In this document: positions 1 to 64,000 of the stretch, one piece after another
Layout of the letters: every line of letters begins with the position of its first letter
How positions within the stretch are numbered: the stretch's first letter is position 1
Assembly (NCBI GenBank): GCA_009777635.1
Contig: WRLK01000007.1
Coordinates: 1-64,000, forward strand
Direction: 5' to 3'
DNA from: Oscillospiraceae bacterium
Lineage (GTDB): Bacteria > Bacillota > Clostridia > Oscillospirales > Ruminococcaceae
Length of the DNA stretch: 64,000 nt
Translations under genes and position numbers: made by a program
The notes under the pieces: model-generated
Seen by the model: the letters and a program-made list of their open reading frames with translations, nothing else
Told to the model about the DNA's origin: nothing
The model's database searches: none

Positions 1-2602
1 GGCCCGCCTTGTTTTTTGTAAACGGAACCGACGGCGCCGAGCCCCCCCAGATTGAGGAGCAGCCGGTGGCGTTTGCGACATACATCCTGTCGCCGAAGAG
101 CTGGGTTGCGAGCTTCGCGTACTGCGTCTCGCCGCAGCCGGAGCACGCGCCCGAGAACTCAAGCAGAGGCGTCTTGAACTGGCTGCCCTTGACGGTGGTC
201 TCCTTGAATTTCTCCCCTACTTCTTTCTTTTCAGGTATATTGAGGCCGTAAGCGAAAATTTCCTGTTCTTTTAAGTTGTTGTCCATCGATTCCATGACGA
301 GCGCCTTGTTGCCTTTTTTGCCGGGGCACTCGACGACGCAGACGCCGCAGCCGTAGCAGTCAAGGGGGGATAGCGTCATCACGAACTTATAGCCGGGAAG
401 CCCGTTGCAGTCCATCGTCTTCATACCGGCGGGGGCTTTCGCGACCTCTTCGTCCGTCATGACGACGGGGCGGATGACCGCGTGGGGACAGACATAAGCG
501 CAGAAGTTACACTGGATGCAGTTGTCGGTGACCCAGCAGGGAATGTCGACGGCAATGCCGCGTTTCTCGAACGCGGAGGTGCCGAGCGGGAATGTGCCGT
601 CCGCGCGGTCCGCGAATACGCTGACCGGCAAATGGTCGCCTTTTTGCGCGTTGATGACGGTGTGGACGCGGTCGATGAAGCCGACAAGCTCCTTGTCCTC
701 GCCGACGGCTTTCTTGTGGACGATGCCGCCTGTTGCGGTTTTCCATGAATCCGGGACCTTGATTTCGTTGATTCCCGTGATGCCGCGGTCGATGGCGTCG
801 TGGTTCATCTTGACGATCTTATCGCCCTTGCTGCCGTAAGACTTGGTCGCGGCGTCCTTCATATAGCCGACGGCCTCGTCAACGGGGATGATATTTGCAA
901 GCTTGAAGAACGCGGCCTGCAAAACGGTGTTGACGCGGAAGCCAAGGCCGAGCTCGCGTGCGATGCTGATGCCGTCGATTGTGTAGAATTTGATGTTGTT
1001 ATTGGCGATATACGCTTTTATCTCGCCGGGGATGCGTTTGTCAAGCTCGTTTATATCCCAGTATGTGTTGAGCAGGAACGTTCCGCCGGGCTTGATGTCG
1101 GCGACCATATCGTACTTGTCGATATAAGAGGGGTTATGGCAGGCGACAAAGTCCGCTTTCTTGACAAGGTACGTCGATTTGATCGGCTTGTGTCCGAAGC
1201 GCAGGTGGTTCTTCGTAACGCCGCCGGATTTTTTGGAGTCGTAATCGAAGTAGGCTTGCGCGTACATATCGGTGTGGTCTCCGATGATCATGATGGAGTT
1301 CTTGTTCGCGCCGACTGTGCCGTCCGCGCCAAGGCCCCAGAATTTGCAGGAGGTCGTGCCCTCGGGAACGGTGTCCGGGTCGTCGACGATGGGCAGCGAA
1401 AGATTCGTGACGTCGTCTTCGATGCCGACGGTAAAGCGGGGCTTCGCTCCGGTCTTCGCGTTCTGGTAAACGGCGATGAAGCATGAGGGGCCTGTGTCTT
1501 TTGAGCCTAGCCCGTAACGTCCGGCGTATACCGGCACCTTGTCAAACTTGGTACCCTTGAGGGCCAGAACAACGTCGAGGTAAAGCGGCTCGCCGTGGGC
1601 GCCGGGCTCCTTGCAGCGGTCAAGGACGGTAATCGTTTTAACGGTGTCGGGAATCGCCGCCACAAGCTTATCCGCGCAAAACGGGCGGAAAAGATGGACC
1701 TTGACAACGCCGACTTTTTCTCCCTTTGCGTTGAGGTAATCGATGGTCTCCTCGTTGGTCTCCGCGGCGGAACCCATGATAACGGTGACATGCTCGGCGT
1801 CGGGGGCGCCGTAGTAATTAAACAGGCCGTAGTTTGTTCCGGCTTTCTTGTTTACCTTGTCCATATATTCTTCAACAATATCGGGCAGCGCGTCGTAATA
1901 GCTGTTCGCGGCCTCCTTCGCCTGGAAGAAGATATCCGGGTTCTGGGCGGTTCCGCGCTGTACCGGATGCTCCGGGTTCAGGGCGTTTTTGCGGAAAGCG
2001 GCTAAGTCTTCCTTATCGAGCATTTCTTCGAGGTCGGCGTATTCCCAGACGCTTATTTTGTTCATCTCGTGGGATGTGCGGAAGCCGTCAAAGAAGTGCA
2101 AAAACGGTATGCGGGCCTTGACTGTCGCAAGATGGGCAATCGCGCCTATATCCATTACTTCCTGTACGCTTGAGGACGCGAGCATCGCATAACCGGTCTG
2201 GCGGCACGCCATAACGTCGGAGTGGTCGCCGAAGATGGAAAGCGCGTGCGCCGCAATGGCCCTTGCCGATACGTGGATGACGTTGGGCAAAAGCTCACCC
2301 GCGATCTTGTACATGTTCGGAATCATAAGCAGAAGCCCCTGTGACGCGGTGAATGTGGTTGTCATCGCACCCGCTGCCAAAGAGCCGTGGACGGAGCCGG
2401 CGGCGCCCGCCTCGCTTTGCATCTCGACGACGCGCACTTGCTGGCCGTAGATATTCTCCTTGCCGGCAGCAGCCCATTTGTCGACGTACTCCGCCATGTT
2501 GGACGATGGTGTAATCGGGTAAATCGCAGCCACTTCCGTGAACGCGTAAGACACGTGCGCGGCGGCTGTGTTGCCGTCCATTGTTTTCATTTTTCTTGCC
2601 AT
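1..2602 (-). CDS. nifJ: Pyruvate:ferredoxin (flavodoxin) oxidoreductase, C-terminus truncated by window edge
   Basis: Minus-strand reading from ATG at 2602: MARKMKTMDGNTAAAHVSYAFTEVAAIYPITPSSNMAEYVDKWAA...; contains CIQCNFCAYVCPHA and CYGCGVCVVECP 4Fe-4S motifs and GACSGCGETQYAKL. Absent from ORF track because it runs off the window. Confidence 0.96.
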   Translation of the reverse strand, partial: MARKMKTMDGNTAAAHVSYAFTEVAAIYPITPSSNMAEYVDKWAAAGKENIYGQQVRVVEMQSEAGAAGSVHGSLAAGAMTTTFTASQGLLLMIPNMYKIAGELLPNVIHVSARAIAAHALSIFGDHSDVMACRQTGYAMLASSSVQEVMDIGAIAHLATVKARIPFLHFFDGFRTSHEMNKISVWEYADLEEMLDKEDLAAFRKNALNPEHPVQRGTAQNPDIFFQAKEAANSYYDALPDIVEEYMDKVNKKAGTNYGLFNYYGAPDAEHVTVIMGSAAETNEETIDYLNAKGEKVGVVKVHLFRPFCADKLVAAIPDTVKTITVLDRCKEPGAHGEPLYLDVVLALKGTKFDKVPVYAGRYGLGSKDTGPSCFIAVYQNAKTGAKPRFTVGIEDDVTNLSLPIVDDPDTVPEGTTSCKFWGLGADGTVGANKNSIMIIGDHTDMYAQAYFDYDSKKSGGVTKNHLRFGHKPIKSTYLVKKADFVACHNPSYIDKYDMVADIKPGGTFLLNTYWDINELDKRIPGEIKAYIANNNIKFYTIDGISIARELGLGFRVNTVLQAAFFKLANIIPVDEAVGYMKDAATKSYGSKGDKIVKMNHDAIDRGITGINEIKVPDSWKTATGGIVHKKAVGEDKELVGFIDRVHTVINAQKGDHLPVSVFADRADGTFPLGTSAFEKRGIAVDIPCWVTDNCIQCNFCAYVCPHAVIRPVVMTDEEVAKAPAGMKTMDCNGLPGYKFVMTLSPLDCYGCGVCVVECPGKKGNKALVMESMDNNLKEQEIFAYGLNIPEKKEVGEKFKETTVKGSQFKTPLLEFSGACSGCGETQYAKLATQLFGDRMYVANATGCSSIWGGSAPSVPFTKNKAG

Positions 2603-2814
2603 CAAAAAATTTCCTCCCTCTTATATAAATCTATTGCGTAAACTGACATACGTTAAGATAATACCATTTTTAGCGGGAAATGTAAACATATTTTGTCCCG
2701 CGGCTTAACTTTTTTGAAAAAATTTATCTTTATTTGCGTAAAACTTGAGAATCGCGCTTCATTCTGGTATACTATTTTAAACGCAGCGTCAAAAAAGTAG
2801 AGGGGTTTGTTTTC

Positions 2815-4113
2815 TTGGATACTTCCAGCTGGATAATGCTCATCGTCATCATAGCCCTTATCGGATGCTCCTCGTTTTTCTCGCTATCGGAGACGTCAAT
2901 CTCAACGTTTAATAAAATCCGTATCCGCAAAAAAGCGGAGGACGGCGACAAAAACGCGAAAAAAGTCCTGTATATATGGGACAACTTCGACAAAACGCTG
3001 TCGGCGATCTTAATAGGCAACACCGTCGCGAACGTCACGGCGGCGACGATGGCGGCGGCTTTGTTCGCGTCGTTTTTAGGCGCTGCGACCGGCACTGTCG
3101 TCGCAACGGTTTTTTTAACGCTCACAACGCTTATATTCGGCGAGATTGTCCCGAAAAGCTACGGCAAGGAAAACGCCGACAAGACGGCGCTTAAGGTCGC
3201 GGAACCGCTAAACGCGATAACCGTGTTGTTAAGCCCGCTCAGCGCCGTGTTTTTAAAGCTTACGTTTTTGATAAAGCACCGCTCCGGCAAGGAACGCGCC
3301 CCCTCTATCACGGAGGAGGAGCTCATCTACATGATGGACACCATCGAGGAAGAGGGCGTACTCGAAGAACAGGAGCGCGACTTAGTGCAGTCGGCGCTTG
3401 CGTTTGATGAGATTCCAATCGGCGATATTTTAACGCCGAGGGTCAACATCACGGCCATCGACATCGACGCAAAACCGGAGGACGTCAAAAAAACCGTTAT
3501 TGAATCTGGATTTTCGCGTATTCCCGTTTACCAAAGCACAATCGACAAAATTGTCGGCGTTTTGTATACGCGCGATTACCTTCTCGCGATGGTAAACGGC
3601 GGGGAGATCAGGCTTCGCGGGATGCTCGGCAATCCGCTGTTCGTGCACAAGGGCATGAAGCTGTCGCACTTACTTGCAAGCTTTAAGGCAAAGAAGCTGA
3701 ACCTGGCGGTCGTCGTCGACGAATACGGCGGGACGCTCGGCATCGTGACGATGGAGGATATCCTCGAGGAGCTTGTCGGCGAAATCTGGGACGAGGACGA
3801 CGAGATTCCGATCGGGTTTATCGAGGCAGGCGAGGGCCGGTTTGAGGTCGAGGGCGACTTCGACCTGTGGGATATGCTCGAGAAGCTTCAGATCGACGAA
3901 GAAAGCGTTGACAGCGACTACAGCACTGTCAGCGGATGGGCGCTTAAAATGTTTAGACATATCCCCGCGGTAAACGAATCCTTTGAGTTTAGAGGCTTTC
4001 GCTTTCACGTTCTTGATATGGACGGGCGCCGCCTTAAAACAATGGAGATCAAAAAACTGCCGGTCAAAACGGACGGCTCGGGCCCGAGTGAAACTGAAAA
4101 AATTAGGAAGTAA
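2815..4113 (+). CDS. Hemolysin C / CorC (CNNM, DUF21 + CBS) family protein
   Basis: ORF 432 aa, TTG start; DUF21-like membrane N-terminus, CBS pair (GDILTPRVNITAID...VVVDEYGGTLGIVTMEDILEELVGEIWDEDD), C-terminal CorC-HlyC domain. Confidence 0.93.
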   Translation: MDTSSWIMLIVIIALIGCSSFFSLSETSISTFNKIRIRKKAEDGDKNAKKVLYIWDNFDKTLSAILIGNTVANVTAATMAAALFASFLGAATGTVVATVFLTLTTLIFGEIVPKSYGKENADKTALKVAEPLNAITVLLSPLSAVFLKLTFLIKHRSGKERAPSITEEELIYMMDTIEEEGVLEEQERDLVQSALAFDEIPIGDILTPRVNITAIDIDAKPEDVKKTVIESGFSRIPVYQSTIDKIVGVLYTRDYLLAMVNGGEIRLRGMLGNPLFVHKGMKLSHLLASFKAKKLNLAVVVDEYGGTLGIVTMEDILEELVGEIWDEDDEIPIGFIEAGEGRFEVEGDFDLWDMLEKLQIDEESVDSDYSTVSGWALKMFRHIPAVNESFEFRGFRFHVLDMDGRRLKTMEIKKLPVKTDGSGPSETEKIRK

Positions 4114-4120
4114 AACAATT

Positions 4121-4912
4121 ATGAACTGTTTTCAGGAAGCGAAAAGAATCGTTGTAAAGGTAGGCACTTCAACGCTTACATACGAAACCGGCATGATCAA
4201 TATCCGCCGGATTGAAAAGTTCGTAAAGGTACTCGCCGACCTTAAGAATTCCGGCAAGCAGGTCGTGCTTGTTTCGTCAGGCGCAATCGGCGTCGGCGTG
4301 GGCAAGCTCGGGCTTTTCGAAAAGCCGAAGGATACCCCCGCGAAGCAGGCTGCCGCCGCCGTCGGGCAAAGCGAGCTGATGCAGATTTACGACAACGCGT
4401 TTTCGCTTTACAACCATACCGTGGCGCAGATTTTGATGACAAAGGATATCGTGGAGTCAAGTAAGCGGCGCACAAACGTCATCAACACGTTCGAGCAGCT
4501 TCTTTCAATGAATGTGATACCTGTGGTAAACGAAAATGACAGCGTGTCCACCGAGGAGATTGAATTCGGCGACAACGATACGCTTTCCGCCGTCGTCGCA
4601 AAGCTTGTGGGCGCGGACGCGCTTGTAATCATGAGCGACATCGACGGGCTTTTTGACGGCAACCCGCGCGACCGTGAAAACGCAAAGCTGATCCCCGTCG
4701 TCAAAAAGATTGACAAGAGGATTGAGACAATGGCTTCCGGAACAGGTTCACGGCGCGGCACAGGCGGTATGATTACAAAAATACAGGCCGCGAAAATCGC
4801 GACCGCCGCGGGGATAGACGTCGCCGTAATCAGCGGGGAAAACCCGTATACCTTATACAAGCTTTTTGACGGCGAGGCCGTCGGCACCCATTTTGTGCGG
4901 CAGCAGCTTTAA
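4121..4912 (+). CDS. proB: Glutamate 5-kinase
   Basis: MNCFQEAKRIVVKVGTSTLTYETGMINIRR...; the track ORF from 3983 overlaps the upstream gene, ATG 4121 is the likely start; followed by proA. Confidence 0.93.
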   Translation: MNCFQEAKRIVVKVGTSTLTYETGMINIRRIEKFVKVLADLKNSGKQVVLVSSGAIGVGVGKLGLFEKPKDTPAKQAAAAVGQSELMQIYDNAFSLYNHTVAQILMTKDIVESSKRRTNVINTFEQLLSMNVIPVVNENDSVSTEEIEFGDNDTLSAVVAKLVGADALVIMSDIDGLFDGNPRDRENAKLIPVVKKIDKRIETMASGTGSRRGTGGMITKIQAAKIATAAGIDVAVISGENPYTLYKLFDGEAVGTHFVRQQL

Positions 4913-4947
4913 ATAAGCAATATTTTAGAGAATAGAAGTGTCTTTGT

Positions 4948-5424
4948 ATGGAAACGAACATAAGAATGGCGGCTGTTGATGATATTGAAAAATTAATCAA
5001 CGCAAGGTTTGATTATTTTGAAACGGAGAATTGGGAGGCACCTTCAGAACAGCGCCCCGTTATCGAATTGAATTTACGGCAATACTTCACAAATCATCTG
5101 AACATTGATTTTTTCGCCGCCGTCATTGAGGAAAACAACCAAATCGCATCGCTTGCGTTTTTATCAATTTCGGAATGTCCGGCTAACCCGTTTTATCCGA
5201 CGGGGAAAACAGGCGTGATCCGCAATGTGCTCACTTACCCCGAGCACCGGAAAAGAGGCCTTGCCACAAAGGCGCTGTGTATGTTGATTGAAGAGGCAAA
5301 ACGGCAAAGCTTGTCTTTCCTTGAGCTTTCCGCGTCTGAATCCGGCAGGCCGCTGTATAAAAGGCTTGGGTTTCGGAAAAAAGAGCCTTCCTGTTATACG
5401 GAGATGCGATTATCTTTACTTTAG
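4948..5424 (+). CDS. GNAT family N-acetyltransferase
   Basis: 158 aa; NVLTYPEHRKRGLATKALCMLIEEAKRQ acetyl-CoA binding motif, ...YKRLGFRKK. Confidence 0.88.
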   Translation: METNIRMAAVDDIEKLINARFDYFETENWEAPSEQRPVIELNLRQYFTNHLNIDFFAAVIEENNQIASLAFLSISECPANPFYPTGKTGVIRNVLTYPEHRKRGLATKALCMLIEEAKRQSLSFLELSASESGRPLYKRLGFRKKEPSCYTEMRLSLL

Positions 5425-5445
5425 GGTCTGTTGACATAAGACGAA
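5422..5445 (+). repeat. Left copy of 24-bp inverted repeat flanking proA (tagggtctgttgacataagacgaa)
   Basis: 21/24 identical to the reverse complement of 6849..6872. Confidence 0.75.
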
Positions 5446-5503
5446 GTTATACGCGAAAATCTATTTCATAATTTCTGACCGGTCACAACACTAGTTATAA
5501 GGG

Positions 5504-6766
5504 ATGGTCAAAGCTATGTCATACTTAAAAGAAATCGGCGGGCGCGCGAAATCGGCGGCGTTTACGCTGTCGCAGGCTCTGACAGACGAGAAAAACAACG
5601 CGCTTTTGTCGATAGCGGAAGCGCTTGAATCAGGACAGGACGATATACTTGCGGCAAACGCCGGGGATTTAAAGGAAGCTGAACAAAACGGCATGGGCAG
5701 CGCAATGCTTGACAGGCTGCGGCTAAACGGCGCGCGGATTAAAGAAATCGCAGACGCCGTGCGCAACGTCGCCGCCCTGCCGGAACCCGTCGGCAAAACG
5801 ATCGGGGGCGAGACGAGACCGAACGGGCTTGAGATTGTAAAGGTAACGGTGCCGCTCGGCGTCGTCGGAATCATCTTTGAATCGCGCCCGAACGTCACCG
5901 TGGATTGTGCGGCGCTCTGTTTAAAATCAGGCAACGCGTGCATTTTGCGCGGCGGCAAGGAGGCTATCCGCTCAAACGCGGCGCTCGTGAGCTGTATGCA
6001 AAAAGCCCTTGAAGGTACGAAAATCCCGCCCGGCTGCATACAATTGGTCGAGGATACTTCCCGCGAGACAGCCGCCGAAATGATGCGCCTGAACGGGTAT
6101 ATCGACGTATTGATTCCGCGCGGAGGCAAGGGGCTTATCCAGTCCGTTGTGCGTAACGCAACCGTTCCCGTCATTGAAACGGGCGCCGGTAACTGCCATG
6201 TTTTCGTGGACGAATCGGCAAAGCATGATATGGCCGTCAATATCGTAAACAACGCGAAAACGCAGCGCCCCAGCGTGTGTAACGCAGTTGAAACGCTTCT
6301 TATACACAAAAACTGCGCCGATGCGCTCCTGCCTGAAATTGCCGGGAGGTTAAGCGAATCGTCAACCGAAATCCGCGGCTGTGAAAAGACGCTCGCCATA
6401 TTAGGAAAAGTCGCCGTCCCCGCCTGTGAGGACGACTACATGACCGAATTCGGCGACTATATCATCGCGGTCAAGGTTGTCGGCGGCATTGACGAAGCAA
6501 TTCGGCATATTGAGAAATATTCCACGCGTCATTCCGAGGCAATCGTCACCGAAAGCTACGAAAACAGCCGGCGTTTCCTGCGCGAAGTCGACAGCGCCGC
6601 GGTCTATGTAAACGCGTCCACCCGCTTTACGGACGGCGGGGTGTTCGGGCTCGGCGCCGAGATCGGCATATCCACACAAAAACTGCACGCAAGGGGCCCG
6701 ATGGGGCTTACAAGCCTTTTGAGCACGAAGTACATGGTCACCGGCAGCGGGCAGATTAGGGTCTAG
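5504..6766 (+). CDS. proA: Glutamate-5-semialdehyde dehydrogenase (gamma-glutamyl phosphate reductase)
   Basis: 420 aa; VPLGVVGIIFESRPNVTVDCAALCLKSGNACILRGGKEA...; start could also be ATG 5516. Confidence 0.95.
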   Translation: MVKAMSYLKEIGGRAKSAAFTLSQALTDEKNNALLSIAEALESGQDDILAANAGDLKEAEQNGMGSAMLDRLRLNGARIKEIADAVRNVAALPEPVGKTIGGETRPNGLEIVKVTVPLGVVGIIFESRPNVTVDCAALCLKSGNACILRGGKEAIRSNAALVSCMQKALEGTKIPPGCIQLVEDTSRETAAEMMRLNGYIDVLIPRGGKGLIQSVVRNATVPVIETGAGNCHVFVDESAKHDMAVNIVNNAKTQRPSVCNAVETLLIHKNCADALLPEIAGRLSESSTEIRGCEKTLAILGKVAVPACEDDYMTEFGDYIIAVKVVGGIDEAIRHIEKYSTRHSEAIVTESYENSRRFLREVDSAAVYVNASTRFTDGGVFGLGAEIGISTQKLHARGPMGLTSLLSTKYMVTGSGQIRV

Positions 6767-6771
6767 CTGAT

Positions 6772-6807
6772 ATAAATGTGAACGCAAGTTCGCGTGCAAT
6801 TTACACC
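6772..6807 (+). repeat. Dispersed hairpin repeat, copy A (RTGAACGNNAGTTCRYRTGCARTTYACRCC-like)
   Basis: ataaatgtgaacgcaagttcgcgtgcaatttacacc; related to 40825..40860 (+) and 29833..29868 (-). Confidence 0.65.
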
Positions 6808-6848
6808 ATGACGAAGCCATGCGCAAAAACCGCTAAAAAGACGGGCCG

Positions 6849-6872
6849 TTCGCTTTATGTCAACAGGCCCTA
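6849..6872 (-). repeat. Right copy of 24-bp inverted repeat flanking proA (rc: tagggcctgttgacataaagcgaa)
   Basis: Direct comparison with 5422..5445; three mismatches. Confidence 0.75.
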
Positions 6873-6893
6873 GGTAGAACGGAGATATATTCT

Positions 6894-7646
6894 ATGCAAA
6901 TGAAAAGTACGCGGCGCAGGTACGCGGCTCCGATTGGCGGCCTGTTTATCACTTTGGCCGTTATCGGAATCATAACCGTCATCTCTATTGCCGTGAGGCT
7001 GACGATTCTGGCGATTGACAATACGTCTGAAAAAGAAATGTTCGGCGATATAATCATGCCTGTCGTAATGTTTAACCCTCCCCCCTTTGAAAGGCCCACC
7101 GATATCGAAATGCCAGGGCTTTTGCTGTACAGCATGTGGTCCGCGCTGCTTGACAGCGAACGCAATTATCAGTTTTCCGATGAAAGCGGCGAGCTTTTGG
7201 TTCCGGCAAGCGACATCGACGTTGCGGCCGCAAGGCTGTTCGGGCCTGAGGTTGCGTTGCAGCATCAAAGCTTCGGCGAGTTTGAGAATACTTATTATTT
7301 CGACGAAAGCACAAGCATGTACATCGTGCCTGTCAACGTGCAGTACAACGTGTATACGCCGTCTGTCGAGGAGATCACAAAGAAAGGCGAACTCTACGAG
7401 CTTCGCGTGGGGTATATACCGTCCGGGATTACGTGGCAGATCGATTTAAGCGGCGGTATGGGTCAGGCGGCGCCGGATAAATATATGAACTATATCATGC
7501 AAAAATCAGGCGGCGGCGGGTATTATATCGTGAAGCTTCAGGACGTTGAATCTTCCTATGTCCTGTTCCAGCCTGAAGATTATGAGAACGGCAATAACAA
7601 TGAGAATGACGGTGAAAACGAGGACGCGGAAGAACCGGTGGAATGA
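6894..7646 (+). CDS. Hypothetical membrane-anchored protein, acidic C-terminus
   Basis: 250 aa ORF with N-terminal TM segment (IGGLFITLAVIGIITVISIAVRL) and Asn/Glu-rich tail; no family recognised. Confidence 0.7.
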   Translation: MQMKSTRRRYAAPIGGLFITLAVIGIITVISIAVRLTILAIDNTSEKEMFGDIIMPVVMFNPPPFERPTDIEMPGLLLYSMWSALLDSERNYQFSDESGELLVPASDIDVAAARLFGPEVALQHQSFGEFENTYYFDESTSMYIVPVNVQYNVYTPSVEEITKKGELYELRVGYIPSGITWQIDLSGGMGQAAPDKYMNYIMQKSGGGGYYIVKLQDVESSYVLFQPEDYENGNNNENDGENEDAEEPVE

Positions 7647-7670
7647 CAAACAGGTTTAACAGGCAAAAGG

Positions 7671-7699
7671 ACGGCGCCGCTTAAGCGGCGCCGTTTTTA
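7671..7699 (+). terminator. Rho-independent terminator
   Basis: acggcgccgcttaagcggcgccgt stem followed by tttttat. Confidence 0.85.
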
Positions 7700-7749
7700 T
7701 ATGTCAAAATTGCGTAATCCACCCCCCTAAAAACCTAATACATCCCCCT

Positions 7750-7777
7750 TTGCTCAATAATCGAAATGCGGTATACT
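7750..7777 (+). promoter_or_regulatory. Candidate sigma-A promoter of the ribose-type ABC operon
   Basis: ttgctc-N16-tatact upstream of the likely ATG at 7828. Confidence 0.5.
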
Positions 7778-7827
7778 TAGTGATAATGAATATAATTGAA
7801 TGCGCTTCAAGCATGGGAGATGGGCAT

Positions 7828-9348
7828 ATGGGCGAAAAAATCATATCGATGAAAGGCATCTGCAAGAGCTTTCCCGGCGTGAAAGCCTTGGATGGTGTGG
7901 ATTTTGAGCTCAATTCAGGGGAAGTCATGGCCTTGCTTGGCGAGAACGGCGCGGGGAAATCCTCCCTTATGAAAGTATTAAGCGGCGTTTACGCTCGTGA
8001 TTTCGGCGAGATGGAGGTTTTAGGCAGGCGTTACGGGAACCTGACGCCGAAACAAGCGCAGGAGATCGGTATCGCGATAATCCATCAGGAGCTTAATATG
8101 TGCAGGCATTTATCTGTCGCGGAGAATATTTTCCTAGGCCGCGAGAAAACGAATAGGGGCGTGTTGTCAAACGCGGAGATGGAAGCCGAATCAAAAAAAA
8201 TACTCGATGATTTAAAAATAGACATTGACCCCGGCCATGTCGTCGGGGACCTGACTATATCAAAGCAGCAGATGGTCGAGATAGCAAAGGCGTTGTCGAC
8301 AAACGCGAAAATCCTGATTATGGATGAGCCGACCTCGTCGCTGACCGCAAAAGAAATTGAGGATTTGTTCCGCATTATACGCGACCTAAAATCAAACGGC
8401 TGCGGCATCGTGTACATATCCCACAGGCTGGAGGAGCTTTCGCATATCGCGGACCGCGTGATGATCATGCGCGACGGGCAGTATATCACAACAATGAATT
8501 TCGCCGATACAAATATCAACGAGATCATTACGCATATGGTCGGCCGCGAAATCAAGGAAAAATTCCCGCGATTATCCTGTGAAAAAGGAAAAGAAGTGCT
8601 AAGGGTCGAGAACCTAAACGCCGGGCGCATGGTCCGCAACGTAAGCTTTTCCCTGTACGAGGGCGAGGTAGTCGGGCTCGCCGGACTAATGGGCGCCGGA
8701 AGAACAGAGGCCACGCGGGCTATTTTCGGCGTCGACGCAAAGGATGGCGGCGATATCTTTCTCGAAGGCAAGCCGTGTAAAATAAGCCATCCCGAAGACG
8801 CGATCAGGGCAGGCATCGTGTTGGCTCCTGAAGACAGGAAGAAAGACGGGCTTTGCACAAAACTTAGCATCCGCCATAACCTGACGCTGCCGAATCTCGA
8901 TCTTGTTTGCGGCAAGCTCGGCGTTTTAAGCCGCCGCAAAGAGGAGGAGCTCTGCGAGCGCGCTGTCAAAAGCCTCGACATCAAAACGCCCAATGTGGAG
9001 ATAGACTCGGGCAACCTTTCAGGCGGCAACCAGCAGAAGGTCGTCGTCGGAAAGTGGCTGGCCCGCAATTCCAAGGTTGTAATTTTCGACGAGCCCACAA
9101 GGGGAATCGATGTCGCCGCAAAGGTTGAGATATACAATATCATCAACGAATTAAAGCGCAAAGGCATCGCCGTTATGATCGTTTCTTCAGAAATGCCCGA
9201 GGTAATGGGAATCGCCGACCGCATCATCGTCATGTGCGACGGAAGCATAACCGGGGAGGTCATGGCCGGTGAAACCACGCAAAACGAGATAATGACGCTC
9301 GCCACACGATTTGAAAACAAGATGAGCGAAGCCGGTAATATTACATAA
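7828..9348 (+). CDS. Sugar ABC transporter ATP-binding protein (RbsA/MglA/XylG family, two ATPase halves)
   Basis: Walker A GENGAGKSS, LIMDEPTSSLT, second half GLMGAGRTE, LSGGNQQKVVVGKWLA, VIFDEPTRGIDVAAK. ATG 7828 has a G-rich RBS; track ORF start 7750 is probably too far upstream. Confidence 0.95.
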   Translation: MGEKIISMKGICKSFPGVKALDGVDFELNSGEVMALLGENGAGKSSLMKVLSGVYARDFGEMEVLGRRYGNLTPKQAQEIGIAIIHQELNMCRHLSVAENIFLGREKTNRGVLSNAEMEAESKKILDDLKIDIDPGHVVGDLTISKQQMVEIAKALSTNAKILIMDEPTSSLTAKEIEDLFRIIRDLKSNGCGIVYISHRLEELSHIADRVMIMRDGQYITTMNFADTNINEIITHMVGREIKEKFPRLSCEKGKEVLRVENLNAGRMVRNVSFSLYEGEVVGLAGLMGAGRTEATRAIFGVDAKDGGDIFLEGKPCKISHPEDAIRAGIVLAPEDRKKDGLCTKLSIRHNLTLPNLDLVCGKLGVLSRRKEEELCERAVKSLDIKTPNVEIDSGNLSGGNQQKVVVGKWLARNSKVVIFDEPTRGIDVAAKVEIYNIINELKRKGIAVMIVSSEMPEVMGIADRIIVMCDGSITGEVMAGETTQNEIMTLATRFENKMSEAGNIT

Positions 9349-9363
9349 GCGGGGGAAAAGTAA

Positions 9364-10395
9364 ATGGAGAAAAAATCGTTCTTAAGGCGGATTCTTGGTA
9401 TCCGGGGGATGAGGCCGGCCCTGACCGCGTTTGCCGGACTTATCATTATTTACGTTGCGTTCGGCTTGATAAACCCTATGGTGTTTTCCCCGATTAACCT
9501 CATGAACCTGCTGCGGTCCATGTCGAAGTATCTCTTAATCGGCATCGGGCAAAGCTTTGTCCTGATCACGGCAAACATTGACTTGTCCATCGGCTCGGTG
9601 GTCGGTATGAGCGCCATGATATCCGCCACGCTCATGACAAAAGGCGTGCCGGTTTTCGCGGCATGCCTGACCGCAATGGTGTGCTGTCTTGTGATTGGCG
9701 TAATAAACGGCATTTTGGTCGGCAAGTTTAAGCTTCCGCCCTTTATCGCCACGCTGGGTACCATGTTTGTCGCAAGGGGCGTCGCCTATATGGTAAACGG
9801 CAACCGCAATACCGACACCATTGCGTCCGGCGTGGGCAAGCAGGCGGGTGACGCCTTTCAAAGCGTCCTTTACTACGGTACAACATTGGGCGTCTTCAAT
9901 ACCTTTCTGATTTCACTTTTAATATTCATAATGTTCTTCTTTTTCCTTTCCAAAACAAAGAGCGGACGCCACATTTACGCCATCGGCTCGAATGTGGAGG
10001 CCGCAAAGCTTTCCGGCGTCAACGTGGAGCTCACGGTTACCAAGGCTTATCTCATCAGTGCGTTTTGCGCGGGTGCGACAGGGCTGATCCTGTGCGCGCA
10101 GGCCGGTATGGGCAATATGGAAGCCGGTATCATGTACGAAATGTACGGGGTTGCCGCGGGCGTCATAGGCGGCGTATCGCCAATGGGCGGGACTGGTATA
10201 TTGCTGGGTACTTTGGCTGGCGCAGCCGTATGGCAGACGCTTGAGAACGGGCTCAGTATGATCGGCGCGCAGGTGGGAATACAGCGCGTCGTGATTGGCG
10301 TTATCGTCGCAATGGCCGTTCTTTTGGACGTTATTTTCCGCAACAGGAAAAAAACATTTAAAAAGAGCGGCGTTTCGTCTGCTTCCAAGGGTTAG
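9364..10395 (+). CDS. Sugar ABC transporter permease (RbsC family)
   Basis: 343 aa polytopic protein; GQSFVLITANIDLSIGSVVGMSAM, GSNVEAAKLSGVNV. Confidence 0.94.
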   Translation: MEKKSFLRRILGIRGMRPALTAFAGLIIIYVAFGLINPMVFSPINLMNLLRSMSKYLLIGIGQSFVLITANIDLSIGSVVGMSAMISATLMTKGVPVFAACLTAMVCCLVIGVINGILVGKFKLPPFIATLGTMFVARGVAYMVNGNRNTDTIASGVGKQAGDAFQSVLYYGTTLGVFNTFLISLLIFIMFFFFLSKTKSGRHIYAIGSNVEAAKLSGVNVELTVTKAYLISAFCAGATGLILCAQAGMGNMEAGIMYEMYGVAAGVIGGVSPMGGTGILLGTLAGAAVWQTLENGLSMIGAQVGIQRVVIGVIVAMAVLLDVIFRNRKKTFKKSGVSSASKG

Positions 10396-10460
10396 ATACT
10401 CCGCGGGGACGCCCGCTGTCATATTATGAAAAATCAAAATCATTGAGGAGGAAAATTGAA

Positions 10461-11387
10461 TTGAAAAAGAGTTGTTTAGCATACCTGATTATTGCATGCA
10501 TGATTTTGGCTGTGTTCGCCGGTTGCGGCGGCGGCCAGACATCCGCGGAAGGTACGGCCTCCGGCGGGGACTACAAAATCTCGGTCATCACCATGGACCA
10601 AGTAGACCAGCATTGGGTAGCGCTATATGAAGGCGCCGAGCAGGCGGCAAACGAATTGGGCGTTTCCGTCACTTTCATGTCCCCGATGCAAAAGGACGAC
10701 GCGCAGCAGATCGAGCAGGTGAATAACGCAATTGCGGGTGGGTTCGACGCTCTTTTAGTGGCCGCAAACGGCCCGGACGCCATCACGGGCGCTTTGAATG
10801 AAGCGCTGGCTGCCGGATTGAAGCTCATCTATGTCGATTCCCCCGCAAACGTTGCGGCTGAGGCGACGTTCTCCACCGACAACAAGGCCGCCGGCAAAAC
10901 CGCCGGCGAAGAAATGCTAGGGGCCCTAGATACAGCCGGAATAACCTCCGGCAAGATAGGCATAGTCAACGTAAATCCCTCGGTCGATTCATGCGTGAAC
11001 CGTGAGCTGGGTTTCCGCGAAGCGTTTGAGGGTTCGGGCTTTGAGATTCTTGAGACACAGTACGGCGACGGCGACGCCGCGAAATCCCAGACCATCGCCG
11101 AAAACTACATCACCCAGGGCGTAGTCGGCATCTTCGGCGCGAACGAGGGCTCCACCGTCGGAACAGGCAACGCCATCAAGGCGGCGGGCGGCGGCGTGAT
11201 TGGAGTTGGCTTCGACCAGTCCGACGCGATAATGAACCTGCTTTCGGACGGCTGGCTTCTGTGCGCTATGGCGCAAAACCCCGACAAGATGGGCTATGAG
11301 GGCGTAAAGGCGGCTGTTGAGATCCTAAACGGCGCAAACCTGGGCGGAAAAGTCGTCGATACCGGAGTTTCGGTGTTGAGGGGCTAA
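10461..11387 (+). CDS. Sugar ABC transporter substrate-binding lipoprotein (RbsB-like)
   Basis: Lipobox CMILAVFAGCGG; periplasmic-binding-protein type 1 features (YKISVITMDQVDQHWVALYEGAEQAANELGVSV). TTG 10461 after gaggagg RBS preferred over 10443. Confidence 0.92.
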   Translation: MKKSCLAYLIIACMILAVFAGCGGGQTSAEGTASGGDYKISVITMDQVDQHWVALYEGAEQAANELGVSVTFMSPMQKDDAQQIEQVNNAIAGGFDALLVAANGPDAITGALNEALAAGLKLIYVDSPANVAAEATFSTDNKAAGKTAGEEMLGALDTAGITSGKIGIVNVNPSVDSCVNRELGFREAFEGSGFEILETQYGDGDAAKSQTIAENYITQGVVGIFGANEGSTVGTGNAIKAAGGGVIGVGFDQSDAIMNLLSDGWLLCAMAQNPDKMGYEGVKAAVEILNGANLGGKVVDTGVSVLRG

Positions 11388-11403
11388 CAGAATAATACAA
11401 CCG

Positions 11404-11441
11404 AAAGAGCGTCGGCCATGTATAAGTCCGGCGCTCTTTTT
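11404..11441 (+). terminator. Rho-independent terminator after rbsB-like gene
   Basis: aaagagcgtcggccatgtataagtccggcgctcttttt. Confidence 0.85.
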
Positions 11442-11531
11442 CATTGAGGCGTAGCCGGTTATTTGTTTACATGACAGTGCCGGATATGGTACACTGAACA
11501 CAATACAATACGCTTGGAGGGTATCGGAAAG

Positions 11532-13121
11532 TTGCTGCTTAAAGTCGTGATTGCCGATGATGAGGCACGAGTGTGCAATCTAGTGAAGATGCTGGCCGAT
11601 TGGGACGCGCTGGGTATGGAGGTTGTCGGAACGGCATCCAACGGCTTTGAGGCGCTGAAATTTGTCGAGCAGATAAAACCGGATATACTCATCACCGATA
11701 TCCGTATGCCGGGCTGCGACGGGCTGGAGCTGATACGTCAGGCGAAGCTGCTGGTGCCTAATCTTGAAATCGCCATCATCAGCGGATACGCGCAGTTTGA
11801 ATATGCGCAAACCGCTGTGAGTTATAACGCGGGGGCTTATCTTCTAAAGCCGATAAAGAAAGACGTGCTCATCGCAACGCTTGAAAAATTGGGCGGCAAA
11901 TGCCGGGAGCGTGCGGCTTCTAAAAGCGCTTTGGAACATCTCCGCCAAAACAGCGATACGAACCGGGAGCTGCTGCGCAGCAGGCTGCCGGAGGATTTAC
12001 TTAACGGTCGCCTTCAAGCTCCGACGCGCGAGCTGCTGCGACGCGACTACGGCTTTAAGCTTCACGACGGTTTATTTCAGGTATTCATTTTAAAAATGGA
12101 TTATGACCGCGAAACGTTCAGCGCATCCTCCATCGCGGTCGCCCGTGCGAAAGCGGAGGAATTCATCGACTCGATGCTGTTTTCCCTGTGCATCTCCGGC
12201 GTATTCCAGTTTTACAAATCGGCCGGATATGGCGTGATTCATTATGCTTCTACAGATTCCGATCCGGTAAGGCGCGCTTTGCGCCAATGCTTAAACCAGC
12301 TGGAGACGCAAAAATTCATCTTCGGGCCCGTCGAGTTTTCGTTATCTGTCGGAAAAGCGGTGAAATCCCCCGAGGATCTGCCGCTTTCAATGCGCGAAGC
12401 GCAAAACGCCGTAACGGAACGAATCGTCGAGGGGACCGGCCGGTTGCTGGAATCCGCGCCTAGGCGATCCCTGCTCAATGAGGGCAAGTTGCTCGACCAA
12501 TATAACCGGGCGCTTAACCATGTCGCGGATACCCTTGACGCTGAAGACGCCGACAAGGCGGCTGATGATCTGCAAAAAGAGGTCGGAGGCATACCCGGTC
12601 TGCATGGATATGAGCTGCTGGGTCTTGTTTTGGCGGCCGGTAAAATGTTTACAATCCGGTTTAATATAAAGGATGAGCCGGGCCTTACGCACGAATTTGA
12701 AAGCCGGTGCGAGCTGTGCGCCTCCGCAGACAAGCTGTTCGATTGCCTGCGCGTGTTCCAGCGGCAGTGGATCGGCGTTGTACGTGAGCGGCGGGAAAGC
12801 GAGAAAAGCCGCCCTATACGCATAGCAAAGCAGTATATCCACCAGCATTTCAACGAACCGATCACGCTTGAGGACGTCTCTGCCGCCACGGGCTTCAGCG
12901 TAAATTATTTCAGCGCTATGTTCAAAAAGGAAACCGGCGAGGGGTTTTCCAAATACTTGACGCATGTGCGGATGGAACGCGCCAAGGATTTGTTAAGGGA
13001 TACCAATTATTCCGTTGCGGAGATATGCCGCCGCGTAGGCTACAGCGACTTAAAGCATTTCACGGGGGCCTTTAAAAAGACGACCGGCTTAAATCCGGGG
13101 CAATACAGAAAACTATGCTAG
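11532..13121 (+). CDS. Response regulator with AraC-type HTH output (YesN-like)
   Basis: REC domain (KVVIADDEARVCNLVKML...DILITDIRMPGCDGLELI...AGAYLLKPIKK) and C-terminal AraC HTH (ITLEDVSAATGFSVNYFSAMFKKETGEGFSKYLTHVRMERAKDLL). TTG 11532 preferred (ggagg RBS). Confidence 0.94.
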   Translation: MLLKVVIADDEARVCNLVKMLADWDALGMEVVGTASNGFEALKFVEQIKPDILITDIRMPGCDGLELIRQAKLLVPNLEIAIISGYAQFEYAQTAVSYNAGAYLLKPIKKDVLIATLEKLGGKCRERAASKSALEHLRQNSDTNRELLRSRLPEDLLNGRLQAPTRELLRRDYGFKLHDGLFQVFILKMDYDRETFSASSIAVARAKAEEFIDSMLFSLCISGVFQFYKSAGYGVIHYASTDSDPVRRALRQCLNQLETQKFIFGPVEFSLSVGKAVKSPEDLPLSMREAQNAVTERIVEGTGRLLESAPRRSLLNEGKLLDQYNRALNHVADTLDAEDADKAADDLQKEVGGIPGLHGYELLGLVLAAGKMFTIRFNIKDEPGLTHEFESRCELCASADKLFDCLRVFQRQWIGVVRERRESEKSRPIRIAKQYIHQHFNEPITLEDVSAATGFSVNYFSAMFKKETGEGFSKYLTHVRMERAKDLLRDTNYSVAEICRRVGYSDLKHFTGAFKKTTGLNPGQYRKLC

Positions 13122-13162
13122 CATATAAAGCGAACATGCCATAATGTAAGGGAAGAAGCAAG

Positions 13163-14176
13163 ATGAAACAGCGGTGGAAATACATATCGTTTCGTGTTGC
13201 CGTGCTGTTTTGCGGTATTGGCGCGCTCATGGTTTCGGGCGCGCTTTCGCTCATACCGCCGCCCGCCGTTCTGGCGGGCTTTGCCGCGATTGCCGCCGCC
13301 GGATGGCTTTTAGTCGTGCGCCCCTATCTTAAGACCAGCGAAATGATCCGCTTGTTTTTGGAAGGGTATACCTTGTCGGAATCGCAAGTATCCGAAAGCC
13401 GCCCGATATCGGGCGTGACGCAGATGCTGTTTGACCAGTTCCAGGAGTTTTTAAGCCCTGCTCAGCTATTTAATATGAACAAGCGGCAGGCGCAGTATTT
13501 AGCGCTTCAAAACCAGATAAACCCGCATTTTCTCTACAACACTCTGGAGGGTATACGCAGCGAGGCGCTCATCGCAGGCTTAAACGATGTGGCCGATATG
13601 ACCGAAGCGCTGGCCACGTTTTTCAGGTATACGATCACAAAGGTGGAAAATCTTGTGTCCGTGGAGGAGGAGCTTCAAAACTGCGAGACTTATTTCAGCA
13701 TGCAGCAATACCGCTTCGGGGACCGCCTGGAGCTTTCGATACGCTGCGAGCCTAAGGACAAGGAAGAAATTTACCGCTGCCGGATACCAAAGCTTACGAT
13801 GCAGCCGATTTTAGAAAACAGCATCATCCACGGCACGGAGCTGAAAGTCGGGACAGGGCATATGGCAATCCATTTGGAGCTGACGGAAAAACGGCTTTTG
13901 ATCCGGGTGTCAGACGACGGCCTCGGCATGGACGAGGAGACGCTGATGCGGCTCAACGAGAAGCTTGGCAAAGGCAATTTCAGCATCGCGAAGCAGGAGC
14001 GGGAAGCAAAGGGCGGCCTCGCCCTTGCCAATGTCGACAACAGAATACGGCTGCTGTTTGGCGATGAATACGGTCTTCATGTCTTTTCGGCGCCGGGCGT
14101 CGGCACAGACGTGGAAATCTCCCTGCCCGCCATCGGCAGCGACAGAGAGGTCAAAAACAGAGAGGTATTGCAATGA
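13163..14176 (+). CDS. Sensor histidine kinase (YesM/LytS type, His_kinase + HATPase_c), two TM helices without extracellular domain
   Basis: LALQNQINPHFLYNTLEGIRSEAL H-box, MQPILENSIIHG N-box, VSDDGLGMDEE; TM1 and TM2 separated only by a few residues (SLIPPP). Confidence 0.93.
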   Translation: MKQRWKYISFRVAVLFCGIGALMVSGALSLIPPPAVLAGFAAIAAAGWLLVVRPYLKTSEMIRLFLEGYTLSESQVSESRPISGVTQMLFDQFQEFLSPAQLFNMNKRQAQYLALQNQINPHFLYNTLEGIRSEALIAGLNDVADMTEALATFFRYTITKVENLVSVEEELQNCETYFSMQQYRFGDRLELSIRCEPKDKEEIYRCRIPKLTMQPILENSIIHGTELKVGTGHMAIHLELTEKRLLIRVSDDGLGMDEETLMRLNEKLGKGNFSIAKQEREAKGGLALANVDNRIRLLFGDEYGLHVFSAPGVGTDVEISLPAIGSDREVKNREVLQ

Positions 14177-15612
14177 GGCAAGAGGTACTCCGAATGGAGC
14201 GCGTGAGCTGCGTAGAGCAAGGCGCCGTCCAGCTTGACGGCTTTAACTTAAGCATCCTCACAGGGGAGATTATGGGGCTGCTGCCCGTCAACAACCACGG
14301 GCTCTCGGCGCTTATAAAGATTCTCCAGAGCAATATGCCGCTGAGCCGCGGATATGTGTATTACCGGGAAAAGCAGGTAAACACATGGCGGCATTCAAAA
14401 CCGCGGGACAACCGCATCGGCTTAATCCAGAGCGAGGAATGCCTTGTTGAGGGGCTGACGGTAGCCGACAACATCTTTGTGCTTCATCCGCAGTACAAAA
14501 AATGGATGGTCAACCCGCCCAATATGAGAAAACAGCTCTCGCCGTTTTTAGAAAGCATCAACGTCTTTATTTCGGCGGATACATATGTTGACGAGCTTAG
14601 CGTATTTGAAAAAATCGTCGTCGACGTGCTGAAATCGGTCGTGGCCGGATGCAGGCTGATCGTGTTGCAGGACATCAGCGCAAAGGTCGGGGAGGCTGAG
14701 CTTAAAAAGCTTCATGAGCTGCTTAGGTATTACGCGAAACAGGGAATCACCTTTATATATATCGATTTTCATCTAAAGGAATTATGGCGAATCTGCGACA
14801 AGGTAGCGCTTATGTCAAATGGCAGGATTCTTAAAGTTTTACACAGTGAATCCGAGTCTCCTAATTTCGGGTATACGGGCAGCTACAACGGCAGCCGGGG
14901 TCCAAGTCCCGTTGTTCCTGCTAAAGGCGGGCGAGGCTTCGCGTTTGAGGCAAAGAAGCTTTCAGGAGAATTCATAAAGGATCTAAGCTTCACCGCCGCC
15001 GCCGGGGAGTGTGTGACGCTTCAGCATATGGATATTATGGCTTTCAGGGAGTTTTTATCGTTTCTGATCGGAGAAAGCGTTCCCCAAAGCGGCGAGATAC
15101 GGATTGACGGCAAAAAGACCGATTGCCTGTTTGGCGGCGGGTTTGCGGTGATACAGGAGCTTCCCACTGAAACGATGCTGTTTTACGAGATGAGCTATCT
15201 TGATAATCTTTGTTTTCTTCTGGACCGCCGCCTGCCGGAAATCTGGAGGAGCGCAGCCGCGCGCGAGGGAGTGAGGCGCGAGTATTCCCGGATATTGGGC
15301 GGCGACGTATTTAACAAGCGCGTAGACGCGCTAAGTAAGATTGAGAAATATGAGCTGGTATACACGCGCGTTGCAATCCAAAAGCCAAAGGTGGCGTTTT
15401 GCGTCCAGCCGTTCCGCCGCGCGGACATGGAGCTTCGCACACGCATTTTGGAGCTCATAAAAATGCTTCTGGATAAGGAAATCACGGTGGTTTTGCTTGC
15501 AGCAAACCTGGCCGACAGCCTGTCGATTTCCGATAAACTGATCCGGATACGCAAAGACGGCCCTGACGAGGTTTATTTGCGCGACGAATTCTTAGCGGTT
15601 GAGTCAAGCTAG
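14173..15612 (+). CDS. Degenerate RbsA/MglA-like ABC ATPase (predicted pseudo-ATPase)
   Basis: 479 aa, collinear with RbsA-type proteins, but Walker A replaced in both halves (LLPVNNHGLSALIK; LQHMDIMAFREF), Walker B/DEPT replaced (VLQDISAK; CVQPFRRAD), H-loop degenerate (YIDFHLKEL). Start overlaps HK stop. Confidence 0.8.
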   Translation: MRQEVLRMERVSCVEQGAVQLDGFNLSILTGEIMGLLPVNNHGLSALIKILQSNMPLSRGYVYYREKQVNTWRHSKPRDNRIGLIQSEECLVEGLTVADNIFVLHPQYKKWMVNPPNMRKQLSPFLESINVFISADTYVDELSVFEKIVVDVLKSVVAGCRLIVLQDISAKVGEAELKKLHELLRYYAKQGITFIYIDFHLKELWRICDKVALMSNGRILKVLHSESESPNFGYTGSYNGSRGPSPVVPAKGGRGFAFEAKKLSGEFIKDLSFTAAAGECVTLQHMDIMAFREFLSFLIGESVPQSGEIRIDGKKTDCLFGGGFAVIQELPTETMLFYEMSYLDNLCFLLDRRLPEIWRSAAAREGVRREYSRILGGDVFNKRVDALSKIEKYELVYTRVAIQKPKVAFCVQPFRRADMELRTRILELIKMLLDKEITVVLLAANLADSLSISDKLIRIRKDGPDEVYLRDEFLAVESS

Positions 15613-15652
15613 GGTAGGATCTCATGACATAACTTGAATTATAAATAGAAAT

Positions 15653-15698
15653 ATCAAAAAAATTGTTGCCCATCAAGCGCAAAAGCTTAATGGGCAAC
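15653..15698 (-). terminator. Rho-independent terminator of the rpmH-jag operon
   Basis: Minus strand GTTGCCCATTAAGC...GCTTGATGGGCAACAATTTTTTT. Confidence 0.8.
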
Positions 15699-15704
15699 GA
15701 ATAT

Positions 15705-16748
15705 TTATTCTAAATCAATCTTGCCGAACGAAATGCCGGTTGTAGCTTCTGCTTCCGGCGTCTGTTTCGGAGGACCTGACGTCGCGGGGGAAGCCTGCTG
15801 CCTTCCGCCGCGTCCGCGGTCGCGGTCGCCGCGGTCACGCCTGTCGGGCCTGTCGGATCTTGCGCCGCGCTCGGGGGGCCTGCCGCGCCCGGGCATGGAC
15901 GGGCGGACGCCGCCGCCCTGGCGGTATCCTCCGCCTCTTGTAGGCTTTGCCGTCGGGGAGGTGATAACAACACGGCGGTTAGGCTCCTCTCCCACGGACA
16001 AGGAGCTCACCCCTTCAATTTCGTAAACCGTCGAATGTATAATCCTTCTCTCAAAGGGATTCATCGGTTCAAGCGTCTTACTGACGTTTGTTTTTAACAC
16101 CTGGCTTGCAAGCTTTCTGGCGAGGGCTTCTAGCGTATCCTTGCGCTTCATGCGGTATTCGCCGCAGTCTATCGTGAACCTTACATAATCGCCGCCGCGG
16201 TTTGCGACAAGGCTTGTAAGGTACTGAAGCGCGTCAAGTGTTTCGCCGCGCCGCCCGATTATCATGCCAAGCCCCTCGCCCGTGATATTGATGCTGCTGC
16301 CGCCGTGCTCGCGTACGATCTTAAATTCCGCATCAAGGCCCGCTGACTTCAAAATATTTTGTAAGTATTCCTTTGCGATTTTTTCTTTTTCGGAAATTTT
16401 AGCTTCATCCACGACGACCGCCGGTTTTGTTTCCCTTATCTCTTTTTGTTTTTTAGGCTGTTCGCTTTTCGCACGTTTTTCGCGAAACGCCGGCTGAGGC
16501 GGCTTTTGCTTTACCTGTTTTTGCGGTTGCTCCGGTTCAGGTTTTTTTTGTTCCGGCTTCGGCTTTTCATCCGGCACCTCTATAGACACGCGCACCTTTG
16601 CCGGATTGTTTTTAAGCCCTAAAAATCCCTTTTTCGGCAGGTCAATAATTTCCCACTGGCAATCCTCGCGTTTGCATCCGAGCTTCTCGCATGCCGAGTC
16701 GATCGCCGCGTCAACGGTTTTTCCGGTTTCAAATATCTCTTTTTGCAT
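15705..16748 (-). CDS. jag: Jag/KhpB (SpoIIIJ-associated) RNA-binding protein with Arg/Gly-rich C-terminal tail
   Basis: Jag_N domain (FETGKTVDAAIDSACEKLGC), KH (GLGMIIGRRGETLDALQYLTSLVANR), R3H (MNPFERRIIHSTVYEIEGVSSLSVGEEPNRRVVI), then RGG/RD-rich tail. Confidence 0.94.
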   Translation of the reverse strand: MQKEIFETGKTVDAAIDSACEKLGCKREDCQWEIIDLPKKGFLGLKNNPAKVRVSIEVPDEKPKPEQKKPEPEQPQKQVKQKPPQPAFREKRAKSEQPKKQKEIRETKPAVVVDEAKISEKEKIAKEYLQNILKSAGLDAEFKIVREHGGSSINITGEGLGMIIGRRGETLDALQYLTSLVANRGGDYVRFTIDCGEYRMKRKDTLEALARKLASQVLKTNVSKTLEPMNPFERRIIHSTVYEIEGVSSLSVGEEPNRRVVITSPTAKPTRGGGYRQGGGVRPSMPGRGRPPERGARSDRPDRRDRGDRDRGRGGRQQASPATSGPPKQTPEAEATTGISFGKIDLE

Positions 16749-16760
16749 CAGTAACCTCCA

Positions 16761-17855
16761 TCATCTAAGGTCTTCATCCGTGACTTCCACATACGTTTCG
16801 CCGTACCTTTCGGCGTCGCGCTTTCTTGCCTCCGCAAGCTTTCTCCTGTTTATTTCCTTTTGGCTCATCGACTTTTGCTCGGTTTCCTCGCCCTTTTCTT
16901 TCGCGCGCTTCTTCGCTTCAATGCGCTCAAGCCGTTCCTGCTCCTGGCGCTCGGCATGCTCCGCCCGTGCTTTTTCGGCCATTTCTTTCGGGTTATAATA
17001 TTTATTTAGTATAAGCGACTGAGCCATCGCAAACAGGTTCGAGTAGCACCAGTAAAGACCGACGCCCGCCGGAACCTGAAACGCGATAAACAAAGAAAAT
17101 ATCGGCATGGTGTACATCATGCCTTTCATGCTCGCGTTAGCCCCGGTGTTTTCCGTCGAGGGCATGACCCTCATGGAAATAACGGAAACAAGCAGCGCCG
17201 ATATGCCCGATATGATAGGGATGAGAAGGACCGGGTTCCAGATACCTGAAAGGATGTCCCCGAACATACCGAGCTGCGGTATTTCGCCTAAGTTCATGCC
17301 GAAGAAATCGAGTTTGAAATCACTTATCTGACGCACGATACCGGCGCCTGCCGCATTGTACGCGGCGTTTCCGGCCTGTACGTCCTGAATGACTGTAATC
17401 TGCGCGGAATTAAGCCCGCCTAAGTTGCGGATTTTATCCGGGTGCAAGCTTTGGGCGATCGTTTCAAGGTTTATGATAATATCAGCGGGTAAATGTAAAA
17501 TATGCTTTAACGGGCGGTAAATAACCTCAATGAGCCCGAAAAGAATCGGCATCTGTATCAAAAGCGGCAAACAGCCCGACGCCGGATTGTAGCCCTCTTT
17601 CTGGTAGAGCTTCATCATTTCTTCGTTTAACTTTTCGCGGTTATTTTTGTATTTTGCCTGAAGCTCGTCCATTTGCGGCTTTAAAAGCTGCATTTTTATC
17701 GTGGACTTTTGCTGCTTTAAAGACAGCGGGAATAATATCGCCCTGATAATAAGCGTAAAGACAAATAACGCAAGGCCGTAGTTGTTTACAATCTGATAAC
17801 AGGCCCACATGACATATCCCAGCGGTAAACCGAGAATCCGATAGACAGCGTCCAA
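16761..17855 (-). CDS. yidC: YidC/Oxa1 family membrane protein insertase
   Basis: LALFVFTLIIRAILFPLSLKQQKSTIKMQLLKPQMDELQAKYKNNREKLNEEMMKLYQKEGYNPASGCLPLLIQMPILFGL. Confidence 0.96.
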   Translation of the reverse strand: MDAVYRILGLPLGYVMWACYQIVNNYGLALFVFTLIIRAILFPLSLKQQKSTIKMQLLKPQMDELQAKYKNNREKLNEEMMKLYQKEGYNPASGCLPLLIQMPILFGLIEVIYRPLKHILHLPADIIINLETIAQSLHPDKIRNLGGLNSAQITVIQDVQAGNAAYNAAGAGIVRQISDFKLDFFGMNLGEIPQLGMFGDILSGIWNPVLLIPIISGISALLVSVISMRVMPSTENTGANASMKGMMYTMPIFSLFIAFQVPAGVGLYWCYSNLFAMAQSLILNKYYNPKEMAEKARAEHAERQEQERLERIEAKKRAKEKGEETEQKSMSQKEINRRKLAEARKRDAERYGETYVEVTDEDLR

Positions 17856-17889
17856 AATTTTTCCCTCACAAACCTATGATTTTATGATT

Positions 17890-18117
17890 TTAGATATGAA
17901 GCATCTTCTGCGGCACCGGGTCGTATCCTCCCGGATGAAACGGATGGCATTTCAAAATACGTTTTAAAGCAAGAAAACCTCCCCGCAACGCGCCGTGCTC
18001 TGAAACAGCCGTCAAAGCATAGCTCGAACAGGTCGGGTAAAACCTACAGCTTGGCGGTTTTAACGGGGATATAAATCTCCTGTAAAGCCGTATAACCAAA
18101 AGCATCATAGTCTTCAT
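17890..18117 (-). CDS. yidD: Membrane protein insertion efficiency factor YidD
   Basis: [59 protein letters not shown]. Confidence 0.95.
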
Positions 18118-18435
18118 TTAAAATTTCACGTCTCTCAGCGCCGACATTATGTCCTGCGTTTTTGAAAGCCCTGCTTTTTTTCTTGCCGCAATAACGATGT
18201 CATATCCCACCGGCAATTCAGGCTCAAGCAGCCTGTAAGCTTCTTTTATTACTCTTCTGCACCGGTTTCTTTCGGGGGCCTTGCCTATTTTTTTTGTGGC
18301 CGTCAGTCCCAGCCTGTTGATTTTTAAACGGTTCTTTCTATAATACACGACAAAATACTGCGTTACTATATTGTTCCCACGCCTGTACAGGCTTTTAAAA
18401 ATCCGGTTTTTGTTTATAGAAACCGTGTTTTTCAT
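18118..18435 (-). CDS. rnpA: Ribonuclease P protein component
   Basis: MKNTVSINKNRIFKSLYRRGNNI...NRLGLTATKKIGKAPERNRCRRVIKEAYRL. ATG 18435 preferred over 18498. Confidence 0.94.
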   Translation of the reverse strand: MKNTVSINKNRIFKSLYRRGNNIVTQYFVVYYRKNRLKINRLGLTATKKIGKAPERNRCRRVIKEAYRLLEPELPVGYDIVIAARKKAGLSKTQDIMSALRDVKF

Positions 18436-18514
18436 AACAGATAGACGGCCTTTCCACCAGCCTGAAAAAAAAGCCACAACATAAAATTGCGGCCACATTT
18501 TTCAAAAGGCTCTT

Positions 18515-18649
18515 TTAATGCGTAAGCCTTGCCCTGCCTTTTGCCCTTCTTAAAGCAATTACTTTTCTTCCGTTTTTAGTCTTCATCCTTTTACGGAAGC
18601 CATGCTCACGCTTGCGCTGCAGCTTCTTAGGCTGATATGTCCTTTTCAT
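18515..18649 (-). CDS. rpmH: 50S ribosomal protein L34
   Basis: [44 protein letters not shown] read directly on minus strand (44 aa; not in ORF track). Confidence 0.97.
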
Positions 18650-18855
18650 CTTTTAAAACCTCCTTCGCCTAAAAAATAAAATTAGGCTTAAACGCCCTTA
18701 ATCCACATCTTTGCATTAAGCATTATATAGCATAGTATAACCCTGTGTCAAGTCTTTAATTTAAGATTGATTTTTAGATATACATCATATTGTGGGTTTT
18801 TAATTATATAACCACTAATGTATAGAAATAATCGCAATATTGACACTTTATTAAC

Positions 18856-18884
18856 TTGAAAAACCGTATCTTATATGTTAAAAT
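18856..18884 (+). promoter_or_regulatory. Candidate dnaA promoter
   Basis: ttgaaa-N17-taaaat. Confidence 0.65.
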
Positions 18885-18893
18885 TATGTAGTG

Positions 18894-18922
18894 TAAAAAA
18901 CCGCGTTTTACCGGTTTTTTTA
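18894..18922 (+). promoter_or_regulatory. Terminator-like hairpin in dnaA leader (possible attenuator)
   Basis: aaaaaaccgcgttttaccggttttttta: stem AAAAACCG/CGGTTTTT plus T-run, between promoter and dnaA. Confidence 0.5.
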
Positions 18923-18978
18923 TTTGACCTCTTTCTAAATACAGAGGTCCATTGTCTGTTGATAGGGGAAGTTATATT

Positions 18979-20307
18979 ATGGGGCAAGTTGAATCCTTTG
19001 ACCAGGTGTTTGAAAATGTACGGGAATATTGTAAATCACAGCTTTCCGACGTAAACTACACGCTTTGGATCGAAGACCTCACTCCTTTGAAGTTTGAGGG
19101 ATTAACCGCTTATTTAAAAGCAAAATCCAAATTTAAAAGGAATATCATCATCGAAAAATACAAAGACATACTGTTAGACGGGTTTTCAAATGTCTTGGGA
19201 TTTCAGGTTGATCTTGTAATAGAATACGACGAGGTCGGCAAAAAGCAAAGTGACTTTGAAAATGACACGTATGAAAATAATTTGATGAGCGGCCATTATG
19301 AATATACCTTTGATACTTTTATTGTGGGTCCGTCAAATAAATTCGCGCATGCGGCGTCGCTTGCCGTCGCAACAAACCCGGGCAACGCGTACAACCCGCT
19401 TTTCATTTACGGTGATTCCGGGCTTGGCAAAACACATCTGCTTTACGCGATCTCACATGATATTTCAAAAAATATACTAGGCAAAAATATTGTTTTCGTA
19501 AAGGGCGACCAGTTTTCAAACGAGCTGATAGACGCCATTAAAAGCGGCGCCACAAAACATTTCCACGATAAGTACCGCTCTGCCGACGTCCTTTTGGTAG
19601 ACGATATCCAGTTTATCGCCGGCAAGGAATCGACCCAGGAGGAATTTTTCCATACATTCAACACGCTTTTCCAGGATAAAAAGCAGATAATCCTTACGTC
19701 GGACAGACCGCCCAAGGAAATAAAAACACTGGAGGAAAGGCTTCGCACAAGGTTCGAGTGGGGGCTTTTGGCCGACATACAGGTGCCGGAATACGAAACG
19801 CGCTGCGCAATAATCAGACGGAAAGCCGAGCTTATAAGCTTAAAGCTGCCGACGGAGGTTGTTGAATATATCGCAAACCGCCTTAAAACAAATATCCGGC
19901 AGCTTGAGGGGACAGTCAAAAGAATAAAGGCTTTTTCAGATTTAAACAAAACGCCCCCGTCTATCATGACGGCGCAAAACGCGATACGCGATATTTTAAA
20001 TGACAACCAGCCAGTTCCGGTAACTGTAGAGCGGATCATAAACGAAGTCGCGCGAACATACGGGGTTTTGCCGGCCGACATCCGCTCATCGAAAAGAAGC
20101 TCCAATATTTCGGTGGCAAGGCAGGTTTCAGCCCACGCGATACGGGAAATAACGCAAATATCATACCACGAGATAGGGCTTGAGCTTGGCGGACGCGACC
20201 ATTCAACAATCGTATACCAGCTAAAGCAGGCCTGTAAAAATATAAAAAAAGATCCGCGGTATAAAGAAACCGTTGACGATATAATAAGAAATATTAGAGG
20301 CAGCTGA
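18979..20307 (+). CDS. dnaA: Chromosomal replication initiator protein DnaA
   Basis: FIYGDSGLGKTHLLYAISHD Walker A, VLLVDDIQFIAGK Walker B, C-terminal ELGGRDHSTI signature. ATG 18979 with aggggaa RBS preferred. Confidence 0.97.
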   Translation: MGQVESFDQVFENVREYCKSQLSDVNYTLWIEDLTPLKFEGLTAYLKAKSKFKRNIIIEKYKDILLDGFSNVLGFQVDLVIEYDEVGKKQSDFENDTYENNLMSGHYEYTFDTFIVGPSNKFAHAASLAVATNPGNAYNPLFIYGDSGLGKTHLLYAISHDISKNILGKNIVFVKGDQFSNELIDAIKSGATKHFHDKYRSADVLLVDDIQFIAGKESTQEEFFHTFNTLFQDKKQIILTSDRPPKEIKTLEERLRTRFEWGLLADIQVPEYETRCAIIRRKAELISLKLPTEVVEYIANRLKTNIRQLEGTVKRIKAFSDLNKTPPSIMTAQNAIRDILNDNQPVPVTVERIINEVARTYGVLPADIRSSKRSSNISVARQVSAHAIREITQISYHEIGLELGGRDHSTIVYQLKQACKNIKKDPRYKETVDDIIRNIRGS

Positions 20308-20520
20308 CTTTAAACATATTTTAAACTTTCAACATTCGTTTCTAAACAATTCTTATAAATCAAATCTTACATTAAACAAAAACCAATTTCATTCAACAAT
20401 TTTATAATCATAATAATAACCCAAATTTCTTTTTTATAAAAACGTCACCTTAACATTTAAACATTTTAAACAGCCCCTACTACTGCTACTAATAAATTAA
20501 TCATATAATAAATATATTTA
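20308..20520 (+). other. Putative oriC unwinding region: TTTTAAACA-type repeats, GC cluster and DnaA-trio
   Basis: AT-rich dnaA-dnaN intergenic; gcccc followed by tac tac tgc tac taa taa (20478..20495) and AT-rich DUE; TTTTAAACA (20464..20472) abuts the GC cluster. Confidence 0.75.
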
Positions 20521-20522
20521 TT

Positions 20523-20614
20523 GCGAAAAAGAAATAAGCTGAATGATTAACGTCATTTTCTTTTTGCTTAACGCCACACGAGTGTGTTTACTTTTTTGCA
20601 AAAGAAAAGTAAGG
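20523..20614 (+). repeat. Hairpin leader repeat upstream of dnaN
   Basis: gcgaaaaagaaataagctgaatgattaacgtcattttctttttgctta...gcaaaagaaaagtaag; homologous to 23318..23400. Confidence 0.75.
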
Positions 20615-20624
20615 GAGAGTAGTT

Positions 20625-21737
20625 ATGAAGTTTGTATGTGAGAAAACATTATTAACGGAGGCCGTTACAAATGTTTCGCGCGTGATCCCGTCTAAAAGCA
20701 GTATCCCGGCGCTGGAGGGTGTGCAGATAAAAGCCGTCGGCGATAAGCTTTATTTAACCGGTTACGACATGGAATCGGGAATAAAAACAACAATCGACGC
20801 TGAAGTTGAAGCAGACGGTGAAATCGTGCTGATCGCGCGACTCTTCGCCGATATGCTAAGGAAAATGCCAGGCGATAAGGTCTCTATAGAAGTCGATGAA
20901 AAGAATCTTACGGTTATAAAATCGGGACTTTCCGAATTTACGATATTAGGTATCCCGTCCGATGAATATCCGGAGCTTCCCGAAATTGAAAAAGAAAAAA
21001 GCATAAATATAAAACAATCGGTTTTAAAATCGATGATAGACCATACGCTATTTGCCGTAGCAACGACGGATAATACGAAGCCTGTACATACGGGTTCGTT
21101 GTTCGAGCTTAAAGACAACATTTTAAACGTGGTCTCGGTCGACGGCTTCAGGCTCGCGCTTCGGAGAGAAAAAATAGATTTAGATGAAAATTTGCGTTTT
21201 ATCGTACCGGGCAAAATATTATCCGAAATATCGAAGCTTCTGGATGAAGAAGGCGAAAACGACGCGTACCTTATGGTGAGCAAACGGCATATCGTGTTTG
21301 AAATAGGAAGATACTCTATCGTGTCAAGGCTTTTGGAGGGCGAATTTTTAGATTACGCAAATTCTATTCCGTCCGGAAGCGTATCAACCGTGAAAATTTC
21401 GACAAGGTCTTTTATAGAAAGCGTCGACCGCGTATCGTTACTCATATCGGACCGGCTGCGCAGCCCGCTTCGCGTAATATTTGACAAAGACAAAATAAAA
21501 ATAAGCTGCTCGACGTCTATCGGAAAAAGCTACGATGAGTTTTCCTGTGCTTTTAAAGGAGAAAAAGTTGAAATGGGATTTAACAACAAGTATTTACTCG
21601 ACGCGTTAAAGGCCGCCGGTACCGACGAGGTGCGGCTTGAAATCAGCGGGCCATTGTCGCCGATAAAGATAATGCCGCCTGAAGGCGAGGAGTTTCTTTT
21701 CCTTGTGCTTCCCGTGAGGCTTAAAAATGAACCGTGA
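20625..21737 (+). CDS. dnaN: DNA polymerase III beta subunit (sliding clamp)
   Basis: 370 aa; MKFVCEKTLLTEAVTNVSRVIPSKSSIPALEGVQIKA..., C-terminal LVLPVRL. Confidence 0.97.
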   Translation: MKFVCEKTLLTEAVTNVSRVIPSKSSIPALEGVQIKAVGDKLYLTGYDMESGIKTTIDAEVEADGEIVLIARLFADMLRKMPGDKVSIEVDEKNLTVIKSGLSEFTILGIPSDEYPELPEIEKEKSINIKQSVLKSMIDHTLFAVATTDNTKPVHTGSLFELKDNILNVVSVDGFRLALRREKIDLDENLRFIVPGKILSEISKLLDEEGENDAYLMVSKRHIVFEIGRYSIVSRLLEGEFLDYANSIPSGSVSTVKISTRSFIESVDRVSLLISDRLRSPLRVIFDKDKIKISCSTSIGKSYDEFSCAFKGEKVEMGFNNKYLLDALKAAGTDEVRLEISGPLSPIKIMPPEGEEFLFLVLPVRLKNEP

Positions 21738-21951
21738 AAAAATCGAGGTAACGACTGCGTTTATTAAGCTCGATTCCTTTTTGAAGTTTTGCGGGGCGTG
21801 CGCGACAGGCGGGGAAGCTAAAAACATAATCAAAGACGGGTATGTTTTCGTAAACGGCGAAAGGTGTGAAGCCCGCGGCAAAAAGCTGGTTCACGGGGAT
21901 ATCGTAAAAATCGATGACAAAGAGTTTGAGGTTATAAAGGTTGAGGGTTGA
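21727..21951 (+). CDS. S4-domain RNA-binding protein (YaaA-like)
   Basis: 74 aa; IKLDSFLKFCGACATGGEAKNIIKDGYVFVNGERCEARGKKLVHGDIV, between dnaN and recF. Confidence 0.93.
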   Translation: MNREKIEVTTAFIKLDSFLKFCGACATGGEAKNIIKDGYVFVNGERCEARGKKLVHGDIVKIDDKEFEVIKVEG

Positions 21952-23044
21952 GTCTCTTATAATCAATCGGCTGCGCAACATAGAAAATATAAATCTTTTG
22001 CCGTGCGGCGGCGCTAACATCGTTTTTGGCGACAACGCGCAGGGAAAGACAAACCTGATTGAAGCCATCTGGCTTTTTTCAGGCGCGAGAAGTTTCAGAG
22101 GCTCTAAAGACCAGGAATTTATAATGTTCGGGCAAGACGTCGCGAAGATTGAGCTTACGTTTTTTGCGAAAGACCGCGAACAGTCCGCATCAATTGTTTT
22201 ATCGGAAGATAAAAAAAACGTGTTCCTAAACGAAATAAAACAGGAAAGCGTGACGAAGCTTGCGGGGGAATTTTGCGCGGTAGTCTTTTCGCCTGACCAC
22301 CTCTCGCTTGTAAAGCAGGGGCCAAGCAAACGGCGCAGGCTGATAGACGTATCGCTCGGACAAGCGTACCCGAAGTACATGAAAATTTTAGACGGGTATA
22401 ACCGCGTACTAAAACAGCGAAACGCGCTTTTAAAGGATATAACCGCGCGTCCGGCGCTTTCGGATACCCTTGAGGCATGGGATAAATCTTTAATCGATTA
22501 CGGCGCTTATATCACGCATATGCGTGGACGATACGTAAAAAAGCTTGCGTTGTTGGCGTCGGAATTTTACAGCGGAATCTCTTCGGGAAAAGAAAGCTTT
22601 TCGGCCGTATACACGCCGGGATTTAATATAGATAAAGACATAAAAAGCCGTGAAGAAATAAGCCGCGAGCTTAAGGCCTCGCTTTTAAAAAACCGTGACG
22701 CCGATATACGCTTTGGCGTGACGTCGCAAGGGCCGCACCGCGACGACATGGAAATTATGACAGACGGCGTTTCATCCAGAATATTCGGCTCGCAGGGACA
22801 GCAAAGAAGTTGTATTTTAGCGTTAAAACTCGCCGAATGTGCAATACTTGAAGAGAGGAACAGCGAGCCGCCGGTTATTCTGCTTGACGACGTCATGAGC
22901 GAGCTTGACGGACGCCGCCGCGATTATTTATTAAACCAGCTCAACGGCAGGCAGGTATTCATTACATGCTGCGATGCGGAAGCTTTTTCCGGTTTAAAAG
23001 GCGGCGAGGTATTTAAAATCGAAAACGGCGCGATTCAACAATAG
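21941..23044 (+). CDS. recF: DNA replication/repair protein RecF
   Basis: IVFGDNAQGKTNLIEAIWLFSGARSFRG Walker A; VILLDDVMSELDGRRRDYLL. Confidence 0.97.
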   Translation: MRVESLIINRLRNIENINLLPCGGANIVFGDNAQGKTNLIEAIWLFSGARSFRGSKDQEFIMFGQDVAKIELTFFAKDREQSASIVLSEDKKNVFLNEIKQESVTKLAGEFCAVVFSPDHLSLVKQGPSKRRRLIDVSLGQAYPKYMKILDGYNRVLKQRNALLKDITARPALSDTLEAWDKSLIDYGAYITHMRGRYVKKLALLASEFYSGISSGKESFSAVYTPGFNIDKDIKSREEISRELKASLLKNRDADIRFGVTSQGPHRDDMEIMTDGVSSRIFGSQGQQRSCILALKLAECAILEERNSEPPVILLDDVMSELDGRRRDYLLNQLNGRQVFITCCDAEAFSGLKGGEVFKIENGAIQQ

Positions 23045-23061
23045 ATGCGGCAGGTGTTTAA

Positions 23062-23310
23062 ATGTATTTGTATCTCGGGCAGGACACCGTAATAAATTCA
23101 AAAGACGTAATCGGGATTTTTGACCTTGACAACACATCGGTTTCAAAAAGAACGCGGGATTATTTAAAACTCGCTCAACAATCGGGGAAGGTGGCGACGG
23201 TTTCCCCGGAAATACCAAAAAGCTTTGTCGTATGCGATGAATGCGTTTATCTTTCACAGTTATCTCCGGCAACATTAAAAAAGAGAAGCAAATTGCAAAA
23301 TTTAATTTAA
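23062..23310 (+). CDS. remB: RemB-like (DUF370) extracellular matrix regulator family protein
   Basis: 82 aa MYLYLGQDTVINSKDVIGIFDLDNTSVSKRTRDYLKLAQQSGKV, syntenic position recF-remB-gyrB. Confidence 0.88.
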   Translation: MYLYLGQDTVINSKDVIGIFDLDNTSVSKRTRDYLKLAQQSGKVATVSPEIPKSFVVCDECVYLSQLSPATLKKRSKLQNLI

Positions 23311-23317
23311 TTTTTAT

Positions 23318-23400
23318 GCGGATAAAGAAATAAGCTAAATAGTTAACGTCGTTTTCTTTTGCTTACTTTTCTTTTTCGCAAAAGAAAAGTAAGAGAAAGG
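23318..23400 (+). repeat. Hairpin leader repeat upstream of gyrB
   Basis: ...taagctaaatagttaacgtcgttttcttttgcttacttttctttttcgcaaaagaaaagtaagag; perfect long hairpin cttacttttctttt/aaaagaaaagtaag. Confidence 0.8.
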
Positions 23401-23404
23401 CTAG

Positions 23405-26163
<2,759 letters not shown>

Positions 26164-26193
26164 TTAATATATCAAGACAGGAGAAGTAAAAAA

Positions 26194-26601
26194 ATGAACA
26201 ATATTAAAGGGCATTGCGCATGTGGAGCGGTTGAAATTATCATAAAAGAATACGGCGATTTCGTTTACGCTTGTCATTGTGACGATTGCCGCCGGATGAA
26301 CTCGGGGCCGGTGCTGTCCGTCAACCCCGGGCCGAAGGAAAACGTAACGTTTGAGCGCGGGGAAGAAAAAATTACAATCTACCATGACGGAGGAATCGAG
26401 CGCGGCTTCTGTTCGGTCTGCGGCAGCAATCTGCTCTGGTACAATCCGGCTGAAAACAATTACTGCATGAACGCGGAATTATTCGACGACATCATTCAAA
26501 ACGCATCATTCGGCGCGGAGTTGTTTTATGACATGAAGCCCGGATACTACTCTTTTGCGGGTGAGCGCAAGAAGCTCAACCGTAATTTTGAGGAAATCTG
26601 A
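26194..26601 (+). CDS. GFA/CENP-V family protein (putative glutathione-dependent formaldehyde-activating-like)
   Basis: GHCACGAVEIII...ACHCDDCRRMNSGPVLSV...RGFCSVCGSNLLW. Confidence 0.92.
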   Translation: MNNIKGHCACGAVEIIIKEYGDFVYACHCDDCRRMNSGPVLSVNPGPKENVTFERGEEKITIYHDGGIERGFCSVCGSNLLWYNPAENNYCMNAELFDDIIQNASFGAELFYDMKPGYYSFAGERKKLNRNFEEI

Positions 26602-26744
26602 GCGCTAAATTACCTGGAATAAATCACAAGCGAATACAATCTTTAAATCCCTTTTCCTTATTCTTGTATTTGCGTTACCAGCGTTTGAGCTCCGCAGAGC
26701 GATCCGCGGATGATAGATGTGCATTTGCGGATAGGCTGTCGCCG

Positions 26745-26820
26745 GCCCATATTGGGGGTCCGGGGTCTCCCCGGCGCATTTTGGTCACTTTGTTGCGTTA
26801 CAAAGTGACGCCCACCGCGG
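26745..26820 (+). repeat. Dispersed repeat with GTCACTTTGT/ACAAAGTGAC hairpin in gyrA upstream region
   Basis: ggtccggggtctccccggcgcattttggtcactttgttgcgttacaaagtgacgcccaccgcgg; related copy on minus strand at about 42085..42160. Confidence 0.7.
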
Positions 26821-26854
26821 CAGCGGCAAAACAACCCGCCGCGAAGCGGCAAAC

Positions 26855-26948
26855 ATGAAGGTAAAAACGAGGTAGCTGCATGTACAACAAACATAGCGAT
26901 AGAATCATATTGGCGGCTATGGGGGATTTGAATTGCAGCATAAAATGA
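26855..26948 (+). pseudogene. Degenerate duplicate of gyrA RBS and first ~11 codons (MYNKHSDRIIL...) ending in a stop
   Basis: aaacgaggtagctgcatgtacaacaaacatagcgatagaatcatattgg vs gyrA start aaacgaggtaactaaatgtacaacgaacacagcgacaggatcatactgg. Confidence 0.8.
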
Positions 26949-27077
26949 TTGCGAATTATCACGGCGAACAGCATGAAGTCTGTAAATACCTATACAACAC
27001 TCCAATATAAGCGTTGTCCGCTCTCTGGCGCCCGCGGGTTCCCGCGAAGGCAAGGTAAAAGAAAACGAGGTAACTAA

Positions 27078-29585
27078 ATGTACAACGAACACAGCGACAG
27101 GATCATACTGGTGGATATCGAGGACGAGATGAAAAAATCGTTCTTAGACTATTCGATGAGCGTAATCGTTTCGCGGGCGCTGCCTGATGTGCGCGACGGG
27201 TTAAAGCCCGTGCACCGCAGAATCCTGTACTCCATGTTTGAGGAGGGCCTGACGCCGGATAAAGCATACCGCAAATGCGCGTCTACCGTCGGCTCCGTCC
27301 TGGGCGACTACCACCCCCACGGCGACCAGAGCGTTTACGACGCTTTGGTGCGTATGGCGCAAAGCTTTTCGCTTCGGTATCCGCTTGTAGACGGCCACGG
27401 CAACTTCGGCTCGGTCGATGGCGACCCGCCCGCCGCTTACCGTTATACCGAAGCGAAAATGAGCAAGATATCCACGAATATCTTAACCGACATCGACAAG
27501 GAAACCGTCGATTTCGTATCGAACTACGACGACCGCAAAAAAGAGCCGTCGGTATTGCCGTCGCGCTTCCCGAACCTTTTGTGCAACGGCTCGATGGGCA
27601 TTGCCGTCGGTATGGCGACAAATATACCGCCGCATAACTTAACTGAGGTTATAGACGGCGCTTCGATGCTGATCGACAACCCCGACGCCACTCTCGACGA
27701 TTTGATGGTGCATATAAAGGGGCCGGATTTCCCCACAGCCGGCATTATCATGGGACACGCGGGGATGCGCTCGGCCTATGCCACGGGGCGCGGCAAGATT
27801 GTCCTTCGCGGACGCGCCGAAATTGTTGAAAACGAAAAGACAAACAAAACGCAGATCGTTATAACGGAGCTGCCGTATACGGTAAACAAGGCGCGGCTGA
27901 TCGAGCATATCGCCGAGCTTGTCAAGGATAAACGCATTGAAACAATATCACACATCGCGGACCACTCCGACCGCGACGGCATGAATATAGTGATAGACCT
28001 AAAGCGCGACGCGAACGCGCAGGTGACGCTCAATCAGTTGTACAGCTTCAGCCAGCTCCAGTCAACGGAGGGCGTGATATTGCTGGCGCTTGATAAGGGC
28101 GTTCCGAAAATCATGACGCTAAAGCAAATGCTGCAAAGCTATATTGATTTCCAAGGGCAGGTCATCATCCGGCGCGCGCAGTATGAGCTCAGGAAAGCAA
28201 AGGAGCGCGCGCATATCCTTGAGGGGCTTTTGATCGCGCAGGACAACATAGACGAGGTCGTTAACATATTTCGTACAAGCAAATCGACGGCGGAGGCAAA
28301 GGAGCGCCTGATTGCCCGTTTCGAGCTTTCGCCGGAGCAGGCGCAGGCAATCGCCGAGATGACGCTGTCGCGTCTGACAGGGCTTGAGCGTGAAAAGCTC
28401 GAGGATGAGCTTAACCGGCTGCTTGAAAAAATCACCGAGCTTGAAGCAATCCTTGCCGATTACAACAAGGTGCTTGCCATCATAAGGGAGGAGCTTTTTG
28501 AGATCCGCAAAAAGTTCGGCGACAAACGCCGCACGGAAATACAGGCCGTCAGCGGCGAAATGGATATCGAAGACCTTATTCCCGTCGAGGACAGGGTCAT
28601 CACGCTCACCCATTACGGCTACTTAAAATCACAGGATATGGACACGTACAAAACGCAGCGGCGCGGAGGGCGCGGAATCTCCGGCATGAGCCAGCGCGAG
28701 GAGGATTTCGTCGAGGAGCTGTTTATCGCGTCAACCCACGATTACATTATGTTTTTTACAAGCAAAGGCCGCTGTTACAGGCTGAAAGCTTATGAAATCG
28801 GCCAGATGAGCCGTACAAGCAAGGGAACGAACGTCGTGAACCTTCTGCAAATAGAAAATGACGAAAAAATTACCGCCATGATACGCATAGATAATTACGA
28901 CGACGACCGATACCTTGTCATGATGACGAAGCAGGGCGTGATAAAACGCACGCACCTTTCGCAATACAGGAATGTGCGCCGCGGCGGGCTTATTGCCATC
29001 AACCTTGACGACGGCGACGAGCTTTGCGGCGTAAGGCAGACAAGCGGAGAGAATGAACTGATCGTCGCGACGAAAAAAGGCATGGCGATTCGCTTTAACG
29101 AAAATCAGGCAAGGGCGCTCAGCCGTGGGGCAAGAGGCGTCAAGGCCGTTACTCTCGCCAAAAAGGACGACTACGTTGTCGGGATCGCAAGGGTGCGCGA
29201 GGGCGCGACGCTGCTCACAATCTCCGAGGACGGCAAGGGCAGGCGCACGGAGCTTGACCAGTACCGGCTGCAAAAACGCGGCGGCAAAGGGATATCAAAC
29301 TATAAAACGCTCAAAAACGCGCCTGTCGCCGGAATTAAAGTAGTTGACGACGACGACGACGTCATTGTGATTTCCGACGACGGTATCATTATCCGCGTGC
29401 CGGTGTCGCAGATAACGGTGCAGTCGCGTTACGGAAGCGGCGTCAGGGTCATGCGCTTGAGCGGCGAGAACCGCGTGGTTACGCTGGCCCGTTCCCCCAA
29501 AGAAGAGACAGGCGACGACGAGGGCGAGCCTGAGATTATAAACGAAGAAGCGACAGAAGAAGTGGAAGAAACAAGCGGGGATTAA
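27078..29585 (+). CDS. gyrA: DNA gyrase subunit A
   Basis: 835 aa; [37 protein letters not shown], catalytic [13 protein letters not shown]-like [14 protein letters not shown], GyrA C-terminal pinwheel. Confidence 0.98.
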
Positions 29586-29620
29586 GTGCTAAAACCCCGC
29601 AAAAAGACGGCGCTTTACAA

Positions 29621-29656
29621 AAATATACGCCCGGCAATTGCCGGGCGTATATTTTT
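29621..29656 (+). terminator. Bidirectional-looking rho-independent terminator
   Basis: aaatatacgcccggcaattgccgggcgtatattttt. Confidence 0.9.
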
Positions 29657-29819
29657 ATGAGCGCTTTTTATCATCGCCTGCTTTTTCGCGGGTTCCCGAT
29701 TGTTTTTTATTGTTTCTGTTTTCGCCGTCATGCGCGCTTTCCGCTAAAGTGTCGCCGCCCTTGGCTTTTTGTTTTCTTACAGGCTTCGGGTCAATCTGGC
29801 TGTCTTTTGCCATTTTCAT
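29655..29819 (-). CDS. Small hydrophilic protein of unknown function
   Basis: MKMAKDSQIDPKPVRKQKAKGGDTLAESAHDGENRNNKKQSGTREKAGDDKKRS with aggagtgatg RBS; ATG 29819 or 29813. Confidence 0.6.
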   Translation of the reverse strand: MKMAKDSQIDPKPVRKQKAKGGDTLAESAHDGENRNNKKQSGTREKAGDDKKRS

Positions 29820-29832
29820 CACTCCTCGATGG

Positions 29833-29868
29833 CGTGAACTGCACATGAACTACCGTTCATGTTTTTTC
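29833..29868 (-). repeat. Dispersed hairpin repeat, copy C
   Basis: rc: aaaaaacatgaacggtagttcatgtgcagttcacgcc. Confidence 0.65.
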
Positions 29869-29875
29869 ACATCAC

Positions 29876-30238
29876 CTATGCTTTCTCTTTCGGCTTAAAG
29901 ATTAACGCTACGATAAGCGCAAAGAAAATCGATGCGGAAATACCGGCAGCCGTTGAGGCAAGGCCTCCGGACAGCGCGCCAAGCAACCCCTTTTGCTTAA
30001 CGGCTTCAAGCGTACCCTTTGCGATGAGGTGGCCGAAGCCAATCAGCGGGACGCTCGCGCCTCCGCCCGCGAATTCGACAAGCGGCTGGTATAAGCCGAG
30101 CGCGCCGAGGACTACGCCAAGCACGACGAACGAGACTAAAATCCGCGCGGGAGTCATTTTCGTGTAATCAATCAGCACCTGTCCGACGGCGCAAATCGCT
30201 CCGCCGACAACAAACGCCCAAAAATATTGCATAAACAT
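29876..30238 (-). CDS. spoVAE: Stage V sporulation protein AE
   Basis: FVVGGAICAVGQVLIDYTKMTPARILVSFVVLG...VEFAGGGASVPLIGFGHLIAKG; adjacent to spoVAD. Confidence 0.93.
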   Translation of the reverse strand: MFMQYFWAFVVGGAICAVGQVLIDYTKMTPARILVSFVVLGVVLGALGLYQPLVEFAGGGASVPLIGFGHLIAKGTLEAVKQKGLLGALSGGLASTAAGISASIFFALIVALIFKPKEKA

Positions 30239-30245
30239 AAGGTCT

Positions 30246-31259
30246 TTACTCCTTTCGCGTTGAAAGATGTATAAGGTGCGCGATACCGGGGATGTTTTGC
30301 TTCTGCTGCAGGCTTGTGGGGGACATCAATGCTCCGGTTGCGACAAACAGCACCTCATTGAGCTTTCCGCTTTTCATGGAATTTAAAATATAAGAACACA
30401 ACACTGTGGCGGCGCATCCGCAACCGCTGCCGCCGGCGCACACGTCCTGGGTTTCGCGGTCGTATATTAACATCCCGCAATCGGCGTGCTTTCCGCGCAG
30501 GTCGTAGCGGTCCTGTTCCATGAGCTCGTATAAAAGCTGTGAACCGACATGCGCAAGGTCGCCTGTGACAATCAGGTCGAAGTTATCCTCGTTCGTCACG
30601 GTATCCTCGAAATACTGACCGATGGTCAAGGCGGCGGCAGGCGCCATCGCGGCCCCCATGTTGTTTACGTCCTTTATGCCTTTGTCTTTGATGGTTCCGA
30701 TTGTCATCGCCTTTACAAAGGGGGGCACGTCGCCGTGTCCGAGAATCGCGGCGCCCGCTCCCGTCACCGTCCACTGGGAAGTGGGCGTGCGCTGGCCGCC
30801 ATATTCAAGCGGGAACCGGTACTGTTTTTCCGCCGAACAAAAATGCGAAGACGTCACGGCCATTGCATGGTCGGCAGCTTTCGACTCGACAAACACGGCT
30901 GCCGATATGAGGCTCTCCGCCATCGTGGCGCACGCGCTGTAAAGCCCCATGAACGGGATTCCGAGCTCAAGCAGTCCATAGTGGCTGCCGATGCACTGGT
31001 TTAATAAATCGCCGGCAAACAGGCAATCTATATTACCGGGGCTAAGCTTCGCCTTTTCAAGAGCCTTTAACGCGACGTCGCGCTGCATTTGGCTTTCGGC
31101 TTTCTCCCATGTTTGCTGGCCGAACATCGGGTCTTTGCTTAAAATATCTATATACTGCGCCATCGGACCCTCAGACTCTTTTTTAGATGCGATGGATGCA
31201 AAACCGATTACCGATGGCGGGTGATTGAACTTTATGGTGTTCTTACCGAGTCTTTGCAT
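30246..31259 (-). CDS. spoVAD: Stage V sporulation protein AD
   Basis: 337 aa thiolase-fold-like; MQRLGKNTIKFNHPPSVIGFASIASKKESEGPMAQYIDILSKDPMFGQQTWEKAESQMQRDV... Confidence 0.95.
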   Translation of the reverse strand: MQRLGKNTIKFNHPPSVIGFASIASKKESEGPMAQYIDILSKDPMFGQQTWEKAESQMQRDVALKALEKAKLSPGNIDCLFAGDLLNQCIGSHYGLLELGIPFMGLYSACATMAESLISAAVFVESKAADHAMAVTSSHFCSAEKQYRFPLEYGGQRTPTSQWTVTGAGAAILGHGDVPPFVKAMTIGTIKDKGIKDVNNMGAAMAPAAALTIGQYFEDTVTNEDNFDLIVTGDLAHVGSQLLYELMEQDRYDLRGKHADCGMLIYDRETQDVCAGGSGCGCAATVLCSYILNSMKSGKLNEVLFVATGALMSPTSLQQKQNIPGIAHLIHLSTRKE

Positions 31260-31275
31260 AAGGAACCTCCATATA

Positions 31276-31305
31276 TTGTGTATGTTCCACGTGGAACATA
31301 CACAA
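31276..31305. promoter_or_regulatory. parS-like site TGTTCCACGTGGAACA within a 30-bp perfect palindrome
   Basis: ttgtgtaTGTTCCACGTGGAACAtacacaa; 31283..31298 matches the parS family palindrome core (ParB/Spo0J binding). Confidence 0.8.
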
Positions 31306-31351
31306 TCTTGTAAAATTAAATTTCAAATAACTTGAAAATTAAAGCGGAACA

Positions 31352-31795
31352 CTACAGCTTAAGCACGTAAGCCGCAAGGCCGTATAATATGCCTGAAGCG
31401 ATGCCATAGACAATCACGGGGCCGGCTATTGCGAAAAGCTTTGCTCCAAGCCCGAGGATATACCCCTCGCTTTTAAATTCAAGGGCGGGAGCCGTGATGG
31501 CGTTTGCAAACCCGGTAATCGGAACAAGCGTACCGGCCCCGCCGAATTTTGCGATATTGTCGTAAAAATTAAGACCGGTTGCAAGCGTCGCTAAAAGAAT
31601 CAGCGTAATTGAAGCCGCCGTAAAGGCGGTATCTTTGTTTACGCCCATAGACAGATAAAAATTGATAAACGCCTGTCCAAGCGCGCAAATCAGGCCGCCC
31701 GTGATGAAAGCAAGCGGGATGGTCTTATAGCTTTTTGTAGTCGGGGATTGTTTTTTTACAAGAATATCATAATCATTATTTGTAATATCGCTCAT
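31352..31795 (-). CDS. spoVAC: Stage V sporulation protein AC
   Basis: LAFITGGLICALGQAFINFYLSMGVNKDTAFTAASITLILLATLATGLNFYDNIAKFGGAGTLVPITGFANAITAPALEFKSEG. Confidence 0.94.
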   Translation of the reverse strand: MSDITNNDYDILVKKQSPTTKSYKTIPLAFITGGLICALGQAFINFYLSMGVNKDTAFTAASITLILLATLATGLNFYDNIAKFGGAGTLVPITGFANAITAPALEFKSEGYILGLGAKLFAIAGPVIVYGIASGILYGLAAYVLKL

Positions 31796-31932
31796 AATCT
31801 CTTCCTTTCACAGGAGATTCGGATTAAACGTCTTCCAAGCATATTTTCTGCCTTGGAACAGAAAATATGTAACGTGGCAGAATCTGTATGAAACGGATTT
31901 TTTTGTGAATAATATAACCGGAGGGCAATAAA

Positions 31933-32310
31933 ATGCCTAAACAAGAAACAAAACAAAAATCAAAAGCGTGGTATTATCCTCTGGGATTTACCGCCGGATT
32001 GCTAAACGGGTTTTTAGGCGCCGGCGGAGGCATGGCGATAGTGCCAATGTTAAGAGGGCTCAAGGTGGAGCAAAAAAAATGCCACGCCACTTCCTTGATG
32101 ATCATGCTGCCGCTTGCGGTGTCGTCGGGGTTTTTGTACCTGCGCTCGGGAAGCTTCCTGCTTTCCGACTCGCTTGTCTATTTACCCGGCGGGCTTTTAG
32201 GCGCGTTTTTCGGCGGATGGCTTCTGCCGCGGCTAAAGACGGTGGTGTTAAGGCGTGTTTTCTCACTGGTCATGATTTTTGCGGGCGTAAAGCTTATAGG
32301 GATATTCTGA
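31933..32310 (+). CDS. TauE/SafE (TSUP) family half-size membrane protein, first half
   Basis: 125 aa; GFTAGLLNGFLGAGGGMAIVPMLRGLKVEQKKCHATSLMIMLPLAVSS. Confidence 0.88.
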   Translation: MPKQETKQKSKAWYYPLGFTAGLLNGFLGAGGGMAIVPMLRGLKVEQKKCHATSLMIMLPLAVSSGFLYLRSGSFLLSDSLVYLPGGLLGAFFGGWLLPRLKTVVLRRVFSLVMIFAGVKLIGIF

Positions 32311-32660
32311 TGGCTGTTTTTTTCGTTTCATTTTTCGGGGCTGCGCTTTCCGCGCTCGGCATGGGCGGCGGCGGAATCCTCTTGATTTACCTTACGGTAT
32401 ACCTCGGGCTCGACCAGCTTAAGGCTCAGGGGATAAACCTTATCTTTTTCATACCCATAGCGGCGGCGGCGCTTATCATGCATATCAAAAACAGGCTGGT
32501 GCAGTGGAGGATCGTCTGGCCCTGTATATTGCTGGGGCTTCCCGGCGTATTTTTAGGCGAGAAGCTGGCAATGCTGATAGGGCCGGGGATGTTACAAAAA
32601 ATATTCGGCGGATTCCTGCTAATGATCGGGATAAAAGAACTATTTTCCAAAAATACCTAA
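32310..32660 (+). CDS. TauE/SafE (TSUP) family half-size membrane protein, second half
   Basis: MAVFFVSFFGAALSALGMGGGGILLIYLTVYLGLDQLKAQGINLIFFIPIAAAALIMHIKN; ATG overlaps the TGA of the preceding gene (TGATG). The track ORF 31968..32660 has an unsupported upstream start. Confidence 0.88.
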   Translation: MAVFFVSFFGAALSALGMGGGGILLIYLTVYLGLDQLKAQGINLIFFIPIAAAALIMHIKNRLVQWRIVWPCILLGLPGVFLGEKLAMLIGPGMLQKIFGGFLLMIGIKELFSKNT

Positions 32661-32728
32661 AAAAATTAGAAAATAAAGCATAAAGCGTGACTGCATGGTT
32701 AAAACTATAACAGGAGGTGCAAAATCAC

Positions 32729-33526
32729 ATGAGTAAAATAAAATTTTCAAAAGGTAAAGTGAGTAAATTTTTATCGTCAAAAGGTTTTTATGCGGCAATC
32801 GCAATTTGTCTTGTAGGAGCGGGGGCCGCCACATGGCTTGCCGTTGACAGGACCATCACCGGCACCCTTCAGGACAGGGGCGGCGTGATACAGCATGAGG
32901 ATATGTTCAGGGATTTTCCTCAAGCCGAGGAGGCGGAAAAAGAAGCAGAAGAAGTCGTAAGAAGAGATTACTCGATTCCGATCGACAGGCCGTCCCAGCA
33001 ACAGCCTCAGCCGCCGTCAAGGCCGTCGTTATCCTCCTCAACGCAGCCCTCATCGCCAGAGCGGCAGTCCGAGCCGGAAGGCATGCCGGAACAATCGCCG
33101 CCATCGGAAAGATTGCCGACCTTGGCATACGCATCGCCCGTCGTCGGAAATATTACTAACCCGTTTTCAAACGGCGAGCTTGTCAAAAACGTTACGCTCG
33201 GCGACTGGCGTACACACGACGGCATTGACATTGCGTCGGAAAAAGGCGCGGACGTTTACGCCGTTGCGAACGGCGTGGTGAGCTCGGTGCGAAACGACCC
33301 GCTTTGGGGCACGGTAATCACGGTCGACCACCACGACGGCAGGCAGAGCATCTACAGCGGCTTAAACAGCGTCGTCACGGTCCAGGAGGGCGAGATCGTA
33401 CTCGGCAGGCAGACCTTGGGAAAGGTTGAAGGTGTGCCGTGTGAGATCGCAGAGGAAAGCCATATCCATTTCGCGATGAAAGAAAACGGCGCGTGGATCG
33501 ACCCGCTCACCGTTTTACCGAGATAA
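32729..33526 (+). CDS. M23 family metallopeptidase-like protein with TM anchor and Pro/Ser-rich linker
   Basis: N-terminal TM; C-terminal DWRTHDGIDIASEKGADVYAVANGVVSSVRNDPLWGTVITVDHHDGRQSIYSGL...ESHIHFAMKENGAWIDP; aggaggtgc RBS before ATG 32729. Confidence 0.92.
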   Translation: MSKIKFSKGKVSKFLSSKGFYAAIAICLVGAGAATWLAVDRTITGTLQDRGGVIQHEDMFRDFPQAEEAEKEAEEVVRRDYSIPIDRPSQQQPQPPSRPSLSSSTQPSSPERQSEPEGMPEQSPPSERLPTLAYASPVVGNITNPFSNGELVKNVTLGDWRTHDGIDIASEKGADVYAVANGVVSSVRNDPLWGTVITVDHHDGRQSIYSGLNSVVTVQEGEIVLGRQTLGKVEGVPCEIAEESHIHFAMKENGAWIDPLTVLPR

Positions 33527-33529
33527 GAA

Positions 33530-33568
33530 AAAATAAAAAAGACAGGGAACGGTTTTACCGTTCCCTGT
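33530..33568 (-). terminator. Rho-independent terminator (minus direction, possibly bidirectional)
   Basis: acagggaacggttttaccgttccctgt with T-rich tract on minus side. Confidence 0.75.
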
Positions 33569-33684
33569 TCCGCTATCTGCTCAAACGCCCTTCGCCGCCC
33601 ATAGCGTATGCAAACCTCCCGGTTTGATACACTCTCTGTTCTGCCTTTCAAAAAACCTCGTCCCTTTCTGATTTTCGCCTTACA

Positions 33685-33715
33685 AAAAACAAAAAGCGCA
33701 GTATATTACTGCGCT
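33685..33715 (-). terminator. Rho-independent terminator for the minus-strand operon
   Basis: Minus: agcgcagtaatatactgcgctttttgtttttt. Confidence 0.8.
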
Positions 33716-33745
33716 ACAAAAACGATTTTGTCAAATACAAGTGCG

Positions 33746-34048
33746 TCAATAGCTTTTCTCAACAGAAAAAACCTCTTGTTTAAGGCTGTTAAAGTTTATA
33801 AAGGAATAAAACTCTTGAGCGACAGGATCCGGTTCGCCGTCATCGTTCTCGGCGTTTATGGCGTCATCCATCGTTTCCCATGTCACTAAGTCGACCCACG
33901 TATCGCCCTCGGTGAGAACTTGCCAGGAAATAAAGCCTTTTTTCTTGGACAAAACCTCATTGTGGCATTTTTCCGATGCAAGCAGGAAATCCGGGACAGA
34001 CGCCCCCTTTACAAGCTTGTAAGATATAAACCATACTGCATTAGACAT
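33746..34048 (-). CDS. Dimeric alpha-beta barrel (antibiotic biosynthesis monooxygenase-like) protein
   Basis: 100 aa; FISYKLVKGASVPDFLLASEKCHNEVLSKKKGFISWQVLTEGDTWVDLVTWETMDDA. Confidence 0.6.
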   Translation of the reverse strand: MSNAVWFISYKLVKGASVPDFLLASEKCHNEVLSKKKGFISWQVLTEGDTWVDLVTWETMDDAINAENDDGEPDPVAQEFYSFINFNSLKQEVFSVEKSY

Positions 34049-34095
34049 AATAGCAGACCTCCTGCAATATTAAAATTATTTTAAACGAACACGTC

Positions 34096-34791
34096 TCACA
34101 GCGCCTCCGCCGCGTTATTTGGAACCGCGCGTCCGGAGCCCGTTGCTTTAAGTGCAAAACAGCTTGAAAGGGTTTCCGCGACATTTGATTTGTACCCCTC
34201 GTTGCGGCCCCAGTAATTGGTATATGCCACAAAATACGAACGGCCCACCGGTACTACATAATATTCCTCGTAATAAAAATCCTCCCCGTGCATATAAAAC
34301 GGCGTGACTTCAACAAGAAAACGCGTGAAACGATGCCCCGATATTAAAGCCTCGCCGACGGAGGCGATTTCGTAAAGGTACTCGGCGTCGGATAGCTCCT
34401 GTATAAAAATTTCCAAAGACGAAAGATAATCCTCTTCGCTGTAATCCGGCGCGTAATCGGCGTAAAGTATGATTTCCACATGGTCGCTCCTCGACGAATC
34501 GTCGACGTTTTGCATGGTAATCAGCTTAATCTCAAAGACGCTTTGGTCGCTGTTGCCCGATAAATCAAGGGACGAAAGGCTTTCCGATTCTTCGGGGACG
34601 GGCGTTAGGTTCCTTAAGTTTTTATACTCGGTAAGCCATCCGGCGGGAACAGTTACCGCAAGCCCCAAAAACCCGTTATAAGAAACGTCGGGCAGAGGCG
34701 GCGGCGGGACAAGGCTTGAGCCGCACGCGGAAAACAAGATTAAAACCACAGCCGCCGCGAAAACCGCAGCGATTTTATGATACATACCCAT
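34096..34791 (-). CDS. Hypothetical lipoprotein
   Basis: Signal/lipobox AAVFAAAVVLILFSACGSS; 231 aa, no family recognised. Confidence 0.7.
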   Translation of the reverse strand: MGMYHKIAAVFAAAVVLILFSACGSSLVPPPPLPDVSYNGFLGLAVTVPAGWLTEYKNLRNLTPVPEESESLSSLDLSGNSDQSVFEIKLITMQNVDDSSRSDHVEIILYADYAPDYSEEDYLSSLEIFIQELSDAEYLYEIASVGEALISGHRFTRFLVEVTPFYMHGEDFYYEEYYVVPVGRSYFVAYTNYWGRNEGYKSNVAETLSSCFALKATGSGRAVPNNAAEAL

Positions 34792-34796
34792 GTATG

Positions 34797-35402
34797 TCAG
34801 TACCCCACAACTTCAAACGCGCCGCAGCTTTCAGGCAAATAGGGATTGCCGGAGAAATCCGCGCCGTAAAAGCAGCCCATATGGATATTCGGCTCGTCAA
34901 GGCAGATTTTATAAAAATTGCCGTAAAGCTTATTCCCCGGGGACAGAAGCGTCTTACCGCCCCATTCCTCCAAAAGTTTAAGAGGGATATCTATCGCGTA
35001 CCCCCAGTACACGCCCTGAAGGTCCTCGCCGTTATGCGGATGTATCGCGATGCTTTGCAGCTTCTCCGTAATCTCGGGCGCTGCTGGAAGCTCCCCGCCG
35101 TTTTTTAACAGGCCGCAGCCGAGGACGTCGGAGCCCTCTTCGATTTTCGGCACGGCGACAATGGCAAGGGCCGTGTCGGGCTTTTCGTCGAACATGTATA
35201 AAACGCACTCAAGCCTGCTGCCGGGGGATGGGTTCACTTCGAACGACCACATCCGAAGGTGCAAAGCGTCGTCCGACACGCACAGGATATTTTGGGCAAA
35301 CGGCCTGTAATCACGCTTTTCGAGCGGATACGTCACGACTTTGGCGACCGGCAGCGAATCATAGACCGGCAGACCTGTTATCTTGCTGACTTTAAACGAC
35401 AT
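34797..35402 (-). CDS. Carbohydrate-binding family 9-like domain protein (putative)
   Basis: 201 aa; YRPFAQNILCVSDDALHLRMWSFEVNPSPGSRLECVLYMFDEKPDTALAIV. Confidence 0.55.
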   Translation of the reverse strand: MSFKVSKITGLPVYDSLPVAKVVTYPLEKRDYRPFAQNILCVSDDALHLRMWSFEVNPSPGSRLECVLYMFDEKPDTALAIVAVPKIEEGSDVLGCGLLKNGGELPAAPEITEKLQSIAIHPHNGEDLQGVYWGYAIDIPLKLLEEWGGKTLLSPGNKLYGNFYKICLDEPNIHMGCFYGADFSGNPYLPESCGAFEVVGY

Positions 35403-35420
35403 AGCAGCCTCCCTGTTTTT

Positions 35421-37130
35421 TCACATAGATTCGGGCGCCGAAATTTTAAGCAGCGAAAGCGCGTTTGCAATCGTTGTTTTCACAGCGGCGCAAAGGCATA
35501 TCCTCGCCTGCATGAGCGGCTCGTCGTCAACTCCGACGTGGCAGTTTGTGTAAAATTTATGGAACAGCGACGCTAAGTCGATGGCGTAATGCGTAATTCT
35601 CGACGGGTCGTAGTTCACGGCGGCCCACACGATCTCACCGGGAAGCTGCGACAGCTTGCGTATCAGCGCGTCCTCCTCGGGAGCCGATAAAAGAAGAAGC
35701 TCTTCCTCCGCGCATTTTCTCGGCGCAATACCGTTTTCACTGAGCTTTTTAAGGATGCTGCAAATCCTCGCGTGGGCATACTGCACATAATAAACCGGGT
35801 TTTTGCTCGACTGCTCTGTTGCAAGGTCGAGGTCAAAGTCCATGGCGGCGGACGGCGACGTCATGTTAAAGAAAAATCTTGCGGCGTCAAGCGGTACAAG
35901 CTCCAGCAAACCGGAAAGCGTTATGCCGAGCCCCTGGCGCTTGCTCATGCGGTAAGGCTCGCCGTCCTTCATAAGCCTTACAAGCTGCAAAAGGACGATG
36001 TCCAGGTTTTCGCCGCCGATACCAAGGGCGTCAAGAGCCCCCTTGAGCCGCGCGATATGCCCGTGATGGTCGGCGCCCCACACGTCGATGACCTTTTGAA
36101 AGCCGCGCATGCTAAATTTATTGTAATGGTATGCGATATCCGCCATAAAGTAGGTGATGGAGCCGTTTTTGCGCACAAGAACCTCATCCTTGCCGCAGCC
36201 GAAATCGGTGGCCTTATACCACAGCGCGCCGTCCTTTTCAAAGACAAAGCCGCGCTCCTTCAGTATGTTAAGCACATCGTCTATGGTGCCGTCATTGTAA
36301 AGCGAGCTTTCGTGGAACCATGTCTTGTATTCGATGCGGTAGTCCGATAAAACCTCGCGCATATCGTTTAAATTTCGCGGCAGAGCGTATTTTACAAGCT
36401 CTAAGCGACGGGTTTCTTCCGGGGAATTAAGCAGCTTATCGCCAAAGCCGTCGGCATAGCTCTTCGCGAGGTCCTTTATATCCTCCCCCTGATACAAGTC
36501 GTCGGGGAAGGGTACGGCGTCCACGCCTTTAAAAAGCTGCAAATACCTAGCTTCTAAGCTTAATGCGAACTTTTCTATCTGTGCTCCGGCGTCGTTTACG
36601 TAAAACTCGCGCGACACGTCGTATCCGGCCGCGTTTAAAGCGGACGCCAAAACGTCGCCGATCGCGCCGCCTCTTGCGTTGCCGAGATGCATAGGCCCGG
36701 TCGGGTTTGCGGAAACGAACTCCACCATCACCTTTTTGCCCTTGCCGAAATTGGTGTGGCCGTACCGCTCGCCAAGCTCGATGATGCTTGACAGTACCAT
36801 CGCGCGCCACTGTGGCTTTAAAAAGAAATTAAGAAAGCCGGGGCCCGCGGTTTCGGCCCGGTCAAAATAACATTCGCCGTCATCGAAAGAGAGACGGTTA
36901 AAAATTTCCTCCGCGATTTTTAAGGGCGGCAGCTTAAACAGCCTTGCGGATACCATAGCGACGTTTGCCGCAAAATCGCCGTGGGCGCAGTCTGCCGGGA
37001 TTTCTATCGTAAACTCCGGGAAATCCGTGCGCGGGAAAACTTTTTCACGCATCGCCGCCGAGACTGCGTCCGTTATGAGCTCTTCAAGCTGCTCCTTTGC
37101 ACGGAAGACCGGGTCCTTGCAGATATTCAT
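35421..37130 (-). CDS. argS: Arginyl-tRNA synthetase
   Basis: VEFVSANPTGPMHLGNARGGAIGDVLASAL (HIGH-like), GEPYRMSKRQG. Confidence 0.97.
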   Translation of the reverse strand: MNICKDPVFRAKEQLEELITDAVSAAMREKVFPRTDFPEFTIEIPADCAHGDFAANVAMVSARLFKLPPLKIAEEIFNRLSFDDGECYFDRAETAGPGFLNFFLKPQWRAMVLSSIIELGERYGHTNFGKGKKVMVEFVSANPTGPMHLGNARGGAIGDVLASALNAAGYDVSREFYVNDAGAQIEKFALSLEARYLQLFKGVDAVPFPDDLYQGEDIKDLAKSYADGFGDKLLNSPEETRRLELVKYALPRNLNDMREVLSDYRIEYKTWFHESSLYNDGTIDDVLNILKERGFVFEKDGALWYKATDFGCGKDEVLVRKNGSITYFMADIAYHYNKFSMRGFQKVIDVWGADHHGHIARLKGALDALGIGGENLDIVLLQLVRLMKDGEPYRMSKRQGLGITLSGLLELVPLDAARFFFNMTSPSAAMDFDLDLATEQSSKNPVYYVQYAHARICSILKKLSENGIAPRKCAEEELLLLSAPEEDALIRKLSQLPGEIVWAAVNYDPSRITHYAIDLASLFHKFYTNCHVGVDDEPLMQARICLCAAVKTTIANALSLLKISAPESM

Positions 37131-37561
37131 TTTGTCTTTGCACGCTCCTTAACATTGATATACATCTCATTTTCACTTGCAAGTATTGAGTTTATATCAA
37201 GTGAATATTTAAACTCAAGATTGCCGCCCGAGTCGGTTAAGCTTGACTTGATCAGGTTGCCTGAAACCCCGATCATCATGCCGTCGATTCCGGCGTCGTA
37301 ATGGCAGTGGTGGCGAACGCCGCGCTCCACAATGAGCTGAGACTTCGTTTTACCGCTGCGCTCCATTGTAACGCGCTTGTCCTTATCAACCTTTAAAGTG
37401 GTTTTCGAGCCCTCAAAGCCGGTGGCCTCCGTCTCGTCGTAGGAAATAAAATAACAGCCGTTCCGTTTGTAATATTTACCCGTCGTGAAAATTTCAACTA
37501 CGTCGCGGTCGTCCTCGTCCACATAGACGCCCTTTATGTTTATCAGCACTTCTTTACTCAT
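37127..37561 (-). CDS. DUF1934 domain-containing protein
   Basis: 144 aa lipocalin-like; ...IVERGVRHHCHYDAGIDGMMIGVSGNLIKSSLTDSGGNLEFKYSLDIN; stop overlaps argS start. Confidence 0.85.
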   Translation of the reverse strand: MSKEVLINIKGVYVDEDDRDVVEIFTTGKYYKRNGCYFISYDETEATGFEGSKTTLKVDKDKRVTMERSGKTKSQLIVERGVRHHCHYDAGIDGMMIGVSGNLIKSSLTDSGGNLEFKYSLDINSILASENEMYINVKERAKTK

Positions 37562-37695
37562 AAAATATTTTCATCCTCACTCATACTAATCCGCAATGAA
37601 AACCTTACCCTTGCAAATGAATTGCGCGGGGTTTTAATTGCTCAAATGCGCCTGTTTCTCGCCTTTTTTCAAAAGGCAGCTGAAACAGATGCGCA

Positions 37696-37729
37696 ATACG
37701 AATTCCACTTTTTAAAATGGAATTCGTAT
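37696..37729. repeat. 12-bp inverted repeat at the murI 3' end
   Basis: atacgaattcca-ctttttaaaa-tggaattcgtat. Confidence 0.6.
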
Positions 37730-38562
37730 CAAGCATCAATCGATTCGATATCGATATGCGTGATTTTGCCGTTCGCCTCACCGCGCAGGAACAAGGCGAC
37801 GACGCTTTCAAAGTTTTCGGGGGAATCGGTCAGGAAGTAGTTTACCCGGCCGCCGCCGTCCGCGGATTCGTTTAACATCCCCTGCTTTGTAAGTCCGGTC
37901 TTAAGCTCCGCAACGGCGGATACGCAAGGGTCTATCAGCGTGACGTCGTATCCCAGCACGTCGTTTATTAAATCATATAAAAGCGGGAAATGGGTACAGC
38001 CTAAAATCAACGTATCGATTTCCTCTTTCATGAGGGGTCTAAGGTACATCTCAAGCACAAGGCGGCTGATCTTGTTGTCAACGCCTATCATGCCGTTTTC
38101 CACAAGGGGTACAAGCAGCGGGCAGGCGTTGCCGAAAACCTTTGCCGACGGCGATATGGCGCGCACGGCGCGCCCGTAGGCCCCTGAGCGTATTGCCGCG
38201 GTCGTCGCGATAACGCCGATTCTGCCTCCGGCGCTCATGGCGCAGGCAGTCCTTGTGGCGGGCAGGACAATCCCCGTATACGGCATATCTTTTCCTAAAA
38301 TATCGAGCGCCGCTTTCTCGTCGAGAACCGTGCTGACGGTCCCGCACGCCGCGATTACAGCCTTTACGTCGTGTTTCATCAGGAATCTGACGGCCTGCTT
38401 CGCGTATTTTATAATGGTGTTTTTTGAGCGCGTACCGTAAGGGTTGCGCCCGGTATCCCCGAAATATACGATGTTTTCGTCCGGCAAAAGCTTCTTAAGC
38501 TCGCGCACGGCGGTAAGCCCGCCAACGCCGGAATCAAATACGCCGATCGGTTTGTTGTTCAT
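37729..38562 (-). CDS. murI: Glutamate racemase
   Basis: MNNKPIGVFDSGVGGLTAVRELKKLLPDENIVYFGDTGRNPYGTRS...LILGCTHFPLL. ATG 38562 preferred over 38607. Confidence 0.95.
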   Translation of the reverse strand: MNNKPIGVFDSGVGGLTAVRELKKLLPDENIVYFGDTGRNPYGTRSKNTIIKYAKQAVRFLMKHDVKAVIAACGTVSTVLDEKAALDILGKDMPYTGIVLPATRTACAMSAGGRIGVIATTAAIRSGAYGRAVRAISPSAKVFGNACPLLVPLVENGMIGVDNKISRLVLEMYLRPLMKEEIDTLILGCTHFPLLYDLINDVLGYDVTLIDPCVSAVAELKTGLTKQGMLNESADGGGRVNYFLTDSPENFESVVALFLRGEANGKITHIDIESIDA

Positions 38563-39596
38563 ACGGTAACCTCCGTCTTCAATGCCGCCGTTACGATTTT
38601 TTCGCAAAGCTCTTCGTATGATATGCCCGCGGCCGCTGCCTCCTGCGGCAAAAGGCTTGTGGGGGTCATGCCGGGAAGCGTGTTGGCTTCAAGGCAAAAA
38701 TGGCTGCCGGCTTCGTCTAAAATAAAGTCTATTCTTGAATAATACCCAAGCTTTAACGCGTTATGTACGTTTATGGCGTCGGCTAAAAGCCGGTCGCTTA
38801 CGTCTTTTGGAATATCCGCGGGACAAACCTCCACGGCGAGACCGGGCTGGTATTTATTCTTGTAATCGTAAAAGCCGGTCTTCGGGATAATCTCAATCAC
38901 GGGCAAAGCGACGCCGCCGAGCACGCCGACGGAAAATTCGCGGCCTTTTATAAGGCGCTCGAGTAAAACGATGCGCTCATATTTTTTCGCGGCTTCTACA
39001 GCTTCCGCGATGCTGTCCCGGTCGTAAATCAGCGACACGCCTACGCTTGAGCCGCACCCGCACGGCTTCACAACACAGGGAACCCCGATTTTTTCGGCTG
39101 CTTTTTCGATATCGCCGGTTTCGGCGTCGTACATAACCCATTCGGGAGTGGAAATCCCGGCTTCCTTCATCAGAGTTTTCGCGATTCCCTTATCCATGGC
39201 AAGGAGGCTTCCGGCGTAACCTGTGCCGGTATATTTTATGCCGTACATGTCAAAGACCGCCTGAAGCTGCCCGTTTTCGCCGGCGGCGCCGTGAAGCGCG
39301 ACGAACGTGACGTCGGCCCGCCTGCATGTTTCAATGACGTTTTTGCCAATAAACGAGCACGCGTTGTCCGCCTGCCCGGCAAGCTCGTCGAGGTCGGGCT
39401 CGTGCGGGGGAACCTTATAGCTGTATACCTTGCCGCTTTGCCTGTCAAAAAAGGAGGCGGTATCGCAGCCTATATATAAATCGATAAGCGCGACGCTGTG
39501 CCCGTTTTCAATAAGGGCGTTCGCAATGAGGCTGCCGGAAGAAAGCGAAACGTCGCGTTCAGGCGAGTAGCCGCCGGCAAGTACAACAATCTTCAA
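38559..39596 (-). CDS. ddl: D-alanine--D-alanine ligase family protein
   Basis: 345 aa ATP-grasp; MKIVVLAGGYSPERDVSLSSGSLIANAL...VVKPCGCGSSVGVSLI...CLEANTLPGMTPTSLLPQEAAAAGISYEEL. Confidence 0.95.
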   Translation of the reverse strand: MKIVVLAGGYSPERDVSLSSGSLIANALIENGHSVALIDLYIGCDTASFFDRQSGKVYSYKVPPHEPDLDELAGQADNACSFIGKNVIETCRRADVTFVALHGAAGENGQLQAVFDMYGIKYTGTGYAGSLLAMDKGIAKTLMKEAGISTPEWVMYDAETGDIEKAAEKIGVPCVVKPCGCGSSVGVSLIYDRDSIAEAVEAAKKYERIVLLERLIKGREFSVGVLGGVALPVIEIIPKTGFYDYKNKYQPGLAVEVCPADIPKDVSDRLLADAINVHNALKLGYYSRIDFILDEAGSHFCLEANTLPGMTPTSLLPQEAAAAGISYEELCEKIVTAALKTEVTV

Positions 39597-39716
39597 TTAA
39601 AAGCACGCTCCAAAACTTTAACAGTATACATTATATAATCATACCACAATACGCGCGTCTAGACAAGGAAAATAGCGGCAACGGCAAAAATACTGTTAAA
39701 AACTTCGATTTTTATG

Positions 39717-39745
39717 TTGACGGCGCGCGTTTATTGTGATATAGT
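39717..39745 (+). promoter_or_regulatory. Candidate promoter of rpmG-secE-nusG operon
   Basis: ttgacg-N17-tatagt. Confidence 0.65.
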
Positions 39746-39864
39746 AGATATACCTCTAAAAGGGCTTTATTTTTTTGCGCTGATTTTGCGTGAGACAGGC
39801 ATAAGGCCCGAAAGACCGCAAAGCGGTTTTCCGAGGGAGGCAAAAGAAACGGGAGGTGCCGAGA

Positions 39865-40014
39865 TTGAGAGTAAAAATTACCCTGGCTTGCACGGAATGC
39901 AAGCAGCGCAACTACAATACGATGAAAAACAAGAAAAACGACCCCGACAGGCTTGAAATGAGCAAGTATTGCAGGTTCTGCAAGAAGCACACGCCTCACA
40001 GGGAAACCAAATAG
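39865..40014 (+). CDS. rpmG: 50S ribosomal protein L33
   Basis: TTG start after gggaggtg: (M)[48 protein letters not shown] (49 aa; not in track). Confidence 0.96.
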
Positions 40015-40027
40015 GAGGGGCGAGACG

Positions 40028-40246
40028 ATGGCGGAAGCAAAAGAAAAAAAGCCGAATATTTTTGCGCGTATGGCGCGTTCTGTAAGGGATATGCGCGGCG
40101 AGATGAAACGCGTGGTTTGGCCCAGCAGAAAACAAACGATAAATAATACGCTGATTGTTTTGGGATTCATGGCGATCATGGCCGTTTTGATCGGGGTGTT
40201 TGATACCGGGCTTTCATGGATTATCAGGCTTGTTTTTGGAACGTAG
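40028..40246 (+). CDS. secE: Preprotein translocase subunit SecE
   Basis: 72 aa; MRGEMKRVVWPSRKQTINNTLIVLGFMAIMAVLIGVFDTGLSWIIR. Confidence 0.95.
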   Translation: MAEAKEKKPNIFARMARSVRDMRGEMKRVVWPSRKQTINNTLIVLGFMAIMAVLIGVFDTGLSWIIRLVFGT

Positions 40247-40286
40247 CATAAGCGCTCGCCAAAGACAGCGCGGGAGGCAAACGTAA

Positions 40287-40808
40287 ATGGCAGAGACACC
40301 AAAATGGTATGTTGTGCATACGTATTCCGGCTATGAGAACAAGGTTGCCGGCAGTATACAAAAAGCGGTTGAAAACCGTAAAATGCAAGAGTTTATCAGC
40401 GAAGTGCAGGTTCCGACCGAGACGGTTGTCGAGATCAAGGACAACAAGAAAAAAGAAGTCGAGCGAAAGCTTTATCCCGGATATGTGATGGTTAAAATGA
40501 TCATGACCGACGACAGCTGGTATGTTGTGCGAAATATCCGCGGCGTTACCGGGTTCGTGGGCCCGGGCTCGAAGCCCGTGCCGCTCACCGAGGATGAGGT
40601 TTCGCGGCTTGGCGTTGAAAAACGCGAAGTCATCGTAAACTTTGAGGTCGGCGATTCCGTCAAGGTTAACGACGGTTATCTTGACGGCTTTATCGGCACG
40701 GTTGACTCAATCGAGCCGGATAACGACGTCGTAAGGGTTATGGTTTCCATGATGGGCAAGGACGTCCTTGTGGAGCTGGGGCTTGCTCAGGTCGAGACGC
40801 TGGATTAG
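40287..40808 (+). CDS. nusG: Transcription termination/antitermination protein NusG
   Basis: KWYVVHTYSGYENKVAGSIQKAVENR...KLYPGYVMVKMIMTDDSWYVVRNIRGVTGFVGPGSKPVPLT. Confidence 0.97.
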   Translation: MAETPKWYVVHTYSGYENKVAGSIQKAVENRKMQEFISEVQVPTETVVEIKDNKKKEVERKLYPGYVMVKMIMTDDSWYVVRNIRGVTGFVGPGSKPVPLTEDEVSRLGVEKREVIVNFEVGDSVKVNDGYLDGFIGTVDSIEPDNDVVRVMVSMMGKDVLVELGLAQVETLD

Positions 40809-40824
40809 CGATTAGCGGATGCGA

Positions 40825-40860
40825 ATAAATATGAACGACAGTTCATATGTAATGCAACAC
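40825..40860 (+). repeat. Dispersed hairpin repeat, copy B, in nusG-rplK intergenic
   Basis: ataaatatgaacgacagttcatatgtaatgcaacac. Confidence 0.65.
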
Positions 40861-40952
40861 ACTTATATTTATATAAGAGGCTTCCGCTGTGGGAGGGTTA
40901 CAAGACAAGATAACCCGACAAATACCACTATTTTGAAAGGTGCGATTTTTAA

Positions 40953-41378
40953 ATGGCAAATAAGGTAATAGGTCTTATCAAATTGCAGATTCCCGCGGGA
41001 AAAGCCACTCCCGCGCCGCCGGTAGGCCCGGCTCTCGGGCAGCACGGCGTTAACATCATGGGCTTTACAAAGGAATTCAACGAAAGAACAAAGAACGACG
41101 TGGGTCTTTTGATACCGGTAGTTATTACAGTTTATGCGGACCGTTCTTTTAGTTTCATCACAAAAACTCCGCCCGCGGCAATCCTTATAAAGAAGGCGCT
41201 CGGACTTGAAAAAGCGTCCGGCGTGCCGAATAAGGACAAGGTAGGCAAGATAACGCAGGAACAGTTGCGTAAAATAGCGGAACAGAAAATGCCCGACTTA
41301 AACGCCGCCGATGTAGAAGCCGCAATGAGAATGGTTGCGGGTACGGCGCGCTCAATGGGCATTACTGTCGAGGGTTAG
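40953..41378 (+). CDS. rplK: 50S ribosomal protein L11
   Basis: [38 protein letters not shown]. Confidence 0.98.
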
Positions 41379-41392
41379 GAGGAGTATGAACA

Positions 41393-42088
41393 ATGAAACG
41401 CGGTAAAAAATATAACGAAAGCCAAAAGCTTTTTGACAGGCAGACGCTTCATGAAGTCCCGGACGCCCTTGACATGTGCATGAAAACAGCCAAGGCAAAA
41501 TTCGACGAGACCGTCGAGCTGCACGTCCGCCTGGGCGTCGACTCAAGACATGCGGACCAACAGGTCCGCGGCGCTGTCGTGCTGCCGAACGGCACAGGTA
41601 AAAAAGTGCGCGTTCTCGTATTCTGCAAGGGCGATAACGTGGAGGCCGCCAAAGCTGCCGGAGCTGAATTTGTCGGCGCCGAAGACATGATGGAGAAAAT
41701 CCAGAAAGAGGGCTGGATGGATTTCGACGTCGTCGTCGCTTCACCCGATATGATGGGAGTCGTCGGACGTCTCGGTAAGATTTTAGGCCCACGCGGGCTG
41801 ATGCCGAACCCGAAAGCCGGAACAGTCACCCCCGATGTTGCGAAAGCCGTCACGGAGGCAAAAGCCGGTAAGATCGAATATCGCCTTGATAAAACGAATA
41901 TCATCCACTGCCCGATCGGCAAGGCAAGCTTCGGCACCGAAAAGCTTAAGCAGAACTTAGATACGCTGATGGACGCCATAGTCAAAGCGAAGCCTGCCGC
42001 CGCGAAAGGCCAGTATGTGAAGTCCTGTGTTGTTGCCACGACCATGGGCCCCGGTGTGAAAATTAATCCGGCGAAGTTTGTGCCGTGA
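41393..42088 (+). CDS. rplA: 50S ribosomal protein L1
   Basis: [37 protein letters not shown]...[21 protein letters not shown]. Confidence 0.98.
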
Positions 42089-42130
42089 TGCGGTGAAGCT
42101 TTCACCTTATAACGCAATAAAGCAACCAAA

Positions 42131-42160
42131 ACGCGCCGGGGATTATCCCCGGCGCGCCTT
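42131..42160 (+). terminator. Hairpin downstream of rplA (weak T-tract; part of a dispersed repeat)
   Basis: acgcgccggggattatccccggcgcgcctt. Confidence 0.6.
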
Positions 42161-42222
42161 GATTGGATTGACAAGCTTGCCATAATGTTATAATATAGCA
42201 TAAAAAACGGGAGGTAATCGCA

Positions 42223-42687
42223 ATGTCAGACGCATATGAAAACTTAAAACGGCTGGGGCTTGAACTGCCGCCTTTGACGGAGCAAAAAAGACTTTTTGAC
42301 AATGTCCGGCAAATTGGGAATGTTCTTTATGTTTCAGGACAGGGACCGCTTATAAAGGACGAGGTAAAATATACAGGAAAACTGGGCGCGGACGTTTCGA
42401 TGGAAGCTGGGCAGGAAGCAGCAAGGCTGGTTGCCCTCAATGTATTATCCAGCCTTCATGATTATCTGGGCGACCTAAACAAAGTCAAAAACATGGTGAA
42501 GCTATTGGTTTTTGTTTCAAGCGCCTCAGGCTTCCACAGGCAGCCCGAGGTCGCCAATGCCGCCTCGCAGCTATTTTTGGATGTTTTTGGTAAAGCCGGC
42601 GCACACGCCCGCTCCGCAATCGGCGTTTATGAGCTTCCATCGAATATCCCGGTAGAAATTGAAGCGGTTGTTGAAATTTTTCCTTAA
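42223..42687 (+). CDS. RidA/YjgF family protein
   Basis: 154 aa; NVLYVSGQGPLIKDEVKYTGKLGADVSMEAGQEAARLVALNVLSSL...HARSAIGVYELPSNIPVEIEAVVEI. Confidence 0.92.
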   Translation: MSDAYENLKRLGLELPPLTEQKRLFDNVRQIGNVLYVSGQGPLIKDEVKYTGKLGADVSMEAGQEAARLVALNVLSSLHDYLGDLNKVKNMVKLLVFVSSASGFHRQPEVANAASQLFLDVFGKAGAHARSAIGVYELPSNIPVEIEAVVEIFP

Positions 42688-42803
42688 AATGATTCGTATG
42701 AACTGCCGGTAAGCCATATCTTTACAAGGAATTTAACGCAAGGCTTTATGGAGCAAAGAGTGTCCTGCCATTATTATGTAATCATTATTTCCTGAAAATA
42801 TGC

Positions 42804-42833
42804 TTGACAATAATAGCGGCATTGTGATACACT
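42804..42833 (+). promoter_or_regulatory. Candidate promoter of the GntR-led catabolic locus
   Basis: ttgaca-N18-tacact. Confidence 0.55.
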
Positions 42834-42888
42834 GTGTAAAAGTGCCATAAAAACGATAAAAATCCTTTTCTTTTTTTTTACTTTAACA

Positions 42889-42909
42889 GGTATGGTGGTC
42901 CATACCACC
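42889..42909. promoter_or_regulatory. Candidate GntR/HutC-type operator
   Basis: ggtatggTGGTCCATACCAcc: inverted repeat TGGTNNNNACCA with overlapping GGTATGG/CCATACC, directly upstream of the gntR start. Confidence 0.6.
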
Positions 42910-42936
42910 TTTACAAAAACAGATGGGGTGAACCAT

Positions 42937-43683
42937 ATGCTGCCTATACCAATCGTATTGGATAAATCAAAAGCCATTCCGGCATACTATCAAATTACCA
43001 AGCAGCTACAGGACCTGATTGCCCGGGGAACGTGGCTTCCGGGCGACATGATCCCATCAGAAAGGGATTTTTGCCGCGAATTGGATATTAACCGCGCAAC
43101 CATACGGCAGGCGATCAATACATTGGTCGGCGATGGGATTTTATACCGCAAAAAAGGCATCGGAACCTTTGTGGCAAAACCGAAGCCAAAGATGAATCAG
43201 CTTTTATCGCGCATGACAAACTTTACTGATTATGTGATAAGCCAAGGCATGGTTCCCGGCAATATTATGATTGAACGGGAAATCGTACCGGCCCCGCTGG
43301 AAGTCTCCAAGGCATTGGAGTGCGAGATGGGAGACGCTGTTATCAAGGTGCACCGACTGCGCCTGGCGGACGACCTGCCTATGGTCGTCGAATGTGCATA
43401 CCTGAATTTAATGAAGTGTCAGGCGGTTTTGCAAGCCGATTTAGTACATGATTCGCTATATAATACTTTGCGCGAGAAATGCGGTTTGCAATTAAGCCAT
43501 TGTCACGAAACCATTGAAATAAGTTTATGTGATTTGGAAATCAGCAAGCATCTCGGGATTCCGGTTAATTCTCCGATTTTTTTGCTGAAGCGCACAACCT
43601 TTGCCGAAGCGGGCGTGGTTGAATATGTCATCTCACAATCCCGGCCCGACCGCCATAAATTTATTATCGAGCTTGGTCTTTAA
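42937..43683 (+). CDS. GntR family transcriptional regulator (HutC/UTRA type)
   Basis: PAYYQITKQLQDLIARGTWLPGDMIPSERDFCRELDINRATIRQAINTLVGDGILYRKKGIGTFVAKPK plus UTRA C-terminal domain. Confidence 0.94.
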   Translation: MLPIPIVLDKSKAIPAYYQITKQLQDLIARGTWLPGDMIPSERDFCRELDINRATIRQAINTLVGDGILYRKKGIGTFVAKPKPKMNQLLSRMTNFTDYVISQGMVPGNIMIEREIVPAPLEVSKALECEMGDAVIKVHRLRLADDLPMVVECAYLNLMKCQAVLQADLVHDSLYNTLREKCGLQLSHCHETIEISLCDLEISKHLGIPVNSPIFLLKRTTFAEAGVVEYVISQSRPDRHKFIIELGL

Positions 43684-43745
43684 TCATTTGCTGTAACATG
43701 GGAAACCATGTGTAAAGTATAAAATTAAAATAAGGGGGTAATCTT

Positions 43746-44669
43746 TTGAAACTGTCATTCGAAATTTGGCCAAACGCGGCGTGGGGCAGGTGCGAAATCG
43801 TTGGTCCTGCATGGAATTCATGGGGGGACAAGCCACTGGACTGGTGTATCCGTCAGGTAAAGAAATACGGATATGACGGATTTGACGTAATTTTCTCGAA
43901 GCTTGAAGAAATCAGGCCTGAGAACCGCGAGGCTCAGGTTAAGGCGATTCGTGCGGCAATGCAAGAAACCGGGCTGGCTTTTTCGTCGATTGGCGTCCAC
44001 ACGACGATGATGAGTTACCGGTGGTTTGATGTGGAAAAAGGAATCCAGCGTTTAAAAAACGCTGTGGACTGGGCGGTGGAAACCGACTGTGACTGTGTTG
44101 TAACGCTTGTGGGCGACGGTTATTACGACCCGCCGCAGTATAACGTAATGTCGCGCAAAGAAGCATGGCGTCAGACAATTGCATCCACTAAAGAAGTTGC
44201 CCAATACGCAAAGGACAGGGGTATCAACTTCAGCATAGAGCTTCTCCAGGGCTCTCTCATCAACACGGTTGAGGACATGCTCAAGCTGTTTGAGATTGTA
44301 GATATGCCGAACCTTTATTGCTGTATAGACGTCGGCACATGGTACAGCTCGGTGAAGCCGAAGATAGCAATCCCTGAAGCCGTATCAAAACTCAAAGACC
44401 GCATCAAGGTCATTCATGTGAAAGACGAAGTCGGGTTCCCGAACCTCATGTCGATGCAGCATGTCTGGTTTGGCGCGGGGCTTGTAAACTTCCGCGAGAT
44501 GGCCGACGCGCTTAAAGCGGTTGGGTATAATGATTATTGCGCCGTTGAGTGGGAGGGCTGGCAGGCCGGCGGACTGTTCGGCTTGGGCGAGCCGTCCGCA
44601 GTTGGACTTGCGGACTTTGACCGAGTCGCTGAGGAAGCCATTGAATACCTCCGCGAGCAGGGCTGGTAA
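43746..44669 (+). CDS. Sugar phosphate isomerase/epimerase (xylose isomerase-like TIM barrel)
   Basis: 307 aa; FSIELLQGSLINTVEDMLKLFEIVDMPNLYCCIDVGTWYS...IKVIHVKDEVG. Confidence 0.88.
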   Translation: MKLSFEIWPNAAWGRCEIVGPAWNSWGDKPLDWCIRQVKKYGYDGFDVIFSKLEEIRPENREAQVKAIRAAMQETGLAFSSIGVHTTMMSYRWFDVEKGIQRLKNAVDWAVETDCDCVVTLVGDGYYDPPQYNVMSRKEAWRQTIASTKEVAQYAKDRGINFSIELLQGSLINTVEDMLKLFEIVDMPNLYCCIDVGTWYSSVKPKIAIPEAVSKLKDRIKVIHVKDEVGFPNLMSMQHVWFGAGLVNFREMADALKAVGYNDYCAVEWEGWQAGGLFGLGEPSAVGLADFDRVAEEAIEYLREQGW

Positions 44670-44747
44670 TTCTATTTTATCTTGTTCATAATATTATGAT
44701 TCGCGAAACTAAACCGCGAGTAATGTTTTAAAATATGGAGGATCGAT

Positions 44748-46121
44748 ATGAAAAAACGTAGTTTTGCAATCATCATGACCGCAATTATGTTACTGTCAAT
44801 TTTTGCGGCTTGCGGCGGCGGCGCCGGCGCACCGCCCGCAAGCTCCGACAGCGAGGCGGCGCCCTCAGGCAGCGGAGAAGCGGCTCCGGCGCCCGGCGGA
44901 GACGACTCGGCTGTGGACCTTGTTTTCTGGCATATGGAGGAACCCCCGCACAGGGTCAGAAGATTTAATGAAGTGTTCGATCAGTTCAACGAAGAGCACC
45001 CCGACATCAATTTTTCCGGGGTCGTGCAAAGCTGGAACGACGCATACACCCTGTTCCCGGCTGCAATTATGGCGGGTACCGGTCCTGATTTGATGCTGAC
45101 CTCCCCCGACCACGCAACCATTATTTACGAGCTTGGCAAAAATCAGCCCGTAACCGATATCATCAACGCGATTGACTCCCAACAGTCGCTTCTGCCCGCT
45201 TCCATCGAGTCTTACAAATTTGGCGACGAATATTATGCGGTTCCTGTATACGGCATGGCGCAGGTTTTGTGGTACCGCAAGGATATGTTTGACGCCGCAG
45301 GGCTTTCTCCTCCCAAAACATGGGACGAGCTGATCGCGGCAGCCGAAGCGCTGACCTCGGGCGACGTCTACGGTATCGCTTTGCCGGCTTCCAGAACGAT
45401 GGCGACCGATCAGGTCATTTGGTCGTTTATGACGGCAGGCGGGGCCAGAAACATGATTGACAGCAATAACACGGTTGACTTTAACAATCCCCAAACTGTT
45501 GCGGCATACGAGCTTTATGAAACCCTGATGAAATTCTCGCCTCCGGACTCCACTACATTCGCGTGGGGCGAGCCGCAGGCGCTGTTCAACTCGGGCAAGG
45601 CTGCCATGGCGATTGAAAAGGGTCAATACCTGCTGCCGTGGACAGACGAATCCGGACGCCCGCCTGAAGATTTAGACTGTGTCCTGATACCCACGCCCAC
45701 CGGAAGCAATTACGGCTCCTACTTCTTATCCAACGGCGTTATGCTGCTTTCCGAAGGCGAGGACAAGAAGGCGGCAGCTTCCACCTTCTTCCAGTGGCTG
45801 CTTCAGCCCGAAACCTACGGCTATTTCATCAACGCGGAGCCAGGCCTGTTCCTGCCTGTAACCGAAACGGGCGCAAAGGCGCAAAGCTTCCTGAACGACC
45901 CGATTATCTCGCAATATCCGAAACAGGTCGAAACGCTTCTTGAAGCGAGCAATATTGGCATGCTGTACGGATTTACCGACGGCGCCGCAATGAGAATCGG
46001 CCAGATTACCGGACCGAACCTGAAGGCTGCGACCCTTGAGCAAATCGTCGTTGGCGGCATGTCCCCGTCTGACGCTGTTGCCTGGGGCCAGGCTGAAATG
46101 GAAAGGGCCGTCGCCGGGTAA
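44748..46121 (+). CDS. Extracellular solute-binding lipoprotein (sugar ABC transporter, SBP family 1)
   Basis: Lipobox LLSIFAACGGG; PVYGMAQVLWYRKDMFDAAGLSPPKTWDELIAAAEALT. Confidence 0.94.
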   Translation: MKKRSFAIIMTAIMLLSIFAACGGGAGAPPASSDSEAAPSGSGEAAPAPGGDDSAVDLVFWHMEEPPHRVRRFNEVFDQFNEEHPDINFSGVVQSWNDAYTLFPAAIMAGTGPDLMLTSPDHATIIYELGKNQPVTDIINAIDSQQSLLPASIESYKFGDEYYAVPVYGMAQVLWYRKDMFDAAGLSPPKTWDELIAAAEALTSGDVYGIALPASRTMATDQVIWSFMTAGGARNMIDSNNTVDFNNPQTVAAYELYETLMKFSPPDSTTFAWGEPQALFNSGKAAMAIEKGQYLLPWTDESGRPPEDLDCVLIPTPTGSNYGSYFLSNGVMLLSEGEDKKAAASTFFQWLLQPETYGYFINAEPGLFLPVTETGAKAQSFLNDPIISQYPKQVETLLEASNIGMLYGFTDGAAMRIGQITGPNLKAATLEQIVVGGMSPSDAVAWGQAEMERAVAG

Positions 46122-46236
46122 ATACTTTTGGCACAACATCCTTGAGTGTTCTTATGGGGGCATTATAGAAAATGCCCCCGCTCTTTATATTCATTGCGTG
46201 CAATTTTAAACAACCAATAGTTATGAGGTAATATTT

Positions 46237-47145
46237 ATGAATACGCAATCAATAAAAAATCCTTCCGGGCACGGGGAGTGGCGGAACTGGGTCTTGCCAT
46301 ACATTCTGGTTGCGCCTCTTATGATATGGCTGATTGCTACCATCCTTATTCCTGTTGTCACCGTTGTCTACGAGAGCGTTACCAGCGCTACCTTCGTCGG
46401 CACCGTCGGCGACTTTGTCGGTTTTAAAAATTATGTTAGCGTACTTAAGGACCCCCATTACTGGGCGGCGTGGCGAAACAGCATCGGCTGGATTGTCGGG
46501 TGCACAATCCTGCAGACTATACTTGGCTTTTCGCTGGCGCTGCTGCTCAATTCATCCACCGGCCGCTTAGGCCAATTTGCGCGCACATGGTCAATTGTCG
46601 CGTGGATTACTCCGACTGTTGTCGTTTCCCTTATTTGGAGATGGATTTTTAACGGCTCATATGGGATATTCAACGCCTTTTTGATGACCATCGGCGTCAT
46701 TTCGGAGCCCCTTAGCCTGTTGGGCCACCCGAACACCGCGCTGATGACGGCTATTTTTATCAACGTGTGGCGCTGGTTTGCGTTTACGGCGGTTATCCTG
46801 CTGGCGGGGCTTTCCACGATTCCAAAGGAGCTGTACGAAAGCGCATCGGTAGACGGGGCGGGAATCATGCAGAAATTTTTTAGCATCACAATGCCTTCGC
46901 TGCAAAACGTAACGTTCGCGCTGGTTATCGTCGGTACGCTTTGGTGCTTTAACATCTTCGACCAAATATGGCTGCTAACGCTGGGCGGGCCGCTAAACGC
47001 CACTACCACCGTGCCGGTTTACCTTTACCGGGGAGCCTTTGAAAGCTTCCAGATCGGGCGCACGGCGGCGGCTTCGGTTATCACTGCGCTGCTATTGCTT
47101 TTATTGGCGGCGGGACTGATCAAGCTGACACAGCCAAAGGATTGA
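46237..47145 (+). CDS. Carbohydrate ABC transporter permease (MalF type)
   Basis: 302 aa; PKELYESASVDGAGIMQKFFSITMPSLQNVTFALVIVGTLWCFNIFDQIWLLT EAA-like loop. Confidence 0.94.
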   Translation: MNTQSIKNPSGHGEWRNWVLPYILVAPLMIWLIATILIPVVTVVYESVTSATFVGTVGDFVGFKNYVSVLKDPHYWAAWRNSIGWIVGCTILQTILGFSLALLLNSSTGRLGQFARTWSIVAWITPTVVVSLIWRWIFNGSYGIFNAFLMTIGVISEPLSLLGHPNTALMTAIFINVWRWFAFTAVILLAGLSTIPKELYESASVDGAGIMQKFFSITMPSLQNVTFALVIVGTLWCFNIFDQIWLLTLGGPLNATTTVPVYLYRGAFESFQIGRTAAASVITALLLLLLAAGLIKLTQPKD

Positions 47146-47156
47146 GGTATGATATA

Positions 47157-47978
47157 ATGAGAATCAACAAATGGAAAATGATTAAATGGATTGTCGGTCT
47201 GATTGTTGCTTTTTTGATCGCCTCTCCTATATTATGGATTGTGCTGTCGTCTTTTAAGACGGCGGATCAGATTTTGATTCCAAGGCTTTGGTCGGATAGC
47301 TGGACATTTAGGCATTACCGTGAACTGTTCACAGACACCCCCTATTTGATGGCGCTTCAGGCAAGCCTGAAGCTTGCCCTTGGAACAACTGCCGCTGCAT
47401 TGCTGATTGTGATTTCCGCAAGCTATGCCGTTTACAGGATGGAGTTCCCGGGTAAAAAACTTGTACAGAAAATTATGCTGATTACTTATGTGTTTCCCGG
47501 AATACTGTTGATTGTACCGGTATATGACACGATGAGCAGAATAGGGATGACGGACCGGCTGATGTCGATTGTTATTATGAATGTAACGTTTATCGCGCCT
47601 TTTTGTGTTTGGCTGATGCGCGGATTTTTCAAGGCTGTTCCGATCACGCTGGACGAATCCGCCGCTTTAGACGGCGCGGGTTCCTTCAGAATATTGTTTT
47701 CTATCATTTTGCCGCTGTTAAAGCCCGGTATCGCGACCGTTGCCATCTACAGCTTTATCATGTCATGGACAGAATTTACTTTTTCGTCGATGCTTTTATC
47801 TTCGGAGGTGAACAGAACGCTTCCAATAACAATGAATGCGATCATGGGGCAATACACCGTAAGGTGGGGGCAAACCGCCGCGGGCGGCGTCCTGACGCTC
47901 TTGCCGGTAATTTTATTGTTTGCTTTTGTGGGCAAATACTTTATCAAGGGCCTTACGGAAGGCGCGATCAAAGAATAA
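47157..47978 (+). CDS. Carbohydrate ABC transporter permease (MalG type)
   Basis: AVPITLDESAALDGAGSFRILFSIILPLLKPGIATVAIYSFIMSWTEF; ATG 47157 likely start. Confidence 0.94.
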   Translation: MRINKWKMIKWIVGLIVAFLIASPILWIVLSSFKTADQILIPRLWSDSWTFRHYRELFTDTPYLMALQASLKLALGTTAAALLIVISASYAVYRMEFPGKKLVQKIMLITYVFPGILLIVPVYDTMSRIGMTDRLMSIVIMNVTFIAPFCVWLMRGFFKAVPITLDESAALDGAGSFRILFSIILPLLKPGIATVAIYSFIMSWTEFTFSSMLLSSEVNRTLPITMNAIMGQYTVRWGQTAAGGVLTLLPVILLFAFVGKYFIKGLTEGAIKE

Positions 47979-47996
47979 AGAGGAGGCAAAACAATC

Positions 47997-48728
47997 GTGT
48001 TAAGCCAGAAATATTATGAAAATGTAACCGCGATTCTTCGAGAAATAAACGACACGCAAACGCAAAAAATATATCAGGCAGGGGCTCTGGTTGCCGAAGC
48101 ACTGATGAATGGAAATATCCTGCATCTTTTTGGCGCCGGCCACTCCCATATGCTGGTGGAGGAGGGCTTTTACCGCGCCGGCGGTCTTGTGCCGGTAAAC
48201 CCGCTGTTTGACAGCGCGGTTATGCTGCACGGCGGCGCAATCAAAAGCTCGGCCGTTGAAAGGCTGGAAGAATATGCGGGCATGATCCTCAACAACTATA
48301 AAATCGACCCCGGCGACGTTCTAATCATGTTTTCCAACTCCGGCCGCAACGAGCTGGTCGTGGAAATGGCAAGCTGCGCGAAAAACAAGGGGATGAAAGT
48401 CATTGTCGTTTATTCCTCCTCGTACAAAGACGCATCCTCGAAGCATTCATCCGGCAAGCGCATGGAGGCGTTCGCGGATATTGCGATCGACAACTGCTGC
48501 CCGTATGGGGACGCGCTTGTGGAGCTTCCGGGCCAAGGTATGAGCATAGCGCCCGGTTCCACTGTCGCGGGGGCGACAATCCTCCATATGATCAATGTTG
48601 CAGCCGCAGAAGCTTTGATAGAAAAAGGCGGGGAATTGGAATTCTTTGTCAGCGCCAATATTGACAACGTTCCGAACCGCAACAAGGAGCTTCTGGATAA
48701 GTACAAGGGTAAAATCAGGGCGCTGTAA
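47997..48728 (+). CDS. SIS-domain sugar isomerase family protein
   Basis: GNILHLFGAGHSHMLVEEGFYRAGGLVPVNPLF...DVLIMFSNSGRNELVVEMASCAKNKGMKVIVVYSS. Confidence 0.92.
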   Translation: MLSQKYYENVTAILREINDTQTQKIYQAGALVAEALMNGNILHLFGAGHSHMLVEEGFYRAGGLVPVNPLFDSAVMLHGGAIKSSAVERLEEYAGMILNNYKIDPGDVLIMFSNSGRNELVVEMASCAKNKGMKVIVVYSSSYKDASSKHSSGKRMEAFADIAIDNCCPYGDALVELPGQGMSIAPGSTVAGATILHMINVAAAEALIEKGGELEFFVSANIDNVPNRNKELLDKYKGKIRAL

Positions 48729-48765
48729 GTGTATTTCTCTTTATTTATAGAAAGGATTTGTTCAT

Positions 48766-50253
48766 GTGAGGCAAGTATATCTGGGCGTTGACCTTGGAAC
48801 ATCGGCGGTCAAATGCTTGGCAATGGACAATCAGGGCCGGTGCCTTTCCCAGGGGGAGGGGCGCTACCCGCTTTACGCACCGCGTCCCGGCTGGGTGGAG
48901 CAAAATCCTGAGGAATGGATGGAGCCGGTCTACGGCGCGGTCCGCGATTGCCTGAAAGGGCTTGGTGAAGACTGTAAGCCCGCCGCACTTTCATATTCCG
49001 GGCATATGAGCTCGCTTGTTATGTTAGACGATGACTTTAAACCCCTGCTTCCGTGTTCGCTTGTGGGCGATTCCCGTGCCGTAGCACAGGCCCGGGAGCT
49101 TAAAAGCTTGTACGGGAACTTATTTGCTGAAGCGACCGGCAACATTCCGCTTCAGGCGTTTATTGTCGCGAAGCTCCGATGGGTTTTTCAGGAACGCCCC
49201 GATATTTACGCGCGCATGTCAAAGTTCGTGATGGCAAAGGATTATGTGCGCTTTCGCATGACGGGCGAGCTTTGCACGGACTATACCGACGCGGGCAACA
49301 CGCTTTTATACCATCCGGTCACGCAAAGCTGGAATGATTCTCTGATTGCGCTTTCCGGATTGGATAAAAGGATTTTCCCAAAGCTTTGCGCGCCCGCATC
49401 GCCGGCTGGAAGCATCACCGCCGATGCGGCTAAAATCACAGGTCTGCCCGAGGGGCTGCCCGTCATTTGCGGCGGCGCGGACATGGCCTGCTCGCAGCTT
49501 GGCACCGGCGGTATGACGCCTGGCCGCTTGATTATTACGCTGAGCACGTCGGGTCAGATGTGCATGTGCGTAAATCAGCCGTCCCCCGACGTAAAAGACA
49601 ACATTACGTTCCATCCGGGCGTCGGCTCCCTTTACGCGATGGCTTCGGTATTTTCAGGAGGGCTTGCCGTAAACTGGGGATTTTGCCTCCTTAGCGGTCA
49701 AAACCCGGGCAACGTCCCGGATTTTAAAGCCTTGGACGTTCTCGCTGAAGAGATTGAAAGCTATTCCCCCGGACAAAGCGGTATTACATTTCTGCCCTTT
49801 TTGACAGGGAGCGGCTCGCCGCACAACCGCCCGCATGACAAGGCCCATTTGGCGGGATTGACGCTTTCATCCGACAAAAGGGATATTGTACACGCAATCA
49901 TGGAGGGCGTCGCTTATAATTTACGGGAAAATGCGGACGTATTTCGCGGGCTCGGCAAATGGAACGAGGTGCGTCTGGGCGGCGGCGGCGCAAAAATGAA
50001 AGTATGGCGGCATATCATAGCAGACGTGCTTGGCGAGGACATCGAAATTTTACGCACCGGCAACGCCTCCGCTATGGGCGCCTGTATTCTGGCGGCTGCC
50101 GGTACGGGTGACGCCGGGTCTATTCTCGAGCTATCGGAAAAAATTGCCGTATGCGGCGACCGAATTGAATACGACAGGCAGAAAAAATTGGAATACGACG
50201 AGCTTTTTGAGCGATATCTGCGAACTTACGGCGCTCTTAGCGAAATCGGATGA
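48766..50253 (+). CDS. FGGY family carbohydrate kinase (xylulokinase-like)
   Basis: VYLGVDLGTSAVKCLAMDNQGRCLSQGEGRYPLYAPRPGWVEQNPEEW...VICGGADMACSQLGTGG...VRLGGGGAKMKVWRHIIADVLG. Confidence 0.94.
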   Translation: MRQVYLGVDLGTSAVKCLAMDNQGRCLSQGEGRYPLYAPRPGWVEQNPEEWMEPVYGAVRDCLKGLGEDCKPAALSYSGHMSSLVMLDDDFKPLLPCSLVGDSRAVAQARELKSLYGNLFAEATGNIPLQAFIVAKLRWVFQERPDIYARMSKFVMAKDYVRFRMTGELCTDYTDAGNTLLYHPVTQSWNDSLIALSGLDKRIFPKLCAPASPAGSITADAAKITGLPEGLPVICGGADMACSQLGTGGMTPGRLIITLSTSGQMCMCVNQPSPDVKDNITFHPGVGSLYAMASVFSGGLAVNWGFCLLSGQNPGNVPDFKALDVLAEEIESYSPGQSGITFLPFLTGSGSPHNRPHDKAHLAGLTLSSDKRDIVHAIMEGVAYNLRENADVFRGLGKWNEVRLGGGGAKMKVWRHIIADVLGEDIEILRTGNASAMGACILAAAGTGDAGSILELSEKIAVCGDRIEYDRQKKLEYDELFERYLRTYGALSEIG

Positions 50254-50267
50254 TTGGAGGCGCGTTT

Positions 50268-51449
50268 ATGGAAGAAATGCAAAAATTAATTGTCGAAATC
50301 GCAAGCGAACTTATTAAAACCCCCGGTCATAACGAGCTTGATGAATACGAGCGGAACACTGCGTTAAAGATGGCCGAGCTGTTACGGAATCATGGTGTGG
50401 ACTGTGAAATCTCCGAAGCGGCTGAGGGAAGGCTGAATGTTACAGCTAAAATCAAGGGAGGAAACGGGCCAAGGCTGCTTTTAACGACGCATCTTGATAC
50501 GGTTCCCCCCGGCGGGATGGCTGACGCGTATAATCCCGTAGTCCGTGACGGGTACCTTTACGGTCGCGGGGCCGTGGATGTAAAAGGTCCGCTTGCCAGC
50601 ATGGCCGCCGTTATGATTTATTTGAAAAAGCAAAACATAACCCCGCCGGGAGATGTTTTATTCGCCGGCGTCGCGGGCGAGGAAAGCGGCAGCGTTGGAA
50701 TGCGGGCGCTTGTAAGGTCAAGCGATTTGCGCCCTGATATTGCGGTAATATGTGAACCTACATGGCTCGAGGTTTGCGCCGCGCATAACGGTATAATATG
50801 GGCGGAGGTCGAGTTTTTCGGGAAAGCCGCCCATGGCAGTATGCCTGACGCCGGAATCAACGCGGTTTACAAAGCCAATGATTTCATTCATCTGCTTCGG
50901 GAAAAGCTGCTCCCGGAGCTTGCCGGCCGCAGGCATCCGCTGACAGGCCCGTCAACGCTTAACATCGGCTTCATCCAAGGCGGGACGCGGCCTACAATCG
51001 TCCCTGCCAGCTGTGTTGTCAGGTTCGACAGGAGATTCATCCCCGGCGAAACCCGTGAAAGTGTAGTTCATGAACTGACGGGACAATTGGAAGAACTTCG
51101 CCGGAATGATCCGGATTTTCAATATGGGCTTAAGGTGCTGCTTGGCGGCGCAGACGAGCCGCTGCCTCCGCTTGACACGCCGTCCGGGCATCCCATGATA
51201 GAAAAGGTTTGCGCCGCGGCAAGCCGCGTATTGGGAAAACAGCTTACAGTAAAAGGTATGCCGGGTTGGACCGACGCCGCTTTAGCAAACGCGTTTTGGA
51301 ATGTTCCGGCTGTAATAGTCGGCCCCGGAGACATGTCAAAAGCGCATTCCGACGACGAATGCGTGGAGCTTCAGCAACTATTTGACGCATATAGGCTTTA
51401 CATGGACCTTGCGCTGAATATCGGCAAAAAGGAGGAGACGGATTCATGA
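50268..51449 (+). CDS. M20 family metallopeptidase/deacylase (ArgE/DapE-like)
   Basis: RLLLTTHLDTVPPGGMADAYNPVVRDGYLYGRGAVDVKGPLASM...GVAGEESGSVGMRAL. ATG 50268 after ggaggcg. Confidence 0.93.
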   Translation: MEEMQKLIVEIASELIKTPGHNELDEYERNTALKMAELLRNHGVDCEISEAAEGRLNVTAKIKGGNGPRLLLTTHLDTVPPGGMADAYNPVVRDGYLYGRGAVDVKGPLASMAAVMIYLKKQNITPPGDVLFAGVAGEESGSVGMRALVRSSDLRPDIAVICEPTWLEVCAAHNGIIWAEVEFFGKAAHGSMPDAGINAVYKANDFIHLLREKLLPELAGRRHPLTGPSTLNIGFIQGGTRPTIVPASCVVRFDRRFIPGETRESVVHELTGQLEELRRNDPDFQYGLKVLLGGADEPLPPLDTPSGHPMIEKVCAAASRVLGKQLTVKGMPGWTDAALANAFWNVPAVIVGPGDMSKAHSDDECVELQQLFDAYRLYMDLALNIGKKEETDS

Positions 51450-52183
51450 AGCTTTGCGAAGGCGTCTATCTTGTTGGCAGCGGAGATTTGGGCATAGGGC
51501 TTACCCACCCCCTTGACTGCAACGTTTACATTTTGACTGACGGAAACGACGCGGTGATGATAGATGCCGGAGTAGGGCTTGCGCCGGAGCTGATTTTGGC
51601 GGAAATAGAAAAGGACGGCATAAACACGGGGAGGATTTCACATTTACTTCTCACCCACGGTCATGCCGATCATGCGGGAGGCGCCGCATGGTTCCGAGAA
51701 AAGCTGAATCTCAGCATCGTCGCGCCAAAAGGCGAAGCGGATATGATTTCTACTGCGGACGAAATCCCGCTTGGGCTGGACGTCGGGCGTGCGGCGGGGT
51801 ATTATCCGGCTGATTATAAGCTGTCGCCATGCCCGGTAGACAAAACCGTTTCGCCCGGTGAAACTTTAACGGCGGCAGGCTTTTCTATCCGTGTATTCGA
51901 CGCTTCGGGGCACAGCCCCTCCGGCGTCTGCTATTACCTTTCAAAAGACGGCGGGCTTTTGTTTTGCGGCGACCTTTTGTCTTACGGCGGTTATATCAGC
52001 CTGCAAAGCATCCCCGGCGCCGACGTATTGCGCTATAACCAAAGCGTCCGGGGGCTTGCGGAGCTGACGGTAAAGAGTTTCTTCCCGGGACACCTGCTTT
52101 TTTCGCTGTCAAACGGTTACCGCCACTTGAAAAAGGCGGCGGATGCTTTTTCAAAGCTTGGGATTCCGCCAAATGTGATTTAG
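51446..52183 (+). CDS. MBL-fold metallo-hydrolase
   Basis: HLLLTHGHADHAGGAAWFRE (HxHxDH), VFDASGHSPSGVCYYL, LLFCGDLLS. Confidence 0.94.
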   Translation: MKLCEGVYLVGSGDLGIGLTHPLDCNVYILTDGNDAVMIDAGVGLAPELILAEIEKDGINTGRISHLLLTHGHADHAGGAAWFREKLNLSIVAPKGEADMISTADEIPLGLDVGRAAGYYPADYKLSPCPVDKTVSPGETLTAAGFSIRVFDASGHSPSGVCYYLSKDGGLLFCGDLLSYGGYISLQSIPGADVLRYNQSVRGLAELTVKSFFPGHLLFSLSNGYRHLKKAADAFSKLGIPPNVI

Positions 52184-52205
52184 AAGAAGATGGAGGAGTA
52201 ATATC

Positions 52206-53390
52206 ATGCACGCTACTCATCTTTGCTGTCCGCGCTGCAGATGGGAGACAGAGCTTAAACTGGTTTACTCATGTGAAAGGTGCGGGTTTTCTCTTGATGT
52301 GAGGTATGATTATGACAGCGTGGATAAATCCGCGCTGAAAGCGGCGTTTTCCGGGGGCAGGCTGTGGTCGTTTCGGGAGCTGCTGCCATTATCCGCAGGA
52401 TATGGGCCGCTTACGCTTTTAGAGGGCGGAACGCCTCTGCTGCCATCTGTTTCGCTTGGTAAATCCTTTGGCTTTGAGCTTTTATTCAAGGACGAAACCC
52501 GCAATCCCACCGCGTCGTTTAAAGACCGTCCGAACACGGTCGGCATTTCCATGGCGCGGCAATTTGGGGCAAAGGCTGTGGCAATCGCCTCCACCGGCAA
52601 CGGCGCCGCGTCGATTTCAGCTTACGCGGCAAGGGGCGGTATGCCCTGCTATGTATTTGTGCCGGAGCATACTTCAGCGTCGAAGCTTCTGCAAATACGT
52701 TCCCACGGCGCAGAGCTTGTGCTTACCCCGGGCGATTACAGCGCGAGCTTCGCCGCCGCGCAGGACGCATGCTTGCGAGAAGGCTGGGCAAACATGACTT
52801 CCACCTATTTAAACCCTTATACGATGGAAGGGGATAAAACGATAGCATACGAGCTGTTCAGCCGGCTCGAGGGGCGCGTTCCCGACTGGATTATTGTGCC
52901 TCTTGGCGCGGGCGCTATGCTCACCGGCGTTTATAAAGGGTACCGCGAGTTACAAGCGCTCGGTTTTGTCTCGGAATTGCCGCGCATGTGCGGGGTTCAG
53001 GCGTCGGGCTGCGCGCCTATCACGCGCGCGTGGGAAGAAAATTTACCGGAGGTTTTAGAGTGGGAGAACTGTGAGACCGTCGCCCATGCGATAGCCGACC
53101 CGCTTACCGGATATGCCAAGGATGGCACCCGAACTTTAACGACGATCCGCGAATCGAACGGCTGCGGGATTACCGCTCCGGAAGACGATATCATACGGCA
53201 CGCGGCAATGCTTGCCCGCAAGGAAGGGCTGTATGTTGAAGCGGGGGCCGCGTCGGCATCCGCAGCCGCGGAATTGCTGTATAAAAAGGGATTAGCGGCT
53301 CACGGACAAACGGTTGTGGCAATCATAACCGGACATGGGCTAAAAGAAAATAAGATTATTGGAGGCGCACCGGATGAGAGTAAAGGATAA
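52206..53390 (+). CDS. Threonine synthase-like PLP-dependent enzyme with N-terminal zinc ribbon
   Basis: CCPRCRWETELKLVYSCERCGFSLDVRYDY; LLFKDETRNPTASFKDRPNTVGISMARQFGAKAVAIASTGNGAASISAYAARGG. Confidence 0.88.
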   Translation: MHATHLCCPRCRWETELKLVYSCERCGFSLDVRYDYDSVDKSALKAAFSGGRLWSFRELLPLSAGYGPLTLLEGGTPLLPSVSLGKSFGFELLFKDETRNPTASFKDRPNTVGISMARQFGAKAVAIASTGNGAASISAYAARGGMPCYVFVPEHTSASKLLQIRSHGAELVLTPGDYSASFAAAQDACLREGWANMTSTYLNPYTMEGDKTIAYELFSRLEGRVPDWIIVPLGAGAMLTGVYKGYRELQALGFVSELPRMCGVQASGCAPITRAWEENLPEVLEWENCETVAHAIADPLTGYAKDGTRTLTTIRESNGCGITAPEDDIIRHAAMLARKEGLYVEAGAASASAAAELLYKKGLAAHGQTVVAIITGHGLKENKIIGGAPDESKG

Positions 53391-54138
53391 AATAGCGATG
53401 ATTACAGGCGCGGGAACCGGGATCGGACAAGCGACAGCCGTACTGCTTGCTGAAGAGGGGGCGTATATTATAGCTTGCGGGCGGCGCCAGTCTCAATTGG
53501 AGGAAACGATTAAACTGGTAGAAGCCGCGGGCGGCAAAGGCATCGCCTGCGCAATGGACGCCCGTTCTCAAGCAGATGTGGAAAAAGGCGTAGCCCGCGC
53601 GATTGAGGAATACGGCAGGATTGATATCCTGTTTAACAACGCGGGAGTGGGATATTCCGCGCCGTATTTCATGGGCTCCGTAAAAGATACTCCGATTCAG
53701 GATTGGAAAGAAGTCATTTCCATTAATGTTGAAAGCGTGTTTTTGTGCAGCAAATACGTAATTCCCTATATGATAAAGCAAGGCGGCGGGGCTATTCTCA
53801 ACTGTTCTTCAATAAACGGCGTAATCGGCTGCGGTGCGGATTCTTACAGCGCGTCAAAGGGTGCGATTATCGCGTTGACCCGCGCAATGGCCGTGGATAA
53901 CGCAAAACATAATATCCGGGTCAATTGCGTTTCACCCGGCGCCACCATTACGCCGATGATTGAACCGGCGCTTGAGGAAGACAAAGGATTTTGGGAGTAT
54001 TGGAGCAACGTCGCGCCGATAAAACGTATGGCTGATTCAAGGGAGGTCGCATATGCCGCGCTGTTTCTGGTTTCAGACGAATCGGCGTATATTACAGGCC
54101 AAAATCTGATGGTTGACGGCGGATTGACAATCAGCTAG
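53374..54138 (+). CDS. SDR family oxidoreductase
   Basis: MRVKDKIAMITGAGTGIGQATAVLLAEEGAYIIACGRR...YSASKGAIIALTRAMAVDNAKHNIRVNCVSPG; overlaps the preceding gene's 3' end. Confidence 0.95.
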   Translation: MRVKDKIAMITGAGTGIGQATAVLLAEEGAYIIACGRRQSQLEETIKLVEAAGGKGIACAMDARSQADVEKGVARAIEEYGRIDILFNNAGVGYSAPYFMGSVKDTPIQDWKEVISINVESVFLCSKYVIPYMIKQGGGAILNCSSINGVIGCGADSYSASKGAIIALTRAMAVDNAKHNIRVNCVSPGATITPMIEPALEEDKGFWEYWSNVAPIKRMADSREVAYAALFLVSDESAYITGQNLMVDGGLTIS

Positions 54139-54190
54139 GACCCGTCAACTAAGCGAAGGGCCGCTCCATCAGGGCGGCCCTTCGTTATTC
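54139..54190. terminator. Bidirectional terminator between convergent SDR and nagA, containing a GACCCGTCAACTAAGCGAA repeat-like sequence
   Basis: cgaagggccgctccatcagggcggcccttcg hairpin. Confidence 0.7.
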
Positions 54191-54200
54191 CTATCAAGCG

Positions 54201-55343
54201 TCAGCCGCGTCCGCCGAAAGACGGATTCCCACGGCAGTATGTTGCCAAAACGCTGTAATCATCTTTCAAAACAACGATATCCGCGTCATAGCCCGACGAA
54301 ATCCTGCCTTTGCGGGAGTCCAGCTTTAAAAGGCGCGCGGGATTGATCGTACAGGCGTTTACCGCCGATTCCATTGGAACCGCTGCACGAACGATTAAAT
54401 TCCTGAAAGACTCGTTCATGCGAAGCGTACTTCCGGCAAGGGTGCCGTTTGGAAGATGGGCGCTGCCGTCAGGATATATTTCTATCGTGTCCTGCCCTAT
54501 TTTAAAAGAGCCCGCGGCACAGCCCTTTGCTGAAAGGGAGTCGGTAATTGCAATTACATGGTCAGGGCCTTTCGCGCGAAACAGATTTGCAATCGCCGCC
54601 GGATGAACATGGATACAATCACATATTATTTCACCAAACAGATGATTGCAGTAAAGTGCTGCGCCGACAAGCCCGGGCTCGCGGTGGTTATAGGGCGACA
54701 TCGCGTTGTAAACGTGCGTCATGCTGACAGCGCCGTTTGAAGCGCTCAAAGCTGCCTGTTCAAACGTTGCGCCGCTGTGTCCGATGCTGACCATGACGCC
54801 TGTTTCGGCGCAAAACCGCGTCAAGGCGAAATCGTCGTCCTCTTCAGGCGCAAGCGTTACCAGCCTGATGCGCCCGCCGGAAGATTTTTGCAATTCTTGA
54901 AACAGAGCGATGTCCGGCTTTACGATAAACTGCTCCACATGCGCGCCTTTATATTTTTTGGAGATGAAAGGACCCTCAAGATGGGCGCCTAGGATTTCGG
55001 CTCCCGAATATTCTTTTGATGCGGCTTCATCAATATTTTTTAATGCGGCATGAAGCGTTTTCATATCCTGTGTAACGGTTGTAGGCAAGAAAGCTGTCAC
55101 GCCTTCGGCGGGCAGGCTTCGCGCCCATTTTTGCAGGCCCTCAAGATTCGCGTCGTTTGTGTCAAATCCAAAGCATCCGTGGGCGTGAACATCAATAAAC
55201 CCGGGAAAGATGCGGCTGTCGCCAAAATCTTCATCCACGGCTGCGTCATAAGAAAGAACGCGCCTGATTTTGCCTTCCAGCATCTCTATTCCGGCAGGAA
55301 CAAAACCTCCGGAAATCCAAACACGGCGTGAACCAATTATCAT
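54201..55343 (-). CDS. nagA: N-acetylglucosamine-6-phosphate deacetylase
   Basis: IFPGFIDVHAHGCFGFDTNDANLEGLQKWARSLPAEGVTAFLPTTVTQ...GAHLEGPFISKKYKGAH...VSIGHSGATFEQA...ITDSLSAKG. Confidence 0.95.
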   Translation of the reverse strand: MIIGSRRVWISGGFVPAGIEMLEGKIRRVLSYDAAVDEDFGDSRIFPGFIDVHAHGCFGFDTNDANLEGLQKWARSLPAEGVTAFLPTTVTQDMKTLHAALKNIDEAASKEYSGAEILGAHLEGPFISKKYKGAHVEQFIVKPDIALFQELQKSSGGRIRLVTLAPEEDDDFALTRFCAETGVMVSIGHSGATFEQAALSASNGAVSMTHVYNAMSPYNHREPGLVGAALYCNHLFGEIICDCIHVHPAAIANLFRAKGPDHVIAITDSLSAKGCAAGSFKIGQDTIEIYPDGSAHLPNGTLAGSTLRMNESFRNLIVRAAVPMESAVNACTINPARLLKLDSRKGRISSGYDADIVVLKDDYSVLATYCRGNPSFGGRG

Positions 55344-55417
55344 AGCAATGACATCCCCTTATTTTTACTGTATAATACATTATAAATACAATTGACTATA
55401 TATTGGAGGAATAAGCA

Positions 55418-56050
55418 ATGGACAAAAACAGGTTTGAGATTTTGGAAAAACAGATTAACAGGACGGTTGATGCGCTTCGAAAAAATAATTTTGACGCGCA
55501 CTATGTAAAAAACGTAAAAGAGCTTTTTAAAAAGCTGGATGAGATGGTAGCGGACGGCGCAAGCTGCACTGTAGGCGGTTCGATGACGCTGTTTGAAGCC
55601 GGAGTCATCGAATACATAAAAAGCCGCAAAATTCAGTATATTGACCGTTATGCCGAAAATGCCGACCCAGTACAGGTTTACCGCGACGCTTTGCACGCAG
55701 ATTATTATTTTACAAGCAGCAACGCAATAACACAGGCGGGAGAGCTTTACAATATGGATGGCAACGGCAACCGTGTGGCGGCGATTGTTTACGGGCCTAA
55801 AAAGGTTATCGTCATAGCCGGGTCCAACAAAATCGTTAAGGATTTAGAAGCGGCTGTAAAACGCAACAGGGAAATTGCCGCTCCCGCAAACGCAGTGCGG
55901 CTTAATAAGGATCTCCCATGCGGGAACACAGGCGTTTGTACCGATTGCAGAAGTCCGGGGCGGTTTTGCTGCCATGAGCTTATCAGCCATTATCAACAAA
56001 ACAAAGATCGTATTGCAGTGCTGATTTTGCCGGATTCTTACGGGTATTAA
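55418..56050 (+). CDS. Lactate utilization (LUD/LutC-like, DUF162) domain protein
   Basis: 210 aa; ALRKNNFDAHYVKNVKELFKKLDEMVADGASCTVGGSMTLFEAGVIEYIKSRK...DCRSPGRFCCHEL. Confidence 0.88.
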   Translation: MDKNRFEILEKQINRTVDALRKNNFDAHYVKNVKELFKKLDEMVADGASCTVGGSMTLFEAGVIEYIKSRKIQYIDRYAENADPVQVYRDALHADYYFTSSNAITQAGELYNMDGNGNRVAAIVYGPKKVIVIAGSNKIVKDLEAAVKRNREIAAPANAVRLNKDLPCGNTGVCTDCRSPGRFCCHELISHYQQNKDRIAVLILPDSYGY

Positions 56051-56207
56051 TTGAGCGGCCGGCTTGAGCTGTCTTCAGGAAAAGGGGGACCTAAACCCGA
56101 AAACAGCCCCGCCGCAAACGCAAAAGCCCCAAATAAAAACGTACGCGCATAAAGGTGGTCAAACCCTTACACGCGCTATAAAATATAGCGGTATCACTTT
56201 CACCGAC

Positions 56208-56236
56208 TTGAAAAATTGAGGGGAGTGTGGTATAAT
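56208..56236 (+). promoter_or_regulatory. Near-consensus sigma-A promoter driving an intergenic transcript
   Basis: TTGAAA-N17-TATAAT. Confidence 0.75.
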
Positions 56237-56242
56237 TAGTCA

Positions 56243-56347
56243 GGTCGTGTGGAAGTGCAAGGGTGTTGGTGTTAAACGTTTGCCACCTTTGCCCGTCGTT
56301 GGTGGTTCGTTGCACCTTCGACGGCCATGCGGCCCTCTGTTTTTTTA
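56243..56347 (+). ncRNA. Candidate structured small RNA, unknown family
   Basis: Starts ~6 nt after TATAAT; long-range stem gaagtgcaa (56252..56260) / ttgcaccttc (56310..56319), internal gggtgttggtg/caccttTgccc pairing, GC hairpin then T7 run. Confidence 0.5.
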
Positions 56348-56413
56348 GGGCCTTTGTAATAAATATATCACTAATTTTTGGAAAAGTCAAGCGGGCTTGG
56401 CTTAATAAAAACA

Positions 56414-56461
56414 CCCCGGCAGGGCTCGATCAGCGGCCTTGCCGGGTATGCTTATTTTTAT
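56414..56461 (+). terminator. Rho-independent terminator
   Basis: cccggcagggctcgatcagcggccttgccggg followed by T-rich tatgcttattttta. Confidence 0.75.
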
Positions 56462-56610
56462 ATAAAATAACAAATCAATTAAAATTTTTTAAGAATTTTC
56501 GATATCTGTTACGAATTATTGCGAAGTTTAAATTTTACTTGACATGTATCCAAATCCTGCTATAATAGGTACGAATACCCAAATCAAATTGACCTAAGGG
56601 AGGAAAAACT

Positions 56611-58032
56611 ATGAAAAAAGGCATAAAATCGACTATTGGGGTACTCATTGCACTTACGATGTTGCTCGGTACAATCGGTTGCGGCGGCAGTCCGGCTCCG
56701 GCGGCGGAATCCGCTCCGGCAGCGGAATCAGCCCCGGCGGCGGAATCAGCTCCGGCACCGGCGTCTGACCAAGAAGAAATAATTGAGCTGCGGGTATTAA
56801 ATTATATTGACTTGTCCCAAGCGGGCTCCGTGGAAGAGCTCGATGTAATTTGGGCGGCCTTTGACGCGGCTCACCCGAACATCAGAGTGATAAGGGAAGA
56901 TGAATTTGAAGAACCCTTTCATTTTTCCGTAGAAGCTTATGCTGCCGCGGGTACGCTTCCCGACCTCATATATGTATGGCCGTCGGGGCGTTCCACCACG
57001 CTTCATACGCAGCGTCTGCTCAAAGACCTGGCTCCGCTTGCCGCGCGTGACGGGCTTGCCTCCGACTATCTTCCGTTAGCGCTTGACCCCTCCGGCCAGG
57101 TAGCGGGTTATCTTGCGATGATTCCCCAAGGCATAACCGCAACCAACGCATTCTATGTAAACACAGAAGTGCTCAGCGCCGCAGGGCTTGAGCCCGCCAA
57201 GAGTTATTCCGAGATGGTGGCTCAGGTTCCGACGCTTCGCGCTGCCGGTTATGACACGATCCTGATGCCCAACCAATCCACATGGGTTATGCAGTCCTGC
57301 CTGTTCTCCCTGGTAGTCGGACGCTTTATGGGAGAAGACTGGGATCAGCGGATACTTTCAGGCGCGACCGATTTTAACGACCCTGATTTTATCGCGGCCT
57401 TAGACTTTATCAAACAAATGTACGGCGACGGCGTGCTGCCTCAGTCGTCGCTTGCTCTCGATTACGGCGAAGGCCCGGGACTCTTTGCCACGAATACCGC
57501 CGCGTACTATATTGACGGCGACTGGCGCGTGGGCGCGTTCATAACCGACTCCACCACCGGCGAGGCTTTGATTGATCCTGCAAGACAAAATGATTTCTTC
57601 ATCACCGTTTTCCCCGATATTGATGTTCCCGGCGTAAAATTCAACAGATCCAACTCGGCTGTACTCGGTACCGGCTGGGGAATGAACGCGAACATTGAAG
57701 ACGGCTCCGACAAGCTGGAGGCTGCATGGACGCTGCTGAAATGGCTTGTAGGCAAAGACGTCCAAACCTTCAGGCTCCGCTTAGGAGGCATTTCCACTCC
57801 TTCCAGAACAGATATTGACATGGCTTCTCTGCCTTTGGAGCCCCTGCAGGTGTCATTGGCCAATCTTGGCAACGAATACGACATAGCGACTGTGGTTGTC
57901 GACGGCGTTTTTGAAGGCCCTGTATATACGCCGCTAAACGACGGGCTTCAGGCTCTTGGCTTGGGAACCCAGACCTCGGCACAGGTGGCGGAGCTCACAC
58001 AGGCTGCCTTTGAAGCGTGGAAAGCCGAATAA
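56611..58032 (+). CDS. Extracellular solute-binding lipoprotein (sugar ABC transporter)
   Basis: Lipobox LLGTIGCGG; APAAES repeat linker; SBP family 1 features (AYAAAGTLPDLIYVWPSGRS...). Confidence 0.93.
   Translation: MKKGIKSTIGVLIALTMLLGTIGCGGSPAPAAESAPAAESAPAAESAPAPASDQEEIIELRVLNYIDLSQAGSVEELDVIWAAFDAAHPNIRVIREDEFEEPFHFSVEAYAAAGTLPDLIYVWPSGRSTTLHTQRLLKDLAPLAARDGLASDYLPLALDPSGQVAGYLAMIPQGITATNAFYVNTEVLSAAGLEPAKSYSEMVAQVPTLRAAGYDTILMPNQSTWVMQSCLFSLVVGRFMGEDWDQRILSGATDFNDPDFIAALDFIKQMYGDGVLPQSSLALDYGEGPGLFATNTAAYYIDGDWRVGAFITDSTTGEALIDPARQNDFFITVFPDIDVPGVKFNRSNSAVLGTGWGMNANIEDGSDKLEAAWTLLKWLVGKDVQTFRLRLGGISTPSRTDIDMASLPLEPLQVSLANLGNEYDIATVVVDGVFEGPVYTPLNDGLQALGLGTQTSAQVAELTQAAFEAWKAE
56695..56754 (+). 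repeat. 18-bp in-frame tandem repeat (about 3 copies, encodes APAAES)
   Basis: gctccggcggcggaatcc / gctccggcagcggaatca / gccccggcggcggaatca / partial. Confidence 0.9.
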
Positions 58033-58078
58033 TCATCAGTAAAGCAGAATAAAAGAATTGTGACGGGGGTAAGGCCAC

Positions 58079-58981
58079 ATGACCGATAAAGGTGAAAAGC
58101 TTTTTTCATATATAGTACTGGCGATGCCGGCAGTGCTTATCTACTTTGCGGTAGTGGCCTTTCCAACCGTCTTTTCAGTTCTGTTAAGCTTTACCGATTA
58201 CAACGGCGGCAAAATTTTTGGAAACCCCGACATACAATTTGTCGGCCTTAAAAGTTACATATGGATGTTTACCGAACCTACCGGAAACTTTTATACTTCG
58301 CTTAAAAATAATATGCTCATCGTCGGCGTATCCGTATTTGGTCAGATTCCCCTTGGGTTTATTCTGGCCTATGTCCTTTCCAGGAAGCTGATAACAAGAG
58401 GGAACAAGGTTTTTCAGACGATGATTTACCTGCCCAATATTATATCGCCGATCATCATTGGCGTACTCTTCAGGGCTTTTATTATCAGCCCTCACTCGGT
58501 GTACATGGAAATAGTCCGCTTATTCAATCCAAACGCTGAATTTGCGATCGGCACAAGGCCGATGGTTCCGGTATTATTTGTAATTCTCTGGATGTTTACC
58601 GGATTTTACATGATTATTTTTCTTGCACATATGCAGCGTATAGACCCTTGCATTATTGAAGCCGCCAGAATTGACGGCGCGAAAGAAAGCAAGATTCTAA
58701 GGCACATTATCTTACCCTCGATGACCGGCGAGATCGTAACGTGCGCGATACTTGCCATTTCCGGTTCATTGAGGACCTTTGACCTGATTTACGGTATGAC
58801 AAGCGGCGGCCCGGCGGGCCAGACAAAAGTGCTTTCGCTTTTCATGTACGAATCGGCGTTTCAGGGGGCGGCGAATTATCCTTTGGCCAATGCGATTTCC
58901 ACTGTTATGGTTCTCATCAGCATCGCGCTGATCCTTATTACCCGGCAAGTGGGTAAATCTTTTAACAGGGGGGAGGCGTAA
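58079..58981 (+). CDS. Carbohydrate ABC transporter permease (MalF type)
   Basis: CIIEAARIDGAKESKILRHIILPSMTGEIVTCAILAISGSLRTFDLIYGMTSGGP. Confidence 0.94.
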   Translation: MTDKGEKLFSYIVLAMPAVLIYFAVVAFPTVFSVLLSFTDYNGGKIFGNPDIQFVGLKSYIWMFTEPTGNFYTSLKNNMLIVGVSVFGQIPLGFILAYVLSRKLITRGNKVFQTMIYLPNIISPIIIGVLFRAFIISPHSVYMEIVRLFNPNAEFAIGTRPMVPVLFVILWMFTGFYMIIFLAHMQRIDPCIIEAARIDGAKESKILRHIILPSMTGEIVTCAILAISGSLRTFDLIYGMTSGGPAGQTKVLSLFMYESAFQGAANYPLANAISTVMVLISIALILITRQVGKSFNRGEA

Positions 58982-58985
58982 GGCC

Positions 58986-59828
58986 ATGGACAGAAGAAGC
59001 ATTTCTCCCGTTACAAAAACAATCGTCTATGTAATAATGATTACATTTACCGTTTTGGCGATCTATCCGATCTTTTGGCTTATAATCCAATCCTTCAAAT
59101 CAAATCAGGTTTACCTTCGGACCAGCAAGCTGTCAATGCCCGCGGAATGGTTTTTTGGCAACTATCCGTTTATCTGGAACCAGGTGGGGTTCAGCAGCTT
59201 CTTTACAAACAGTATGATTTACTCTATTACTACAGTTATTGTGGTGGTAGTATTAGCCAATATGGCGGGATTTGCCTTCGCCAAGCTGCAGTATAAGATT
59301 ACAAAAGTGCTTCACGGTCTTTTCATCATCGGCATTCTGCTTACGATCCAGTCGATTTTGATACCCCTCTTTTTGATGGTTAATGCGGTGGGGCTTCATA
59401 ATACCCGGATTGGAGTGCTGATTCCATACATAGGGCTGGGTCTTCCAATGGGGGTATACTTGTTTACCGATTTTATAAAAAAAGGTATTCCCAACGAATT
59501 GATTGAATCGGCCAAGATTGACGGGGCAAGCTTTATAAGGATTTTCGCAAGGATTGTCTTTCCGATGTGCGCCCCTGTTTCGGTAACGCTTGCGATTATT
59601 ACCTTTACCGCAACATGGAACGAATTTATTTTAATGAATCTCTTAACGGCCGGCGACAGGTACAAATCAATTCCCGCGGCGGTCGGACGCTTCGCCGGCG
59701 CTCTGGGCTCGGATTATGGAAAGCTGTTTACGTCCCTGTCGCTGTCTATCATTCCGCTTTTAATTTTTTATTTGATTTTTAGAAATCAGATTACAAAGGG
59801 AGTCGCGGCCGGTGCGGTAAAAGGCTAG
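58986..59828 (+). CDS. Carbohydrate ABC transporter permease (MalG type)
   Basis: PNELIESAKIDGASFIRIFARIVFPMCAPVSVTLAIITFTATWNEFI. Confidence 0.94.
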   Translation: MDRRSISPVTKTIVYVIMITFTVLAIYPIFWLIIQSFKSNQVYLRTSKLSMPAEWFFGNYPFIWNQVGFSSFFTNSMIYSITTVIVVVVLANMAGFAFAKLQYKITKVLHGLFIIGILLTIQSILIPLFLMVNAVGLHNTRIGVLIPYIGLGLPMGVYLFTDFIKKGIPNELIESAKIDGASFIRIFARIVFPMCAPVSVTLAIITFTATWNEFILMNLLTAGDRYKSIPAAVGRFAGALGSDYGKLFTSLSLSIIPLLIFYLIFRNQITKGVAAGAVKG

Positions 59829-59865
59829 AGCTTCCTCCAACAAAATATAAAGCCGCGTGCTTTTG

Positions 59866-59890
59866 AAAAACAGTCCCAGGGCTGTTTTTC
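59866..59890 (+). terminator. Candidate terminator/attenuator hairpin between permease and DUF4838-like gene
   Basis: aaaaacagtcccagggctgttttt. Confidence 0.6.
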
Positions 59891-59936
59891 CATGTCCACC
59901 ATCATATCTGTTTTGAAGAAAGGGATTGTCATAAAC

Positions 59937-61871
59937 ATGGAATGGCGTATTGAACAGTGCGAGAAAAGCCAAACGGTCGAATTTGCCGCTTGGGAGCTGG
60001 CAAAATATCTTGGTAAAATGGACCCCAATATTTTTGTAGCCGTCCTGAAGCCGGAAAAGCAGGGGCAATTGAGCGGCACACTAAAACTTCAGGTAGGGGA
60101 TTATGACGGGAAGCTTGTTAAGGTTAACGATCCCAATCTGGATGATGCGTATTATATCGACGTGGTAAGCGGGCGCGGCGTTATTGCCGGTACAAATGAG
60201 CGCAGTGTGTTGTTCGGCGTGTACCGGTTTTTGCGGGAGCTGGGCTGCCGCTGGCTACGCCCGGGGGATGGCGGGGAAATCATTCCGCAAAAGGACGTTT
60301 CAAGCTGTTCGGTCCGTTGCGGCGAAGCGGCTTCTTACCGGCACAGGGGAGTGTGCATTGAAGGAGCTTGTTCTTTCGCGCATGTGGCCGACATGGTCGA
60401 CTGGCTGCCTAAAATCGGAATGAACGCGTATTTCAATCAGTTTACAGTTCCTTTTACATTTTTTGATCAATGGTATCAGCATACGGGTAACCCCTATATG
60501 CAGCCGGAGCCCGTGTCCGTGGAGGAGGTTCGCGCTATGGTGAACACTCATATCCACGGGATTAGGAAAAGGGGAATGCTTTATCACGCCACCGGGCATG
60601 GCTGGACCTGCGAGCCTCTGGGAATAGAAGGCAATAGCTGGGATGAAAAAGATTATTTCGTGCCTGACGGCATACAGGAGCTGTTCGCCCTTGTAAACGG
60701 AGAAAGAAGCCTTTTCGGAGGGATTCCCCTAAACACCAATCTCTGTTATTCGAATCAAGAGGTTCAGCAGCGTATCGTTTCCGCCATTGTTGATTATTGC
60801 CGCAGCCACAATGAGGTGGATTATCTGCATTTTTGGCTGGCGGATGAAATGAACAACCACTGCGAATGTGAGCGCTGCCAAGAGGCGGTCCCTGCCGATT
60901 TTTATGTTCGCATGCTCAATGAAATTGACCGGCGGTTAACAAAAGAAAAGATTGAAACCAAAATCGTTTTCCTTATTTACTATGACCTGCTGTGGGAGCC
61001 ACAAGTTGAACGGCTTAAAAATCAGGATCGTTTTGTCCTCATGTTCGCCCCAATCTCACGCACATATTCCGCATCCTTTTGTAAGGCGGATGAGGAGCGG
61101 CCCGAAAAATTAGAACCCTACGCGCGAAATAAACTGATTATGCCCAAGAGGGTTGAAGACAACATCAAACGCTTAAATGCCTGGCAGGATCAGTTCTCAG
61201 GGGACAGCTTTATTTATGACTACCATCTAATCTGGCCGTCCCTCTACGATCTTGGCGGATACATCACGGCTAAGGTTTTGTTTAACGATATGAAGGAATT
61301 AGGGGCGCTTGGCTTAAACGGCATGATAAGCTGCCAGATGCAGCGGGTATTCCTGCCCACCGGCCTTAGCATGTATGCGATGGCCGAGGCCCTTTGGAAC
61401 AAGAACTTACAGTTTGAAGAGGTCGCAGCCGGGTATTATGCAGACCTTTTCGGCGGGCATGGAGAAAAAATACACGCCTATTTAAAAAATCTGTCCTGTT
61501 TATGCGAGCCGTCATACCTGTCCGGAGAAAAGCCCGCGGTCAGCGAAGAATGCGCGCTGAAATTTTCAAAAATCATAAGCGTTGTAAATGAAATGATGCC
61601 TTTCCTTTTTGAATCGCTTGAAAGGGAGTGCAATCCATGCCGGAAAAAGACGTGGTCCTCGCTTGTTATACACGGGCAGCTATGCATCTATATGGCGAAT
61701 ACCCTTACCCAAAGCGCCGAAGGGAATTTTAAGCAGGCTATGAAACACTGGGAAGCCACGAAAGATTATCTGAACCGGATGGAGCCCGATATCCATGAAT
61801 TGTTTGACGTGCGGTACTTTAACAAATTAATCGATCGGGCGTTTGACAGGATTGCAGACATTCAGGCGTGA
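59937..61871 (+). CDS. DUF4838-like domain protein (glycoside hydrolase-like)
   Basis: About 640 aa; AAWELAKYLGKMDPN...DDAYYIDVVSGRGVIAGTNERSVLFGVYRFLRELGCRWLRPGDGGEIIP (alpha-glucuronidase/GH20-N-like domain), then HFWLADEMNNHCECERCQ. ATG 59937 preferred over 59892. Confidence 0.8.
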   Translation: MEWRIEQCEKSQTVEFAAWELAKYLGKMDPNIFVAVLKPEKQGQLSGTLKLQVGDYDGKLVKVNDPNLDDAYYIDVVSGRGVIAGTNERSVLFGVYRFLRELGCRWLRPGDGGEIIPQKDVSSCSVRCGEAASYRHRGVCIEGACSFAHVADMVDWLPKIGMNAYFNQFTVPFTFFDQWYQHTGNPYMQPEPVSVEEVRAMVNTHIHGIRKRGMLYHATGHGWTCEPLGIEGNSWDEKDYFVPDGIQELFALVNGERSLFGGIPLNTNLCYSNQEVQQRIVSAIVDYCRSHNEVDYLHFWLADEMNNHCECERCQEAVPADFYVRMLNEIDRRLTKEKIETKIVFLIYYDLLWEPQVERLKNQDRFVLMFAPISRTYSASFCKADEERPEKLEPYARNKLIMPKRVEDNIKRLNAWQDQFSGDSFIYDYHLIWPSLYDLGGYITAKVLFNDMKELGALGLNGMISCQMQRVFLPTGLSMYAMAEALWNKNLQFEEVAAGYYADLFGGHGEKIHAYLKNLSCLCEPSYLSGEKPAVSEECALKFSKIISVVNEMMPFLFESLERECNPCRKKTWSSLVIHGQLCIYMANTLTQSAEGNFKQAMKHWEATKDYLNRMEPDIHELFDVRYFNKLIDRAFDRIADIQA

Positions 61872-62000
61872 TTGATTTCGCTTGGCAAAGACGACAGGTT
61901 CCGGCGTCAAATTTGTGCGGAAAAAAGACCGTCCATACGCCGTGCAGGGGTTAGTGGACAGGTCTGCTGATCATATCATATTAAGGCGGGGGACGGATTC

Positions 62001-63290
62001 ATGAACGGATTAAAGGCGGCGATTATCGGTGCGGGAAGCACATACACCCCGGAGCTTATTGACGGTTTTATCGAAAGGCGTAAAAGCCTCAATTTCGAAG
62101 AGATTTACCTGATGGACATCGACCGCGCAAGGCTCGATGTGATAGGGGGGCTTGCCAAAAGGATGCTGTCGGCAAAGGGCGCCGGCTCCCAGGTTGTCTT
62201 AACCACGGATTTGGACGAAGCGATTAAGGGCGCCGATTACATATTTGCGCAAATCCGCGCGGGCGGGATGCAGTCGCGAATCCGCGATGAAAAAATCCCG
62301 CTCAAATACGGGCTTCTCGGTCAGGAGACGACGGGCGCGGGCGGATTCATGAACGCGCTGCGGACAGTTCCCGTCATGCTTAAAATCGCCCGGCGCATTG
62401 AAAAGCTTGCGCCGGGCGCGTGGCTTATCAACTTCTCAAACCCCTCCGGCATTATCGCGCAGGCGCTGAATGATCACACGAAAGTAAAAACCATCGGCCT
62501 TTGCAACAATCCTGTAAATATGCTCGCGGGCATCGAAAAAGCGCTTGGCAGGCGGGATTTTGACTACGATTATGTCGGGATCAATCATTTAAGCTGGATC
62601 ACGTCGGTCATCCTCGACGGGAAAGAAATGATTCAGGATTTATATTCAGGCGGCGCCGTTTCGATGAAGAACATACCCGACCTTGATTTTGACAGGGAGC
62701 TTTTAAAGGCCGTTCCTGCCATACCGTGCGGATATCTCAGCTATTATTACCTGCGAGACGAGCAGATTAAAAAATGTATGGAGGCTGAAAAATCCCGCGG
62801 CGAAATCTGCATGGAGCTTGAAGCCGGGCTGATGGAGCAGTACGCAAGCCAAGAGCTTCATAAAAAGCCGGAGGAGCTGTCACAGCGCGGCGGCGCGCTT
62901 TATTCGACCGCGGCGGTATCGGTGGCGGACGCCATCGAAAACGACAAAAACGAGCATCATGTCGTAAACGTTGTAAATAACGGCTCGCTTCCTTTTTTGG
63001 ACGATAACGACGTCGCCGAGGTAAAGTGCGTGGTCGGTAAAAACGGCGCCGCGCCCGTTCCGGTGAGAGCTGCGCAAAACGAATATATCATGGGGATTTT
63101 AAAAGCGGTGAAAGCGTATGAGAGGCTTGCGGTCAAAGCGGCTGTAAATAGCTGCTACACAAGCGCGCTCACCGCTTTGATGGCGCATCCGCTTGTCGGC
63201 GATTACCGCCGCGCAAAGGCCGTGCTCGACGATATGCTTGAGCAAAACCGTGAATTTGTAACGCTTTCGGCAAGAGAGGGAGAATCATGA
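62001..63290 (+). CDS. Family 4 glycosidase (6-phospho-beta-glucosidase-like)
   Basis: KAAIIGAGSTYTPELIDGFIERRKSLNFEEIYLMDIDRARLDVIGGLAKRML...QIRAGGMQSRIRDEKIPLKYGLLGQETTGAGGFMNALRTVPV. Confidence 0.95.
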   Translation: MNGLKAAIIGAGSTYTPELIDGFIERRKSLNFEEIYLMDIDRARLDVIGGLAKRMLSAKGAGSQVVLTTDLDEAIKGADYIFAQIRAGGMQSRIRDEKIPLKYGLLGQETTGAGGFMNALRTVPVMLKIARRIEKLAPGAWLINFSNPSGIIAQALNDHTKVKTIGLCNNPVNMLAGIEKALGRRDFDYDYVGINHLSWITSVILDGKEMIQDLYSGGAVSMKNIPDLDFDRELLKAVPAIPCGYLSYYYLRDEQIKKCMEAEKSRGEICMELEAGLMEQYASQELHKKPEELSQRGGALYSTAAVSVADAIENDKNEHHVVNVVNNGSLPFLDDNDVAEVKCVVGKNGAAPVPVRAAQNEYIMGILKAVKAYERLAVKAAVNSCYTSALTALMAHPLVGDYRRAKAVLDDMLEQNREFVTLSAREGES

Positions 63291-64000
63291 GCCGCTATGT
63301 GATGGCAATTGACGGCGGCAGCACAAAAAGCCATCTCGCTATTTTCAAGCACGACGCCGGCCTTGTTGCGTTCGGCTCGTGGGGGCCGCTCAACCATGAG
63401 GTCTTGCCCGGTTCATTCGTTCAGCTTGAAAAGGAGCTTCACGAGTTTTTCAGCAAAACGGCCAAACCGCACGGCATAAAGCCGGAAGATATAACCTATG
63501 CCGTTTTAGGGATCAGCGGCGTTGATACGAAAGAACAGCACCGTATCATTTCAGGCATGCTCAAAAAGCTTGGGTTTGCGCGGTTTACACTTTGCAACGA
63601 CTCGTATCTCGGAATTGCGGCGGCCTGCCCGGATAACACGGGAGTTTGCGCGATTAACGGAAGCGGATGTACGATAGCCGGGATTAACGCGGCGGGTAAA
63701 ATGCTGCAAATCGGTGGCATCGGCGAGCTTTCAGGGGACCTTGGCGGCTCTTCGCAAATCAGCAACAGATTGCTTGGCGCGGTATACGGGGCGCTGTTTC
63801 GCGGGGGCGAGCCCACCGCGCTCACCCAGCCTGTTCTAAAGGCCATTGGCGCAAACAGCAAATACGACTATGCCGACGCCATTTCCGCAAGACTTGCGGA
63901 TGGAAACTGCATACAGGGCATAAACCGGCTGCTGTTTGAGTATTCAGACGACGGCGTGGCGCAGCGGCTGCTTTCGGATATCGCGCAAAACTACGCGGGC
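63287..64000 (+). CDS. BadF/BadG/BcrA/BcrD ATPase family kinase (N-acetylglucosamine kinase-like), truncated by window edge
   Basis: MSRYVMAIDGGSTKSHLAIFKHDAGLVAFGSWGPLNHEVLPGSF...ICAINGSGCTIAGINAAGK-type phosphate motifs; ATGA overlap with the GH4 gene; not in ORF track. Confidence 0.9.
   Translation, partial: MSRYVMAIDGGSTKSHLAIFKHDAGLVAFGSWGPLNHEVLPGSFVQLEKELHEFFSKTAKPHGIKPEDITYAVLGISGVDTKEQHRIISGMLKKLGFARFTLCNDSYLGIAAACPDNTGVCAINGSGCTIAGINAAGKMLQIGGIGELSGDLGGSSQISNRLLGAVYGALFRGGEPTALTQPVLKAIGANSKYDYADAISARLADGNCIQGINRLLFEYSDDGVAQRLLSDIAQNYAG

Follow-up and report, generated by a model that had tools for sequence, protein, structure and literature searches.

A degenerate RbsA-like ATPase encoded with a sensor-less histidine kinase: a candidate accessory subunit between a sugar importer and a two-component system

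Organization of the Locus

The locus occupies part of the window (the whole 64,000-nt stretch of Oscillospiraceae contig WRLK01000007.1 that was analysed) and consists of a sugar ABC transporter, a two-component system, and a second, degenerate RbsA-like ATPase, which we call pseudo-RbsA. Its genes and features are as follows:

7828..9348, + strand, intact RbsA-type ATPase of the partner transporter
9364..10395, + strand, RbsC-like permease of the partner transporter (BPD_transp_2)
10443..11387, + strand, RbsB-like substrate-binding lipoprotein of the partner transporter (Peripla_BP_4)
11404..11439, + strand, terminator-like inverted repeat between rbsB and the response regulator gene (12-nt arms, 92% complementary, then TTTTT)
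11466..11495, + strand, promoter-like site TTTACA-18-TACACT 5' of the response regulator gene (consensus match only)
11532..13121, + strand, AraC-type (YesN-like) response regulator (TTG start at 11532 behind GGAGGG; the start in the ORF list is 11514)
13163..14176, + strand, sensor-less YesM/LytS-type histidine kinase, 337 aa (TM hairpin, a linker that we read as HAMP-like, His_kinase and HATPase_c)
14173..15612, + strand, pseudo-RbsA, a tandem ABC ATPase that has lost both nucleotide sites, 479 aa

The coordinates and frames given in an earlier, sequence-only reading of this DNA hold, as does the 4-nt overlap of the kinase and pseudo-RbsA genes (ATGA at 14173-14176). The inverted repeat at 11404..11439 suggests that rbsA-rbsC-rbsB and the genes for the regulator, kinase, and pseudo-RbsA may be two transcription units. 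Promoter-like sites in the region of 11466..11495 are no commoner than in shuffled sequences. A shared operator of rbsA and the regulator gene was rejected, as a within-region scan found no repeat common to their two upstream regions. The cassette has a G+C content of 0.53 and the window one of 0.51, which provides no indication of a foreign island or recent transfer. Adjoining the cassette, at 15705-20307, is a chromosome-origin-like cluster containing jag-like, yidC-like, and rnpA-like genes and dnaA, according to our reading of the ORFs.

Fold and Lost Motifs of Pseudo-RbsA

Pseudo-RbsA matches the Pfam ABC_tran model at 2.3e-11, and the NCBIfam RbsA model aligns to its residues 3-460, well under the model cut-off. 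Its best score against an NCBIfam CUT2 ATPase model is 123.6 bits versus a cut-off of 745, which alone discriminates poorly, as the intact partner RbsA also falls under it (580.5). It can be aligned nearly end to end with the intact RbsA at 7828-9348 (20% identity, E 7e-26), which bears out the collinearity claimed for the two proteins. The AlphaFold2 model (mean pLDDT 77.1, pTM 0.65) contains two NBD folds with a disordered linker, residues 227-254, between them, and its Foldseek matches in the PDB are other tandem ABC ATPases (DppD and OppD, TM about 0.7), matches that indicate no more than "tandem ABC ATPase." Pseudo-RbsA thus has the tandem ABC fold and the length of about 500 aa expected of a CUT2 ATPase. 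It resembles RbsA and MglA in fold, length, tandem NBDs, and collinear sequence, but differs from them in that the catalytic motifs are lost, so that neither site combines a functional Walker A, Walker B, signature, and H-loop, and in that an intact RbsA is always found alongside it or in the same genome.

The window protein has lost both Walker A motifs, both Walker B motifs, the second signature, and both H-loop positions, as the sequence-only reading had it; alignment of the paralogs and inspection of their catalytic residues confirmed this, and residues were also tabulated for 21 pseudo-RbsAs and 16 intact partner RbsAs. According to this table, no pseudo-RbsA has the Walker B Asp-Glu pair in either half, the H-loop His in the first half, or the GG of the second signature (0/21 for each), all of which are kept by the 16 intact proteins. 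The Lys of the first-half Walker A, likewise kept by the intact RbsAs, is present in 9 of the 21, so some members may bind ATP without hydrolysing it. The D-loop Asp of the second half is kept in 21/21. Two of the motifs were weak to start with, since they are already atypical in the intact partner RbsA: its first-NBD signature is non-canonical (LTISKQQM), and in its second Walker A an Arg replaces the Lys (GLMGAGRTE).

Family Membership and Origin

The first homologue, at locus L009 in an Oscillospiraceae MAG (45% identity), was found in a scan of species genomes, and profile searches of samples at the order, class, and phylum levels added more. Scores in the class sample separate the family (1e-113 or lower) well from ordinary RbsAs (1e-74 or higher). 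The core set comprises 18 loci: the window, L009, L013, L014, L046/L063, L047-L056, and L092-L094. Three more diverged degenerate RbsAs (L064, L095, and L096) adjoin the same kind of kinase, two of them in the order regulator, kinase, pseudo-RbsA, while the one in L096 is convergent to the kinase. These diverged copies (L064 3486-4892, L095 6663-8153, L096 5667-7154) have other adjacent transporters or none. Given these three loci, the pairing of a dead ATPase with the kinase may be older, or may have arisen repeatedly.

Searches of the genus (ten other species) and of fifty members of the family found no pseudo-RbsA, the single match in the genus (G008) being an ordinary RbsA. Because it is nevertheless present in distant families, loss or transfer of the cassette is common. 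In the tree, the core pseudo-RbsAs form one clade (0.98) and the partner RbsAs another (1.0), with broadly parallel branching. Such separate, parallel clades fit one old origin; L064 and L095 take no firm position in this tree. A recent local duplication of the neighbouring RbsA was rejected, since the core pseudo-RbsAs group together, outside the clade of partner RbsAs. We found no curated family in Pfam or NCBIfam that separates pseudo-RbsAs from RbsA, so they are likely misnamed as active sugar-transport ATPases.

Selection on Pseudo-RbsA

The pseudo-RbsA frame is open at 21 loci, which represent at least nine families, and is 467-501 aa long in the 18 core loci. Nei-Gojobori dN/dS for five pairs of pseudo-RbsAs is 0.06-0.17 (0.06 for G083/G151, 0.11-0.13 for the three pairs among G481, G509, and G536, and 0.17 for G486/G687), while that of the partner RbsA is 0.04-0.12. 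The pseudo-RbsA values are far from 1 and argue against decay, which was rejected on the basis of dN/dS and family conservation. Homologues at the same locus with intact Walker motifs were sought and none was found; nor were frameshifts seen in relatives. On the evidence of its sequence, pseudo-RbsA is catalytically dead yet under purifying selection. The open frames, dN/dS, and motif table together uphold the proposal that a conserved, selected pseudo-ATPase is encoded with a sensor-less kinase.

Pairing with a Sensor-less Kinase

The kinase belongs to the YesM/LytS type (Pfam His_kinase, PF06580) and retains an intact INPHFL His box, N box, and G box; a PF06580 kinase together with an AraC-type response regulator makes this a YesM/YesN (LytS-type) system. 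Its hydrophobic segments, at about residues 13-31 and 34-52, lie a few residues apart, in agreement with two close TM helices and no extracytoplasmic domain. The triad of AraC-type regulator, short kinase, and degenerate RbsA, the conservation of which the sequence-only reading had proposed to check, recurs in other genomes, usually in that order and in most loci next to RbsA-RbsC-RbsB.

Relatives of the kinase from 391 class and 349 phylum genomes include 21 sensor-less and 6 sensor-bearing proteins, gathered by similarity to the family, so these counts are not an independent sample. For 20 of the 21 sensor-less kinases, the genome also encodes a degenerate RbsA, which is adjacent in 19 cases (counting that of G468, which is cut off by a contig edge) and located elsewhere in one (G771). 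The sensor-less kinase of L088 has no pseudo-ATPase beside it; at 1453-2511 of that locus, the kinase gene is followed by one for an esterase-like lipoprotein. None of the 6 sensor-bearing relatives has an adjacent degenerate RbsA, and one of them (L087) borders an intact RbsA. Pseudo-RbsA and kinase distances are correlated (r 0.95, computed without a housekeeping-gene control), for which common descent may account.

Association with One Transporter Clade

The partner transporter clade, delimited by an RbsB search at E 1e-80 or better, is present in 13 of 341 class genomes, and 12 of the 13 also contain the kinase and pseudo-ATPase (Fisher p 3e-21, relatedness ignored). G805 and G468 are absent from this list of 13, by sampling or otherwise; in G805, the transporter adjoins the cassette (L053). 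In G712, rbsA-rbsC-rbsB occurs beside a ROK-type regulator gene, as we read its N-terminus, and searches of the genome gave no match to the kinase or pseudo-ATPase. This ROK-like gene (L109 1548-2750) lies upstream of the transporter, in the place of the two-component system. In G771 (L046 8115-9569 and L063), the pseudo-ATPase gene is found between ileS and M42 peptidases, apart from HK-RbsA-RbsC-RbsB, with the kinase and transporter still together. In G541, the triad and transporter are on separate contigs, and the gene upstream of the transporter does not belong to the triad.

The separations in G771 and G541 indicate that linkage is not what keeps pseudo-ATPase, kinase, and transporter together. 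Moreover, as G712 lacks both signalling components and G771 keeps a moved copy, the pseudo-ATPase follows the signalling unit rather than transport. The G712 transporter, encoded without a pseudo-ATPase, suggests that the latter may be dispensable for transport. Genes resembling those of inositol catabolism are located near the L048/L049 cassettes (L048 13736-18089), and a D-lyxose isomerase and a PfkB kinase near those of L009 (5609-7294) and L055 (4410-6270); these neighbours suggest possible substrates of the transporters.

Conserved Segments and Proposed Function

The segments that follow the two Q-loop positions are among the most conserved parts of the family:

14442..14490, + strand, segment after the first Q-loop position, pseudo-RbsA residues 90-106, 98th percentile of family conservation
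15169..15216, + strand, segment after the second Q-loop position, pseudo-RbsA residues 333-348 (includes MSYLDNLCF), 96th percentile

Mean pairwise identity peaks within them, at LTVADNIFVLR (residues 95-105) and MSYLDNLCF (340-348). The second Walker B/D-loop segment likewise scores high (97th percentile), with a new conserved sequence, QPFxxADMxLR (in full, CxQPFxxADMxLR), and the two Walker A positions are at the 31st and 20th percentiles. In ABC importers, the post-Q-loop segments line the groove that takes the coupling helix of the permease. Their conservation favours docking on the RbsC-like permease, although they could serve a partner other than RbsC.

We propose that pseudo-RbsA is a dead copy of RbsA that has become an accessory subunit of the two-component system and relays the state of the transporter to the sensor-less kinase, a reading to which we assign a probability of roughly 0.6. 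Because it keeps the permease-facing side in addition to the RbsA fold, pseudo-RbsA would probably sit on the RbsC-like permease, either replacing RbsA or beside it, and it would also contact the membrane-proximal region of the kinase. Via pseudo-RbsA, kinase activity would then depend on whether the transporter is substrate-loaded or idle, busy or empty, and the AraC-type regulator would set transporter expression. We infer the docking on permease and kinase, the signal with its sign and direction, and the target promoters. That these loci define a two-component family whose input is a dead tandem ABC ATPase, occupying or touching the ATPase site of the permease and passing its conformation to the kinase, seems to us slightly better than an even bet.

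The conserved permease-facing segments would also suit a feedback inhibitor that, whenever the two-component system is active, competes for the permease with RbsA and thereby throttles transport. Its gene lies among regulatory genes, so its level would track that system, and BceS is known to throttle the ATPase of its transporter (PMC10314905). We consider such a role unlikely, as it leaves unexplained why a pseudo-RbsA accompanies the sensor-less kinases but not the sensor-bearing ones related to them. Slightly less probable still is a cytoplasmic receptor whose dead pocket binds another ligand, such as a sugar phosphate, and informs the kinase without contacting the transporter. The kinase needs some input, and the lost catalytic residues are replaced by conserved, family-specific ones, as in CxQPFxxADMxLR and the invariant D-loop Asp; however, the low conservation of the Walker A positions is unlike that of a pocket under selection, and the unit is bound up with a single clade of transporters. 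Retention of fold and length, and of the Walker A Lys in some members, might be taken to mean that pseudo-RbsA is an active second ATPase with motifs diverged past recognition, but this is very improbable given that every member lacks the H-loop His, the GG of the second signature, and, in both halves, the Asp-Glu pair of Walker B. Finally, the loss of every catalytic motif would be expected of an ordinary pseudogene open by chance, an explanation that we regard as next to untenable, as the same losses occur in full-length frames under low dN/dS in about 20 genomes.

Comparison with Known Systems

The proposed accessory subunit can be compared with several characterized systems. BceS, a kinase with two TM helices that lacks a sensing domain, reads the state of BceAB (PMC10314905). 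The present locus resembles BceAB-BceRS in having a short TM-hairpin kinase that lacks a sensor domain and is encoded with an ABC transporter. In the Bce system, however, the kinase is contacted by the working transporter itself, which acts on antimicrobial peptides, whereas the present unit pairs a YesM/LytS kinase with a CUT2 sugar importer and includes a dead ATPase as an additional part; instead of a BceB-type permease with a large extracellular domain and BceA, the locus encodes a BPD_transp_2 permease and an RbsB-like protein. The label "BceS-type" that the kinase had been given therefore survives as an analogy only, the kinase being of the YesM/LytS type (PF06580) and the transporter a CUT2 sugar importer.

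The kinase of PstSCAB-PhoU-PhoR likewise has no canonical periplasmic sensor domain and receives its signal from an importer, with PhoU, an accessory protein not needed for transport, linking PstB and PhoR (PMC6978683); here a corresponding relay is predicted. PhoU is no homologue of ABC ATPases, whereas the accessory protein proposed here comes from the transporter's own ATPase family. In Ruminiclostridium cellulolyticum, the duplicated solute-binding protein CuaD is an accessory sensor of CuaS-CuaR, which controls the transporter (PMC10384115). As proposed for pseudo-RbsA, a duplicated transporter subunit there serves a two-component system, but CuaD is extracellular and binds a kinase with an extracellular domain, while pseudo-RbsA is a cytoplasmic ATPase homologue and its kinase has no such domain.

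Significance

Our searches of the open-access literature turned up no degenerate RbsA described as part of a two-component system. Kinases that read out transporters are known, mostly from antimicrobial-peptide modules and phosphate uptake. The long retention of pseudo-RbsA in scattered bacteria, nearly always with a sensor-less kinase, suggests that a dead motor informs the kinase about the importer. If this is correct, a kinase can lose its own sensor and borrow one from a transporter through duplication of the motor subunit, and these loci would provide a testable system in which loss of one gene would uncouple substrate from induction while leaving transport intact.
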